Shown here piece by piece: positions 1 through 64,000 of a stretch of DNA of 64,000 bases; the stretch's first letter is position 1, and each line of letters opens with the position of its first letter. Both the position numbers and the translations under genes were made by a program. The stretch is from Alphaproteobacteria bacterium (GTDB lineage Bacteria; Pseudomonadota; Alphaproteobacteria; Rickettsiales; UBA8987): assembly GCA_030429625.1 (NCBI GenBank), contig JAUIFA010000004.1, positions 269,568 to 333,567 of the forward strand. Reading direction: 5' to 3'. The notes beneath the pieces were generated by a model, which did no database searches, was not told the origin of the DNA, and saw only the letters and a list, made by a program, of their open reading frames with translations.

Positions 1-1
1 A

Positions 2-1177
2 AAAGAAGGGAAGAAAAAAGTACGCCTCTTTTTTGAAGTACAGGATACTGGCATTGGTATTTCAAAAGACAAGGTGGAGTATATCTTTAATAAATTTTCT
101 CAGGCAGAAGAATCTACCACACGCAAATTTGGTGGAACAGGTCTAGGGCTGGCCATTTGTAAATCACTGACTGAAATGATGGAAGGGTCTATTCGTGCAA
201 AGAGTGAATTAGGGAAAGGGTCTGTCTTTTATTTTGATATTTTGCTGCCCATTGGTACTAAGGAGGAGATTAACGATAACATACCGAAAATTGATCTTAA
301 GGGATACCGAGCACTTGTGGTGGACGATTATAAAACCAATTGTGAGATTTTGTATCAATATTTGCACAGTTGGGGCATGGAATGTGATGTTTTTTATTCG
401 GCAGAAGAGGCATATGAAGCTGCAAATAAGGCATTTAAGGAAGGCAAGCCATACGATGTTGCGTTGGCGGATTATCGGATGGGCGGCATGTCCGGGCTAG
501 AGTTTACCCAGAAAATTCGTAAAAACAAAAACCTAAAAGACAAATTATTGGTGATGGTTACTTCGGCAGGTCAGATTGCACCGGCAAAAGAACTTAAGAA
601 AAAAGGGCTTACCGGGTTTCTTACCAAGCCATTTTATCCGGAACAACTAAAAGCACTTTTGAAAATTATTTTATACAGCCGGGAAAACAACAAAAAACTA
701 GATAAGCTGGTTACCCGGCACATGGTCACCTGCCTGATGCGTGATGAGGCCGATAAGGCCACTTCTGAGATAAAACAATATCCCGATAAGCGAATTCTTG
801 TTGTAGAAGACATGAAAGTGAATTTAATGCTACTTACCAAGATTCTTGAGAAATATGGTGTACGGGTTGATTCAGCAGCCAATGGATTGGAGGGGCTGGA
901 CATGCTGAAGAAGTTTGAATATGATCTGGTGTTTATGGACTGCCAAATGCCGGAAATGGATGGTTTTGAAGCAACAAAGGCCCTAAGAAAGCACGAGAAA
1001 AAAGAAACTAAAGACCATACTACTATTATCGCACTGACCGCTGATGCTATGACTGGGGATCAAGAAAAATGCCTTAATGCTGGTATGGATGATTATCTTA
1101 ATAAGCCGGTCAAGACGCAAGAAATTGCTGATATGATGGAAAAATGGTTAAATTTTAGTACGCCAGAGGAGCAATAA
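2..1177 (+). CDS. Hybrid sensor histidine kinase, C-terminal part (5' end outside window)
   Basis: This is the C-terminal part of a hybrid kinase; the reading frame is already open at the window edge. It starts inside the HATPase_c domain, with the N/G1 box DTGIGI, an F box, and the G2 box GGTGLGL. Two receiver domains follow. The first has a phospho-acceptor Asp in ALADYRM, the second in VFMDCQMPEMDG. No HPt domain is seen, so phosphate would pass to a separate HPt protein. The protein is a close paralogue of the kinase at 2305; the stretch from FNKFSQAEE through the G2 box is nearly identical. The stop codon is one base before the FIST gene start, which indicates co-transcription. Confidence 0.93.
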   Translation, partial: KEGKKKVRLFFEVQDTGIGISKDKVEYIFNKFSQAEESTTRKFGGTGLGLAICKSLTEMMEGSIRAKSELGKGSVFYFDILLPIGTKEEINDNIPKIDLKGYRALVVDDYKTNCEILYQYLHSWGMECDVFYSAEEAYEAANKAFKEGKPYDVALADYRMGGMSGLEFTQKIRKNKNLKDKLLVMVTSAGQIAPAKELKKKGLTGFLTKPFYPEQLKALLKIILYSRENNKKLDKLVTRHMVTCLMRDEADKATSEIKQYPDKRILVVEDMKVNLMLLTKILEKYGVRVDSAANGLEGLDMLKKFEYDLVFMDCQMPEMDGFEATKALRKHEKKETKDHTTIIALTADAMTGDQEKCLNAGMDDYLNKPVKTQEIADMMEKWLNFSTPEEQ

Positions 1178-1178
1178 T

Positions 1179-2315
1179 ATGAAAGTAGAGCAACAAATAT
1201 GGACACAGGAAAACGGATGGCGTCAAAAGGAAGAAAAGCACATCAAGAATGCCAATCTGGTCATTTATTTCGGTGGCAAAGGATTGCTTGATTCTGGTAA
1301 ACGTTACGAAGAGATAAAATCACTCTATCCGCATGCACATCTTCTTGGCTGCAGTACGGGCGGTGAGATTTACGACAACGACGTGCTGGATAATTCTGTT
1401 GTGTTGGCCGCCATAGAGTTCGACAACACACCACTAAAAACCATTTCCGTTGAAATTAAAGACAATAAAGAGTCGTTTGACAAAGGCAAAGAGATTGCAA
1501 AAGCACTGAAAAAAGAAGGCCTGTCCAACGTGTTTATCTTATCCAACGGTACAAACGTTAACGGTAGCGAGTTGGTGCGGGGTTTGTATTCGGTTTTTGA
1601 TAAAGATGTGATTGTCACAGGTGGCTTGGCTGGAGATGCTGCGGATTTTGGCCAGACATTTGTTGGCCTGGATGCTACACCAAAAATGAATACGATAGCT
1701 GCGGTAGGGTTTTATGGTGATGCTTTGAAAATTGGCTATGGCAGCGTTGGGGGGTGGGACGTGTTTGGCCCGAAACGGGTCATTACAAAATCCCAGAATA
1801 ATATATTGTATGAGCTTGACGGAAAACCCGCACTGGATCTGTATAAACGCTATCTTGGTGAGGAAGCCGAAGGATTGCCAGGCAGTGCCTTATTATTTCC
1901 ACTTAGTGTCAGTCCGGAAGAAGGTTCAGAACATGATATTGTGCGCACGGTGGTAGGGATTGACGAAGAAAACAAAGCCATGATTTTTGCCGGAGACGTA
2001 CCAGAAGGCTACAGTGCACAATTAATGCACGGCGATTTTGACCACTTGGTTAATGGTGCGGCTAAGGCAGCAAAATTGGCAGAGAGAGAAAAATTATCCT
2101 CCAATAGCCTGGCTATTCTTGTGAGTTGCATTGGCAGGAAATTGCTTTTAGGGCAAGAAATCTCTGATGAGACAGAAGCCGTTTCCGCGGCGTTGAATAA
2201 TGAGGTGCCTATGATCGGTTTTTATTCCTACGGGGAAATTTGTCATCAGCAATTTACCAAGGAATGTGGGTTGCACAATCAAACAATGACGGTAACAATA
2301 TTACATGAGCAATGA
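1179..2315 (+). CDS. FIST-domain sensory protein
   Basis: A 378-residue FIST_N plus FIST_C protein. FIST domains are thought to bind small ligands, possibly amino acids, and commonly work with signal-transduction proteins. Typical FIST features are the early GCSTGGEI motif, the GGLAGD motif near residue 150, and the C-terminal GFYSYGEI motif. No signal peptide or membrane segment is seen, so it is likely cytoplasmic. The start is supported by GAGGAG seven bases upstream, at the end of the preceding kinase gene. The last 11 bases overlap the start of the next hybrid kinase. It may be the sensory input for one or both flanking kinases; that is inference from position. Confidence 0.9.
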
Positions 2316-4215
2316 TAAAAATCAGCAATTGCCCCATTTGTTGCAACGTCAGATACATAAGGCAACAAATATTGAAGGCACAATAGATTATGAGCTGCTA
2401 CTTGAATTGGTGGCAAAGGCTTATGATGATTTTAACAAAGCACGTGAACGGCAGGAACGTGCTTTGTCTTTGATGTCTGAAGAAATGTCAGAGCAGAATC
2501 AGGAATTGGATAAACACCGCCAGAATTTGGAAGAAATGGTGGAGACGCGTACCAAAGAATTGGTAGAGGCAAAAGAACGGGCAGAATCGGCAGCAAAAGC
2601 CAAAACAGAGTTTTTGGCAAATATGAGCCATGAGATTCGTACACCGCTCAATGGGGTGTTGGGTGTTGCAGGTTTGCTTTCCGACACAAAACTGACGAAA
2701 GAACAGCAGAGTTGGGTAGAGATAATTCATAAATCCGGTGAGGCATTGTTAGAAATTATCAATGATATTCTTGATGTGTCCAAAATTGAAGCCGGTGAGC
2801 TTAAGCTAGAGCCGATCAATTTCAACTTATATTCGTCGATAGAAGATATCATGGATGTTGTGATGCTTCACGCTCAGGAAAAAGCCATTGAACTGCTTGT
2901 TGAGTTTGAACCAGGAATGCACGACTGTTATGTTGGCGATGTGGGCCGTGTACGTCAGATTATTCTTAACTTACTTAGTAATTCTATTAAATTTACACAG
3001 GAAGGCTATGTATTGCTACGTATTCATTCAAAAGAGATGGAAGAAAATAAAATACATTTGTTCTTTGAAGTGGAAGATACTGGGATTGGTATTCCAGAGG
3101 ATAAGCAGGATTACATTTTTAATAAATTTTCTCAGGCAGAAGAATCCACCACACGTAAATTTGGCGGTACGGGTCTTGGTCTGGCAATCTGTAAAACCTT
3201 GACCAATATGATGGGAGGATCCATCGGTGTCAGAAGTACGTTAGGAGAGGGATCCACATTCTATTTTGATATTATCCTACCGCGCGGCAAAAAAGCAGAT
3301 TCCCCTAAAGTAGAATTCCCAAACGTTGATTTGTCGGCGGTACGGGCATTAATTGTTGATGATCTTCCGGTTAATTGCTACATCCTTGCTCAATATGCTA
3401 TAAGCTGGAACATGGAGTGTGATATAGCGTCTTCGGCTAAAGAGGCGTTAAAACTGATAAAAAAAGCCGCGTTAGAAAACAAACCATACAATATTGCATT
3501 AATTGACAGACAGATGCCGCATATAAGTGGCCCCCAACTTGCAGAAAAAATCAAAAAGAATCCTGCATTAAAAAAGATGCCCCTGATTATGGTTACGTCT
3601 TCCGCATCAGGGGACATTGCGCCTCGAGAAGAGATTTTAAAGATGGGGTTTTTGGGGTTGATCATCAAACCGTATCACCCTTTAACACTAAAAAATATGA
3701 TTATGTACGTACTGGACGCAGCAAAAAGACACAAAGAAGATCAGCTTATTACCCGCAATGTTTTGTTGGAAATGGGCACATCCGGCAAACAAAAACAAAA
3801 GAAAACCCGGAAAATTTTCCCTGGAGTGCGTGCCTTGATCGCGGACGACATGAAGGTAAACATGATGCTGGTGGTCAACATTCTGAAAAAACGAGAATGT
3901 ATGGTGGATGCTGCATCAAACGGCAAAGAAGCCCTGAACATGTATAAAAAATCTAACTATGATATTGTCTTTATGGATTGTCACATGCCGGAAATGGATG
4001 GCTATGAGGCCACACAAGCCATTCGGGTATACGAAACAAAAGAGGCAAAAAAACATACGCCCGTCATAGCAATCACAGCAGATGCCATGAAAGGTAATGA
4101 AGAACGTTGTATACAAGCAGGTATGGACGACTACCTTAACAAGCCCATTAAGGAAACACAAATTGAGGGCATGATAGAAAAATGGGTACTGCCTAATATC
4201 ATAAAAAGAAAATAA
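2305..4215 (+). CDS. Hybrid sensor histidine kinase with two receiver domains
   Basis: A 636-residue soluble hybrid kinase. In order it has an N-terminal region with a predicted coiled coil (about residues 40-95), a HisKA domain with the H box [12 protein letters not shown] (His109), HATPase_c with DTGIGI and GGTGLGL, receiver 1 (Asp401 in ALIDRQMP) and receiver 2 (Asp558 in [12 protein letters not shown]). Without membrane segments or PAS domains, it probably senses through a partner, and the overlapping FIST gene is the obvious candidate. The protein is a paralogue of the truncated kinase at the window start. There is no HPt domain, so the output would be a phosphorelay through another protein. 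Confidence 0.95.
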
Positions 4216-4262
4216 CAGGGTAAATTGCTATTTTCACATATTTTTATGCTCTGAGTATAGAT

Positions 4263-4553
4263 GCTCAGCATCACTACCCTGATGACAAAACCTTCATCAT
4301 GCTAGCCAAGTCCTTTTATTGGAATCAGTAGATAGATGATGGCATTTACCAGACACAGAAAGAAATTGCCTCTGTGCAGAATCACAGTCCAGAATATGTA
4401 AAACGAGCCTGTAAGTTGCCATTTTTATCTCCTAAAATCATTAAGCAGATGGCATCAAAAGATACATCTTCTCAGCTACACATCGAAAAGCTTATTGCCT
4501 GCAATCACTGGGATTGGCAAAAACAAGAGCAAGCCTTACTTCCAAGCAATTAA
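4263..4553 (+). pseudogene. Remnant of a serine-recombinase-like C-terminal domain
   Basis: Frame 3 encodes two stretches that resemble the C-terminal DNA-binding part of alphaproteobacterial recombinase proteins. The first (DDKTFIMLAKSFYW) is followed by an in-frame TAG at 4329. The second runs from IDDGIYQTQKEIAS through EYVKRACKLPFLSPKII to a TAA at 4551. The pattern recalls the family motif in which a helix-turn-helix with YVSR-like residues is followed by LLAPDIV. No catalytic domain is found upstream, where the kinase gene ends. I read it as the decayed tail of a recombinase gene. It could instead be a fragment of another HTH protein; the match is by eye. Confidence 0.5.
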
Positions 4554-4566
4554 ATCATCCATGAGG

Positions 4567-4587
4567 TCAGCGGGAATTTGCCGCTGA
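4567..4587. repeat. Short stem-loop in the kinase-tRNA gap
   Basis: A 7-bp stem TCAGCGG/CCGCTGA closes a 7-base loop. There is no T-run after it on either strand, so it is not a convincing terminator. The rest of 4554-4728 holds no gene that I can recognise. Confidence 0.4.
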
Positions 4588-4728
4588 TGTAAATCCAAGA
4601 AATGCCCGTTATTTTGTCCCTAACAAGAGGTCATGATGTTTTATGGAAATAAAATGGCTTCATAAGTCCCGCACACCGCGCGAGACACCGAAAAACACCT
4701 AAGTTGCTGTAATATAAGAGAAAAAGGG

Positions 4729-4804
4729 TGGTGGAGCCAAGGGGGATCGAACCCCTGACCTCAACGCTGCCAGCGTTGCGCTCTCCCAGCTGAGCTATGG
4801 CCCC
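4729..4804 (-). tRNA. tRNA-Ala (anticodon GGC)
   Basis: On the minus strand a full cloverleaf can be drawn. The acceptor GGGGCCA pairs with TGGCTCC, the anticodon stem is CAACG/CGTTG with a seven-base loop CTGGCAG (anticodon GGC), and the T arm contains GGTTCGATCC. The discriminator is A and the CCA end is encoded. A run of five Ts lies just downstream. Confidence 0.96.
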
Positions 4805-4809
4805 GTATC

Positions 4810-5751
4810 TTATGCTTCGCTTTCCAGCAAACGGCTGGCTTCCAGTGCTGCCATACAGCCTGTCCCTGCAGCGGTGACGGCCTGCCTATAGTGTTTGTCT
4901 TGGACGTCTCCAGCCGCAAACACGCCTTTAACACTGGTTTGCGTGCTGTCAGGCTCGGTGATTATATAGCCTTCTTCGTCCATTGCAAGTTGTCCTTGAA
5001 AGATTTTGGTATTTGGTGAGTGACCAATGGCAATAAACACGCCATCAATCTTGATGTCTGAAACATCGCCGGTTTTAACATTCTTCAATTTCGCCCCAGT
5101 GACTCCTAGCGGATCTTCGTCGCCAAGGACTTCTTCGAGTACCGTATCCCAGATCACTTCAATTTTTTCATGTGCCAGAAGCCTGTCTTCCAATACTTTC
5201 TCACAACGCAGTGCGTCGCGTCGGTGTACCAAGGTCACTTTTGAGGCATGTTTGGTTAGATACAACGCTTCTTCCACAGCCGTATTCCCGCCACCGATCA
5301 CGATGACTTCTTTGCCACGATAAAAGAAACCGTCGCATGTCGCGCAGCCGGAAACGCCATAACCTTGAAATTTCTTTTCCGATTCGAGCCCAAGCCATTT
5401 TGCCTGTGCGCCTGTGCAGACAATGACGGTATCAGCAACATATTCGTCGCCGGATTCGCCGATCATCTTAAACGGACGTTTGGAAAAATCTACTTCTTTG
5501 ATGATGTCATGCTCAATGTCTGTTCCCACATTGGCCGCCTGCTTTTCCATTTGTTCCATCAACCATGGGCCTTGAATCACATCAGCAAATCCGGGGTAAT
5601 TCTCCACTTCGGTGGTAATCGTCATCTGACCGCCGGGCTGAATGCCATGAATCATCATCGGTTGCAGGTTGGCGCGTGCGGTGTAAATGGCGGCCGTCGC
5701 TCCGGCAGGGCCGCTACCAAGGATGATCACTTTTGAAGTCTTCGTTGCCAT
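4810..5751 (-). CDS. trxB: Thioredoxin reductase
   Basis: A 313-residue NADPH-dependent flavoprotein that reduces oxidised thioredoxin in the cytoplasm. It has the N-terminal FAD motif GSGPAG, the redox-active CATC pair (Cys136 and Cys139) followed by DGFF, the NADPH motif GGGNTA, and the C-terminal FAD motif GVFAAGDVQD. Length is normal for the low-molecular-weight bacterial family. It lies directly beside tRNA-Ala on the same strand, with five bases between them. Confidence 0.97.
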   Translation of the reverse strand: MATKTSKVIILGSGPAGATAAIYTARANLQPMMIHGIQPGGQMTITTEVENYPGFADVIQGPWLMEQMEKQAANVGTDIEHDIIKEVDFSKRPFKMIGESGDEYVADTVIVCTGAQAKWLGLESEKKFQGYGVSGCATCDGFFYRGKEVIVIGGGNTAVEEALYLTKHASKVTLVHRRDALRCEKVLEDRLLAHEKIEVIWDTVLEEVLGDEDPLGVTGAKLKNVKTGDVSDIKIDGVFIAIGHSPNTKIFQGQLAMDEEGYIITEPDSTQTSVKGVFAAGDVQDKHYRQAVTAAGTGCMAALEASRLLESEA

Positions 5752-5858
5752 ATGTCGTAATACTCGGTTTAACCTATTAAAAATATGTTGGGTAGATATG
5801 CCAGATTAGATGTCTATAGTCGAGCAGTTTTTAGAATTTTTTTAGTTTTAATCGTCTT

Positions 5859-5887
5859 GTCATACCGCGATCACGTCGCGGTATGAC
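5859..5887. repeat. Perfect hairpin with GTCAT/ATGAC ends
   Basis: An 11-bp perfect stem (GTCATACCGCG and CGCGGTATGAC) with a 7-base loop lies three bases beyond the stop codon of the SemiSWEET gene. No T-run follows in the direction of that gene, so termination is uncertain. The outer GTCAT/ATGAC ends match those of the double-hairpin elements at 27587 and 30056, so it may be a single-hairpin relative. Confidence 0.6.
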
Positions 5888-5889
5888 AC

Positions 5890-6159
5890 TTAGGGTTTTC
5901 TACCCAAAACATCTTGTTTGATTTTTAACGCCAATATGATGCAAGCCATAAAAAAGCCAATGCCGTTGCCGATGACCATGGGGGTGGAATTTAGCGCCAC
6001 TCCGGCCAAGGTCCAGAAACCAACACCCGTGACGTATAAAATATACATCCACAGGGAAATAGCATGGGTTTCCTTGGTGCGGATGGTTTTAATCATCTGC
6101 GGCAACAGGCTAACCGTTGTTAGGGTGGCGGCGATGGTGGTGATGATGTCCGGATCCAT
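5890..6159 (-). CDS. SemiSWEET-family small membrane transporter
   Basis: An 89-residue protein with three predicted membrane helices and the PQ-loop signature LLPQMIKT near residue 22. SemiSWEETs act as homodimers that move sugars or other small solutes across the inner membrane. The chosen start (MDPDII) overlaps the queH stop codon as TAATG on the minus strand; a start seven residues earlier is possible. Translational coupling to queH is likely. The substrate cannot be read from the sequence. Confidence 0.85.
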   Translation of the reverse strand: MDPDIITTIAATLTTVSLLPQMIKTIRTKETHAISLWMYILYVTGVGFWTLAGVALNSTPMVIGNGIGFFMACIILALKIKQDVLGRKP

Positions 6160-6893
6160 TATTCCTCTCCGCCAAAACACACATTGGGTTTATGCTCTGG
6201 GCTGTTTGAATGATTGTCATTGATTTTTTGCTGATAAAATTCTTCCCCGATGGCAATTTTTTCTCTGCCGTTTTTCTCCCGCCAATTGTTTGTATCACGC
6301 AGAGAATAGATGCAGCCACAATATTCCTGTTTGTAAAATTCTTCACGTTTGGCGATGTCGTACATCCGTGCGCCGCCACCCTGCTTGCGCCAGTTATACG
6401 TCCAATAGGTCACACCGTCGACAAAGCTGGCGGCAAATTCGCCTGAGCGGTTGATCTGCTCCATATCTTTCCAGCGTGAAAGACCCAGTGAGCTGGTGAA
6501 TATTTTAAAGCCATGCTCCTTGGCGTATTGGGCGGTGCGCACAAAACGCATATCAAAACACATGGTACAACGAATACCTTTCTCCGGCTCGTTTTCCATA
6601 CCCGAAGCTTTATTAAACCAGTTCTGCACATCATAATCGGCGTCGACAATCGGAATGCCCAGCTTTTTGGCGTAGCGGATATTCTCGTTCTTACGGATTT
6701 CGTATTCTTTTTTTGGGTGAATGTTGGGATTATAAAAGAAGATGGTCAGGTCAATCCCTGCCTTGATCATGGCCTCAATCAATTCCCCAGAGCATGGCGC
6801 GCAACAGCTGTGCAACAACACCCGACTCTCCCCATAAGGAACGGTGAGGTCAATTTCCGGACGCTGCTGTAATATGTTTTGTTCAAGTTTCAT
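6159..6893 (-). CDS. queH: Epoxyqueuosine reductase QueH
   Basis: A 244-residue QueH (formerly DUF208) protein. It reduces epoxyqueuosine to queuosine in tRNA and replaces QueG in many bacteria. The N-terminal motif [10 protein letters not shown] supplies the adjacent cysteines, and a second cysteine set is in YCGCIYSL near the C-terminus. The conserved NPNIHP and GIRCTMCF segments are present. The downstream SemiSWEET gene overlaps its stop. Confidence 0.93.
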
Positions 6894-6926
6894 AAGGCGG
6901 CTTATATCATGCAGAATTTCAGTAGT

Positions 6927-8216
6927 CTAGCTTTGCTGCATTTTCTCAAACAATGCGGCGTTCTTATGGGTCAGCGTTGCCGACACATACATGTAATCCT
7001 CAGCCATTTTTGTCGAAACATTTTCAGCGTGATTATGTATCCAAGCCAGTTTTTTGCCTTCTGAGACATGGAGTTTGATGGTAATCTCAATGTCTTTCTG
7101 ATCAAAGAAATGGTCAATCTTGTGCAGAAGATGATCTATGTTTTCCCCGCGTAAGGCGGAGACTGCAATCGAAGGAGTTTTTTTGGTTTTTAGGCGCTCA
7201 ATGGATTGTTTATCTAGCAGATCCACTTTGTTGAGTACTTCATAGAGCTGGTCATCAATCACATCCTGAGAGACTAGACTTTGCAGAATATTGAGCACGT
7301 CTTGTTTTTGTGCTTGGCTGTCATGGGTGTGGATATCACGCACATGGAGGATAAGATCCGCCTCCACCACTTCTTCCAATGTGGCGCGGAAAGCAGCGAC
7401 CAGCTCAGTAGGCAGTCGTGAGATAAACCCTACCGTGTCGGAAAGAATAATCTTGCGCTTGGAAGGCAACACCACCTCACGCATGGTGGGATCAAGGGTA
7501 GCAAATAGCGCATCCTGTGCATAGACATCTGCTCCGGTGAGTAAGTTAAACAAGGTCGATTTTCCTGCATTGGTATAGCCCACCAAAGCCACGATGGGGT
7601 AAGGAATCTTTTTGCGTGATTTGCGGTGTAAGTCACGGGTTTTCTTCACGGTTTTAAGCTGACGCTTGATCTTGGTGATGTTGTCATTAATCACCCTACG
7701 GTCGGACTCAATCTGTCTTTCCCCCGGTCCACCAAGGAATCCGCCTCCACCACGTTGACGCTCTAAGTGTGTCCAACTACGTACTAAGCGGGATTTTTGA
7801 TATTCTAAATGGGCTAAAGATACCTGCAACACACCTTCTTTGGTGGCGGCTCTTTCGCCGAAGATTTCAAGAATCAGGGCGGTACGGTCAATGACTTTAC
7901 ATTTTAAATCCGTTTCCAGATTGCGTTGTTGCACAGGGGTGAGGGTGCCGTTGAAAATCACCAGCTCCACATCTTGAGCATTGATGAGCGATTTCATCTC
8001 ATCAATTTTACCTTTACCAAGAAAGTGAGAAGGGCGGACTTCGCGTATAGGAACAATTTCCATATGGACAATCTCAAGATAAATGGCACGTGCCAGCCCA
8101 TCAATCTCTTGGAGATGATCATCCGTGGAGCGCATGTCATAACTGTCGGCCTCTTTGATTTCCGGATGGACAATGAGTGTACGACTGCCATAAGAATTTT
8201 CACGATTGTTGGTCAT
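6927..8216 (-). CDS. hflX: Ribosome-associated GTPase HflX
   Basis: A 429-residue HflX GTPase, which binds the large ribosomal subunit and rescues or splits stalled ribosomes. It has the N-terminal HflX domain (VIFNGTLTPVQQRNLE), a glycine-rich stretch RGGGGFLGGPGE, then a G domain with GYTNAGKST (G1), SDTVGF (G3) and NKVD (G4). In many alphaproteobacteria hflX follows hfq. Here no hfq is present, and the next gene upstream is divergent. Confidence 0.96.
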   Translation of the reverse strand: MTNNRENSYGSRTLIVHPEIKEADSYDMRSTDDHLQEIDGLARAIYLEIVHMEIVPIREVRPSHFLGKGKIDEMKSLINAQDVELVIFNGTLTPVQQRNLETDLKCKVIDRTALILEIFGERAATKEGVLQVSLAHLEYQKSRLVRSWTHLERQRGGGGFLGGPGERQIESDRRVINDNITKIKRQLKTVKKTRDLHRKSRKKIPYPIVALVGYTNAGKSTLFNLLTGADVYAQDALFATLDPTMREVVLPSKRKIILSDTVGFISRLPTELVAAFRATLEEVVEADLILHVRDIHTHDSQAQKQDVLNILQSLVSQDVIDDQLYEVLNKVDLLDKQSIERLKTKKTPSIAVSALRGENIDHLLHKIDHFFDQKDIEITIKLHVSEGKKLAWIHNHAENVSTKMAEDYMYVSATLTHKNAALFEKMQQS

Positions 8217-8296
8217 TACTACCTATATTAGAAATTAAAGTTTAGCCTATACAGCAATTTTATTGAAAAACCATAACATTCTGTCATAACTATCCC

Positions 8297-9997
8297 ATGC
8301 AAGGGAGATTATCAACCATACATGCCAATGCACCGTACGATTATTCGCAATTGGCCATAGACAAGCGGGGTGATGAAAATTTCCCAGTGGCCTCTCTTCT
8401 TTTGCCCAAAAAGATACGCAAAGACGTGATTAGCTTTTATTATTTTGCCCGTCACAGTGATAATATTGCCGATGATAATGCTATTCCACCCCAAGAAAGA
8501 CTAGATTTATTAAACGCCATATCGCTGTCCGTTGCGGGCAATCAGTCCAACATGCCTGAGTGGGCAAAACCTTATCGAGAGCTGCTTCGTCAAGGCAAGT
8601 TGGATTCTCGCCATGGTAGGGCGTTGTTGGATGCTTTTATGCAGGACGTAGAAAAATCCCGCTATGCAAGCTGGGAAGAACTTATTGATTATTGTATGCG
8701 CTCCGCCGCACCGGTGGGCAGAGCGGTACTTGAAATAGGGGAGGAATATTACGCGGACATCACGGCTTCAGATAAAATTTGCTGTGTGTTACAGATTCTC
8801 AATCATTTGCAAGATATCAAAGAGGATTATCAGGAACGTGACCGGATCTATTTCCCCATGAACGGGCTGATAGATAATGATCTTTCTGCGGAAAAGGCCT
8901 CACCTGAATTGCGGGCAATGATTGATGAGGTGCTTGACAGGGTGGATGTGATGCTTAAGGAGGCACACAGCCTCTTTTCAACGGTAAAAAGCTTCCGCCT
9001 GAGGATGGAGATTGCTACAATCTGGCACATTGCACAGAAGCTTTCCAAATCTTTACGACACAAAGACCCCATTGCCTCCAAAGTGAAATTGTCAAAATTT
9101 GATTATGTTAAGGTATTTATTCATGGACTAAAAACAGCCATTTCTTCGTCGTTTAATACACATACAATTACTCAAATGAACATGAGAGCAAAAAGCTCAT
9201 TCTTGCGTTCCTTATTAAAAATGGAGAAGTCAAAACAAGAAGCCATGTTTGCCCTGTATGCGTTTTGCCATGAGGTGGACGATGCGGTGGATGAGGCAGA
9301 ATCATTGCAGCAGGCTCAGAATAATATTGCCTTCTGGCAAAAGGAAGTAGATGCCTTGTTTAGTAAAAAGATTTCTGATTATCCAACCCATCCTATCACA
9401 AGGGCGTTATTGCCCCAGATACATCGCTATAATCTGAAAAAAGAATATTTTGACAGTATCATCGCTGGGATGCGTATGGACATTGAAGGGATGGTAAAGC
9501 CGGACGTAAAACGTTTGGAAGAATATTGTTATAATGTGGCTTCCTGTGTTGGTCATTTGTCAGTAAACATCTTTGGAGAAGACAACGAGGTTGGGCATAA
9601 TGTTGCGGACAATCTGGGTAAAGCCTTACAATTGATTAATATCATCCGAGATATATATGAAGACGCGCAGAAAGGCAGAATTTACTTACCGATGGATTTG
9701 CTTAAGTCATATGATCTTGCTGACATCTCACCGCAGGATATTGCCACAGACCTTGAAAAATACAATGTGACATTGTCCCAAATATCTTGTGAATTGGCGC
9801 AAAGGGCAGAATATTACCTGATAAAGGCTAAGGAGAATATCTCAGAAGAAAACAAAGATAATATGCTTCCAGCGCTTGAAATGGCAAAGATATATGAAAT
9901 TTATCTCAACAAAATCCGGTCGGATAATTTTTCCTTAACCACACAAAAAATCCGGCTTTCCGTGTGGGATAAGATAAAGATAGTGTTGGGTTTTTGA
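8297..9997 (+). CDS. HpnC-HpnD fusion, squalene-precursor synthase
   Basis: A 566-residue protein made of two head-to-head prenyl synthase domains. The first half (about 1-275) has the HpnC signature GDENFPV and Asp-rich motifs around residues 55-60 and in LQDIKEDY; HpnC makes hydroxysqualene from presqualene diphosphate. The second half (about 285-566) has HEVDDAVDE (Asp328/329) and RDIYEDA.KGRIYLP, typical of HpnD, which makes presqualene diphosphate from two farnesyl diphosphates. The two are usually separate neighbouring genes. The third enzyme, HpnE, is encoded at 43432. No strong ribosome site precedes the ATG. Domain order follows the usual hpnC-hpnD gene order. Confidence 0.92.
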   Translation: MQGRLSTIHANAPYDYSQLAIDKRGDENFPVASLLLPKKIRKDVISFYYFARHSDNIADDNAIPPQERLDLLNAISLSVAGNQSNMPEWAKPYRELLRQGKLDSRHGRALLDAFMQDVEKSRYASWEELIDYCMRSAAPVGRAVLEIGEEYYADITASDKICCVLQILNHLQDIKEDYQERDRIYFPMNGLIDNDLSAEKASPELRAMIDEVLDRVDVMLKEAHSLFSTVKSFRLRMEIATIWHIAQKLSKSLRHKDPIASKVKLSKFDYVKVFIHGLKTAISSSFNTHTITQMNMRAKSSFLRSLLKMEKSKQEAMFALYAFCHEVDDAVDEAESLQQAQNNIAFWQKEVDALFSKKISDYPTHPITRALLPQIHRYNLKKEYFDSIIAGMRMDIEGMVKPDVKRLEEYCYNVASCVGHLSVNIFGEDNEVGHNVADNLGKALQLINIIRDIYEDAQKGRIYLPMDLLKSYDLADISPQDIATDLEKYNVTLSQISCELAQRAEYYLIKAKENISEENKDNMLPALEMAKIYEIYLNKIRSDNFSLTTQKIRLSVWDKIKIVLGF

Positions 9998-10004
9998 TCT
10001 GGCA

Positions 10005-11204
10005 CTATGACCAGCCGTCAAGGCTCTCGATATGTTGGCGTATAACAGAAATAAAATGTGCCAGATTAGGAATGTTCTTATCTTTTGATTCGTTGATAAT
10101 GTTTTTTACAAAAGTATGAAGATCGTCCTTTGCCCTTTTGGAACCGTCAATTTTGTGTTGTGCATCCATCTCTTGAATCACACCTGTGACAAAATATACT
10201 GCTTCGTATAATTTTGGCGGCAGTTCTGATTTTTTATACAACGCACTGAGGCCGCCCTCACGATCCCTCACCAGTTTTTGTACGTTTGACAATGGTACGT
10301 CGGTTAAGCGTGATATGGCAATTTCAAAAAGTGTTTGGTGACCCAGAGACAAAGCAGAAAGAGGAGTTAGTTGTCCTATTTGTTCAATGCCGTCTAACAG
10401 TTGGCTCAGAGACCCATAGACTGGATCCAGTGAGTCTTCCAATGTGCCGCTTTCTTCTAACCGGTCAACAAGATCAAGAAGATCCGTATCCAGACTCTGT
10501 TGGCTCAGGAATTTAAAAGTGGCAACTTCACTGCTTTCTTTGAAGAATTTACTGATGTCTTTAAAAGAATGTTCGTATTTCTTTTCCAACATGGTTTGAA
10601 TAGTTTCAGAGACCTTGTCTGTCATATGTTCGATAATTTTTGGAGAAAGTGATCCTCGTGTCACCATTGAATCAACAATAGCTTCATTGCTGGAAAAATC
10701 ATCAAGAACAATATCGTAACTGTCGTCCCCAATATGGGCGTTGTCGTTTCTAAGCAACGTACCCACTACTTGAGAATTATGGGTGCTAACCAGTGCTTTG
10801 GACACATCCTCCGACACATTGCGTCGACTGGCAATTGCTACTTGCGCGGTGGCAGTCTGGGTATTTTGAACAATCTCAATCAGGTCGTCGTCACTCAAAA
10901 CTTCTGAGAATTCAAGCACAGGAAGAGAGATTTCCTCCACATCACGTGCAAGGGAAAATACCACATCATGCGGAATAGTTTTGCTGTACATAAGATTGTC
11001 AGAAAGGGCTTTGCGCACTTCCGTTTCCGCCTGTTTTAACAATAAACGGAAAATTTGCTCTGCCAATTCAAGCTGACTCTTGGTAAAATCATCATTCTCA
11101 TACTGTCTTGATAATTTTTCGATGATCTGAATCTTGGAATCAGCATCATGAGTACCCATTAGCTTATCAATATCTTCACGTGATAATTTGCTGGACTCAT
11201 CCAT
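10005..11204 (-). CDS. DUF2336 protein
   Basis: A 399-residue, mainly helical, cytoplasmic DUF2336 protein. The family is typical of Alphaproteobacteria and has HEAT-like helical repeats of unknown role. Family-like segments include DVVFSLARDVEEISLPVLEFSE and VAIASRRNVSEDVS. It is a paralogue of the next gene (11305), about 100 bases upstream on the same strand. Its stop converges on the HpnC-HpnD stop with seven bases between them. Members are often found near cell-cycle or motility genes, but no function is assigned here. Confidence 0.85.
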   Translation of the reverse strand: MDESSKLSREDIDKLMGTHDADSKIQIIEKLSRQYENDDFTKSQLELAEQIFRLLLKQAETEVRKALSDNLMYSKTIPHDVVFSLARDVEEISLPVLEFSEVLSDDDLIEIVQNTQTATAQVAIASRRNVSEDVSKALVSTHNSQVVGTLLRNDNAHIGDDSYDIVLDDFSSNEAIVDSMVTRGSLSPKIIEHMTDKVSETIQTMLEKKYEHSFKDISKFFKESSEVATFKFLSQQSLDTDLLDLVDRLEESGTLEDSLDPVYGSLSQLLDGIEQIGQLTPLSALSLGHQTLFEIAISRLTDVPLSNVQKLVRDREGGLSALYKKSELPPKLYEAVYFVTGVIQEMDAQHKIDGSKRAKDDLHTFVKNIINESKDKNIPNLAHFISVIRQHIESLDGWS

Positions 11205-11226
11205 AAAGCATTGCCGCCTTAACTCA

Positions 11227-11241
11227 TTAAAAAACCGTTAT
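11227..11241. promoter_or_regulatory. CtrA-like site (7 of 8 positions)
   Basis: TTAA, seven bases, then TTAT lies 23 bases upstream of the start codon of the first DUF2336 gene. CtrA recognises TTAA-N7-TTAA. One mismatch in an AT-rich gap makes this weak by itself; its interest comes from the perfect site before the paralogue. Confidence 0.3.
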
Positions 11242-11304
11242 TAAGTAAGCCATCATTATAACAGAGAAAATACAAGATAACACCAAAATTTTGCGCTAAA
11301 TAGT

Positions 11305-12447
11305 TTAGGCCGAAGAGTTATCCTTAAGATTGCTAATCAAAGCAAGAAAATAGCGCATGTTGGGTACGGTCTTATCGTATCGCAGTGCGGTAATTTTGTT
11401 GATCAGCTTCGTGTAATAAGAGCGTGGTGACAGGCTGCCTTGAGGAAAGTCCTTTATGGTTTGCAACAAGAGATAGCTTGCCTTACACATGGTTGTTGGC
11501 ATTGAGGCTGCTTTAAATAAGGAGTTAAACGCATTCTCGTCGTTGGCCTTCACCAATTTGATAGTGTTTTCGTATGAGATGTTTGCCAGCATGGTTAGCC
11601 CAGCATAGAAGAAATTTATATCCCCGCGGCACAAAGCACGTAGCACGATGGAATGATTTAATTTTCCACTGTCGTGCAGATGCTTGACGAGTGCAAGCGT
11701 TTGCTTTTCGCTTAATTGACTGCCAATCATATCAACATTGATCATTTCTTCGGCATGTTGAGCGGCTTCAGAAGCAATATCGGTAGAAATGTTATATTCA
11801 GTTACCAGACTTTCGGCTACGTTTTGTGAAACAAAAGACACAATCTTAGAAGCCAGTTCTGGGCTTAGCCCTCCACGTTTGACCATAGTTTCCAACACAG
11901 AACCGGATTGGCTGAAAGCTTCAAAAATCAATTCACGAGATTTGTGTGTGATCACCGCATCTTTATTATTAAGCAATGTATCCACCACCTCATCGATTTT
12001 CTTTTCAATCAATGAATTTGATACGTTCTCCGGAACATAGTCCCGACTGGCAATGGCATTTAATTTTGCAACTTCCCCTGTGCTTTGAACAATCTCTACC
12101 AAATCACTTTCTGATAAAGCCTGCGAATATTTTAGTATGGGGGTGGCCACTTCTGACACATCGTAGGCCAACCTCTTAGCAATGAAAGTAGGAACTTTCG
12201 GGTTGTCCTTTATCACCTGCGCAATGGATCTGCGGATAGTAATTTCCACATCCATCGTTAGAAAGGAGAGAATATCATAAATAATCTCCAGCTCTTCAGG
12301 ATTAAAATTTATTTCGTTAAAGTGCCGACATATTTGATTTGCCAAAGACGCGCGACTGTTTACAGAAGGTTCATTTCTGAACTTCTCAAAATCTGACAAT
12401 AGTGATGACTTGAACACCTTTATATCCTCTCCCCGTTTTAAAGACAT
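11305..12447 (-). CDS. DUF2336 protein (paralogue)
   Basis: A 380-residue DUF2336 protein. It aligns along its length with the gene at 10005, for example FIAKRLAYDVSEVATPILKYSQ against the matching segment there, and IASRDYVPENVS against IASRRNVSEDVS. It is predicted all-helical and soluble. The two genes look like a tandem duplication that has diverged strongly. The roughly 200-base AT-rich gap upstream carries a perfect CtrA-type site. Function is unknown. Confidence 0.83.
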   Translation of the reverse strand: MSLKRGEDIKVFKSSLLSDFEKFRNEPSVNSRASLANQICRHFNEINFNPEELEIIYDILSFLTMDVEITIRRSIAQVIKDNPKVPTFIAKRLAYDVSEVATPILKYSQALSESDLVEIVQSTGEVAKLNAIASRDYVPENVSNSLIEKKIDEVVDTLLNNKDAVITHKSRELIFEAFSQSGSVLETMVKRGGLSPELASKIVSFVSQNVAESLVTEYNISTDIASEAAQHAEEMINVDMIGSQLSEKQTLALVKHLHDSGKLNHSIVLRALCRGDINFFYAGLTMLANISYENTIKLVKANDENAFNSLFKAASMPTTMCKASYLLLQTIKDFPQGSLSPRSYYTKLINKITALRYDKTVPNMRYFLALISNLKDNSSA

Positions 12448-12630
12448 TACCTAACCTCACTAAAGTATACACACAAATTTATGAAAAATCAACCCCAGGT
12501 GCAAAAAATACAACTAGAAGTAATTACAAGATCCCTAAGAATCTTACTCATAAACAATTACAGCTATTTTGATTGTATCATAAAAATGATTAAAAATGAA
12601 CAGAAATATTACATTTACTTTACAAAAATA

Positions 12631-12645
12631 TTAACAAAAAGTTAA
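12631..12645. promoter_or_regulatory. CtrA-type binding site (TTAA-N7-TTAA)
   Basis: TTAA, CAAAAAG, TTAA is an exact match to the CtrA consensus. It lies in the gap between the DUF2336 gene at 11305 and the TRAP subunit gene, about 185 bases upstream of the DUF2336 start. A CckA-type kinase, the usual controller of CtrA, is encoded in this window. The gap is AT-rich, so chance occurrence is possible. Confidence 0.45.
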
Positions 12646-12650
12646 TAAAA

Positions 12651-13157
12651 CTATGATTTCTTTAAAACAGCGATATTTTTTAGCGTTAAAGAAATGGCTT
12701 GAGTGATTAAAGTAAAGCAGAAAAGCCATATGAAGCTTTTCAGAACATAAATTATGGGCAAGCCACTTGATTCCCTTGATTTTTCAAGAATTTGCCAGGA
12801 ACTTATGATAAAATCAGCAGAAAAATAGGCAATTGCTGACACCACAGGTACTAGGAACAACAATGTTCCTAAAATATCAAACAGTGCTTTTTTGGCTGGC
12901 GACATTCTTTCATACAAAATATCGACCCGAACATGTTTATTTTCTTGCAATGTATAACCAGAAGCAGCCAAAAACACTAAAGCATGAGCAAAAATGATGA
13001 GTTCGCTTTCCCAGACATAATTTGAAGCAAAAAGATAGCGTTGAATTACCGTTAGGGTGGTCGCCAATACCATGAACAGGGTTATCCAAGACACAAATTG
13101 CCCAATGGCGCGATTAAACCGGTCTATCCATTCTGTTAATCCAACCAAATAATCCAT
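12651..13157 (-). CDS. TRAP transporter small permease (DctQ-like)
   Basis: A 168-residue protein with four predicted membrane helices and the DctQ-family pattern, including the VIQRYLF, VWESELI.FAHALVFLAA and HVRVDI segments. DctQ subunits pair with the large DctM permease and a periplasmic DctP binding protein to import organic acids. Neither partner is adjacent or elsewhere in the window. The start codon overlaps the stop of the ArsC-like gene, so the two are probably translated together. Confidence 0.88.
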   Translation of the reverse strand: MDYLVGLTEWIDRFNRAIGQFVSWITLFMVLATTLTVIQRYLFASNYVWESELIIFAHALVFLAASGYTLQENKHVRVDILYERMSPAKKALFDILGTLLFLVPVVSAIAYFSADFIISSWQILEKSRESSGLPIIYVLKSFIWLFCFTLITQAISLTLKNIAVLKKS

Positions 13158-13510
13158 TATAAGATTCCAAGAATATTTTCCGTTGGGCGCCCAATGGCCG
13201 CTTTATTATCGCTGATCACAATGGGGCGTTCAAGCAGGATTGGATTTTCTACAATGGCTTGGAAAAGATCGTCCTCGCTCAAAGAGGTATCTCCAAGGTT
13301 ATGTTCTTTGTAAATATCTTCTTTGGTGCGCATAATCCCTCTCGCACTAAGGCCAAGCATTTTAGCAAGATTAATAAGGGTTTGTTTTTCGGGCGGTGTT
13401 TGCAGGTACAAAACCACGTCCGGCGTAATGTTTTTTTCTTCAAGCAATTGCAGTGCTTGACGAGATTTTGTGCATCTAGGATTGTGATAGATACGAACAT
13501 TTTTTGTCAT
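13157..13510 (-). CDS. ArsC-family (Spx/arsenate reductase-like) protein
   Basis: A 117-residue thioredoxin-fold protein of the glutaredoxin-dependent arsenate reductase family. It has the active-site NPRCTKSRQ with Cys13, the ERPIV segment and the C-terminal GRP. No arsenic pump or binding gene is near; an ArsR-type regulator lies 43 kb away. It could be a true ArsC or a YfgD-like relative of unknown substrate. It is followed, with overlap, by the TRAP subunit gene. Confidence 0.85.
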   Translation of the reverse strand: MTKNVRIYHNPRCTKSRQALQLLEEKNITPDVVLYLQTPPEKQTLINLAKMLGLSARGIMRTKEDIYKEHNLGDTSLSEDDLFQAIVENPILLERPIVISDNKAAIGRPTENILGIL

Positions 13511-13527
13511 ATGGTGCTCCTGAGAGT

Positions 13528-13911
13528 TTAGTTGGCTTGATCGTTAATTATATTGCAATAGCCTTCTTTAACATTTTTTTCTATGGCAGATAAATCTTCT
13601 TTTGACAATTGTGTAATGCCATCAAATTTATTGGCGATGATGCGTGCGGCTGCCTGATAGCCTTCAGTATCGTATTTGCAGCTATAGAGCAAATTTTTTG
13701 GCAGTGTTTGGGTAAAAAAACATCGATTTATGCCTCCTAGAAGGCCATGTACAGTGTAACTGGTTATAAAATTTGTTTTTTCCTCTACCACGGAACAGCT
13801 GTATTTCTTGCAGTGTAAGAGGTTGTCGACCAGATCGGTACAGGTGCCTATATTTGCTGCATAGGATGGGCGCGCGGTTAAGAGTAACAAAAATAGAACG
13901 AGAATACGCAT
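13528..13911 (-). CDS. Secreted six-cysteine protein A
   Basis: A 127-residue protein from the start MRILVLF; the frame is open seven residues further upstream. It has a hydrophobic signal peptide ending near PSYA/A. The mature part has cysteines in the pattern C-x9-C-x4-C, then RCFFTQT, SCKY and YCNII. All six align with those of the gene immediately upstream. Both are probably periplasmic or secreted and disulfide-bonded. I do not recognise the family. The gene begins three bases after the stop of its paralogue, so they are co-transcribed. Confidence 0.75.
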   Translation of the reverse strand: MRILVLFLLLLTARPSYAANIGTCTDLVDNLLHCKKYSCSVVEEKTNFITSYTVHGLLGGINRCFFTQTLPKNLLYSCKYDTEGYQAAARIIANKFDGITQLSKEDLSAIEKNVKEGYCNIINDQAN

Positions 13912-13913
13912 TT

Positions 13914-14282
13914 TTATTCGATGATATGACAATAAAGATGAAAATAATTACTGATTAATTCCGATTCCATCGCTGTGACATCTCCCCGCAACTGCTTGGC
14001 CATCATTTTACGCACATGTTCGGGGTAGTTACAGTCGATAATACCATTGCCGGGGATGGTCTGACTGTGATGGCAATATTGTTCGCCTTGGGCCTCCATC
14101 AATCCTAGAATTTCATGCCGCATAACAAATTTATGTGGGTCTGGCACGCCTTTTGTGCATTTGTAGAGGGTACAGGCTTCAAGATTTTCAGCCAGCTTGT
14201 CACAATTTTCATCCGGTGCTGTTTCTTCAGCAAAGGCAGGAAAAACAAGACACAAACTAAAAAGTAATGCAAAAAATTTCAT
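13914..14282 (-). CDS. Secreted six-cysteine protein B
   Basis: A 122-residue protein with a clear signal peptide ending at VFPAFA/EE. The mature region has NCDKLAENLEACTLYKC, YCHHSQTIPGN, IDCNY and YCHII. These match protein A cysteine for cysteine, and the QT(I/L)P motif is shared. The gene starts six bases after the parC stop, which suggests it is part of the parC transcript. No enzymatic motif is seen; a small disulfide-stabilised periplasmic protein is likely. Function is unknown. Confidence 0.75.
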   Translation of the reverse strand: MKFFALLFSLCLVFPAFAEETAPDENCDKLAENLEACTLYKCTKGVPDPHKFVMRHEILGLMEAQGEQYCHHSQTIPGNGIIDCNYPEHVRKMMAKQLRGDVTAMESELISNYFHLYCHIIE

Positions 14283-14288
14283 GATAAA

Positions 14289-16520
14289 TCAACTAAAGCT
14301 ATTTTTCTTAGGAAAGCCATTGGGTGGCATACGCCCAGTATGCCCGCGTTTGCCTTCCCAATCAATCAAATTATTTTCCGTGCGGACACGTTCGCCCAAC
14401 TGCCAGGTTAGGCCTTCTTCGTAATTAAAGCTTTTGGCATCGGCAAGGCCGCCGTCACGATAACGTTGTAATTGAACCCCTTGGCCACGTTTCATTTCTG
14501 GCACTTCTGCCACAGGGAAAACCAACAATTTACGATTGTCGCCTAATATGGCCAGATGATCTCCTGTAATGGGTGTACATAGGAAGGCGGTATTGCGTTT
14601 TATGTTGGGGGCATTTTCAGGAACATTGAGCACTTGCTTACCGTTTTTTGTGGTGGCTAAGATGTCGTCTTCACAGACAATAAAACCTTTTCCTGCCTTT
14701 GAGGCCACCAAAAGTTTTCGGCCTTTCTGGTAGGTGTCCATAGCCACAATATCATGGCCTTGCTCAATATCAATCATCAGACGTAAGGCGTCTCCATGGC
14801 CTTTGGCACGCGGTAATTTATCGCAGCCAATGGTGTAAAATCTTCCGTCGCTGCTGAAGATAACCAGTTTGTCTGTGGTATAGGCTTTAACAATGAAGCG
14901 GCCTTCATCGCCTTCTTTATATTTTAGAGATTCTTCTTCAATATTGTGCCCTTTGAAGGCACGGATCCATCCCAATTTAGAGCAAATAACTGTGATGGCC
15001 TCACGTTCAACAAAGGCCTCAATGGAAATCACCACATCTTTTGGGGCATCCCCAATGTCGGTGCGGCGTTTGCCCAATTCGGTTTTTTGGCCAAAACTCT
15101 GTTTAATGTCTTTTATTTCGTCACTAATGGCCTTCCAGCGTAGACTCTCATTGCCCAACAGTTCAACCAAAGCGGTCTTTTCTTTTTCTAGTTCAGAAAG
15201 CTCCGTACGGATGGCAATTTCTTCAAGCTTGCGTAAAGAGCGCAAACGCATGTTTAATATGGCTTCGACCTGAATCTCACTAAGCTGCCATTTGTCCATC
15301 ATCACCTGTTTTGGTTCGTCTTCTTCACGGATGATGCGGATCACTTCGTCCAGATTGAGATAGGCAATCATCAGCCCGTTTAAGACTTCCAGCCTGTGCT
15401 CTATTTTTTCCAAACGGTATTTGCTGCGGCGGATAAGCACGTCATGCCGGTGCTCTAAAAAGGCGCTTAGAACTTCCCGCAGATTCATCACTTGTGGAGA
15501 ACCTTCCGGTGTTAACACGTTCATGTTTAGGTTAAACTTACTTTCTAAATCGGTGAGTTTAAATAAGGATTCCATAAGCATTTGGGCATCGACCGTGCGG
15601 GTTTTTGGTTCAAAGACGATGCGGATTTCCTCAGCCGATTCATCACGCAGATTGCCCAACAGTGCAAGCTTCTTCTCTTTAAATAACTGTGCGATCTTTT
15701 CAAGTAATTTTGATTTATTTACCTGATAGGGAATTTCTGTCACCACTACCTGATAGACACCATGACCGAGATCTTCTGTCTCCCATTTTGCCCGCACACG
15801 AAACGATCCACGGCCAGTGGAATAGGTAGCAATAATTGATTCTCTGGATTCAACCAAAACACCGCCAGTAGGGAAGTCTGGTGCTTGGATATATTGGGTT
15901 AGCTTTTCGATCGTTGCGTTGGGAGATTTGATCAGATAGAGCAACGCGTCGCAAATTTCTTCCACATTGTGCGGAGGAATAGACGTGGCCATGCCCACGG
16001 CAATCCCTTCGGAACCATTGGCCAGAAGATTGGGGAAACAGGCGGGCAATACCACCGGTTCCATGTCCTGACTGTCGTAAGTTTCACGGAAATTGACCGT
16101 GTTTTTATCAATGTCTTTCAAAAGCCAGACGGCCACTTCGGTCATGCGGGCTTCGGTATAACGCATCGCTGCCGCGTTATCACCATCAATTGAGCCAAAA
16201 TTTCCCTGCCCGTCCACCAAAGGATAACGTACGGCAAAATCCTGTGCCAAACGTACCATCGTGTCGTACACAGCCACGTCACCATGCGGGTGATATTTAC
16301 CGATGACATCCCCCACCACACGGGCGCATTTTTTAAAACCAGATTTTGGGTCAAGCTTGAGCTGCAACATCGCCCAGAGTAAACGTCGATGTACTGGTTT
16401 TAGCCCGTCACGAACGTCGGGAAGCGAGCGAGAAGTGATGGTAGAAAGGGCGTAAGCAAGATAGCGCTCTCCAAGAGCTTCACTAAAATCAACTATCTCT
16501 ACATTTGAACTATCGCTCAC
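14289..16520 (-). CDS. parC: DNA topoisomerase IV subunit A
   Basis: A 743-residue type II topoisomerase A subunit that decatenates daughter chromosomes with ParE. It shows [17 protein letters not shown], the catalytic Tyr121 in AMRYTEARM, and the [12 protein letters not shown]-type breakage-reunion region. The C-terminal domain is shorter than in GyrA and lacks a clear GyrA box, which favours ParC. It is preceded by secreted-protein genes on the same strand. No parE is in the window. Confidence 0.94.
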
Positions 16521-16588
16521 ACGTCCTCAATATATTATCTTCTGGATATAACGCTTCTTATACCCTTTTTTACGACAAATCCAACCCT

Positions 16589-17950
16589 TTATTCTTGATC
16601 TTGGACTTCAGCCATATCCTCAAATTCAAGTGGTGGAAAATCAGGAAGTTCTGGCTCTAGGTTTTCTGGTGTGGTGGGTTCAACAGGGGCTTCAGAATCA
16701 TTAGGCTTGTTCTCGCTTTCACCCTCTTCTTGTGGGGCGGTAGGTTCTTCTGCTTCTTCCACAAGAGGGGCGGGAACAGGAATTTCATCGTTGGGGATTG
16801 CTGTGTCTGGCTGAGGGGCTGATTCCTCTGAAATTGTCTGCGCTTCTACAGAGTCAGCATCCTCCTGTATGGCTTCGGCCAAGTTTCCTACTTTTTCTTC
16901 AAGTGAGGCCTCTTCCTCAGCACCTACTGTATCTGTGATATCAGCCTCTTCAACAAGGGGCTCTGTTGCTATGGCCACTTCATCAACAGGTTCTTCCAGA
17001 GGGATTTCTTCATCAGGGTTGTCAGTGGAGTCCACTGGAGCAGGCAGATCATTATGTTCTTCTACTACAGGAGGTTCTTCTTCAAACACAGGCTCTTCTT
17101 CCATAAGAGAGTCTTCGTCAAATATCGGTTCTTCCAGAGGAAGAGCCTCTTCTTCAGGGATAATAAGCTCTTCAGTATCTGAGGCAGTTTGAGCATTTTC
17201 CTCTGTTGGAGCCTGAGCGGCTTCGTCTAACAAGCCTTCTTCCAGCGTTGTGTCTTCAGAGTTTTCTTCACTGTCCACATTGTCAGACTCTACAGTATTT
17301 TCTTCTGTATTCTGAATGTCAGCAGGGACAGTTTCTTCTCCAAGATCTGCTTCGGTAACAGTCTCTCCAACCATGTCTTCTTCTACCAATTCCAATAATT
17401 GGTCGTCTATGGAAGGCTCACTTTCTTCCGATGCGGGCTCTTCTACCACAACTTCAGGCTCATCAGCAACTTCGATCACAGTCGCCCTATTGCCATTGGC
17501 CACAAGTTCAAGAGGGTTTCCAAGCAGCCTTATGTCTTTGGCGACGGCCGTGACTTCCTTTACTCGTGGGCAGCCAACAATGCTGATTCTTCCGTCGTAC
17601 AAATTATAGGCATATACCAGATATTCGGTATCCAATTTAAAATCATATTCATAGAATGATTCTGTGTCTACCTCTACAAACACAGGGTTGACATTAAAAC
17701 CTTTCCAAATATCCTTTATTTTAAAATTAATCGATTGGCGTGCGGTTTTTAATTCCTCTTCAGAACTTTCAAGGTCGGAGATGCCCTTTACTACGCCAGT
17801 AAACACATAATCCGCATTCTCGAGCACCTGTTTGGGGTGTTTTTCATCCCAGCAAAGATAAGCATGAGCAGGGCTTAAACTTGCCAAATAAACGACAAAG
17901 ATCGTTACTAAAAATATTACGCGTTTTAAGGAATTGCGGTTATGTATCAT
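16589..17950 (-). CDS. TIMP-like secreted protein with long acidic tail
   Basis: A 453-residue protein from the start MIHNRN; the frame stays open upstream, but that part lies inside recO. A signal peptide ends near SPAHA/Y. Residues about 30-150 resemble bacterial TIMP/netrin-like domains (ADYVFTGVV, FKIKDIWKG, YLVYAYN, a late Cys). The remaining roughly 290 residues are low-complexity and rich in Glu, Asp, Pro and Ala, with repeats such as PEEE, VVEE and PLEEP. Such a tail is probably disordered and strongly negative. The start overlaps the recO stop by 11 bases. A shorter paralogue of the globular part is on the other side of recO. Confidence 0.7.
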   Translation of the reverse strand: MIHNRNSLKRVIFLVTIFVVYLASLSPAHAYLCWDEKHPKQVLENADYVFTGVVKGISDLESSEEELKTARQSINFKIKDIWKGFNVNPVFVEVDTESFYEYDFKLDTEYLVYAYNLYDGRISIVGCPRVKEVTAVAKDIRLLGNPLELVANGNRATVIEVADEPEVVVEEPASEESEPSIDDQLLELVEEDMVGETVTEADLGEETVPADIQNTEENTVESDNVDSEENSEDTTLEEGLLDEAAQAPTEENAQTASDTEELIIPEEEALPLEEPIFDEDSLMEEEPVFEEEPPVVEEHNDLPAPVDSTDNPDEEIPLEEPVDEVAIATEPLVEEADITDTVGAEEEASLEEKVGNLAEAIQEDADSVEAQTISEESAPQPDTAIPNDEIPVPAPLVEEAEEPTAPQEEGESENKPNDSEAPVEPTTPENLEPELPDFPPLEFEDMAEVQDQE

Positions 17951-18701
17951 CTTTATTAGAACCCAGTTTTTGTATGCGGTTAATAAAACGTTCTCTCGCC
18001 GGGGGCATGTGAGCATAGTCTTGAGTAAAAATATACTTCTCAAGAAAGTAATTGGTAAGTGTGATTCCGTCAATAATTTCTCGCATATCCCCCGCCTTTT
18101 CTTTTGAGGTGAGGTCGGTTTCTGGGCGTAGAAAGCTTGGTAGCTTCAAAAGTTTTGTGTCATAAGCAAGCCCATGTTCATGGCTAACAGAACAGCCGCT
18201 TTTGGGCGAAACATAAGTCAGATTTTGAGCGCTGCCCCCTGCCACACACTCGGAAAGGTCAAGGCCAAAGCCAAGATTACTTAATATCAACAGTTCAAGG
18301 GTTATGTAATCAGAAAGAAAATCTTCTTTAGACGCTTCAACAAGGTCAGTCAAAAAAACAAGCATATGTTCAAAAAGTTGAGGGTGAGGGTCTCTTTCTG
18401 GCAAGGTGCGGCAGAGCAACGAACATAGTGAGGTCATTGCTGAGAGCTTGAGCGGATCGTCAAGAATCAGGCTGGCATAATTCTTTTTACTTTCAATCTG
18501 GAAGGTGCCAAGCTGCTCCTCAAGGCGGGATTTCCACACCGCACACACATGGTTGCCGGGCTGAATCATGGCAGCATTTTTCTTTGCACCTCGTACCATC
18601 CCGCTATGTAGACCACGCTCAATGGAAAGTAGAGTCACAACAAGGCTGTTTTCCGAATAAGGTCGGCTGGAGAGTATAATCGCGTCATCATTCCACTGCA
18701 T
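17940..18701 (-). CDS. recO: DNA repair protein RecO
   Basis: A RecO protein of 253 residues with the start set at MQWNDDAII, seven bases after AGGAG. RecO loads RecA on SSB-coated gaps together with RecR. Family features are the N-terminal OB-fold segment SENSLVVTLLSIERGLHSGMVRGAKK and the following helical zinc-like domain, with single cysteines in LSECVAGG and SGCSVS. It overlaps both neighbours by about 11-14 bases, and both neighbours encode TIMP-like secreted proteins. Confidence 0.92.
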   Translation of the reverse strand: MQWNDDAIILSSRPYSENSLVVTLLSIERGLHSGMVRGAKKNAAMIQPGNHVCAVWKSRLEEQLGTFQIESKKNYASLILDDPLKLSAMTSLCSLLCRTLPERDPHPQLFEHMLVFLTDLVEASKEDFLSDYITLELLILSNLGFGLDLSECVAGGSAQNLTYVSPKSGCSVSHEHGLAYDTKLLKLPSFLRPETDLTSKEKAGDMREIIDGITLTNYFLEKYIFTQDYAHMPPARERFINRIQKLGSNKDDT

Positions 18702-19227
18702 CATGTTGCTCCTGCCCATTGCCGCCCAAATGTAATTGACGTTCCTCGTCTTTATAGACAACTTCGGGGATGTAAGGCTCTTTGCTTGGCTCCAACATGG
18801 CCACCCCCAGTTCGTTAATGATGTTGGTGGCGTATTTATAATTGGTTGTGTTGCCACATTCGCTGACAAAACTTAGCCCGTTGCGGTTATGCTTTCGGTG
18901 GGAAAACACTAGATATGTTTGACCTTCGGTAAATTGATAATTACACAATAACAGTTCTTTGCCCCGTGAATACAGACCGCTACCCGCAGCATATACTGAG
19001 ATGGTTTCGTGGGTTGCGCCTTTCCATGAACGATGGACTTTGAACGTTACTTTGGTACGTTTATTTGCCCCAATGCCAATTTTTATGTCCTCCACCGTGC
19101 CGGTAAAAACCGCGAAGGCACGCTGAAATTCTTCCTCAACAGATTGCTTTTCGGTGCATTTACAAACGGTTAAGGCGTAAGCGTCTGATGATAAAAGCAA
19201 CAGTGCGATTAGTATCCATGTCCGCAT
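18688..19227 (-). CDS. TIMP-like secreted protein
   Basis: A 179-residue protein. The signal peptide ends near SDAYA/L, followed by VCKC, the Cys-x-Cys start typical of TIMP/netrin-like domains. Then come AFAVFTGTVEDI, VTFKVHRSWKG, TYLVFSHR and SECGNTTNY, matching the common bacterial arrangement. It is probably periplasmic or released. Animal TIMPs inhibit metalloproteases; whether bacterial relatives do so is unknown. It lies between era and recO, overlapping recO by 14 bases. Confidence 0.78.
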   Translation of the reverse strand: MRTWILIALLLLSSDAYALTVCKCTEKQSVEEEFQRAFAVFTGTVEDIKIGIGANKRTKVTFKVHRSWKGATHETISVYAAGSGLYSRGKELLLCNYQFTEGQTYLVFSHRKHNRNGLSFVSECGNTTNYKYATNIINELGVAMLEPSKEPYIPEVVYKDEERQLHLGGNGQEQHDAVE

Positions 19228-19236
19228 TTTATTCCC

Positions 19237-20148
19237 CTAATCTAACCCCATCATACGGTAATGTTCCGGGTTAGTCAGCCAGTTTTCTTGCACTTTGACA
19301 AATAAGAATAAATTAATTTTCATTTCCAATGCCCATTCCAATTCTTTTCTGGCCATTTCTCCTACCTTTTTTATGTTACTCCCTGCTTTACCGACAACAA
19401 TCTTCTTCTGACTTTCGCTGGTGACATAAATCACCTGACGGATGTTGGCACTGCCATTGGGGTATTTTTTTGAAACAGGTTTTTCTTCCCATTGTTCGGT
19501 TTCTACCATCAAATTATAGGGGATCTCTTTGTTCAGACACAGCATGAGTTTTTCACGGGTGATTTCTGCGGCAAACATGCGTGAGGGTAGGTCAGTCATC
19601 TGATCTTCAGGGTAAATCCACTGCCCTTCTGGTGCATTCTGGGTAAAATATTTTTCCAGATCCTCAACGCCGTTTCCTTTTAGGGCAGAAATCATAAAAG
19701 TTGCCTCAAAATTGGCCATCTCATTTATTTCACGAGTGATGTCCAATAATTTTTCGCGGGCAATAAGATCAATCTTATTAAGCACCAGAATGTTTTTGTT
19801 CTGACGGGAATTAATTCCGGCAATGATCATCTTTACTTCATCACCGATACCTTTTTGCACGTCAACCAAAAGTGCAGTAAAGTCCGTGTCTTTTAACCCT
19901 TCCCATGCCGCTTTCACCATGGATTTGTCGAGCATCTTATTGGGCTTAAAAATGCCGGGAGTGTCGAGATAAATTATTTGTGTCTCACCCACTGTCTTTA
20001 TGCCCGTAACACGGGTGCGGGTGGTTTGCACTTTTGGGGTGACGATGGATACTTTTGCCCCAACCAGCCGATTCATCAAGGTTGATTTGCCAGCATTAGG
20101 TGTGCCAACAAAGGTAATACGCACACATTTTTGGTTATTATTGGACAT
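19237..20148 (-). CDS. era: GTPase Era
   Basis: A 303-residue Era protein from the start MSNNNQK. It binds the 3' end of 16S rRNA during small-subunit assembly. G1 is GTPNAGKST, G3 is DTPG, G4 is NKID, and a C-terminal KH domain includes VGKAGSNIKKVGEMAR. The first 11 bases overlap the rnc stop, the usual rnc-era order, which supports this start over upstream alternatives. Confidence 0.97.
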   Translation of the reverse strand: MSNNNQKCVRITFVGTPNAGKSTLMNRLVGAKVSIVTPKVQTTRTRVTGIKTVGETQIIYLDTPGIFKPNKMLDKSMVKAAWEGLKDTDFTALLVDVQKGIGDEVKMIIAGINSRQNKNILVLNKIDLIAREKLLDITREINEMANFEATFMISALKGNGVEDLEKYFTQNAPEGQWIYPEDQMTDLPSRMFAAEITREKLMLCLNKEIPYNLMVETEQWEEKPVSKKYPNGSANIRQVIYVTSESQKKIVVGKAGSNIKKVGEMARKELEWALEMKINLFLFVKVQENWLTNPEHYRMMGLD

Positions 20149-20803
20149 CGGTTTCGATCTTTTCGTAGAGGTGGCGTGCGGCATCGCGTTCCGCGGTTTT
20201 CTTCGATGGGCCATGTGCCACAGCGGAGCCATTATCTTCTACGGAAACCTCTACGGTGAACATTGGCGCATGAGGGGGGCCTTCGATGGAAACGGTTTTA
20301 TATTCTGGCAAAGGATATCCCTGTCCTTGCGCCCATTCCTGCAATCGGGTTTTGGCATCTTTGGGAGGCTCGGTCATGGAATGGGTCAACTCCTCAAAAT
20401 GGCGCAGAACAAAATCCGTGACCTCATCCATTCCGCCGTCGAGATAGATCGCTCCGATTAACGCTTCAAAAACATTTTCAAGATTTGCATCATTGTCCCT
20501 TCCGCCATTGGCTTCTTCGCCAGAGCTCATAAGAATGTCCTTGCCTAAATGCATGGTGCGCGCCACTTCCGAAAGCGTGTTGCCACAAACAAGGGCAGAG
20601 CGTCGTTTGGCTAAATCACCCTCGCGTTCGTCACTAAATTTATCAAATAAAAGGCGTGAAATCACCAGCCCAAGGACAGAATCGCCTAAAAACTCTAAAC
20701 GCTCATAACTGCGTGTATTATTCTCAGACGCATAGCTTGGGTGAGTCAGAGCTTTTTCAAGCAACTCTTTGTTCTTAAAATTATAATCTAATTTATGTTC
20801 CAT
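20138..20803 (-). CDS. rnc: Ribonuclease III
   Basis: A 221-residue double-strand-specific RNase that processes rRNA precursors. It carries the signature RLEFLGDSVLGL, the acidic site residues in NVFEALIGAIYLD, and a C-terminal dsRNA-binding domain (TRLQEWAQG, KTAERDAARHLYEK). The start at MEHKL is preceded by a run of six Gs five bases upstream, so the longer open frame is not used. It sits between lepB and era as in many alphaproteobacteria. Confidence 0.97.
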   Translation of the reverse strand: MEHKLDYNFKNKELLEKALTHPSYASENNTRSYERLEFLGDSVLGLVISRLLFDKFSDEREGDLAKRRSALVCGNTLSEVARTMHLGKDILMSSGEEANGGRDNDANLENVFEALIGAIYLDGGMDEVTDFVLRHFEELTHSMTEPPKDAKTRLQEWAQGQGYPLPEYKTVSIEGPPHAPMFTVEVSVEDNGSAVAHGPSKKTAERDAARHLYEKIETDVQ

Positions 20804-20819
20804 GTTTCCCCCCATAAAA

Positions 20820-21587
20820 TTAAGGATGAAGGTCAGTGAGGTTTCGTTCGCCACGGAAATTGCCAAACCATTTCCACAAATGCCAAATTGGCTCTTTGGT
20901 GGAAATGGCAATAACTTCGGCTCTTCCCACAAGATTCTCTTTTGGCAAAAAGCCTACCGTATTTGTCCGGCTGTCTGCGGAGTGATCGCGGTTATCACCC
21001 ATCACAAAATAGTTTCCTTCAGGTACGTGGTAGATCATGGTGTTATCAAGGCGACCATGTTTGTCCGCATCAAGCACGTGATACGATACTCCGTTAGGCA
21101 AGGTTTCAATATATTGTTCGGCTTTAAAAACCGAGCCGTCTTCCTGTACTTCTTCAAAATCCTCTATCCTTTCACGTTCTACCATTTTGTCGTTGATATA
21201 CAACACTCCTTCTTTGACCTGAACCGTGTCGCCAGGCAGACCGATCACCCGTTTTATAAAGTCTACCGACGGGGCAGGAGGCGGGCGGAAAATTACAATA
21301 TCACCACGTTCTGGTCCGGTGCTTTCTTCTCGGTTATCAAAAAACTTGATCGCAAACGGGAAGGAATATTTGCTGTAACCATAGGTGAATTTTGAGGCAA
21401 AAAGATAATCCCCAATGAGCAAGGTTGGCTTCATTGAGCCGGAGGGAATATGAAAAGGAGTATAAAAAACACTACGGAAGGCAATGGGCAAAACGATGCA
21501 GAACAGAATCAACGATGGCCATGATGTTAGCCACCCTTCATTTTTTTTATTTTCCACCTTTTTAACGTCCTGCGTGTGTGTCGCCAT
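20820..21587 (-). CDS. lepB: Signal peptidase I
   Basis: A 255-residue inner-membrane protease that removes signal peptides. One membrane anchor is near residues 22-40. The catalytic Ser51 is in PSGSMKPTL and the Lys112 general base is in FIKRVIGLPGD. The C-terminal GDNRDHSADSR box is present. It heads the lepB-rnc-era run. Several secreted proteins in this run would be its clients. Confidence 0.96.
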   Translation of the reverse strand: MATHTQDVKKVENKKNEGWLTSWPSLILFCIVLPIAFRSVFYTPFHIPSGSMKPTLLIGDYLFASKFTYGYSKYSFPFAIKFFDNREESTGPERGDIVIFRPPPAPSVDFIKRVIGLPGDTVQVKEGVLYINDKMVERERIEDFEEVQEDGSVFKAEQYIETLPNGVSYHVLDADKHGRLDNTMIYHVPEGNYFVMGDNRDHSADSRTNTVGFLPKENLVGRAEVIAISTKEPIWHLWKWFGNFRGERNLTDLHP

Positions 21588-21791
21588 ATGCCTCTATGTT
21601 CCTCATTGCGATGTGTCTATTTATTTTTTAGGCCATATAAACCAGAAAACACCTCAAATGGCAACATATTGCGAAATTTTTATTGCAATATTGTCCGTTG
21701 CGTCATAGATTCCCCACCCTATAAGCTCCGGCTTAGAAATATGTAGATAATTATAATTTCCTGCCCAAGCGTGTGAAATTAAGAAGAATGC

Positions 21792-21881
21792 GGATGGATG
21801 GCCGAGTGGCTGAAGGCGCCTCCCTGCTAAGGAGGTATAGGGGTAACTCTATCGTGGGTTCGAATCCCACTCCGTCCGCCA
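21792..21881 (+). tRNA. tRNA-Ser (anticodon GCT)
   Basis: A class II tRNA of 90 bases. The acceptor GGATGGA pairs with TCCGTCC with one G-T pair. The anticodon stem CCTCC/GGAGG holds the loop CTGCTAA (anticodon GCT). A long variable arm follows, then the T arm GTGGG TTCGAAT CCCAC. The discriminator is G and CCA is encoded. It stands alone, and an accessory-type gene follows about 250 bases downstream. Confidence 0.97.
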
Positions 21882-21890
21882 TTATATGTA

Positions 21891-21916
21891 TCGCAACTTT
21901 CATGCGCATGATGTTG
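21891..21916. repeat. Imperfect hairpin downstream of tRNA-Ser
   Basis: GCAAC and GTTGC flank an inner perfect palindrome CATGCGCATG. It is ten bases beyond the tRNA CCA end and followed by an A-rich stretch, not a T-run. It may help define the tRNA 3' end. The remaining 21917-22127 shows no gene; a GTACGGG/CCCGTAC inverted repeat lies around 22058-22090. Confidence 0.35.
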
Positions 21917-22127
21917 CAACAAAAATAATCTTGATTTACAAGCGGTTTAGGGCTTTATAATCCGTACTAGAGAGTTCGTGAAGGTTGGAATTTATGTGTC
22001 TTTTCCTCTCTATAGACTCCTTCTCCTATAAAATCTTCTTAGGCGAAATCATCTAACGTACGGGAAATGCTTGGGTTTGAAACCCGTACTTTGGTTTTTG
22101 TGGTACGGGTGTAATCGGGGTGGTGAA

Positions 22128-22931
22128 ATGATGCAGAAAAAAAGCAAAGCGCAGGTGTTTGGAAGCAAGGGAGAGGACTCTAAATGCAATCTGTGCAATA
22201 AACCTTTAAGGATGAGCCAAGCGCATGTGCCTCCTCAATCTTGTATTGAACAAGATCGCAGGAAACGTAACGTACAACATTATTTCTTTGGTCAACAAAA
22301 ATACCAATTACAAAACGGTATTCATTTTTATACGCTCTGCCAAAAATGTAACGGTGTATTAGGAGACCCTTACGATAAGGAACTTGCCGCATTTTCGAAG
22401 TCGGTAAGAAGCAAGATAGATTCCTTCAAATATCTTCCCCATTACTCTTGGGGGTTTGAGTGTAAACCCAATTTAATAGCTCGCTCATTAGTCGGCTCTT
22501 TTTTAACGGCATCTCGTGGCTGTGTGAATGATTCACACTCTGATCTACAAAATTTTATCAATAATCCAAAAAGTATGCTGCCAAATCAACTTCGGATAGG
22601 TTTCTGGCTACATTGCTATGACAGCGTCATGGTGCAGCCTGATTTCATGATGGTTGAGCCGGAGAAAACACCGCGACGAGTTCTGTTTATGATGAAATAT
22701 TTTCCTCTAGCTTGGATTCTTTATGATCAAGAAGAAGGCGCTCCTGATTTTTGCCAGCAATATAACATTCATGACTTTACACAGTACCTAGATGCGGAAA
22801 CTGATAAACTGGTAAGCATTAGTGTTTACCCAACAAAAGAAAAACATGAATTTTGGCCATGGGTAAGTGATAACATCGCAATTATGATAGGGCAAAATGC
22901 AAGCGACAATGCCATTTTAGGAGATGTTTGA
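22128..22931 (+). CDS. HNH-endonuclease-like zinc-finger protein, unknown function
   Basis: A 267-residue protein from MMQKKSK; GGGGTGG lies upstream, and the open frame extends 19 residues further. Near the N-terminus are CNLC, then AHVPPQ, then a second pair CQKC followed by NGVLGD. This C-x2-C, H, C-x2-C-N order fits an HNH (treble-clef) nuclease fold. The rest, with many aromatic residues, is not recognised. It is isolated between tRNA-Ser and a Crp-type regulator and looks accessory. It could be a defence-linked or mobile-element nuclease, but no partner is seen. Confidence 0.6.
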   Translation: MMQKKSKAQVFGSKGEDSKCNLCNKPLRMSQAHVPPQSCIEQDRRKRNVQHYFFGQQKYQLQNGIHFYTLCQKCNGVLGDPYDKELAAFSKSVRSKIDSFKYLPHYSWGFECKPNLIARSLVGSFLTASRGCVNDSHSDLQNFINNPKSMLPNQLRIGFWLHCYDSVMVQPDFMMVEPEKTPRRVLFMMKYFPLAWILYDQEEGAPDFCQQYNIHDFTQYLDAETDKLVSISVYPTKEKHEFWPWVSDNIAIMIGQNASDNAILGDV

Positions 22932-23122
22932 CTTTATCTTTGTCTATCCCCAACCATAGGAAACCCCAACGCCATAAGCATAAATCATTCTCTAGTTATG
23001 GCAACCACTTAGCCAATCTCAGCACAGAGATTCTTCAGTGATTTTTGTGTCCATGAACCGCCATTTCCTTATTAATAATGTATTTTAGAGCATGACGTGC
23101 TTAGATTGCAAGTTTCTAATCC

Positions 23123-23896
23123 TCACATCAATTTTAAGATTCGGTAGACGTCGCATTGGGGGTTGTTACAGGTCAGGCGGTTTTCAAGGCTGCACGATTC
23201 ATTATTAAAACACGACACTTCGCAATATTCCTGTAACCTATCAATGTCTGGGATGTGGATTTCTTTGCCTTTAAATTCAATGTGTAAGTCGTTACTGAGC
23301 CGGTTCATGGCACGGGAAAAACTTTCTGGCTGCATGCCTAAGCGCGACGCCACAAGATATTTGCTGTATGGCAAGCGCAAAACAGTTTGATAATGTTGAT
23401 CCATCGAGAGTTTAAGCAAGAAGCAGCCAAAGCGTTGGGCCGTGGTCAGCTTGGTGATGTGTTCAAACGAAAGGCTCAGCTGGTTTGAATGGTGTGACAA
23501 AGAGGCGAGCATTTTTAAAGCCAGATTGGGATTGTGGCGGACTTTTTCACGTATGACATAGGCTTGTATCACAAGGCATTGCGCTTTGCCGCCCACAATC
23601 TGTGCGCTGTAGGGATAATCCGAACCTTCAAATGTGGCCACTTCGCTAAATGTGTCCCCTTTCGTCGCCAGCGAAATGACAGTTTCCTCTCCGTCTTTGT
23701 TGACCCTGTATAATTTTACCCAGCCCTCTAACATAATGTAGAACTGCTCGGCCTGTTCACCATAATTGAAGATGTGTTGGTTCTTTTTATATTCTTGAAG
23801 GGAGGCTTGATGAATGAAAAACATCAGCTCCTCTTCTTCCAATCCGGCAAAGAACGGAACTGTTTTTAGCAAATTGATGTGGTGGGTATTTTTCAT
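23123..23896 (-). CDS. Crp/Fnr-family transcription regulator with Cys-rich tail
   Basis: A 257-residue regulator from the start MKNTHH. It has an N-terminal cyclic-nucleotide-binding-like domain (GEQAEQFYIMLEGWVKLYRV, GDTFSEVATF) and a C-terminal helix-turn-helix (KYLVASRLGMQPESFSRAMNRL). Unlike FNR it lacks the N-terminal cysteine cluster. Instead the last 30 residues contain six cysteines (EYCEVSC, ESCS, LTCNNPQC), which could bind metal or respond to redox. A perfect palindrome 16 bases upstream of its start is the likely operator, shared with the divergent fusion gene. Longer starts are possible but run through the operator. Confidence 0.88.
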   Translation of the reverse strand: MKNTHHINLLKTVPFFAGLEEEELMFFIHQASLQEYKKNQHIFNYGEQAEQFYIMLEGWVKLYRVNKDGEETVISLATKGDTFSEVATFEGSDYPYSAQIVGGKAQCLVIQAYVIREKVRHNPNLALKMLASLSHHSNQLSLSFEHITKLTTAQRFGCFLLKLSMDQHYQTVLRLPYSKYLVASRLGMQPESFSRAMNRLSNDLHIEFKGKEIHIPDIDRLQEYCEVSCFNNESCSLENRLTCNNPQCDVYRILKLM

Positions 23897-23911
23897 ATAA
23901 ATCCAAAGTTT

Positions 23912-23927
23912 CTTGACCATGGTCAAG
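23912..23927. promoter_or_regulatory. FNR-like operator palindrome in divergent promoter
   Basis: CTTGACCATGGTCAAG is a perfect 16-bp palindrome whose core TTGAC-N4-GTCAA has the spacing of Crp/Fnr boxes such as FNR TTGAT-N4-ATCAA. It lies between the Crp/Fnr gene and the methyltransferase/ATP-grasp fusion. With the TATAAT at 23946 its centre would be about 38-42 bases before the transcript start, the class II activator position. Confidence 0.75.
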
Positions 23928-23945
23928 GAATTATTATTGGCGCAG

Positions 23946-23951
23946 TATAAT
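23946..23951 (+). promoter_or_regulatory. -10 element TATAAT of the fusion gene
   Basis: An exact TATAAT lies 31 bases before the ATG at 23983. No good -35 hexamer is at 17 bases upstream, which fits a promoter that needs an activator at the palindrome at 23912-23927. Confidence 0.5.
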
Positions 23952-23982
23952 GTGTGTCAAATTTTTTTGGAACGGTTATTTT

Positions 23983-25902
23983 ATGCAAAAACAACAATCA
24001 AATAATACTCAGCGTGCGCCACATAAAACATTGGGGCCGGTTTCTGATCTGGAACGCCATCTTCCCTCTGAATGGTGGAAGGGGCTGTTTAATTCATTGT
24101 ATCTGAAAACAGACGGTGATGTGGTAGAAAATCACGAAAACACCAAACGGGATGTGGATGCGTTGGTTCAAAACTTGGCAATAAAGCCCGAAGATAGGGT
24201 GCTGGATTTATGTTGTGGACAAGGAAGGCATGCGCTGGAAATGGCATCAAGAGGATTTAGAAACATCACGGGGGTTGATCGCTCACGTTATCTGATTCGT
24301 TTGGCGCGTAAAAGAGCAAATGCTCTGGGTCTGCCGGTACAATTCTCAGAAGGTGATGCTAGGAAGTTCCGCTTGGGAGAAAATACACAGGATGTGGTGT
24401 ATTTGATGGGCAACTCGTTTGGTTATTTTGAACATGAAGAAGACGATGTCTGTGTTTTAGAATCCATAAAGAAAGTGCTGGTTTCCAAAGGCAGGATTGC
24501 TCTGGACATTACCAATGGGGCATGGATGAGGAGTTCGTTTGAACCACGCTCGTGGGAGTGGATTGATCAGGATCACTTTGTCTGTAGGGAGCGTTCGTTG
24601 ACCAACGATGGGTCGCGCATTGTTTCACGTGAGGTGATTGTGCACGCAGAAAAAGGTGTTATCGCCGACCAGTTTTACGCTGAAAGGCTCTACGATGAGA
24701 AGCAGATTAGCAATTTGTTACACAAGCTTAAGTTTTATGACATAGAAGTTCATTCGGGTTTGACAACCGATTCGACCCGAGGTCATGATCTTGGAATGAT
24801 GGCCAATCGATTGTTTATTGTTGCACAGGCGCCAGTGAAAAAAGCGGTGCGTAAAGTGTCCTCTATCAAACGTGATGTTTTGGTTCTGCTGGGGGATCCA
24901 CGCCTTGGAGACAGCATAAAAAAAGACGGGCAATTCAATGCCGAAGATCTTGAAACGGTGGATCGCCTGAAAAATACATTGGCCAACATTGAAGGGTTTA
25001 ACTTTCAGTATCTGGACAATCATGCTTCGTTCATAAATAAATTACAGGCTCGGCCAAATGCGTTTGTATTAAATCTTTGTGACGAAGGGTATCAGAACGA
25101 TGCGTTTAAAGAATTGCACGTTCCTGCACTGTTAGAGATGTTTAATATGTCTTACAGCGGCGCTGGGCCAGCGGCACTGGCATTGTGTTATAACAAATCT
25201 CTTGTGCGTGCTTTGGCGTTGAGTTTGGACATTGCTGTTCCGGAAGAAACCTATTATGACCCTTCCGACCAATCGGCTTCGATCCCTTCGATATTTCCTG
25301 CTATTTTAAAACCAAATTATGGCGACAGTTCGGTAGGCATTACCAAAGATGCCGTGGTAAAAGACGCACAGAGCCTTATTGATTATCTAGAAATTCTGAG
25401 GGAAAAATTACCGGGGATTCCGGTTCTGATTCAGGAATTTCTTGAGGGAAAGGAATATAGTGTGTCGGTGGTAGGCAATGCTGGGAACTACACAATATTG
25501 CCAGTTCTAGAGGTGGATTACAGTAAACTGCCTAGAGAGATGCCGAATATTCTGGGCTATGAATCAAAATGGTTGCCAGAATCGGCCTATTGGAATGATA
25601 TTTCGTATAAAGAAGCGGAGATTGATGAAGAAAGCCGACGCAAAATTGTGGATGCTTCAACAAAATTATTTGAGAGAACAGGTTGTCGAGACTATGCCCG
25701 TTTTGATTTTAGAGCCGATAGAGAGGGAACCATTAAACTGTTGGAGGTTAATCCAAATCCAGGTTGGTGTTGGGATGGAAAGTTGAATCTTATGGCAGGC
25801 TTTAGCAATTACAGTTATGAAGACCTGCTAAGAATGATTCTCCAATCGGCCATGGAAAGATATGAAAGTATTGTTGAAAAACAAGATCAACTGGCTGCTT
25901 AG
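23983..25902 (+). CDS. SAM methyltransferase / D-Ala-D-Ala ligase-like ATP-grasp fusion
   Basis: A 639-residue two-domain protein from MQKQQS, preceded by GGAACGG. Residues about 60-290 form a class I methyltransferase with the SAM motif VLDLCCGQGRHALEMA and an acidic strand-2 motif (GVDRS). Residues about 300-630 resemble D-alanine-D-alanine ligase, with LNLCDEGYQ, AILKPNYGDSSVGI, IQEFLEGKEYSV, FDFRA and LEVNPNPGW. The ATP-grasp half would join a carboxylate to an amine using ATP. The methyltransferase half could modify the substrate or product. It is too divergent to be assumed a cell-wall Ddl; a small-peptide or natural-product role is possible. A Crp/Fnr regulator diverges from it. Confidence 0.85.
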   Translation: MQKQQSNNTQRAPHKTLGPVSDLERHLPSEWWKGLFNSLYLKTDGDVVENHENTKRDVDALVQNLAIKPEDRVLDLCCGQGRHALEMASRGFRNITGVDRSRYLIRLARKRANALGLPVQFSEGDARKFRLGENTQDVVYLMGNSFGYFEHEEDDVCVLESIKKVLVSKGRIALDITNGAWMRSSFEPRSWEWIDQDHFVCRERSLTNDGSRIVSREVIVHAEKGVIADQFYAERLYDEKQISNLLHKLKFYDIEVHSGLTTDSTRGHDLGMMANRLFIVAQAPVKKAVRKVSSIKRDVLVLLGDPRLGDSIKKDGQFNAEDLETVDRLKNTLANIEGFNFQYLDNHASFINKLQARPNAFVLNLCDEGYQNDAFKELHVPALLEMFNMSYSGAGPAALALCYNKSLVRALALSLDIAVPEETYYDPSDQSASIPSIFPAILKPNYGDSSVGITKDAVVKDAQSLIDYLEILREKLPGIPVLIQEFLEGKEYSVSVVGNAGNYTILPVLEVDYSKLPREMPNILGYESKWLPESAYWNDISYKEAEIDEESRRKIVDASTKLFERTGCRDYARFDFRADREGTIKLLEVNPNPGWCWDGKLNLMAGFSNYSYEDLLRMILQSAMERYESIVEKQDQLAA

Positions 25903-25914
25903 TCCATTATGTGT

Positions 25915-27831
25915 TTATAGATTGTGTGGAATCCAGCGATTGCTGTGCTCGGTGGTATGGCGTAGACGGTTAGGGTAATATTTTTCTTCTTTTTCTCTAA
26001 CATCAAGCGGATAGTCAATGGCCGGGATATGGTAAGGGTGTGTGTTGAAGAGCAAGTCTTGTTCACCAAAAGCTTTTGCATTAAGCGCGCCTTTTTGTAA
26101 CCCATCTAAGGTACGGATTTTGTCCAGCGTAATCAACAGCCGCACCTTATCCTCTTCCAAGGCACACAATGTCATATCAATGGTTTGAGCAAATTGCTCG
26201 TTCATATTTTTTTCTATCAAACCAAGCTCAGTTAATTTATGTAAGAATGGGTGGCCACCAAGCTCTTTTGCCGCACATAAATCATTATATGTTTTTACAT
26301 CACACATATATAATTGTTCCACCATATATTGCTCACCTTTTTCACCTCCACGATCTTCCACGGTGAGACGGTCTACGTTCCAGTCACGTGCGGCATCGAG
26401 TTTGGAGCGGGCATAACCAATATGTTTCTCAATGGCAATATCCCAAGGCACCCCGCGCGCATTTTCTTCCTTGTTGGCACGTTTTTCCAATCGTCGTATG
26501 ACGGGATAGGAAATATCACCACGATCTTTCTCAATAATCAGCGGGGCGGATGCTGCGAGAATATTGGTGCGATATCCGGCCTTTTTAAAGCGGGATATAA
26601 TTTTATTATACTGACCTTTATATTCTACCCCGGAACCATCATAAAACAGATTATAGCCAAATTTAAGCGCGTGTTCCATAATTCGATTACGAATGGTTTT
26701 GGCAAACTGGGTCAAAGATTTATAATCGTCGTTATGGTGGCTGGCTTTTAGATAAAGCGGGTAAAGCTGGCTGTAGGTGCGTGCGTCGTCAAGAGAGGCG
26801 GTGACTAGTTCTTGGTCATTAAGCTCTTTTTTAGCAATGTCAAGCAGGCCACTTTTACCGCTGCCACTGCCACCCATGGTCATGTAGAACGAGGGAGTAT
26901 GTTTGGCTGCCACAACGTCTTTAAAAATGTCGTTGATAATGCTCTGTAAACGCGATTGAGGCACGAGGCGTAGGTAATCTCTGTCCAGATGCAATAGGGG
27001 TACAGTATCTCCACTGACATCAATTCCGTCCACATAATCAGGCTCTTCGTCCATAAGATTGCCGGAGAAAAGTTCCCTTGAAACGCAAAACCATGTTTCG
27101 TTATTTTTAAGATGGTATTCAATATCCTGTTGAATGGTTTCAAGCTTCACCAAACCACCATTGATTGCCACAAGATAGGGTGTTTCACCTTCACTTTTGT
27201 AGCTTAAGAAGCGTTCTTTGCCAACGGTGATACTGGCATCGTCCAGATCAGACCAAAGATCTTCTTCATCAAAATGTTTGGGATCATAATCGGGGTTTAG
27301 AGAGTGCTCAAACACTTCTATAAGTTTTTCAGAAGCATCAACTTCATGTGAGATTAACCTTATATCCTCACCGGTAAGGCGGCGAAAATCAATGCCGTAA
27401 GGGAAATGTTGAGGATAGTCCCTGCCCAAAATATGGAGGAAATAGCGCAAAGTTAGGCTGTTACCATAGGTAAAAACATTGGCTGCCAGAAAATGATAGC
27501 TAAATTCTGCTAAGAAATGTGATGCTGGCTTTTCTCCGTAGAGGTCATGTGCCAGAGTTTCGCAGGCTTTAAAGAATCGTTTGTTTGTCATCCTGTGACG
27601 CGGAGGCTGCATCGCAGAATCTGCGGGCACAGGATCCATGGATTCTGCGCTGTCGTTCCACTCCCCGCAGAATGACGGGTTCTCATCTGGATGGGTATAA
27701 GTAAATAATTCTGTGTGAATATAAGCAATAACTTCGACGATATTTTGCCGAGTGATGTGCGGCACCTCAAAGCGGGTTAACAGCGCACAGGCGATTTCTT
27801 TGCGGGAAAGTTTTTCAACAAAATGTACCAT
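25915..27831 (-). CDS. Large zeta-toxin-like kinase with in-frame palindromic element
   Basis: A 638-residue protein from MVHFVEK; a start 20 residues earlier inside ugd is also open. The C-terminal half has a P-loop MTMGGSGSGKSGLLD (Lys326), a following DDARTY segment, and YDGSGVEYKGQY, as in zeta-toxin/UDP-GlcNAc-kinase folds. The N-terminal half contains NVFTYGNSLTLRYFL, which faintly recalls a Fic motif without its catalytic His. About 30 residues near the N-terminus (PSFCG to HRMTN) come from the inserted double-hairpin element. There is no epsilon-like antitoxin gene next to it. The substrate is unknown. Confidence 0.72.
   Translation of the reverse strand: MVHFVEKLSRKEIACALLTRFEVPHITRQNIVEVIAYIHTELFTYTHPDENPSFCGEWNDSAESMDPVPADSAMQPPRHRMTNKRFFKACETLAHDLYGEKPASHFLAEFSYHFLAANVFTYGNSLTLRYFLHILGRDYPQHFPYGIDFRRLTGEDIRLISHEVDASEKLIEVFEHSLNPDYDPKHFDEEDLWSDLDDASITVGKERFLSYKSEGETPYLVAINGGLVKLETIQQDIEYHLKNNETWFCVSRELFSGNLMDEEPDYVDGIDVSGDTVPLLHLDRDYLRLVPQSRLQSIINDIFKDVVAAKHTPSFYMTMGGSGSGKSGLLDIAKKELNDQELVTASLDDARTYSQLYPLYLKASHHNDDYKSLTQFAKTIRNRIMEHALKFGYNLFYDGSGVEYKGQYNKIISRFKKAGYRTNILAASAPLIIEKDRGDISYPVIRRLEKRANKEENARGVPWDIAIEKHIGYARSKLDAARDWNVDRLTVEDRGGEKGEQYMVEQLYMCDVKTYNDLCAAKELGGHPFLHKLTELGLIEKNMNEQFAQTIDMTLCALEEDKVRLLITLDKIRTLDGLQKGALNAKAFGEQDLLFNTHPYHIPAIDYPLDVREKEEKYYPNRLRHTTEHSNRWIPHNL
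27587..27676. repeat. Double-hairpin palindromic element inside the kinase gene
   Basis: A 90-bp element with ends GTC and GAC. The first hairpin has arms ATCCTGTG/CACAGGAT, then the centre CCATGG, then a second hairpin with arms ATTCTGCG/CGCAGAAT. Loops are about 26 and 16 bases. The same arms in reverse order make the element at 30056. It is read in frame by the host gene on the minus strand, adding about 30 residues. Confidence 0.9.
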
Positions 27832-27832
27832 A

Positions 27833-29149
27833 TTATACGGGCTTTCTTCCGATGGAATGGTAGGCAATGCCGCGCCGTTGCACTCGGTCATGTGTGTAAA
27901 GGTTACGTAAGTCCACCAAAATGGGGGTTTTTAGTAAGGTAGTCACGTCATTAAGGAAGCCATTATCCGCAAATTCCTCCCATTCGGTAATAATCACCGC
28001 AGCATCTCCGCCCTTTAGTGCATCTTTGGCGCTGTCATGCCAGATAATTTCTTTCTGTGGCAACAGCGCTTTGGCTTGTTGCATGGCCTGCGGGTCATAG
28101 GCATTAATTTTAGCACCGTTCTTTATCAGCTCAGGAATGATATAGACCGAGGCGGATTCACGCATGTCGTCTGTATTGGCTTTAAACGCTAACCCTAAAA
28201 TCGCAAGATTCTTACCTTTCACATCGCCACCACAGGCCTGAATAATTTTGCTTGCCATAGCAATTTTACGTTGGTCATTGCTGCGGATGACCGCATCAAC
28301 AATGTTGGCATGACGGTTATAATCGTCCGACATTTTTCGCAAGGCCAGTGTGTCCTTAGGAAAGCATGAGCCCCCAAAACCTGGTCCGGGTTTGAGGTAA
28401 TTGGCGCCAATGCGATGGTCAATGCCCATGGCACGGGATAAGTCTTCAATGTTTGCGCCACTGGCCTCACAAATATCGGCAATTTCGTTGATAAAACCAA
28501 TCTTGGTTGCCAGATACGCATTGGCAGCGTATTTGGTCAGCTCGGCGGTTTTGATGTCAGTGTGAATGACAAACACATTACGGTCAGACAATGGTCGGTA
28601 AAGTGCTTCCATCACCGAACGTGCTTCAGAGGCTTCTGTGCCGACCAATACCCGATCAGGCTTTAAAAAATCCTCAATGGCGCAGCCTTCACGTAAGAAT
28701 TCTGGATTGGAGGCTACGTAAAATTTGAGTTTTGGATTTTCTTTGGAGATAATACTTTGAATTTGTTCACCTGTGCCCACTGGAACGGTGGATTTGGTTA
28801 CCACCACCGTCTCATCGTCAATGGTTGCTGCCAGCTCGCGCGCAACATTATGCACATAGGTTAAATCCGCCCCGCCATGGCCATCCGGAGGAGTGCCTAC
28901 CGCGATAAAAACGACTTCCGCGCCACTAACAGCATGCTTTAGATCCGTCGTAAAAGATAATCTGCTTGCTTCGACATTTTTCTTAATCAAAACATCAAGA
29001 CCGGGCTCAAAGATGGGAACTATATTATGATCCAGATCTTTAATTTTTTGTTTGTCTTTGTCGACACAGACAACGTCCAGACCAAGTTCAGCAAAACAGG
29101 TGCCTGAAACTAAACCCACATAACCCGTACCAATTACTGCAATTTTCAT
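27833..29149 (-). CDS. ugd: UDP-glucose 6-dehydrogenase
   Basis: A 438-residue enzyme that oxidises UDP-glucose to UDP-glucuronate for surface polysaccharides. It has the NAD motif GTGYVGLVSG, the catalytic-Cys motif GPGFGGSCFPKD, and LGLAFKANTDDMRES. The start MKIAV has AAGGAC six bases upstream; the open frame continues into a repeat before it. The kinase gene follows after one base if MVHF is its start. Confidence 0.96.
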   Translation of the reverse strand: MKIAVIGTGYVGLVSGTCFAELGLDVVCVDKDKQKIKDLDHNIVPIFEPGLDVLIKKNVEASRLSFTTDLKHAVSGAEVVFIAVGTPPDGHGGADLTYVHNVARELAATIDDETVVVTKSTVPVGTGEQIQSIISKENPKLKFYVASNPEFLREGCAIEDFLKPDRVLVGTEASEARSVMEALYRPLSDRNVFVIHTDIKTAELTKYAANAYLATKIGFINEIADICEASGANIEDLSRAMGIDHRIGANYLKPGPGFGGSCFPKDTLALRKMSDDYNRHANIVDAVIRSNDQRKIAMASKIIQACGGDVKGKNLAILGLAFKANTDDMRESASVYIIPELIKNGAKINAYDPQAMQQAKALLPQKEIIWHDSAKDALKGGDAAVIITEWEEFADNGFLNDVTTLLKTPILVDLRNLYTHDRVQRRGIAYHSIGRKPV

Positions 29150-29157
29150 AGATAGTC

Positions 29158-29267
29158 CTTTTATACGTTCATGCGCCACCAAGGCTGCGCTCCTACTTAG
29201 TCGCTAGTCCTTACTAACGTTCGTCCAACCCTTTTACGTTCATGCGCCGCTAAAGCTGCGCTCTCAT
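29158..29267. repeat. Two direct copies of a ~37-bp repeat
   Basis: Copy 1 at about 29158-29195 and copy 2 at about 29232-29267 share ACGTTCATGCGCC, then AAGCTGCGCT-like sequence, with few differences. They fill most of the gap between trmFO and ugd. They do not match the double-hairpin element. They may be remnants of a dispersed intergenic repeat family. Confidence 0.65.
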
Positions 29268-29269
29268 TT

Positions 29270-30712
29270 CTACTCCATTGCCAGCCATTTGTCTATATCG
29301 TCAAGGGCACGGCGGCAATAAGCCTCTTTACGCTCTTTCTTTTTGGTACGCTGTTCCAGAGGTGGGAACAGGCCGAAATTCACATTCATTGGCTGGAATG
29401 ATTTTTGCTCTTCGCCGATCTGGTCATAATTTTTATGGCCGATGGTAATGTGTGCCATAAGCGCGCCTATGGCTGTGGTGTGCGGTGGCGGGCTAATAGT
29501 GTTGCCTAGAATCTCATCGGCAGCAAAGCGACCGGTCAATAATCCCATGGCCGCGCTTTCTACATAACCCTCCACACCGGAAACCTGCCCTGCCAGAAAC
29601 ACATGGGGTGCTTTCTTGAAATGCAAATGTTCGTCCAGCACTTTGGGACTGTTGACATAAGTGTTGCGGTGAATTCCGCCAAGGCGGGCGAATTCAGCCT
29701 TTTCTAGACCCGGAATAGTGCGGAAGATGCGCTCTTGTTCACCGTATTTTAGTTTGGTCTGAAAGCCCACTATGTTATAAAGTGTGCCCAGTTGGTTATC
29801 TTGACGTAGCTGCACCACAGCAAACGGCTTTTCGCTGCTGTGCGGGTTGGTTAGCCCCACAGGTTTCATTGGGCCGTAAGCCAGCGTATCTTTGCCGCGT
29901 TCGGCCATCACCTCAATGGGCAGGCAAGCATCAAAATAAGGGGTGTTTTTTTCCCATTCTTTAAACTCAGTATGCTGACCGGTAATCAGCGCCTCCACAA
30001 AGGTGTAATATTGTTCTTTATCCATCGGACAGTTGATGTAATCGCCACAGCTCTTGTCATTCTGCGAATCATGTAATGATTGCGCAGAATCCATGGATCC
30101 TGTGCTGTTTCCTTGCGTCGACCCACAGGATGACGTGGTGGACGAATTTTTATCATAACGGGACTGATACCATGCTTTGGAAAAATCAATTGAGTCTTTA
30201 TGGACAATGGGAGCAATAGCATCAAAAAAGGCCAGATGTTCCTGACCGGAAATTTCCATAATGGCCTGAGACAATTTTGAGGAGGTCAGCGGGCCGGTAG
30301 CAATGATGGAGATTCCCCATTCTTCAGGTGGAATCTGAGAGACTTCTTCTCGAACCACTGTGATGTTGGGATGGTCATAAATAGCCTTCTGTACTGCGTT
30401 GGAGAACGCTTCCCGATCCATCGCCAACGCGCCGCCAGCAGGGACGGAATGTGCGTCGGCGCAGGACAAAATCAAAGAGCTACAGCGACGCATTTCTTCG
30501 TGCAAACAGCCAATGGCACTGCGCAGATAATTGTTGTCACGAAAGGAGTTGGAGCAGACCAGCTCGGCCAGCATATCGGTTTGGTGGGCGGGAGTCAGAC
30601 TGCTTCCGTGGCGCATTTCGTGGATCACCACATTAATGTTTTTTTCAGCCGCCTGCCAGGCAGCCTCACAACCGGCTAGCCCACCGCCTATGATGTGTAA
30701 CGATTTGCTCAT
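29270..30712 (-). CDS. trmFO: Folate-dependent tRNA (uracil-54) methyltransferase with in-frame element
   Basis: A 480-residue flavoprotein that makes ribothymidine-54 in tRNA with methylene-tetrahydrofolate. It has the FAD motif [11 protein letters not shown], the SNSFRDNN segment, [13 protein letters not shown] and [18 protein letters not shown]. The usual family length is nearer 440-450. The excess is a Ser-rich stretch between SRYDK and DYINCP that is encoded by the double-hairpin element at 30056. It lies in what should be a surface loop, so the enzyme may still work. The start overlaps the stop of the upstream phosphatase gene. Confidence 0.95.
30056..30134. repeat. Double-hairpin palindromic element inside trmFO
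   Basis: A 79-bp element, opposite in orientation to the copy at 27587. The first hairpin has arms ATTCTGCG/CGCAGAAT around a 16-base loop that itself contains AATCAT/ATGATT. The centre is CCATGG. The second hairpin has arms ATCCTGTG/CACAGGAT around a 19-base loop. Outer ends are GTC and GAC. It is translated in frame as about 27 residues including TSSCGS and GSMDSAQS. Confidence 0.92.
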
Positions 30713-31518
30713 TTATTTAGTATGTCTAAGATTTGATCATGAATTTGTTTATCACCACAGACAATGACACGTCCATCAGAATGTTCGTTTATCAGCTTGC
30801 CTTCCCAGTCGGTCATGATGCCTTTTGCCCCCTCAATAATAGGACGCAGAGCAAGAAAATCGTGCATCTTCAGTCCGGTTTCAATGACAATGTCTACCGT
30901 GCCACGGGCAACCAGACCATAAGAATAACAGTCCCCACCATAGACCACATATTGTGATTTTTTGCGGATGATCTCAAATTTGGCAAAATCGTCTTCGTTA
31001 AACAAATTGGGGGAGGTGGTACACAGTACCGATTCTCCAAGGTGAGAACGCTTCCGTACGGCAGTGTCCTGTGAATTAAATTTTGTGGCATATCCTAAAG
31101 CGCCCACCCAACGCTCACCCAGAATTGGCTGATCAAGCAGACCAATAATAGGGGTGGATTCGGCATCTGTGCCTTTAAGCTTGGGATTGCGACTTAAGAG
31201 AGAAATTAACGTGCCGAAGATAGGGCGGCCAATCATAAAAGATTTGGTGCCGTCGATGGGATCCAGTACCCAAGTATAGCGTGCGTCTGGATTAATTGGT
31301 TCAAACTCCTCGCCAATGATGCCATGTTCAGGATAGGTGGCACGGATCATCGCCCGCAGCGCACGTTCCACCTCTTTGTCAGCCTTGGTGACAGGGGAAT
31401 AATCTTCTTTGACTTCAAAATCAACTTCCCTGCCATAATATTTGCGGATGATATCGCTGGAAGCATTGGCCAATTGTTCGGCAAATTGTAAAAGTTCTTT
31501 GGTGTCGAGATTTGTCAT
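30709..31518 (-). CDS. Inositol-monophosphatase-family phosphatase (HisN-like)
   Basis: A 269-residue member of the Li+-sensitive metal-dependent phosphatase family. Metal-binding residues are in [14 protein letters not shown] and the later [14 protein letters not shown] (the family WD position is read as HD here). The closest class by features is the HisN-type histidinol-phosphate phosphatase common in alphaproteobacteria, but inositol or other phosphate esters are possible. Its stop overlaps the trmFO start by two bases. Confidence 0.88.
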
Positions 31519-31604
31519 TCGCTTTTTAAAACTATGTTGTTATAATCAGACCATAGGGTCATTATAGTGCTTTAGTGTATAAACCTTGGGGGAGAAAAAG
31601 TCTA

Positions 31605-32864
31605 ATGAAAGTTGTGGTGCTTGGGGCAGGAATTGTTGGGGTTACAACGGCCTATTTCCTAGGAAAAGACGGTCACGATGTGACAGTGATTGATCGTGAG
31701 CCCCAAAGCGCGCGGGAATGCAGTTATGCCAATGGTGGTCAGCTTTCTTATAGCCATGCCGAACCTTGGTCCAATCCGGCAATGTTAAAAAAGGCCATCA
31801 CCTGGCTGGGCAAAGACGACGCGCCATTATTGTTCCGCTTTCGGGCAGATTATCAGATGTGGAAATGGGCACTGAAATATGTGTTTAATTCCACCGCCGC
31901 TAAAGCACAAAAACATTTGGAGATTATTTTGGCGTTGGATTTATATTCTCGTCAGATGATGCATCAAATTGTGGCGGATACAAAAATTGAGTTTGATTAT
32001 ATTCAGCAAGGCATCATCCACACATTTCGTAACCCAAAGAATTTGGATGCGGAAATTGAGATTGCTAAAATACAGGCGGATTTGGGCGCCCCTTACGAAA
32101 AATGGACGGTGGAAGAATGCGTCGCACGGGAACCTGCCTTGGCGCACATGGCCAAAGAAATGTGTGGTGGGGCGTTTTTCCCGTTTGATGAATCGGGGGA
32201 CGTGTGTGCGTTTGCCCAGAACCTTATTGCGTATTGTCAGGAAAATTACGGCACCAAAATTTTATACGAAACCATCATTGAAAACATGATTGTCAATAAA
32301 GGCAGCATTTCTAGCATTCGTACCAATAAGGGGGAGATCACTGCCGATGCGTATGTGGTGTCCATTGGTAGTTATAGCTCACTTTTGTTGCGTAAAGTTG
32401 GCATTGATGTGCCCATTTATCCGCTCAAAGGCTACAGTATTTCGGTGCCAGTGGAAGACGAAGGCAAAACTCCACGTCTTAGTATCACCAACCAATGTGA
32501 GCGGCTAGTCTATAGCCGGTTGGGGAATGTACTGCGGGTGGCTGGCACGGCAGAAATGGCGGGCTATGACGATAGCGTCAATGCCGTTCGGGTAAACATG
32601 CTTAAGAAAGCCGTCAACGACCATTTCCCTGGTTGCGGTGATGTGGAAAAGGCTACTGAATGGGCATGTCTGCGTCCGTCTACGCCCGATGGCCCACCCA
32701 TTATCGGTAAAACCAAATACGACAATCTGTATCTTAATACTGGGCAGGGGTCGTTGGGGTGGACTCAGTGCGCTGGAAGCGGCCGTATCGCCGCTGATAT
32801 TATTGAAGGAAGAGAGCCCGAGATGGATATTTCCGGTCTGATAATTGACCGTTATCGGTGTTAG
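31605..32864 (+). CDS. dadA: D-amino acid dehydrogenase
   Basis: A 419-residue FAD enzyme that oxidises D-amino acids (typically D-alanine) to keto acids and passes electrons to the membrane chain. The N-terminus VVVLGAGIVGVTTAYFL is the FAD motif, followed by ECSYANGGQLSYSHAEPW, a hallmark of DadA. The C-terminal GQGSLGWTQCAGSGR fits too. GGGGGAG upstream supports this start. The next gene starts seven bases after the stop, so they form a pair. Confidence 0.94.
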   Translation: MKVVVLGAGIVGVTTAYFLGKDGHDVTVIDREPQSARECSYANGGQLSYSHAEPWSNPAMLKKAITWLGKDDAPLLFRFRADYQMWKWALKYVFNSTAAKAQKHLEIILALDLYSRQMMHQIVADTKIEFDYIQQGIIHTFRNPKNLDAEIEIAKIQADLGAPYEKWTVEECVAREPALAHMAKEMCGGAFFPFDESGDVCAFAQNLIAYCQENYGTKILYETIIENMIVNKGSISSIRTNKGEITADAYVVSIGSYSSLLLRKVGIDVPIYPLKGYSISVPVEDEGKTPRLSITNQCERLVYSRLGNVLRVAGTAEMAGYDDSVNAVRVNMLKKAVNDHFPGCGDVEKATEWACLRPSTPDGPPIIGKTKYDNLYLNTGQGSLGWTQCAGSGRIAADIIEGREPEMDISGLIIDRYRC

Positions 32865-32871
32865 GGGCGTC

Positions 32872-33783
32872 ATGTTAGAACCTGTAATACACCACATAGA
32901 ATTGCCCAATCCACCGGCTATTTTTAAGAAAGACACGGGTATGCATCGATTGGCTTATTTCCGTTGGGGCGATGAGGGGAGTGAGAGAAAAGCGTTGTGT
33001 GTTCATGGGATGACACGCAACAGCAGGGATTTTGATTGTCTGGCAAATGCGTTGGTGGCACAGGGCTATGCGGTTTATGCGCTCGACATTGTCGGCCGTG
33101 GCCAGAGTGACCATCTGCAAAAACCAAAACATTATGGCTACCCACTTTATTGTGCGGATGTGATGGAGTTTTGTTGCCAGCTAAATCTATACGATGTCGA
33201 TTTTATCGGCACCTCTATGGGTGGGTTAATCGGGATGATGATTGCTGCGGGAGAATCACAGGCGGATGCAGGAAAAAAAATAATTTCCCGCCTGATTCTT
33301 AACGATATTGGGCCGTTTATTCCCAAAGAATCGTTGATGCGTATCGGCTCATATATCGGGCAGAAGATGGGGTTTGGAACATGGCAGGAGGCTGAAGAAT
33401 ATTACCGCCAGATTATGGTGCCGTTTGGGGTAAGAGAAGAAGAACATTGGCAGCATCTTTTAAAACATGCTTTTAAACAGAGGGAAGATGGAGCCTATGA
33501 ATTTGTCTATGACAGGCATATTGGTGACGGCTTTTGGAACAATCGTGGTAAGCAGCGTAAATTGCCGGACATGGATCTGTGGGCTATGTGGGAACATATA
33601 AAACTCCCCACCTATGTTATCCGTGGCGGGGAATCAGATTTGTTGCCCAAAAAGGTGGCAGATAGAATGCGAAAGAGCGATTGGGTGAAAGGTTATGTTG
33701 AATTTTCCGGTATCGGTCACGCACCGATGTTGATGGACGAAGAACAGATTGATGCGGTTTTGGAATTTCTTAAATCGCATTAA
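32872..33783 (+). CDS. Alpha/beta hydrolase
   Basis: A 303-residue alpha/beta hydrolase from MLEPVIH, with AGGGG upstream. It has the oxyanion HGMTRNSRDF, the nucleophile elbow GTSMGG, the acid in GGESDLLP and the final His in SGIGHAPM. The substrate cannot be told. It is probably co-transcribed with dadA. The TAA stop shares four bases (TTAA) with the convergent zinc-ribbon gene. Confidence 0.9.
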   Translation: MLEPVIHHIELPNPPAIFKKDTGMHRLAYFRWGDEGSERKALCVHGMTRNSRDFDCLANALVAQGYAVYALDIVGRGQSDHLQKPKHYGYPLYCADVMEFCCQLNLYDVDFIGTSMGGLIGMMIAAGESQADAGKKIISRLILNDIGPFIPKESLMRIGSYIGQKMGFGTWQEAEEYYRQIMVPFGVREEEHWQHLLKHAFKQREDGAYEFVYDRHIGDGFWNNRGKQRKLPDMDLWAMWEHIKLPTYVIRGGESDLLPKKVADRMRKSDWVKGYVEFSGIGHAPMLMDEEQIDAVLEFLKSH

Positions 33784-34559
33784 CGGTAGAATTTTTCCCA
33801 GCCATTGCCGATGTCAAAGACCAGCCGGTCAGCCTTGCCACTGGCGATAATTTCTACATCAAAAGCGATTTTCTCACCAGGCTGAATGATGTTGTTTTCA
33901 ATAGGGATATTGTCCTCTTTCATAGTACGTCCCGCTCCGGTGAGAACCTGTACACGGATGGGAGGAATTTCTCTTGCTTCCTCAGATTCGTTAGCAATTT
34001 TTGAATTTACGACAAAGCGAATATGTTGGTCTTCAAAATTCTTTTCTACTTTAAAGGAAGTAAAGGCAAGCCCGTCCGTTCTGGTCATACCCAGCCCGGA
34101 ATAAAAAGAATTTGGACTGGACAAAGCATTGTGATTGGCCAGCAGAGCAAGTAAAATAAGAATTATTAACAAGCCGGTTGTTATGGCAATCTTTCCCGTT
34201 AGAACTTTGTCAATATTGAGCGTTTTAAGCTTAGAAACCAATTCTTTTAATTTGTTGGAACCATCGTTGCGTTCTTGATTATCATCGGCACCCTCTGCAA
34301 CGGTGTCCGCTTTTTTAGAGTCCTCTTCCTGATTTTCTTCATGACTTTGCTTAAGAATATCTTCCGTGCTCACGCCATCCGGGTTTGCTTCGGATTGTTG
34401 CAGGGCAGAAATTTCCTTTTCCACTTCACTGGGTTCTTCCGGTGGCATCTGCGTCCACACATGTTGGCAATTTGCGCAGCGAACCTTGCGCCCTGCCTCC
34501 GGTATTTTATCCGTTGGGACGTTAAAACTTGTATCGCATTTACTACATGTAATCAGCAT
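33780..34559 (-). CDS. Zinc-ribbon membrane protein with DUF3426-like domain
   Basis: A 259-residue protein. The N-terminal MJ0042-type zinc ribbon has CSKC and CANC around PEAGRKVR, followed by an acidic linker to about residue 120. One membrane helix (TTGLLIILILLALLA) precedes a periplasmic domain resembling DUF3426. Such proteins often sit next to ftsEX in alphaproteobacteria. Here ftsEX is absent, but the YdcF-like and plsC genes that also go with ftsEX are the divergent neighbours. Confidence 0.82.
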   Translation of the reverse strand: MLITCSKCDTSFNVPTDKIPEAGRKVRCANCQHVWTQMPPEEPSEVEKEISALQQSEANPDGVSTEDILKQSHEENQEEDSKKADTVAEGADDNQERNDGSNKLKELVSKLKTLNIDKVLTGKIAITTGLLIILILLALLANHNALSSPNSFYSGLGMTRTDGLAFTSFKVEKNFEDQHIRFVVNSKIANESEEAREIPPIRVQVLTGAGRTMKEDNIPIENNIIQPGEKIAFDVEIIASGKADRLVFDIGNGWEKFYR

Positions 34560-34626
34560 GATATTTTCATTTATTAATATACCGACATTTGCTATATTGC
34601 TGTGAAACTAACATACAAAATTATAT

Positions 34627-35238
34627 ATGAAATTTCTACGTCTAATTTTTTTGTTACTTATCGTATTCGGTGCTATATGGGCTGGCGGTCTTGTGTGGTT
34701 TGCTACATCGGTTGCCAATCAGAGCAATGATATGCAGGATCATACCGATGCCATCGTTGTGCTGACCGGAGGAAGTGATAGGTTGCGTGAGGCGATCAGG
34801 CTTCTGGACCAGAACTATGCAGGACGCATGTTTGTTTCCGGTGCAGGAGAAGGCGTGACCATTGCGGATATTTTTAATATTTCTCAATACCCAAGGGAAC
34901 ATTTTGACGATTTGTCCCGACGCATTGAAATTGGTTATGAAGCGAAAACAACTAAAGAAAATGCTGTTGAAGTATTTCAATGGGTAAGAGATAAGTCCTA
35001 CCGAACCATACGATTGGTTACGTCTAATTACCACATGGAAAGAAGCTACATAGAATTAAAGAATCTGTTACCGGAAGTAAAAATAATTAAACATGCCGTA
35101 GCACCGGAACAGGTTCTAGTAGACAAATGGTGGAAGAGCAAAGGCACAAGAGAACTGATTATTGATGAATATAACAAACTTATCGGTACGGTACTGCAAA
35201 TAGAATTGTCCTATCGCCGGGGAAGTGGAACCAGTTAA
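34627..35238 (+). CDS. YdcF/SanA-family (DUF218) protein
   Basis: A 203-residue protein with an N-terminal membrane anchor (residues about 5-27) and a DUF218 domain: DAIVVLTGGSDRLREAIRLL, GRMFVSGAGEG, and TTKENAVE followed by TSNYHMERS. Family members affect envelope permeability and may act on lipid carriers. The next gene, plsC, starts immediately after the stop, so they form an operon. Confidence 0.88.
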   Translation: MKFLRLIFLLLIVFGAIWAGGLVWFATSVANQSNDMQDHTDAIVVLTGGSDRLREAIRLLDQNYAGRMFVSGAGEGVTIADIFNISQYPREHFDDLSRRIEIGYEAKTTKENAVEVFQWVRDKSYRTIRLVTSNYHMERSYIELKNLLPEVKIIKHAVAPEQVLVDKWWKSKGTRELIIDEYNKLIGTVLQIELSYRRGSGTS

Positions 35239-38483
<3,245 letters not shown>

Positions 38484-38502
38484 CTAGAAATACACCCCAT
38501 TT

Positions 38503-39636
38503 CTACCCCAGAATGAAGCCATTATCAACAGTTAAGAACTGTGATTTCCCTTTTATTTCATCAAATAAGATGGAATCGGTGCCGGTAAGAAATGTTTGTG
38601 TATTTAAATGGAGCAATTCTTCAAAAAATTCTGCCCTTTTTTGCTTGTCTAGGTGCGCCACAACCTCGTCGAGAAGCAGGATGGGAGAGGTGCCAGCCCA
38701 GTTTTTTCGTGCCCGAACGCACGCCATAGTGATGGACAGTAATAGAGCTTTTTGCTCGCCAGTGGAACAGATGTGCGCGGGTTGGTTTTTAATGGAATGA
38801 ATAACCGTGAAATCACTGCGATGCGATCCGTATGTTGTGCGCCCGTTTTTCTGGTCTTCCTCGCGTGAATTTTTAAAATTCTGTTGCAGCATGTTTTCAC
38901 ATTCCAGCGCGCTGTTGTTTTTAAGATTGTGCTCTATCATCCCATCCGCACAAAGCTGTGCTTTAGGAAAAGTTAAGTTGCTTGCGTCTATGGCTTCTTG
39001 CAATTGAGCCACCACCTCATTTCTTGCGGCGGCAATGGCTACGGCCTGTTCTGCCATGCGTTTCTCAATTGTGTTCAGCCAGATTTCGTCATAATGACCA
39101 CTGGTTAACAATTTGCTTCGCTCAGAACGTGCGTGGTTATAAACGGCAGTTTGTTTGACGTGTTCGGGATAAAACAGTCCGGTGAGTTTGTCCAGATAGG
39201 TGCGGCGGGATGTTGCGCCCTCAGAAAATGTTTGATCCATTTGTGGGGTAAGATAACATACCGAGAAATAGTGTGCTAAATGGCTTTGGTTGCTGATTTC
39301 CTCCCCGTTTACTTTGATAATTCTGCGATCACTTTCTTTAGAAGTGTCTTTACCAGTGCCGATGGTGATTTGGTCTGGGGTGTTAAAAATCTTGGAAAAA
39401 ATTGTCCAAGGTAGAGGTTGTTTAGCAACGTTGTCATAACGACTGATTGTGCCGAGGGTGGCGTTGCGGAGACCCCGACCTGGGGTCAACAGAGAAATGG
39501 CCTCCAATAAGTTTGTCTTGCCTGACCCATTCTTTCCGGTAATAACCACCAATTTGTTACCAAAATCCATTTCAACAAAGTCATAGTTACGGAAGTTGGT
39601 TAGCTTTAGGTGGTCTACAGAAATATCAGCTTTCAT
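38503..39636 (-). CDS. recF: DNA replication and repair protein RecF
   Basis: A 377-residue SMC-like ATPase that helps load RecA at gaps. It has the Walker A motif GKNGSGKTNLLEAI, the signature STGEQKALLLSI and the Walker B motif PILLLDEVVAHLD. It sits between dnaN and gyrB in the classic order. Confidence 0.96.
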   Translation of the reverse strand: MKADISVDHLKLTNFRNYDFVEMDFGNKLVVITGKNGSGKTNLLEAISLLTPGRGLRNATLGTISRYDNVAKQPLPWTIFSKIFNTPDQITIGTGKDTSKESDRRIIKVNGEEISNQSHLAHYFSVCYLTPQMDQTFSEGATSRRTYLDKLTGLFYPEHVKQTAVYNHARSERSKLLTSGHYDEIWLNTIEKRMAEQAVAIAAARNEVVAQLQEAIDASNLTFPKAQLCADGMIEHNLKNNSALECENMLQQNFKNSREEDQKNGRTTYGSHRSDFTVIHSIKNQPAHICSTGEQKALLLSITMACVRARKNWAGTSPILLLDEVVAHLDKQKRAEFFEELLHLNTQTFLTGTDSILFDEIKGKSQFLTVDNGFILG

Positions 39637-39699
39637 GTTGTCTTCTTAATCGGCGGCGATAAAGCGTATAATTCTGGTTCTACAGAACTATACGTTATG

Positions 39700-40857
39700 T
39701 CACACACGCATCGGCATGATAACGTAAAGCACGCGAACGTCGTTTGGGTCATTGACCAATGCAGGTGAATTGGCATCGGAAAAACGGAATTGAGCAGTTT
39801 CACCGTCAAGCTGCCCAAGCATCTCAAGCATGTAACGTGAATTAAAGCCAATCTCGATGTCGTCTGCGTCGTAATTGACACTCACCGTTTCAGTAGCAGA
39901 ACCCGATTCCGGACTTTGTGCAGAAAGGGTTAGTGTGCCTGAAGAAAGTGAGAATTTTATCCCACGAGATTTGTCCGTTGAAATGGTGGACACACGATCA
40001 ACCGCTTGAGTCAAAACAGCAGGGTCAATTTCAAGAATATTGTTGTTTCCTTCCGGAATAACGCGGACATAATCTGGGAATGTCCCATCAACCAATTTGG
40101 AAAGGATAGAGATATTGCCAGAGGTGAAGCGAATTTTGCTTTCAGAAAGGGCAATTTCAACATCTGTTCCCTGTTCCCCAAGGAGTTTGTGCAATTCGTT
40201 AACGGTTTTGCGTGGGATAATGACCCCAGGCATGCCCTCTGCACCCTTTGGCTGAGCTACTTCGATACGTGCCAGACGGTGACCATCCGTGGCTACGGAT
40301 TTTAAAAGATTGCCGTCATCATCTTGTGTGGAGTGAAAATAAACACCGTTAAGATAGTACCGGGTTTCTTCAGTGGACATGGCAAAGCGTGATTTTTCAA
40401 TCAACGTTAGGCACTCATCCGCCGGTAGGGTAAAATGATGCGAAAGATCCCCTTCAGACATGATTGGAAATTCGTCCGATGGCAGATAGGAAATGTTAAA
40501 TTTTGCACTGCCGCTTTGCACCGTAATCTGCGAAGAGGCTTCATTGGTTTTGATAGCAATCTGTGAGCCTTCTGGCAATTTTCGTACAATGTCATAAAGT
40601 GTTTGTGCAGGAATGGTTAAGGAGCCTTCTGTTTCAATGCTGGCAGAAACCTTTTCCGCTGCCACAATATCCATATCTGTAGCAGTAAGAGTAAGTGCGC
40701 CATCTCTAGCATCAAGCTTAATGTTCGAGAGAATAGGCAATGTGTTGCGTTTTTCTACGATACTTTGTAAACGAGCCAGAGATTTTAGTAAAACCACACG
40801 CTCAATGGTTAATGCAATAGGGAAACCTTCCGCCATTTTTTGTGCCGCCTCAGCCAT
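39700..40857 (-). CDS. dnaN: DNA polymerase III beta clamp
   Basis: A 385-residue sliding clamp with three clamp folds. Recognisable segments are LVVDGTFPDY, near-family RNTLPILSNI, and the C-terminal NDVRVLYVIMPMRV. A TGTTAATTAACA palindrome lies 13 bases before the ATG (40870-40881). recF follows after about 60 bases. Confidence 0.97.
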   Translation of the reverse strand: MAEAAQKMAEGFPIALTIERVVLLKSLARLQSIVEKRNTLPILSNIKLDARDGALTLTATDMDIVAAEKVSASIETEGSLTIPAQTLYDIVRKLPEGSQIAIKTNEASSQITVQSGSAKFNISYLPSDEFPIMSEGDLSHHFTLPADECLTLIEKSRFAMSTEETRYYLNGVYFHSTQDDDGNLLKSVATDGHRLARIEVAQPKGAEGMPGVIIPRKTVNELHKLLGEQGTDVEIALSESKIRFTSGNISILSKLVDGTFPDYVRVIPEGNNNILEIDPAVLTQAVDRVSTISTDKSRGIKFSLSSGTLTLSAQSPESGSATETVSVNYDADDIEIGFNSRYMLEMLGQLDGETAQFRFSDANSPALVNDPNDVRVLYVIMPMRV

Positions 40858-40965
40858 GTTGATCCTAAATGTTAATTAACAAATATAATCTTTTATATAG
40901 CAGGAATTAACCCTTTGCAAGCAATTAAGATGCTATCGCAGAAGCTTTTAAACACAACAACACAG

Positions 40966-42369
40966 CTAACCCTGAATGGTTCGGGTCAAGAGCTGGACAT
41001 CGTCAGCAATTTCTTTGTTTGTGCTGCATAATTCATCAATTTTTTTAATAGCATGCATTACGGTTGTGTGGTCTTTACCCCCAAATTTCCGGCCAATTTC
41101 CGGTAAGCTGTGGGCGGTAAGTTGCTTAGAAAGATGCATGGCAATCTGACGTGGACGAGCCACATTGCGTGAGCGGCGTGCCGAATGCATGTCTGAAATG
41201 CGGATATTGAAATAGTCAGCGACTTTCTCTTTTATGTCTTCAATGGTAACATTACGCTGGCTTGTGCGTAATAAATCACGCAAAATAAGCTGCGTGCTTT
41301 CAAGGGTAATCTCACGTTTTGTCAGTTGTGAGTGAGCCACAACCTTATTTAATGCGCCTTCAAGTTCGCGGATGTTGGAGGTAATTTTGCGTGCAAGAAA
41401 TTCCAATACGTCTTTGGGTACGTCTACCTGCATGTTCTCAATTTTTGACTGTAAAATACCCAAGCGCAGCTCAAAAGTTGTGGCGTTGATGTCTGCCACC
41501 AGACCCCAACCCAGTCGTGATTTGATCCGGTCTTCCATGCCATCAAGATCCGACGGAGAACGATCTCCACTAAGCACAAGCTGCTTGTTATCGTCAATCA
41601 GTGCGTTAAAAGTGTGAAAAAATTCTTCCTGTGTACTGTTTTTACCGCAAATAAACTGGATGTCGTCAATCATCAACACGTCTACCGAACGGAAAATTTC
41701 TTTAAAAGATACCACATCCTTATCACGCAAGGCTTTGATAAACTGGTACATAAACTTTTCTGCCGAAAGATACATCACCGTACGTTCAGGAGAAAAATTG
41801 TTAATGTGATTGGCAATGGCGTGCATGAGGTGGGTTTTGCCCAAACCAACCCCACCGTATAAAAATAAAGGGTTGTTGCCAGAAAGAATCTGGTTGGATT
41901 CGGCAATGTTACGCGCCGCAGCATGTGCCAATTCATTGGAAGGGCCAACCACATAACTTTCAAAGGTAAAACGAGGATCTAAGGTTGAAGAACATTGATC
42001 AAGAATAATGCTGTTGGTTTTGGTTTTTGTGTAGTCGTTTATGGTTGTGGTAGTAATTGCCTGCTTGTGTTGTTCGTTCATGCTGAGCGATGCGGAAACT
42101 TCTTTAACCACAATCTGTATCCCAGCAATAGAGGGATCTTCTTGTTGCCATAAAGCTAATATTTCATTACCGTAGTTTTTTTCTATCCAGTCTTTTATAA
42201 AGCGGGTGGGGGTAGAAACAATGATGCAGCCATTTTCCACAGATTCAAATTTTATTGGTTTTAACCAGCTGTTGTAAGTAGCCTCCCCATGGGCAAAACG
42301 TAAGTTGGCATCGACGCGGTTCCATATCTCTTGTATGGGGCTAATTTCTGTGGCATATGCGGTGTCCAT
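40966..42369 (-). CDS. dnaA: Chromosomal replication initiator DnaA
   Basis: A 467-residue initiator from MDTAYATE. Domain I begins WNRVDANL, domain III has the Walker [15 protein letters not shown] and Walker [12 protein letters not shown], and domain IV has the DnaA-box-binding [15 protein letters not shown]. The open frame extends five residues further from a GTG. The gene heads the replication block, and its upstream gap is AT-rich. Confidence 0.97.
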
Positions 42370-42786
42370 TAACGGGTACCCCACTGTAAAATAACAATAT
42401 TTTTAGGCATTTAGTCTCTCTCCCGGGCCACCCCATTTTATCTCTTATAGCTTAGCGGTTCTGCATTCTTAAAGAAATGTATGATCTTCTCACTTTGGAC
42501 TGACTAGACTAAGGAGTTTTTTCCTAAGGTAAATAAAATTTATGCATATTTTTTAAAAAAGTTTTGTTGACAGACGATAGGTCGCGGAAGTGCTAGAAAA
42601 AATTTTTCCAAGAAATTTTTTAATTTTATTGAGTAATTTTTGGCATAATTTTTGGGGGTAGAACACTATACAATATATGGTGTTATGTCATCTAAATCAT
42701 ACCATATATTCTACTATCAAGAAAAGAGTGTTATGTGGATATTTTATAAACCACAGGTGGAGTTCAGAATTTTTTATGTCAAAAAA
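42370..42786. other. dnaA upstream region, candidate origin or promoter region
   Basis: About 415 bases without a gene, with very AT-rich stretches at 42530-42660. One near-consensus DnaA box (TGTGGATAT, one mismatch) is at 42734-42742. A 10-bp inverted repeat AATATATGGT/ACCATATATT is at 42672-42681 and 42701-42710. GTGTTATGT occurs twice. A single DnaA box is too few to call oriC; the region may simply hold the dnaA promoter. Confidence 0.35.
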
Positions 42787-43338
42787 CTATTCGATGTCTC
42801 CGTCAGGATAATCTTTTTTGTAAGCGGCAATGGCATCGAGAATAATGGCTTCGGCTTTGGCAGTGTTTTCCCAGCCGATAATTTTGACAAACTTGCCGTC
42901 TTCTAAGTCTTTGTAATGGGCAAAGAAATGGGAAATTTGCTTCAAAAGAATGTCAGGCAAGTCACTATATTCATAAATATTATCGTAGAATGGATGCAGC
43001 TCTGAAACGGGCACGGCAAGAATCTTCTCATCCATTCCGGCTTCGTCTTCCATTAATAGCACGCCTACCGGACGACTTCGTAAGATGGCTCCGGCCTGTA
43101 TAGGATAATTAGTCACCACGAGTACATCTATTGGATCTCCATCGCCGGAAAGAGTGTGTGGAACAAAGCCATAATTACACGGATAATGCATGGAGGTGTG
43201 AAGAAAGCGGTCAACATAAAGCGATCCGGACGCTTTATCCATTTCGTATTTAACAGGATTGTCTCCCATAGGAACTTCAACGACAACATTGAGATCACTG
43301 GGAGGGTTTATGCCTGTGGGCAACAGGTTAATACGCAT
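42787..43338 (-). CDS. ppa: Inorganic pyrophosphatase
   Basis: A 183-residue family I pyrophosphatase from MRINLLP, preceded by GGAA. It hydrolyses pyrophosphate and so drives biosynthetic reactions. The active-site segments are VPMGDNPVKYEMDK, YPCNYGFVPHTLSGDGDPIDVLV and HFFAHYKDLE. It diverges from hpnE, 94 bases away. Confidence 0.96.
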   Translation of the reverse strand: MRINLLPTGINPPSDLNVVVEVPMGDNPVKYEMDKASGSLYVDRFLHTSMHYPCNYGFVPHTLSGDGDPIDVLVVTNYPIQAGAILRSRPVGVLLMEDEAGMDEKILAVPVSELHPFYDNIYEYSDLPDILLKQISHFFAHYKDLEDGKFVKIIGWENTAKAEAIILDAIAAYKKDYPDGDIE

Positions 43339-43431
43339 AGTGTTTCCATACATTTTGGTTAATTTGCCTGCTTGTATAGGCGGATTATTGTCAAAGTCAA
43401 CTATTTACTCTATAGCTATGTAGTTGAAATT

Positions 43432-44691
43432 ATGTTGCGAGGGCGTGTGTCGGATTCGATTACATACATTATAGGAGCAGGGGTCTCTGGTTTGTCTGCG
43501 GCGGTGTGTCTGGTTGATAAGGGAGCAGATGTGCGTCTCTATGAGGCCGCACCGTTTGCCGGAGGGCGGTGCCGTTCCTATGTTGATGGCCAGCTTGGTT
43601 GTGAACTTGATAATGGCAACCATTTGTTGTTAGGAGCCAATAAAGAGGCGTTGAAGCTTATAAAACATCTTGGAGTAAGAGAGAAATTTTTCTGTCCAGA
43701 TTCAGGTGTGGAATTTATTGATATTGAACAAGGGACGCGTTGGAACATTACCCCCCAAACATTTTTGCGCTCTAGGCAGATGATTCCCGATGCTCATGTT
43801 CAGGATTATATTCACTCCTTGTCACTGTTGTTTTCATCCGATCATCACACAGTTGGACAAAGAGTGGCGGACAGTGGTGTGTTGTATCGACGTTTGTGGA
43901 ACCCGTTGACCGTCAGCTTACTAAACACTCCTACCATGATGGCATCGGCAACCTATTTGCGAGACATCATGTTAAAACTATTCTTTGGCGGGCATAAAGC
44001 CCTAAGGCCGTATGTGCCAAAAATATCTTGGGCAGACAGCCTCATCCACCCTGCCATAGAGTATGTTCAAAAACGTGGCGCAGAGATTCATTACAATAAG
44101 TTGGTGAATAAAATTGGGCTGCATCACAACAGAATTACCTTGCTGCGTTTTGCGGATCAGGAAATAAAAATCCGTGAGCATGATAAAGTTATTCTGGCCG
44201 TTAATCCTTCTACAGCTAAAAAATTGTTGCCGGATATTGATATGCCAGATCAACATAACGCCATTATAAATGTGCATTTTTATGCACCAAAGCTGGCAGA
44301 AAAATTGCGAGAAGAAGAAAAATATTTCTGGGGCATCGTTGGTGGTGATGTGGAATGGTTCTTTGTTAAAGATCAAGTAATTTCGAGCACCACAAGCGCT
44401 GCCAACGAAGAGTTGTTGGCCTTGCCACAGGAAGAACTGGCAAAAAGAATATGGAAAAATTTGCAATTATCCTTGGACATAGAATTAAAAATTCCGCCTT
44501 ATCGAGTATTGACTGAGAAGCGTGCAACATTTTCTTGTACGCCAGAGATGAACAAAATTCGTCCGGACAACCGCACTTCTTATCAAGGGCTGATACTTGC
44601 GGGGGACTACACAAATACAGGATTGCCAGCAACCATCGAAGGTGCTATTATTTCGGGGAAAAAGGCAGCATCATTAGTAGTAAAAGGATAG
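43432..44691 (+). CDS. hpnE: Hydroxysqualene dehydroxylase HpnE
   Basis: A 419-residue FAD amine-oxidase-like protein. It has YIIGAGVSGLSAAVCLVDKG, the HpnE-type LYEAAPFAGGRCRSY, DNGNHLLLGAN and the C-terminal GLILAGDYTNTGLPATIEGA. HpnE reduces hydroxysqualene to squalene, completing the route begun by the HpnC-HpnD fusion at 8297. In many genomes the three genes are together; here they are 33 kb apart. The start at MLRGRV is chosen for fit to the family; no strong ribosome site is seen. Confidence 0.9.
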   Translation: MLRGRVSDSITYIIGAGVSGLSAAVCLVDKGADVRLYEAAPFAGGRCRSYVDGQLGCELDNGNHLLLGANKEALKLIKHLGVREKFFCPDSGVEFIDIEQGTRWNITPQTFLRSRQMIPDAHVQDYIHSLSLLFSSDHHTVGQRVADSGVLYRRLWNPLTVSLLNTPTMMASATYLRDIMLKLFFGGHKALRPYVPKISWADSLIHPAIEYVQKRGAEIHYNKLVNKIGLHHNRITLLRFADQEIKIREHDKVILAVNPSTAKKLLPDIDMPDQHNAIINVHFYAPKLAEKLREEEKYFWGIVGGDVEWFFVKDQVISSTTSAANEELLALPQEELAKRIWKNLQLSLDIELKIPPYRVLTEKRATFSCTPEMNKIRPDNRTSYQGLILAGDYTNTGLPATIEGAIISGKKAASLVVKG

Positions 44692-44697
44692 ACTCCA

Positions 44698-45237
44698 TTG
44701 GCCGAAGCACAAAGCAAAGAAGACGGTCTGAGGCAGATTGCCCAGATGCGTGCCGAACACCGCCAGAAGGTCGCTGACCTGAAGAAAAAGCGTTTTTCCC
44801 GCTTGTTGACCAACATGCTTTTGGTCATTGTATTTTTGACTTTTTCAGGCGTGGGTTTAGCATCGGTAGGATACATGCAGGTATTTATGTTTGTGGCGGT
44901 AGGGTTACTGCCGGGCATGGCCGCATTGATCACCGACAGTCGCCCTGGGCGGTTTGCCTCCAAAACCATTATTGCGTTTAATCTTTCAGGGATGACACCG
45001 CATCTGGCCTCCATCGGCTATAGTGGTTCGCCCAACCAGACGGCACTTGCCATTATGAGAGAGTTGGAGACATGGACCTTGGTGTATGGCTTTGCCGGTT
45101 TTGGCTGGGTTCTGGTGTTTCTTATCCCCCACATTGCGGCGTTGTATCTTGAGGTTAAGGCCACCTACACCATTAAAAAACTTGAAGAATTCAAAAATGC
45201 TCTGGCGGATGAATGGGGGGATAAAGTAAAAAAGTAA
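44698..45237 (+). CDS. Small membrane protein of unknown function
   Basis: A 179-residue protein starting with TTG six bases after hpnE, so probably in the same transcript. A charged N-terminal helix (about 1-32) is followed by three hydrophobic segments (about 38-60, 63-80 and 133-152) and a charged C-terminal helix. No enzymatic motif is seen. It might be linked to membrane lipids through its hpnE neighbour, but that is only positional. Confidence 0.7.
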   Translation: MAEAQSKEDGLRQIAQMRAEHRQKVADLKKKRFSRLLTNMLLVIVFLTFSGVGLASVGYMQVFMFVAVGLLPGMAALITDSRPGRFASKTIIAFNLSGMTPHLASIGYSGSPNQTALAIMRELETWTLVYGFAGFGWVLVFLIPHIAALYLEVKATYTIKKLEEFKNALADEWGDKVKK

Positions 45238-45256
45238 AAAATTTTCTTTAACAACC

Positions 45257-45286
45257 CTTGATTCGTTTATTTTCTCTCTTATATAG
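45257..45286 (+). promoter_or_regulatory. RpoH (sigma-32) promoter of groESL
   Basis: CTTG, a 17-base spacer and CTTATATAG match the alphaproteobacterial heat-shock promoter pattern (CTTG-N17/18-CYTATNT). It is about 46 bases upstream of the groES start. No CIRCE inverted repeat is seen in the gap, so HrcA control is not supported. Confidence 0.7.
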
Positions 45287-45331
45287 CCATTAACATTTAT
45301 GTTTTTGTACAGTAAACTTATGGAGAGAAAG

Positions 45332-45622
45332 ATGAAGTTTAAACCATTACATGACCGTGTTCTTGTACGTCGTTTAGAAGAAGAGACTAAGACTGCTGGT
45401 GGCATTATTATTCCCGACAACGCGAAGGAAAAGCCAACACGTGGGCAGATTGTTGCTGTGGGTGCGGGTGTGCGTGATGATTCGGGCAAGGTAGCGCCTC
45501 TGGAAGTTAAAGAAGGCGACCAAGTGCTTTTCGGTAAATGGGGCGGACAAGAAGTCAAAATTGACGGCGAAGAGCTGTTGATTATGAAAGAATCCGACAT
45601 TCTTGGTGTGATCGCTGCTTAA
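45332..45622 (+). CDS. groES: Co-chaperonin GroES
   Basis: A 96-residue co-chaperonin from MKFKPLHD; the frame is open 11 residues further upstream. It has [23 protein letters not shown] (mobile loop) and the C-terminal ESDILGVI. It forms the lid of GroEL. GAGAGAAAG precedes the ATG. Confidence 0.97.
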
Positions 45623-45662
45623 GGGCAGGATACGTTCCTCAAACAAATACAACAAAATTTAG

Positions 45663-47327
<1,665 letters not shown>

Positions 47328-47353
47328 AACCATCCCACCATCATACTATAAAG

Positions 47354-47386
47354 AAAGGGCGGTTTATGTAACCGCCCTTTTGTTTT
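47354..47386 (+). terminator. Rho-independent terminator of groESL
   Basis: An 11-bp perfect stem (AAAGGGCGGTT with AACCGCCCTTT) closes a 5-base loop TATGT and is followed by TGTTTT. It lies 27 bases after the groEL stop. It also lies five bases past the stop of the convergent DHH gene and could serve both directions. Confidence 0.9.
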
Positions 47387-47390
47387 ATGT

Positions 47391-48545
47391 TTATTTTCCT
47401 AAAGAGGAAGAAGGTAGATCATCCTGAACATCTGGGCGCATAAAGTTAGCCAGATTAAACCCTTTGACCGTCCCGCTAAGTTCGTTAAGGATTTTACTGT
47501 GGGTGGCAATACGCTTGTCTAGAATATGCTCCCATTCCGGAGCGCTAAAATGCATCGCAGCTGCATCATGTCGGCCACCAGCATTGAGCTCTTTACCACC
47601 AAAATGTTCCCATAATCTCACAGAGTGAGTGCTTAAGTCTAAATTGGCGAATGGTTCTGCCTGATGCGGATTTTTTCGTATGCTGATGCTTCCCTTTCCA
47701 TCGTCACGGTCTACGGCAACTAGCACCACCGGTGCTTCAGGGAACATATCATAAAATACTGGCCATAAGGTGCGGGGAAACATCTTATCTTTTCCAATGT
47801 CATACAACATAAATGGGCGGACATGAAGAATAGGAATCTCGGTTTCTCTTCCATCAATTCCGGGGCCAGGAATGCCCTTTACTACACTTAGTGCTCGGTT
47901 GGAAATGCGAATATCGCGTTGTAATAATTCTGCGCCTACAGCAATGGTTTCTTCCCGACTAATTTCTAACATCTTATCAAGAAACCTAAAAAATTCTAGG
48001 CGATCATATCCTGGTTGGTTGTCAATCAAGGCCGATATTTTGGTAATGTCGGAATCTATCGGGTTGGTATGAACCGCACCCAAATCAATGTCGGCAATGG
48101 CCTGTAAAAACCAGTAGCGTGGATCTTCAAGTAGTTTTGGGTTCAGCATTGTGGCAGTCAATGTGGTTCCAGCCATGCCGTGTTCGTCGTTAAAAATGAT
48201 GTTAGCATTGGTACCTTTTAAGCCAGCTATTTTTTCTACTGCGTCGCGGGCAGAAGGGTGATGGTCAAGAATGGTTAGAGATTTGGGGCGCGATGTATCC
48301 ACCAGAACCTCAAATAATTCAAATGGAGGAGTAATATCAACAAAAAGTACATCCGTGTTTTTATCAAGTTTATTCAGATGTTCCAGTAATACATCATGCG
48401 TGTTGTAATGTGGCAGGGCAATAAATTCTGCGTTTTTTCCCCGATTTAAGGTTTGGTCTATTACCCAGGCAGAGGTTAAGCCGTCTTTGCAATTAGCATG
48501 ATAAAAAACAACGGCCTTATGTTCAATCTGTGTGGGTATTTTCAT
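47391..48545 (-). CDS. DHH-family phosphoesterase-like protein
   Basis: A 384-residue protein with the N-terminal FYHANCKDGLTSAWV, the DHH motif TILDHHPSA, and the C-terminal DHHA1-like GGRHDAAAMHF. It resembles a group of DHH proteins acting on nucleotides or short oligonucleotides; RecJ and NrnA are more distant relatives. The second aspartate motif is LFVDITPP. The substrate is unknown. It converges on groEL. Confidence 0.82.
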   Translation of the reverse strand: MKIPTQIEHKAVVFYHANCKDGLTSAWVIDQTLNRGKNAEFIALPHYNTHDVLLEHLNKLDKNTDVLFVDITPPFELFEVLVDTSRPKSLTILDHHPSARDAVEKIAGLKGTNANIIFNDEHGMAGTTLTATMLNPKLLEDPRYWFLQAIADIDLGAVHTNPIDSDITKISALIDNQPGYDRLEFFRFLDKMLEISREETIAVGAELLQRDIRISNRALSVVKGIPGPGIDGRETEIPILHVRPFMLYDIGKDKMFPRTLWPVFYDMFPEAPVVLVAVDRDDGKGSISIRKNPHQAEPFANLDLSTHSVRLWEHFGGKELNAGGRHDAAAMHFSAPEWEHILDKRIATHSKILNELSGTVKGFNLANFMRPDVQDDLPSSSLGK

Positions 48546-48688
48546 AGAATATTCCCTTTTTGTAAGAAGCTATAATGGACAACGTTCTATTCACTATAAG
48601 CACTAAAAGTAAAAAAAGTGTTAAGAGAAACAATGTTTATTAAATTAATATAGCCAAAAGGAAGCTTGATGCTTATAATCACCGGATT

Positions 48689-49546
48689 ATGACCCATACA
48701 AAAGAATACATACTCTCATTTTCATGTGACGATAAGCCGGGAATTGTGGCGGCGGTTTCGGGTTTTCTGGCCGAACATGATGCCAACATTATTGAATCTC
48801 AACAATATGGTGACCAAGAAGCACAACGCTTTTTTATGCGTGTGGAATTTACGGTGGGAGATTTTCAAGATCGGGAGCGGATCAAATCACTTTTCGTCTC
48901 CATTGCAGAAACATTTGGCATGCAATGGGACATTTATAATACTGAATATAAGCCTAAAGTTTTGATTGCGGTGTCTAAAGATGGCCATTGCTTTGCTCAC
49001 CTTCTTCACCATTATTTTACCGGCAATCTGCCTATTGAGATTGTTGGGGTGGTGTCGAACCATACGGATTTACAAGAAATGGCCGATTGGCACAAGTTGA
49101 AATTCTACCATCTGCCTATTACGCCGGAAACTAAGTTGGAGCAGGAGGGCGAATTCATTAAGATTGTCAATGACACCGGTGCGGATCTAGTGGTATTAGC
49201 ACGTTACATGCAAGTGCTTTCGGACGGTTTATGTGCTAAGCTTAAAGGTCGGTGTATTAACATTCATCACTCCTTTCTGCCGGGATTTAAGGGCGCAAAC
49301 CCTTACAGACAGGCTCATGATCGTGGAGTGAAAATCATTGGTGCGACGGCGCATTATGTCACGTCAGATCTTGATGAAGGCCCAATTATTGAGCAGGAAG
49401 TGATTCGGGTGGATCATAGCAAATCCCCCAAACAACTAAAATCACTCGGACAGGACATTGAAAGTCAGGTATTGACCCGCGCAGTCAAATACCACATTGA
49501 GCATCGTGTGTTGCTAAACGGGAACAAAACCGTAATATTTAATTAA
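48689..49546 (+). CDS. purU: Formyltetrahydrofolate deformylase
   Basis: A 285-residue enzyme that releases formate from 10-formyl-tetrahydrofolate. It has an N-terminal ACT domain (SFSCDDKPGIVAAVSGFLAEH) and a formyl transferase-like C-terminal domain with INIHHSFLPGFKGANPY and TSDLDEGPIIEQ. It could supply free formate for purine synthesis or balance the one-carbon pool. The stop TAA shares TTAA with the next convergent gene. Confidence 0.95.
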   Translation: MTHTKEYILSFSCDDKPGIVAAVSGFLAEHDANIIESQQYGDQEAQRFFMRVEFTVGDFQDRERIKSLFVSIAETFGMQWDIYNTEYKPKVLIAVSKDGHCFAHLLHHYFTGNLPIEIVGVVSNHTDLQEMADWHKLKFYHLPITPETKLEQEGEFIKIVNDTGADLVVLARYMQVLSDGLCAKLKGRCINIHHSFLPGFKGANPYRQAHDRGVKIIGATAHYVTSDLDEGPIIEQEVIRVDHSKSPKQLKSLGQDIESQVLTRAVKYHIEHRVLLNGNKTVIFN

Positions 49547-52257
49547 CCTTCCTTGCTCTTCTCGTCTTCTTCCATGGCTTTGGCCTTGGCCTGGGCTTCT
49601 TCACGAATGGTTTTTAACTCCTCTTCGCTGACAGTGAAGGTACGCACCCCTTCTGGCCCCGGTACCCAGAACAGATCCAGACGTTCCGGATCACGCACAA
49701 AGATCCGCTCGCCTTCGACCATGCCCAGCCCCGGTGGGATATTATTTTTTGCCAAGCCGGCAATGGTGTGGGCGTTGTCACGATACAAGCCGATGACCAC
49801 CCGTGGTCGGTCAATAAAGACCTGTGAACCGCGCAGCAGATCCAACATGTCGCGACTGTCTTTTGGTTTGGCGCCTTTGGTCATATGGTGAACCACAATC
49901 ATAGCGCAATTCTTTTTTACTGCAAATTCTTCAATTGCCTCAAAAAAATCACCCACCACTTCTGCGTCGTCTTCGTCGCCAATTAAATATTTTCGTGCTG
50001 GGTCAATCACACAAATGGCAACGTCTGGCAATTTATCCAAATAATGCAGGAAGTCAGCCAGTGTGCCCTCTGAACCGTCTGGATTTGGGTCAAATTCATT
50101 GCTACATTTAAGAAGCAACCGTGTGGATCGTCCTTCCGGATCAATCATTTTTGCCCGTGCGTTGACAATGGCGGCAGAATCCTCGCCAGAAAGATACACC
50201 GCCAAGCCTTTGCAGTTTTCTTTATCGATCTCTGAGCCAAGGAACATAGGGTTGGGTTCGTCGTCCCGCCAATCAATTGAGGCAAGAACCGCCAGCCTAT
50301 GTGCCAAGCTACTTTTACCTGTACCACCCGTGGCCACAAGCACAGTGACCGCTGCTTTAGGAATCCATCCTTTGGCAAAGAATTCAAAGGTTTCGTCACC
50401 ATCTTCACGGGATTCTCCGGTCATGTTCAGCAATTTAAAATCACGTCCGCACAAATTATAATATTCCAGATTGTGATCGAGATTTTTTACGTCCACCCCA
50501 AAACGTTGCCATAGTGGATGCATGCGGTCATAGGCCTCCCAACATTTGCCTGCATCGAGAACATATTGTAGGGAGATGGTGTGTTGCTCGATGATCTTTG
50601 CCCGTTCTTCTTTTGAATCGGGCAGGCCTTGATCCATCTTCAAATTAGCAAAACTACCGTTGGTACATAAATATTCCATCCCAGTGAGCATGTAAGTGTG
50701 CCAATATTCTGTTCCGTTGCAATTGATGATGTTGAACAATTCTCTGCCGCCAGGGGACGGTCGTACGTCAAGTATAACGTTGTCTTCGCTTTTTTCTTCT
50801 GGGGCTGCTTCTTCAGAGGTTTTGTCATCTTCACTTTCTTCCCCATCTTCCGTCTCATCCTCTTGTTCCTCGTCCTCATCTTCATCGTCTTCAATGCTGA
50901 TTTCTGCTATTTTAGGTTTAAGAGGATCTTCTTCCTCCTGTAGACTGTCGATCAAATCCTGTAATTCTTTTTTATAAGCCTCTATTTCTTCGGGACTAAA
51001 ATGATAGGCTTCATCAAGAAAGCCCAATACTTTAAGTCCGGAAGCCTCATCGCCCGCGCGGATAATTTCTCCGGTCATCAGCCCAAGATTATGAATACGT
51101 TCGAGCGATTCAGGATTAAATTCTTCCAGACCAACACTGATGCCGGTGGTATAGACAATAGAAATGCCCACAGGAAGCATTTGTCTTTGCGCGCCTTCTT
51201 TATACACTACCGGATCAAGCAAAAGAGGGGTGTTGGGAAGCTTTCCAGCATTGTAAAGTTCACCAATCTGCCGTGCGGCTTCCTGAGAATTATCTCCGGT
51301 TATCCAGAATTCTATTCCTTCTGTTTTTGACCGCCAGCGATCCTGATTTATGGAAGAATAGAGGCGCATTTTACCTTCAAGGCCAACCCGTTTATTGGAT
51401 TCACAGATCAAATCAATCTCATTACAGATACGGGCAATCATCTCGTCGCTGGCAGCTTTTTGCGCTAGATTTCGTTCCAGATTGGCCAAATCAGCACCAA
51501 AGAGGCCATAAATCCAAGTGTCGCGTTCGTATGCGTTCCAGCACGTGCCTGCGGCCACTACGTTGCGAAGATGAATGGCATGCGATTCAATGTCCGCCAT
51601 ACTGGTAAAGGATTTCTCGCCATGAATCTGCTGGTAGGAAATACTTTGAATGTCACCGGTGCTATGGTGATATTCCAGCCCGGACAGTATGTAATGTCGC
51701 GACACGTCTGACGCATCACTGATAGAAACCAAATCTGCCAACTCCTGAACGCCTTGAATAATGCCCCCTTCTTCCGGCGGGCCTTTGTATAAGGATGGGG
51801 CAGCTTGTTTGAGGTAGCCAATCATTTTTATTCCGGCACGCTGATTGTCTCCTCTGTGTAAAAGGCTGGTGTAAATGCCAAGTTCATGAACTCTTTCAAG
51901 TACTTGATCCGAGACTTCTTCACCCTCTGGACAAACGGCAGTAGCCCAGACAATCCCACTACCTAAGGCACGCGGTGGTGCCGAAGGTGAGATTTTGTAG
52001 ACAATGGGGTCAAGTAAATATACAGAATTGGGTGTTTCAGCAGAACGATAAAATAATTTTAGCTTTTTTATTACCGCTGGAATATCGCCGGGGCCAAACC
52101 ACACTTCAAGGCCGGGATCACTGTTGTCCCACACTTTGACAGAGCGTGGAGTAAAAATACGCATTTTGCCGTCAAGTTTGTGAACTCGGTGCGCTGACCA
52201 GATGAAGGCAAGCTCTCGGGTTATTTCCTCAAATATTTTGTCACTAAATTTACGCAT
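49543..52257 (-). CDS. RepA-like AAA ATPase with duplicated N-terminal module
   Basis: A 904-residue protein. The C-terminal third has a RecA-fold ATPase like plasmid RepA/AAA_25: Walker A VATGGTGKSS (Lys648), YLSGEDS, ICVIDPARKYL and IVVHHMTKG. The first 600 residues hold two copies of an unknown module, 1-265 and about 268-600. Examples are GKMRIF against GKMRLY, LLDPIVYK against LLDPVVYK, and ILSGLEYH against MLTGMEYL. Copy two is interrupted by a strongly acidic stretch at 452-494. The gene is alone, with no rep origin or mobilisation genes beside it. It may be a chromosomally fixed accessory helicase or primase-type ATPase. Its role is unknown. Confidence 0.8.
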   Translation of the reverse strand: MRKFSDKIFEEITRELAFIWSAHRVHKLDGKMRIFTPRSVKVWDNSDPGLEVWFGPGDIPAVIKKLKLFYRSAETPNSVYLLDPIVYKISPSAPPRALGSGIVWATAVCPEGEEVSDQVLERVHELGIYTSLLHRGDNQRAGIKMIGYLKQAAPSLYKGPPEEGGIIQGVQELADLVSISDASDVSRHYILSGLEYHHSTGDIQSISYQQIHGEKSFTSMADIESHAIHLRNVVAAGTCWNAYERDTWIYGLFGADLANLERNLAQKAASDEMIARICNEIDLICESNKRVGLEGKMRLYSSINQDRWRSKTEGIEFWITGDNSQEAARQIGELYNAGKLPNTPLLLDPVVYKEGAQRQMLPVGISIVYTTGISVGLEEFNPESLERIHNLGLMTGEIIRAGDEASGLKVLGFLDEAYHFSPEEIEAYKKELQDLIDSLQEEEDPLKPKIAEISIEDDEDEDEEQEDETEDGEESEDDKTSEEAAPEEKSEDNVILDVRPSPGGRELFNIINCNGTEYWHTYMLTGMEYLCTNGSFANLKMDQGLPDSKEERAKIIEQHTISLQYVLDAGKCWEAYDRMHPLWQRFGVDVKNLDHNLEYYNLCGRDFKLLNMTGESREDGDETFEFFAKGWIPKAAVTVLVATGGTGKSSLAHRLAVLASIDWRDDEPNPMFLGSEIDKENCKGLAVYLSGEDSAAIVNARAKMIDPEGRSTRLLLKCSNEFDPNPDGSEGTLADFLHYLDKLPDVAICVIDPARKYLIGDEDDAEVVGDFFEAIEEFAVKKNCAMIVVHHMTKGAKPKDSRDMLDLLRGSQVFIDRPRVVIGLYRDNAHTIAGLAKNNIPPGLGMVEGERIFVRDPERLDLFWVPGPEGVRTFTVSEEELKTIREEAQAKAKAMEEDEKSKEG

Positions 52258-52305
52258 TACCGTCCAGTATATAATGTATTCATAATATTTATACCATAGA
52301 AATTG

Positions 52306-55300
52306 CTACGATGGGTGTATTTTTAATCCCATCGTTTTTGCCAGTTTCTCAAGCCTTTTATACACTTCGCTGTTTACCAAGGACTGGTCGTCTTTCTTGC
52401 AGGATAAAATCAGCTCTTCGCCCTTGATGTAGAGCTTTACACGGGTGAGAATGTTACGTGATCCGCCGGAAAGATGATAACCAAGATGCATGGCTTGACC
52501 CACAATCTTGGCATGCTTAATTTGGCTTTGTCGCAGAAGATTTTGTGGTTTTCGGGTGGTGGACGGATCGTCCTTATCACGATAACGATGAAAGAGTGCG
52601 CTGGCAATAAAGACCCTTTCGATGTGGTTCATGCCGGGAATCTTCGAGTCGATTACCCAACGAAATGCCATGTCGGCACGATAGGCACTGTGTTCGTGCC
52701 ATGCCAAACACCCCAAAATACAAGCGGCTTTACGCAATCGTTCCACGTTGCTGATGTTGGTGTCTTTTGGAATGTTTTTAAAGATAGGCGATATCCATTT
52801 ATGCAATGATTCTCCAAATTCTACCCATTGTTTTTCATTGGCAGCGGTAATGGAAGAGTCAGGGGATAAATGGTCAATCATGTCCGAACATCCAGCAATG
52901 AGAGGGTCATCTCCTTGTATAAAAGGCTCAAGCTTGTTAAACAAAATTCCCTCACGTATGCCATGAGTAGAGAAACTTATGATGTCTGGCTCGCCGATTT
53001 CTATAATGGATTTTAGTACCAATGTGGAAGGAACTAATGTGTCAACCCGACCAGGTGAAAGAGTGGGTAAATCTTCAAGTTCCCGATAGGATGAGCCAAG
53101 AATAAGGTCAATGGTTTTCATAAGGTCGGATGGGGTGACATAAAGTTGTTCAATGACTTTAACAGGATGCCTTGTGCGGGAGATATGTATTTTTGCAATG
53201 GCCCGAAAACCTCCGCCCACAGCGCAAAAAGTTTTGCCTTTTAATGTGGTATTAAATGGAAATTCTTTTAAGTGAGATTCTATGATATTTACAGCTTTCT
53301 CGGGTGTTTTTCGGCAATATTCCTGCATTCTTAATGAGCCGATAGGGAAGCTGAAACGATTGCTAACAATGTTGTGTTTGGCGTGTTTAGCGCGGTTGTC
53401 TGGATCAAAACCAACTTTTGATAGTTCCAAGCTGCCACCACCAATGTCGCCCACCACGCCATCAACAGCATAAAAGGCAGAAGCAATCGCCAATCCAGAC
53501 AGTAAGGCCTCTTCTTTGCCAGAAAGAATTTGAATTTTGATGTTGCAGTTGGTTTCAACATTGTAAACAAAATCCATCCCGTCTACTGCGTCGCGTACCG
53601 CAGAAGTGGCAAAGCAGATCAGATCCTTAATTTTCATTGAGCGGACAATTTTGACAAAGCGTTCGATAGATTTATAGGCCAACATCACCCCTTTGGGGTT
53701 TAGTAAATTACTTTTTTCAAGCCCTTTGGCCAGCTTGCAGGATACTTTTTCGTTAAACAAGGCAAGCGGGGTACGCTTTAAACCATCATAAATAACCAGC
53801 CTTATGGAGTTTGAACCAATGTCAATGACGGCCACTTCCTTGCCGGTACTATAATAATTTGGCTGAGTGGTTGAGATATAGGACGAGGTTACGGGTTTTT
53901 TCCTAAGAGCGGAGCCACGTCCAGACAGGCTTGGGTTAGAAACAAAGAATTCGTGGGCGGAAAAGGCTGATTTATTAAAGGGCAGCCTGACATATTCACC
54001 GTTGCTTTGCAGATCCCAACTTTGTTTTCTGTCGTTGATGTTGGCCTGCATGATTTGCCCCAGAACCTGTTCGTGGACAGTGGGGTTTTCAATGGGTACC
54101 ATAATTTCTACCCTGCGGTCAATCTTGTGATCAATCCAATCCACCGGGCCAATGAAGACTTTTGCATTTGGTGAGGGGAGGTTATTTCCATTCCCAAAAC
54201 AATAAATTCGAGAATGTTCAAGAAATCGTCCGACAATACTTTTGACTTGAATATTTTCTGAGAGTCCGGCAATGCCAGGTTTAAGGCAACAAATTCCGCG
54301 TACAATTATTTTTATGTTAACCCCGGCGCAAGAGGCTTCGTATAATCTATCGATCAGTTTTTCATCGGCTAGAGAATTCATCTTCAGCCAGATGTGGGCT
54401 GGCTTGCCATTTTTGGCGTTTTTGATTTCTGTATTAATCAGCTTCTCGATAGATTGACGAAGGTTAAACGGCGCCATCGCCAGTTTCTTAAGGTTTTCTG
54501 GCTTGGTATTGGTTTCAAGGAAGTTAAAAACCTTCTCTGCGTCAGAACATAAAAAGGGATCGCCGGTGAAGAAGGATAAATCAGAGTAAATCTGTGCGTT
54601 TTGGGGGTGATAATTTCCTGTTCCATAGTGCACATAGGAATGTTTTTTTAACGCTCCATCTTCACCTGGAATTCTCCGGTGGACCAAAGACATTTTGGCG
54701 TGTATTTTCAATTTAGGAATACCATAGATCACTTTTGCGCCGGCTTCTTGAAGCTCTTTACCCCAGTTAAGGTTGTAGGCTTCATCAAAGCGGGCTTTCA
54801 GTTCCACCACAACGGTGACATTCTTGCCGGCTTTGGCGGCATCAATCAGTGCCAATACGATGGAGTTATTTTTTCCAATTCGATAGAGTGTTTGTTTAAT
54901 TTCTGTTACATAAGGATCATTGGCGGCTTGTTGTAGAAATTTGACTACTACATCAAAACTTTCGTAAGGGTGATGAATAATAATATCTTTTGCATCAATG
55001 GCCGCAAAGCAATCGCCGCCATAATCATTGATTCGCTCGGGAAAGCGAATATTTTGTTTGCGATATTTTAAGTTTGGATCATCCAGACAATCTTTTTCGC
55101 ACAATTCAGAAAGATAATTGATGCTAAGAAATGCACTGCTGCAAGCGATGGTTTTTTCATCTATCTTGAGCCGATCAGACAAAAATTGCTCCATTTCGGA
55201 TGAGATAGAAGAAGAGAAAGTTACGCGGACAATGTCACCCTCTTTGCGTTTGCTTAATGCTCTTTCAAAAGAACTAATGAGATCGTCTGCCTCGTCGGAA

Positions 55301-56013
55301 AGCACTAACTCACTGTCGCGAATTACATGCAAAATCCCATAATCGGAAACAGTGGCAGAGGGGAAGAGGTCTTTGACAAATAATTTTAAAATATCTTCCA
55401 AGGTCACAAAGCGAATTTTTTGCTTTTCGGGCTTGGTTTCACGCAGTGCGGGCAATTGTATGAATCGCTGCAGTTTTGAAGAAATATTCACAATGACGCG
55501 TTTCTTAATGTCATCTTCTTCCAAAAATACACAGGCAGCTACCCCAAGATTAGGAATTAAGGGAAAAGGTTCACTTTTCTGGACATGTTCAATGGATAAA
55601 TAGGGAGCAACATAATGTTTAAAATATTGTTTTAGCCATTTTAGGTCGTAGGACAGGTAATGTTTTGGACTTAAAATATCAATATTACGCAAGCGCATTT
55701 CGTCGATAAATTTTTTCCAGCTTTCTTGTTGGGCATTCATCAGCCTGTTGCTGCGCTGATGAATTTTAAGCAATTCTTCTATAATTTCGAAACTATCATA
55801 ATTCGGATCTTTTGCGCCGTGGGTGATTTGCGATTTTAACCCAGCGACCCTGACCATGTAGAACTCATCAAGATTGTTGGCAGAAATAGAGAGAAACCGC
55901 ATGCGTTCAATCAGCGGGTTGTAGCTGTTTTGCGCTTCTTGCAGGACGCGCTCATTAAACGCCAGCCAAGACAATTCCTTGTTAAAATATTTGTCGCTGT
56001 TGGTTGAAACCAT
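52306..56013 (-). CDS. Polyphosphate kinase - exopolyphosphatase fusion
   Basis: A 1235-residue single open frame. Residues about 1-700 are PPK1, which makes polyphosphate from ATP: NKELSWLAFNERVL, ISANNLDEFYMVRVAGL, the catalytic HAKMSLVHR and the later HYGTGNYHPQNAQIYSDLS. After a linker rich in Ser, Thr and Tyr, residues about 727-1235 are Ppx/GppA: VAVIDIGSNSIRLVIYD (Asp731), TSAVRDAVDG, SGKEEALLSG and GDIGGGSLEL. The second part hydrolyses polyphosphate or pppGpp. These are normally separate neighbouring genes. No frameshift or stop is seen at the junction. Confidence 0.95.
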   Translation of the reverse strand: MVSTNSDKYFNKELSWLAFNERVLQEAQNSYNPLIERMRFLSISANNLDEFYMVRVAGLKSQITHGAKDPNYDSFEIIEELLKIHQRSNRLMNAQQESWKKFIDEMRLRNIDILSPKHYLSYDLKWLKQYFKHYVAPYLSIEHVQKSEPFPLIPNLGVAACVFLEEDDIKKRVIVNISSKLQRFIQLPALRETKPEKQKIRFVTLEDILKLFVKDLFPSATVSDYGILHVIRDSELVLSDEADDLISSFERALSKRKEGDIVRVTFSSSISSEMEQFLSDRLKIDEKTIACSSAFLSINYLSELCEKDCLDDPNLKYRKQNIRFPERINDYGGDCFAAIDAKDIIIHHPYESFDVVVKFLQQAANDPYVTEIKQTLYRIGKNNSIVLALIDAAKAGKNVTVVVELKARFDEAYNLNWGKELQEAGAKVIYGIPKLKIHAKMSLVHRRIPGEDGALKKHSYVHYGTGNYHPQNAQIYSDLSFFTGDPFLCSDAEKVFNFLETNTKPENLKKLAMAPFNLRQSIEKLINTEIKNAKNGKPAHIWLKMNSLADEKLIDRLYEASCAGVNIKIIVRGICCLKPGIAGLSENIQVKSIVGRFLEHSRIYCFGNGNNLPSPNAKVFIGPVDWIDHKIDRRVEIMVPIENPTVHEQVLGQIMQANINDRKQSWDLQSNGEYVRLPFNKSAFSAHEFFVSNPSLSGRGSALRKKPVTSSYISTTQPNYYSTGKEVAVIDIGSNSIRLVIYDGLKRTPLALFNEKVSCKLAKGLEKSNLLNPKGVMLAYKSIERFVKIVRSMKIKDLICFATSAVRDAVDGMDFVYNVETNCNIKIQILSGKEEALLSGLAIASAFYAVDGVVGDIGGGSLELSKVGFDPDNRAKHAKHNIVSNRFSFPIGSLRMQEYCRKTPEKAVNIIESHLKEFPFNTTLKGKTFCAVGGGFRAIAKIHISRTRHPVKVIEQLYVTPSDLMKTIDLILGSSYRELEDLPTLSPGRVDTLVPSTLVLKSIIEIGEPDIISFSTHGIREGILFNKLEPFIQGDDPLIAGCSDMIDHLSPDSSITAANEKQWVEFGESLHKWISPIFKNIPKDTNISNVERLRKAACILGCLAWHEHSAYRADMAFRWVIDSKIPGMNHIERVFIASALFHRYRDKDDPSTTRKPQNLLRQSQIKHAKIVGQAMHLGYHLSGGSRNILTRVKLYIKGEELILSCKKDDQSLVNSEVYKRLEKLAKTMGLKIHPS

Positions 56014-56107
56014 GGTTCCTTGGGCTATATTTGTTGCGTATGTTAGAATATATAATTATAAAACATCTCATTATAACAGAAATTTGTCAAAAGCTGAATT
56101 GTTTTAT

Positions 56108-56563
56108 ATGCACACGCACGAGGAAACATATCGTTCACATTATTCTGCGGAGCAATTATATAAAATTGTGGGGGATGTAAGGTCTTATCCAGAATTTTTG
56201 CCATGGGTGTCGGCTTGTCGAATTCGTGAGGAAACAGCGGAATATATAATTGCTGAGCTTTTGATAAATTTTAAAGCATTCCGAAGTTCGTATACTTCCA
56301 AAGTATGGCTTAAGGATTGTCAATCTGGAGTATATTCCATTGATGTAGGGTTGGTGGAGGGCCCATTTAAAGCGCTGGTAAACCATTGGAGCTTTCGTCC
56401 GTGTGAGGATGGCTCGTGTGAAATAAAATTTTTCTTAGAATTTGCCTTCAAATCAAAAATTCTCAGTAATATGCTGGACAAAGTATTCTGTACGGTGGTC
56501 TCACGCATGGTTAAAGCATTTGAAGACAGGGCACAGCAGATTTACGGTAAGAAAAAGGACTAG
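56108..56563 (+). CDS. Coq10/RatA-family START-like protein
   Basis: A 151-residue protein from MHTHEETY; a longer frame begins inside the preceding gene and is less likely. It has YKIVGDVRSYPEFLPWVSACRI, typical of the family, and the later VEGPFKALVNHWSFRP and FFLEFAFKSKIL. The eukaryotic homologue Coq10 binds ubiquinone, and E. coli RatA was reported to affect ribosomes. In alphaproteobacteria the ubiquinone role is the likely one. The stop shares CTAG with the convergent ArsR gene. Confidence 0.88.
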   Translation: MHTHEETYRSHYSAEQLYKIVGDVRSYPEFLPWVSACRIREETAEYIIAELLINFKAFRSSYTSKVWLKDCQSGVYSIDVGLVEGPFKALVNHWSFRPCEDGSCEIKFFLEFAFKSKILSNMLDKVFCTVVSRMVKAFEDRAQQIYGKKKD

Positions 56564-56835
56564 CTTTTGCCGGTAATATATCCGGCAAGACGTTTGGCGC
56601 GTTTTCGACTGGCTTTGTAAATGATAGACCGCCCTTCTTTAACGCCTTCAATCAAGCCACATGATTTTAATTGTGAGAGATGAAAAGAAAGGGTGGTTGG
56701 CGGAATTTCAAGCTTTTCAGCAATCTCTCCGGCGCAGATCCCGTCGTCAGAGCTGTCCAGCAATAACAAGAAAATGGACAGGCGGGTGTCTTGTGCCAAT
56801 GCGGCAAGAACTTCGACGGCTTTGGAGTGTTTCAT
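56560..56835 (-). CDS. ArsR-family transcription regulator
   Basis: A 91-residue winged-helix repressor. It has ALAQDTRLSIFLLLL, the helix-turn-helix AGEIAEKLEIPPTTLSFHLSQL and a wing EGRSIIYKAS. Apart from a single Cys in the ICAGEIA segment and another in KSCGLIEG, the typical ELCVCDL metal site is not present. Its ligand is thus uncertain. No ars or metal pump genes are next to it. An ATAATATAA direct repeat 30 bases apart (56834 and 56864) flanks the start. Confidence 0.87.
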   Translation of the reverse strand: MKHSKAVEVLAALAQDTRLSIFLLLLDSSDDGICAGEIAEKLEIPPTTLSFHLSQLKSCGLIEGVKEGRSIIYKASRKRAKRLAGYITGKS

Positions 56836-57009
56836 AATATAACCATAATTTTACAATTTTAAAATAATATAATGTGAGGAGGAATCTGTCAATCATTAGG
56901 GTAGATATAAGGTAAAATATACGGGAAATGTGAAAAATACTGTTGCATTTGTTCTATCTAACCTATAGATTGCGCAGCGAAATTTAGATATTTCCTGAAA
57001 ATATGTCGT

Positions 57010-57094
57010 GCGGACGTGGCGGAATTGGTAGACGCGCTAGATTTAGGTTCTAGTACCGCGAGGTGTGTGGGTTCAAGTCCCTCCGTCCGTACCA
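57010..57094 (+). tRNA. tRNA-Leu (anticodon TAG)
   Basis: An 85-base class II tRNA. The acceptor GCGGACG pairs with CGTCCGT with one G-T pair. The anticodon stem CTAGA/TCTAG holds the loop TTTAGGT (anticodon TAG). The T arm contains GGTTCAAGTCC, the discriminator is A and CCA is encoded. The tig gene starts 76 bases later. Confidence 0.96.
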
Positions 57095-57169
57095 CTTATT
57101 TTCAAGAAATAGGTAGGATCAGGGTTTGTTTCCTACATCGTCATATTAATATTTTATACAGGTTTCTCC

Positions 57170-58480
57170 ATGCAAGTAGAACAAGTTCTATCTGAAAAAT
57201 TAAAACGTGAATATAACATTACGGTACCGGCAGATGACGTAAAAAAAGAGACGGATGCCCGTCTTGAAGTTGTTGCCAAAGATATTAAGATGCCAGGATT
57301 TCGTCCGGGCAAGGTGCCAATGGATATCATCAAGAAAAACCATGGACAAAGAGTGCTGGGGGAGGTGCTTGAGATTGTGGTAGATCGTTCTTCGCGCGCT
57401 GCCCTAGAAAAAGAATCTCTACGTCCGGCGATGCGCCCAAAGATTGAGATTCTTGATTTTAACGAAGGCCAAGATTTGAAATATAAAATGGAATTTGAGG
57501 TTCTTCCAGAGGTTCCAGAGGTGGATTTTACAAAAATTACCATTGAAAAACCAAAATCTGAAGCAACCGATAAAGAAGTAGACACCGCCCTAGAAAAAGT
57601 TGCAGGGCAGAGTAAATCATTCTCAGAAGTTGCGCGCAAATCTAAAAAGGGCGATGCAGTAAAGATTGACTTTGAAGGATTTGTTGATGGTGTTGCGTTT
57701 GATGGTGGCAAAGGTGAGGACTTTCAGCTTGAATTGGGCAGCAACTCATTCATTCCTGGCTTTGAGGATCAGCTTGTTGGAACAAAGGCTGGTGATGATG
57801 TTGAGGTGAACGTGAAGTTCCCAGACGAATATCATTCTAACGACCTTGCCGGTAAAGACGCCTTGTTTAAAGTGAAGGTACATCAGGTGTTGGAAGCTGC
57901 TGCCAGTAAGGCGGACGACGAATTGGCGAAGAAGCTTGGTTTTGAAGATCTAGCAAAACTTAAAGAGGCTATTAAAGGCCAAATAAACCAAGAAATTGAT
58001 GCGGCTTCAAGAACACACGCCAAAAAAGCATTGTTTGATACGCTAAACGACAAGCATGATTTTGAAGTTCCTGAGTCTATGGAAAAAATGGAATTTGATT
58101 CTATTTGGCATCAGGTGCAACATGCCAAAGAGCATAATCCAGAAGCAGAGGAATTTAAAAAGCCGGAAGCCGAGTTGGAAAAAGAATATAAGGACATGGC
58201 ACATCGTCGAGTTCAGTTAGGAATTTTGCTCTCTGAAATTGGTTTTAAAAATGAGCTGACGGTCAATCAGGAAGAGGTCAGTCAGGCTGTTTTGGCTGAA
58301 GCGCGCCAATATCCTGGGCAAGAACAACAGGTTTTTGATTATTACCGTGATAACCCAGAAAATCTTGAGGCATTAAAAGGCCCAATTCTGGAAGAAAAAG
58401 TTGTTGATTTTATTCTCGATAAAGTTACTGTAAAAGAAAAGAAGATGACGGTCGAAGAGTTGCAAAAACTTGACGTGTAA
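57170..58480 (+). CDS. tig: Trigger factor
   Basis: A 436-residue ribosome-bound chaperone and prolyl isomerase. The ribosome-binding segment is MPGFRPGKVPMDIIKK, the FKBP domain spans about 160-245 (GDAVKIDFEGFVDGVAFDGG, FIPGFEDQLVG), and a helical C-terminal domain follows. It precedes clpP and clpX, the common order. Confidence 0.97.
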   Translation: MQVEQVLSEKLKREYNITVPADDVKKETDARLEVVAKDIKMPGFRPGKVPMDIIKKNHGQRVLGEVLEIVVDRSSRAALEKESLRPAMRPKIEILDFNEGQDLKYKMEFEVLPEVPEVDFTKITIEKPKSEATDKEVDTALEKVAGQSKSFSEVARKSKKGDAVKIDFEGFVDGVAFDGGKGEDFQLELGSNSFIPGFEDQLVGTKAGDDVEVNVKFPDEYHSNDLAGKDALFKVKVHQVLEAAASKADDELAKKLGFEDLAKLKEAIKGQINQEIDAASRTHAKKALFDTLNDKHDFEVPESMEKMEFDSIWHQVQHAKEHNPEAEEFKKPEAELEKEYKDMAHRRVQLGILLSEIGFKNELTVNQEEVSQAVLAEARQYPGQEQQVFDYYRDNPENLEALKGPILEEKVVDFILDKVTVKEKKMTVEELQKLDV

Positions 58481-58516
58481 TTTTCTTTTAAATCAGTAAT
58501 TCAGGGGTAAAAATAT

Positions 58517-59155
58517 ATGGAAGATTTATATGGTGATGTAGGCGCTAGGATGGATTTGGTGCCTATGGTTGTGGAACAAACCGGTCGTGGTGAGCGCTCG
58601 TTTGACATTTATTCTCGCCTGTTGCGGGAGCGTATCATCTTTGTCAATGGCCAGGTTCATGACCATATGAGTCAGCTTGTATGTGCCCAGCTTTTGTTTT
58701 TGGAATCAGAAAACCCAGACAAAGACATTTACATGTACATTAATTCCCCCGGTGGGGTGGTGACATCCGGTCTGGCGATTTATGACACCATGCAGTATAT
58801 CAAGCCAAAAGTTGCCACGTTATGTATGGGGCAGGCCGCTTCGATGGGGTCTCTTTTGCTTACGGCTGGAGAGCCGGGAATGCGCTACGTACTTCCTAAT
58901 GCGCGGGTGATGATTCACCAGCCTTCGGGAGGTTTTCAAGGACAGGCAACGGACATTGAAATCCACGCTCAGGAAATCCTGAATCTCAAAAAACGCTTAA
59001 ACAACATGTATGTTTCCCATACCGGTCAGAAGCTTGCGGTAATTGAAAGAGCAATGGAGCGGGATAATTTTATGAGTGCAGAAGATGCGGTAAAATTTGG
59101 CCTTGTTGACAAAGTTGTTGAAAAACGTCCCGATGAGATCGGTACTAAGAAATAA
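58517..59155 (+). CDS. clpP: ATP-dependent Clp protease proteolytic subunit
   Basis: A 212-residue serine peptidase with Ser109 in MGQAASMGS and His134 in VMIHQPSGG. Asp in FGLVDKVVE completes the triad. It assembles into tetradecamers capped by ClpX or ClpA. In Caulobacter ClpXP degrades CtrA, and a CckA-type kinase lies in the same cluster here. Confidence 0.97.
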
Positions 59156-59247
59156 CTCTGTTATTGTCTATTATTTGCCTTGTCTTTTTTTCTCAAGGAA
59201 AGTACTCTTAAAGCAGGTGCTACTAAGTAACAAATTGGGTAGGTCAT

Positions 59248-60546
59248 ATGTCTGATTCTGAAGATAACACAACAAACAGTGGCGAAGGCAACACTTTATA
59301 CTGTTCATTCTGCGGTAAAAGCCAGCATGAGGTGCGTAAACTCATCGCTGGGCCCACGGTTTTTATTTGTAATGAATGTGTCGAATTGTGCCTTGATATT
59401 ATCCGCGAGGAAAGCAAATCATTGCTTACTGTTGAGGGTGATGGCAGTATTCCCAAACCTGCGACAATTAACGATGTGTTAAACGACTATGTCATTGGGC
59501 AGGAATCGGCAAAAAGAATTCTTTCTGTGGCTGTGCACAACCATTATAAACGTGTTGATCACATGGAAAAAGGCGGTGAGCCAGAACTTGCCAAATCCAA
59601 TATACTGATCGTTGGGCCTACGGGATGCGGTAAGACATTGTTAGCCCAAACGTTGGCACGGATCATTGATGTGCCGTTTACTATGGCGGATGCGACAACG
59701 TTAACCGAAGCGGGCTATGTGGGTGAGGACGTTGAAAATATTATCCTGCGTCTGCTGCAAGCGGCTGACTATAACGTAGAACGCGCGCAACGTGGCATTG
59801 TCTATATTGATGAGGTGGATAAGATTTCCCGTAAGTCTGAAAATCCGTCCATCACACGTGACGTTTCGGGTGAAGGTGTACAACAAGCCTTGTTAAAAAT
59901 TATGGAAGGTACGGTGGCATCTGTTCCTCCACAAGGCGGACGTAAACATCCACAGCAGGAATTCTTGCAGGTCGATACGGCGGGCATTCTCTTTATCTGT
60001 GGCGGGTCTTTTGCGGGGCTTGAAAAAATCATTGCCAATCGCCGAGAAGGAAGTTCGATTGGTTTTGGTGCTTCGGTGAGAAACAATGAAAATCTTGAAA
60101 TTGGTCAAATGCTTTCTAAATTGGAGCCAGAAGATTTGGTGCGTTATGGTCTGATTCCTGAATTTGTTGGTCGTGTGCCGGTCATCGCCACTTTGGAAGA
60201 TCTTGATGAAGATGCGTTGGTTCAAATTTTAACCCAGCCAAAGAACGCGTTAGTTAAGCAATATGTGAAATTGTTTGAGATGGAAGAGGTGGAACTTAAA
60301 TTTACCGACGGTGCGCTACGTGCCATTGCACAAAGAGCTATTTCACGAAAAACGGGTGCGCGTGGGTTGCGTGCCATCATAGAAGACACCTTGCTTGATC
60401 TGATGTATGAAGTACCAAGCATGGACGATCTTATTTCGGTGACCATCAGCGAGAAGGTCGTCAAAGACGGTGCAAAACCAATTATGGCTTTTGCGGCGGA
60501 TAAGAAGAAAAAATCTCCTGCGAAGAAGTCTGCCAAGAAATCTTAG
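59248..60546 (+). CDS. clpX: ATP-dependent Clp protease ATP-binding subunit ClpX
   Basis: A 432-residue unfoldase. The N-terminal zinc finger has CSFC and CNECVELC. Walker A is [15 protein letters not shown], Walker B is [10 protein letters not shown], and the substrate pore loop GYVGED is present. The C-terminal tail is Lys/Ser-rich ([13 protein letters not shown]). In many genomes lon follows clpX; here flhB follows 17 bases after the stop. Confidence 0.97.
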
Positions 60547-60563
60547 AATCTGGATGATGTGAG

Positions 60564-61640
60564 ATGGCAGAGGGAGACGATTCAGAAAAAACCGAGGAAC
60601 CGACGCATAAAAAAATGCAGGAAGCATTAGAAAAGGGGCAGGTCGCCTTTTCGCGTGAGGTAACAAATTTCTTGGTGCTGTTGGTATTGGCGTTAAATAT
60701 TATCTGGTTTGCGCCGTCATATATGAAGCATGCAACACTGAGCTTACGCCGATTTATCGAAAATGGGCACGATTTTGTACTCAACAAATCCAATGTTCCC
60801 AATTTGCTTTCTCAAACCATGTTGGACGTGGCCATAATTATGCTTGCGCCGATTATTGCCACCATTGTTGTGGCGTTGGCTTCAAGCTTTTTTCAGAATG
60901 GTATTGTGATTTCGTCTGAGCCGCTCATACCAAAATTGGAGAAAATTTCGATTGTTAAGGGCCTAAAACGCTTATTTTCCTTACGCTCGGTTGTGGAATT
61001 TATAAAAGGAGTGTTAAAGATAACCATTGTGGGTGTGGGAACCTATATAGCCATTGAATCAGATTTCCCTAAATTGGAACAGCTGGCGGATTATGATGTC
61101 ATGGCAATGTTGGTGGTGTTGTCGTCCATGGCATTTAAGATGGTGGTGGCGGCTTGTTCCATTATGCTGGTCATTGCGTTGGTGGATTTTCTGTATCAGA
61201 AATTTGAGTATATAAAATCATTAAAAATGAGCAAACAGGAAATTAAAGACGAATATAAGCAATCTGAGGGTGATCCGCAGATTAAGGCAAAATTACGGCA
61301 GATACGCATGCAAAGAGCGCAGAATCGGATGATGCAGGCTGTGCCGGATGCGGACGTGGTAATTCGTAACCCGACCCATTATGCTGTGGCTTTAAAATAC
61401 GATATGGACACAATGCCTGCGCCGTTAGTGGTTGCTCTTGGGCAGGATCATATTGCCCTAAAAATTATTGAAATTGCAGAAGAAAACGACGTCGTGGTGG
61501 TCACAAATAAGCCTCTTGCCCGTTCGTTATTTTCCTCTTCTGAGCTGGATCAGGAAATTCCTCTTGAACATTATCAGGCAGTGGCCGAGGTCATTGGCTA
61601 CGTCTATCGCCTAAAAGGAAAAACTAGAAGAAGTGCGTAA
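60564..61640 (+). CDS. flhB: Flagellar export protein FlhB
   Basis: A 358-residue type III export gate protein. Its N-terminus EKTEEPTHKKMQEALEKGQV is typical, four membrane helices follow, and the cytoplasmic domain has the autocleavage NPTH (Asn269-Pro270). Cleavage switches substrate from rod/hook to filament. It shows the cell is, or was, flagellated. It follows clpX closely and precedes cckA, so it may be controlled with them. Confidence 0.96.
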   Translation: MAEGDDSEKTEEPTHKKMQEALEKGQVAFSREVTNFLVLLVLALNIIWFAPSYMKHATLSLRRFIENGHDFVLNKSNVPNLLSQTMLDVAIIMLAPIIATIVVALASSFFQNGIVISSEPLIPKLEKISIVKGLKRLFSLRSVVEFIKGVLKITIVGVGTYIAIESDFPKLEQLADYDVMAMLVVLSSMAFKMVVAACSIMLVIALVDFLYQKFEYIKSLKMSKQEIKDEYKQSEGDPQIKAKLRQIRMQRAQNRMMQAVPDADVVIRNPTHYAVALKYDMDTMPAPLVVALGQDHIALKIIEIAEENDVVVVTNKPLARSLFSSSELDQEIPLEHYQAVAEVIGYVYRLKGKTRRSA

Positions 61641-61702
61641 ATTAAGATATACTTCCTCCCAATTGTATGTAAGTAAGGCTACTCCTATAGGGAAATGACG
61701 TT

Positions 61703-64000
61703 ATGAGTGAAAAACGTTATCGTAATACTGAAATATTGCATGTTCCAGAATCCGGCTTTGTTCGTCGCCGTCTGCGTCCGGATGTGGTAAGACTTATTCT
61801 TGTTGTGTTGATGCTTTTTGCGTGCGTGATTGCCAGTGTGTATTTCTTAAAAATACTTGGCACTATTGCCGCATTTTCAATCATTTCTTCTATGTTTGTG
61901 GTTTTAATATTTTTTATCATTACCCATATTGATAAGCTCAGCGATGTGGTGTTTACCCATGAATATGAAAAGGCGATTCTTGCCGGTGCGGCGGGCAGTG
62001 ATGTTGAATTCCTTATGATTATCCGTAAAAATCATGAGATCACTTATTATAACCCCTCCTGTGGTCAGTATTTTAACTATCAGTCTCCTGGTGAAAGAGA
62101 TGGGCTGGATGCGTTTCTTGCCACGTTGGAGCTTAAAGAGGATGCGAAAGAACAAATTTATGCGGCGATTGTCTCTGGCCGAAAGGCACGGCTGCCCATT
62201 GCGCTAAAAACTTTAAACGGGGAAGAGCGTCGAGTCAACTTGTCTCTCTATCCCATCGAGCGACCGAAAGGCTATTTCGTGCTTAAGGCTACCCGCTATC
62301 TGCCACGCTCAGGAGAGCAGGATAAAATGGTTAATATTGATGTGCCATCCTTTGATATTACCCGCTCACTGGGCAAGGTTTTTGATGAGATGCCATGGGG
62401 GGTGTATAAGGCCAAAGAAGATGGCACCCTGATATATGTAAATCATAAACTGTCTTCCATTCTGGGCTATCACCCTGATGAGTTGATTAATGGAGAGGCA
62501 AAATTTAGGGATATTATTTTTGGTAACAGCCTTGAGCCGGGAAGTTTTAACCAGCGTTACGAAGGCAACATTGCGTTTAAAACCAAAGATGGTGGCTCTC
62601 ATAAAATGTATCTGAAGCAGATCATGATTGAAGGAGAGAAGAAGCCGGAATTGTATCGTTGTGGTTTTGTCATTCGCGATGAAAGCAGGAGTGATGAAGA
62701 GGAAGCCGAGGACAAAAAAGTTTACGCAAGAAGGTCATCCGACAAATCCTTTAAAGAGGGAGAAGTCGATAGAATCTGGCACCATTTTGTTGAGGAGTCC
62801 CCCATTGCCATCGTTTTGCTTAATGCGGACAGTTACATCGTTAGAACGAACGAAGCGTTTGACGACTTGGTCAATAAGGTGGGGGGGGTCAAACCAACAT
62901 TGTTGGAAATGCTTGATGACGATGCTAAAAATATTTTTTCTACTTTGATGAAAACCAATAAAGTTTCTTATGAAGGAGAGCGCCAGTCCATCGACATCCA
63001 TTTTGCTGGAAACAGGGAGGTTACGGTTTCCCTGTTTGTCACACCGATCGACAATAACGTTGATGAGGTGGAGTACATTGTGTACCTGATTGACGATTCT
63101 GAGAAGAAAAATCTTGAACGCCAATTTGTGCAGTCTCAAAAGATGCAGGCGGTAGGACAACTTGCTGGTGGCATCGCGCATGACTTTAACAACCTTCTTA
63201 CGGCAATGATTGGCTTCTGTGATCTGCTTTTAACCCGTTATTCTCCTGGGGAACAGTCTTTTGCGGATGTAATGCAGATCAAACAAAATGCTAACCGTGC
63301 GGCAGACTTAGTGCGTCAGCTTTTAGCCTTCTCACGTAAACAGACATTGCAGCTTGAAGTGATGGATGTGACAGAGATTTTATCTGATATCTCGAATTTG
63401 ATCCGACGCTTGATAGGGGAGAATATTGAATTGAAAATCAAGCATGGCCGAGGGCTGTCCACGGTGAAGGTTGATCAGGGGCAGTTGGAGCAGGTTCTGG
63501 TCAATTTGTGTGTCAACGCGCGTGATGCGATGGGCGGTAAAGGTGTTTTGACAATCAGAACCCGCAATTGCGTGGTAAATAAGGACAATCCTCTGCCTAA
63601 AAATTTGGTTTCTTCCCAGCAGGGCGATAAAATTGCTGATGGGGACTATGTGGTCATTGAGGTGGAAGACACTGGCTGTGGTATGTCCGAAGAAGTGCAG
63701 CAGAAGATATTTGAACCGTTTTTCACCACAAAGGATGTTGGTGAAGGAACTGGGCTGGGGCTGGCAACGGTGTTGGGTATTGTGGAACAAACAGGTGGTT
63801 ATGTTTTTGTGTCAAGCGTGGAAGGCCAAGGCACAATTTTTTACATTTACATTAAACATTTTGCGGAAGATAAATCCAAAAAAGAGACCAAACAAGAGGT
63901 TGTGCAAGAAATAGGGGATCTTACCGGTAAAGGTACGATATTGCTTGTTGAAGACGAAGTGCCGGTACGGATGTTTGGTAGTCGGGCGCTGAAAAATAAG
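61703..64000 (+). CDS. cckA: CckA-like cell-cycle hybrid histidine kinase (3' end outside window)
   Basis: 766 residues are visible and the frame is still open at the window edge. Two membrane helices lie at about 28-72. PAS-like regions follow (one near [14 protein letters not shown]). The kinase core has the CckA-type H box [21 protein letters not shown] (His493), an N box, and [11 protein letters not shown]. The receiver domain begins with [11 protein letters not shown] and is cut. CckA phosphorylates ChpT, which passes phosphate to CtrA and CpdR. Its position right after flhB is seen in several alphaproteobacteria. The GTGTTG-rich start region gives no other good ATG. Confidence 0.93.

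Follow-up and report, generated by a model that had tools for sequence, protein, structure and literature searches.

In this study, we show that the trmFO gene in the window, that is, the whole stretch of 64,000 nucleotides that was analysed, carries a 79-bp double hairpin that recurs elsewhere in the same genome and is absent from the orthologous genes compared here. By its architecture, the element is a head-to-head dimer of CGTC-tagged REP-like units. We consider it very probable that a CGTC-type REP heterodimer landed in trmFO, that it is translated as a disordered loop, and that insertions of this sort are filtered at the level of the protein.

The element in trmFO

The element occupies exactly positions 30056-30134 and has the ends GTCAT...ATGAC (Table 1). 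The flanking bases, T at 30055 and G at 30135, complete a TGTC and a CGTC tag that point outward, and on the coding (minus) strand the order is CGTC tag, hairpin A, CCATGG, hairpin B, GACA. A single-stranded DNA fold of the element and its flanks (82 nt) reaches -17.5 kcal/mol compared with -9.2 (sd 2.0) for shuffled sequences (z -4.2; none of 200 shuffles as good) and shows the two adjacent hairpins around CCATGG that the initial annotation had described at these coordinates. Folded as RNA, the element gives a z of -3.15, with a pairing unlike the single-stranded DNA form.

Table 1. Coordinates of the trmFO element, its parts, its host gene and a second copy in the window
Feature	Position	Strand	Basis
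Host gene trmFO, 480 aa, frame uninterrupted by the element	29270..30712	-	NCBIfam NF003739, TIGR00137
Double-hairpin element (head-to-head CGTC-tagged REP-like units) in trmFO	30056..30134	-	sequence, blastn, covariance model, folding
TGTC tag, outer end of unit B	30055..30058	+	sequence
Hairpin B, ATTCTGCG/CGCAGAAT with inner tip stem AATCAT/ATGATT	30059..30090	-	folding
CCATGG, two CCA unit tails face to face, zero spacer	30091..30096	-	sequence
Hairpin A, 8-bp stem ATCCTGTG/CACAGGAT, 19-nt loop	30097..30131	-	folding
CGTC tag, outer end of unit A	30132..30135	-	sequence
Second family copy, in the 658-aa ORF 25915-27891 (-; Pfam Zeta_toxin)	27587..27676	+	covariance model, in frame

Among eight aligned copies, 96.9% of the cells in both helices pair. 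Both-side changes occur in 9 cells compared with 2.9 in shuffles, and the covariation score is 0.170 compared with 0.064 (0 of 500 shuffles in either case). For two weaker measures, 13 and 47 of the 500 shuffles do as well. Every both-side change lies in hairpin B; hairpin A is nearly invariant in its outer stem. Because the structure was derived from the same eight-copy alignment, this covariation is support and not proof. The loops also contain inner stems of their own: in the 31 hairpin A loops of the genome the summed stem is 158 compared with 108.6 in shuffles (maximum of 1000 shuffles, 123), and in the 29 hairpin B loops it is 104 compared with 70.5 (largest shuffle, 80). The tip stems AATTTC/GAAATT, AACGC/GCGTT, ATTACC/GGTAAT and AATGAC/GTCATT differ in sequence and keep their complementarity; a good tip stem is missing in some copies, including hairpin A of trmFO, whose inner tip stem is poor.

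The window TrmFO has 35 residues between SRYDK and DYINCP, compared with 4-11 in 53 of the 53 other rows of an alignment of 54, which consists mostly of alphaproteobacterial records with a few MAGs labelled otherwise. A survey by motif covered 94 TrmFO loci, the window's own among them. The spacing was again 4-11 in all 82 others found by the motif; of the 11 loci without a motif match, nine are in the alignment with a spacing of 4-8, one (L179) is without such an insert and one (L021) is a fragment. The loop at the insertion site has 4 or 8 residues in 80 of these 82 proteins, and relative to the common lengths of 8 and 4 the window protein is longer by 27 or 31 residues. The initial annotation had held that the insert adds about 27 residues without a stop and that trmFO elsewhere lacks it; both claims agree with these results, and the same residues were not present in the other TrmFOs. 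Moreover, the Thermus TrmFO 3g5q aligns straight over the insertion site with no insert. The best named matches of the protein have at most 62% identity in their best segment and are mostly labelled as other Alphaproteobacteria, a list from which the organism's own or very near records were perhaps omitted.

The element itself encodes 26 stop-free residues, rich in Ser, Gly, Gln and Asp. In an AlphaFold model built on the 54-row alignment (mean pLDDT 81.7), residues 188-222, the insert, make up the longest stretch with a pLDDT below 50, and the insert is predicted to be a disordered loop.

The window contains further repeats. Between trmFO and the neighbouring ORF 27833-29182, presumably a UDP-glucose dehydrogenase, two 32-nt direct repeats that are 88% alike (TTATACGTTCATGCGCCACCAAGGCTGCGCTC) lie within 29161-29263, and they are a different repeat from the double hairpin. 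A 236-nt direct repeat, 75% identical, is found at 14-249 and 3046-3281.

Copies in the genome and among relatives

A blastn search with the element found 14 places in its own genome, itself included. A covariance model built from eight copies of this 1.84-Mb genome gave 66 rows at E≤1 with both strands counted; these collapse into 37 entries at about 36 places, two entries overlapping at C5:363523-363649. Complete head-to-head pairs make up 31 of the 37, as classed by eye and with a search model that, being built from pairs, favours them. Ten entries lie within ORFs and 27 outside; a lack of other copies in the genome, which the initial annotation had named as a refutation, was thus not observed. 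The ten host ORFs are valS, tgt, alaS, ileS, pheT, trmFO, acsA, ispG, a zeta-domain protein and a glycosyltransferase-like protein, eight being named by NCBIfam above cut-off, one by Pfam Zeta_toxin and one by Pfam PMT_2. The ispG copy is a single hairpin at the C-terminal end. The copy in the Zeta_toxin ORF lies 2.4 kb from that in trmFO, in an orientation opposite to its host, and encodes a different peptide, SFCGEWNDSAESMDPVPADS...HRM. Outside genes, 15 of the 27 copies are located between unidirectional ORFs, 11 between convergent and none between divergent ones, and one overlaps a 134-aa ORF.

In a sample of the order, which comprises at least 29 families, 24 of 262 genomes (own included) match the model at E≤0.001 when the best 18 candidates per genome are scored, and 15 of the 24 also reach E≤1e-6. 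With the best 12 candidates scored in a class sample of 385, three genomes match at E≤1e-6, namely the own genome, one of the same order (G028) and one of another order; as the model comes from own copies, it favours near relatives. We fetched 84 places among the matches listed, from 11 genomes. Spanning ORFs of at least 150 aa contain 28 of these copies, and 20 were kept. Eight loci (L211, L212, L226, L227, L240, L251, L258 and L271) were set aside as hosts, either for want of a family model or because the element precedes the modelled protein. By family model, 13 of the kept hosts are above the curated cut-off (uvrC, nrdJ, rsmG, dxs, ilvD, tsaD, ftsY, der, leuS in two copies, thiC, ilvB and, by Pfam, an RND transporter) and seven, mostly fragments cut by contig ends, are below it (pcrA/uvrD, a gltB-like gene, valS, mfd, pheT, a heptosyltransferase and rimI); for pheT of G124 and rimI of G137, the match to the model is confined to the portion behind the insert. 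The PheT insertions of G000 and G124 are at different places in the protein, as far as the flanks show. In total, 30 gene-internal copies (10 own and 20 in relatives) from nine genomes were kept, and related repeats appear to be read through in over two dozen further genes across this alphaproteobacterial group.

As to how the copies move, the element had initially been called self-inserting. An element of 79 bp has no room for a transposase gene, and searches that covered the Y1 transposase and reverse transcriptase classes yielded no consistent mobilising enzyme: Y1_Tnp had no match in the own genome (8 of 14 controls were positive) and was present in 3 and absent in 7 of 10 element-bearing relatives, and RVT_1 had no match in any of 11 genomes, the own genome among them. 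With neither enzyme found in the own genome, self-insertion is unsupported. We infer that an ssDNA-handling enzyme acting in trans, or template switching at hairpins, has spread the copies, and not a transposase encoded by the element. To look for target-site duplications, 12 insertions from three genomes (G102, G086 and G116) were set beside the corresponding sites of genus- or family-mates; the trigger-factor insertion, one of the 12, had no ortholog over the site. The orthologous loops differ in length and sequence, and some carry other repeats; no target-site duplication was discernible among loops so diverged, in which one may be hidden.

The ValRS loop before the IIIGTTRPE strand holds five distinct palindromic pairs in five genomes. 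In G000 it is a window-type element, in G072 a CCTGCGG-type pair, in G004 a CHSERSEES...QDD pair, in G002 a TTGCGAGG-type pair (NSSLRG...ARND) around which the loop is expanded further, and in G028 a VILNEAEGG...QDD pair. For each insert, at least 199 of 200 shuffles fold less well as DNA; the inserts of G000 and G072 form two adjacent hairpins and those of G004, G002 and G028 one long hairpin. Pairwise scores show kinship between the inserts of G000 and G072 (z 6.2, same orientation) and between those of G004 and G028 (z 9.6, opposite orientations), and that of G002 stands apart from the other four. These two kinships speak against five unrelated kinds; the comparison indicates no fewer than three kinds, and at least four separate insertions should those of G000 and G072 count as one. 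The inserts of G000 and G072 may be of common descent, but a single origin would imply that the insert was lost from family mates, among them G003 and G006, where the loop is empty. Among the matches listed, ValRS was found in at least 28 relatives, three of which (G002, G004 and G028) have at least 20 extra residues at the site; since G000 and G072 entered through the element search, the five genomes are not a rate. In LeuRS of G086, the element lies directly before the TTRPD motif, at a site that we take to correspond to the ValRS loop.

Other repeats also occur in loops of this sort. In a UvrD/PcrA-like helicase of G028 (L321), a different repeat (CGTCATTGCGAGGA..., NSSLRGGNADVAIQ...ARND) occupies the loop that holds the element in G102, of the same genus. 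In G001 (L358), a short repeat enlarges the Tgt loop that carries the element in G000. This locus, leuS of G160 (L276) and a gltB-like gene of G079 (L294) have loops expanded by apparent short tandem repeats (SSEPQNSRIQNF..., QSAECRVQG and SRMPDAGCQE) where other genomes carry hairpin repeats. Hairpin kinds besides that of the window include CTGAGCGAAG and TTGCGAGG.

It might be argued that selection has kept the insert as a functional extension of TrmFO and the other hosts, with a common role such as that of a docking or regulatory peptide, since like peptides (SSCG...STGSMDSAQ...SQND) are found in six own proteins, all of them tRNA-related. We regard this as highly unlikely. The likeness of the peptides follows from the repeat itself, the same family is also present between genes, the stretch is predicted to be disordered, and the one ValRS loop has unlike peptides, derived from other repeats, in other genomes.

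Frame use and a proposed filter at the protein level

The 30 genic copies were each translated in six frames. The frames used are of the SSCG/SFCG type in 15 copies and HPxx-like in 15, and phase 1 and phase 2 are used in 15 copies each. The VIL frame is open in 13 of the 30 and used in none, where 6.1 would be expected if open frames were taken at random. The mean GRAVY of used frames is -0.84 compared with -0.53 for a random open frame (p 1.5e-4, 30 copies) and their share of disorder-promoting residues is higher (p 5e-5), in a test that covers survivors only, that is, copies with an open host ORF, and that counts copies related by descent separately. In ValRS of G028 another palindromic pair is read in the VIL frame, and two small ORFs that were set aside (C11:21351 and L227) use this frame as well; it is therefore avoided and not forbidden.

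The genic and intergenic dimers of the own genome also differ from each other. Genic dimers have 3.2 open frames (n=9) compared with 1.3 in intergenic ones (n=22; p 4.5e-5), and a hydrophilic frame is open in phase 1 or 2 of all 9 genic dimers and of none of the 22 intergenic ones, by a GRAVY cut of -0.5 that, unlike the open-frame count, was picked after the data had been seen. The compact CCATGG-type spacer, classed by eye, is found in 7 of 9 genic compared with 2 of 22 intergenic dimers (Fisher p 4e-4). The bias of genic copies in frame and composition fits a survivorship filter.

It is possible to argue that the element is not translated at all, being skipped by translational bypassing or removed from the mRNA. 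The coding strand can adopt a stable structure in both the single-stranded DNA and the RNA folds, and bypassing of palindromic inserts is reported for mitochondria of the yeast Magnusiomyces capitatus, according to PMC6649704. Because the 30 copies were chosen by their open ORF, the fact that all are in frame is no argument against skipping. However, skipping needs neither stop-free nor hydrophilic frames, yet the frame choice of the 30 copies is biased and open frames are more numerous in own genic than in own intergenic dimers, and we hold it to be most improbable.

We therefore favour translation followed by filtering, and propose the following course of events. A non-autonomous CGTC-type REP heterodimer, dispersed in the genome and in the order, would have inserted into trmFO at a loop that already varied in length, with 4 or 8 residues in most other TrmFOs. 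The element would be translated and not skipped, giving the Ser/Gly/Gln/Asp-rich stretch, and its extrusion as a disordered loop would allow TrmFO to keep working; the extended proteins are presumably made and active. Purifying selection would retain in-frame insertions in permissive loops with a hydrophilic frame, and insertions that fail this filter of frame, loop and hydrophilicity would survive between genes. New copies may arise in trans or at hairpins during template switching.

Relation to known repeats and significance

CGTC-tagged REPs were described, chiefly from alphaproteobacteria, by Di Nocera, De Gregorio and Rocco (2013, PMC3733652). In that description, the units have an unpaired outer tag (CGTC, or TGTC/CCTC), a stem of 8-9 bp starting with AT, a loop of 4-5 bp (other lengths being given for Bradyrhizobium, K. 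olearia and M. prima), and a short unpaired tail with the consensus CCA; head-to-head dimers predominate, no transposase is associated, and some copies are intragenic, with tRNA synthetases among the hosts. The window element has the CGTC and TGTC outer tags (30135-30132 on the minus strand and 30055-30058 on the plus strand), 8-bp stems starting with AT, and CCA tails in CCATGG. The own copies are mostly head-to-head heterodimers, have no dedicated transposase of the Y1_Tnp class in the own genome or in 7 of 10 element-bearing relatives, and resemble the described repeats in their placement between unidirectional and convergent genes and in some genes, including those of tRNA synthetases. Unlike the described repeats, they have long loops of 13-21 nt (31 A and 29 B), mostly with inner stems. 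Their zero-spacer CCATGG form is mostly in genes, and may or may not coincide with one of the four families of that study. What is new relative to the known CGTC REPs is the long loop tips with covarying stems, the lineage, and the proposed filtering at the protein level.

The comparison with Rickettsia palindromic elements (RPE; Ogata et al., 2000, 2002, as described in PMC10969869, PMC6649704 and PMC3733652) had already been drawn in the initial annotation, and the likeness in behaviour holds: the repeats are palindromic and dispersed, and open frames and family models point to in-frame insertion in unrelated protein genes. In contrast to RPE of about 150 bp, compared here by description, the gene-internal pairs are 65-92 bp long and probably belong to another lineage. 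That the genome does not look like that of a Rickettsia, as was also noted, fits its size and the number of families in the order sample. The description of a dispersed palindromic element with an open frame is upheld, and is refined here to a head-to-head dimer of CGTC-tagged REP-type units. A true Rickettsia element acquired from Rickettsiales is scarcely credible: it would show the same behaviour, and RPE-4 and RPE-6 are filed among the CGTC REPs in PMC3733652, but 24 of the 262 genomes sampled from the order match the covariance model (E≤0.001), as against only 3 of 385 in the class sample (E≤1e-6; Rickettsia perhaps absent), with a model that, coming from own copies, favours near relatives.

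Other known systems are more distant. GTAG REPs mobilised by RAYT transposases, as described in PMC3733652, are likewise short, non-autonomous paired hairpins; the window element differs by its CGTC/TGTC tags, has neither the GTAG tag nor a RAYT gene, and Y1_Tnp is missing from the own genome and from 7 of 10 element-bearing relatives. The coding palindromes of Nematomorpha mitochondria also form hairpins within translated genes, but according to PMC6649704 they are long perfect inverted repeats and not one dispersed architecture, unlike the window family.

In the open-access literature, we found no paper on elements of this order or on re-use of the ValRS loop, and the present findings extend protein-coding palindromes to an alphaproteobacterial order for which no report was found there. 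They also make the tolerance of such repeats testable, as there are many insertions, some in the same enzyme loop and by different repeats, and provide a natural catalogue of core-enzyme loops that accept 20-30 extra residues. A bolder and rather doubtful reading, for which we offer the ValRS loop in five genomes, the like place in LeuRS, and the hydrophilic open frames in 9 of 9 as opposed to 0 of 22 dimers, is that several kinds of paired hairpin are protein-compatible parasites that recolonise the same core-enzyme loops and are tuned for translation. If this were true, such repeats would be a source of new disordered protein loops.
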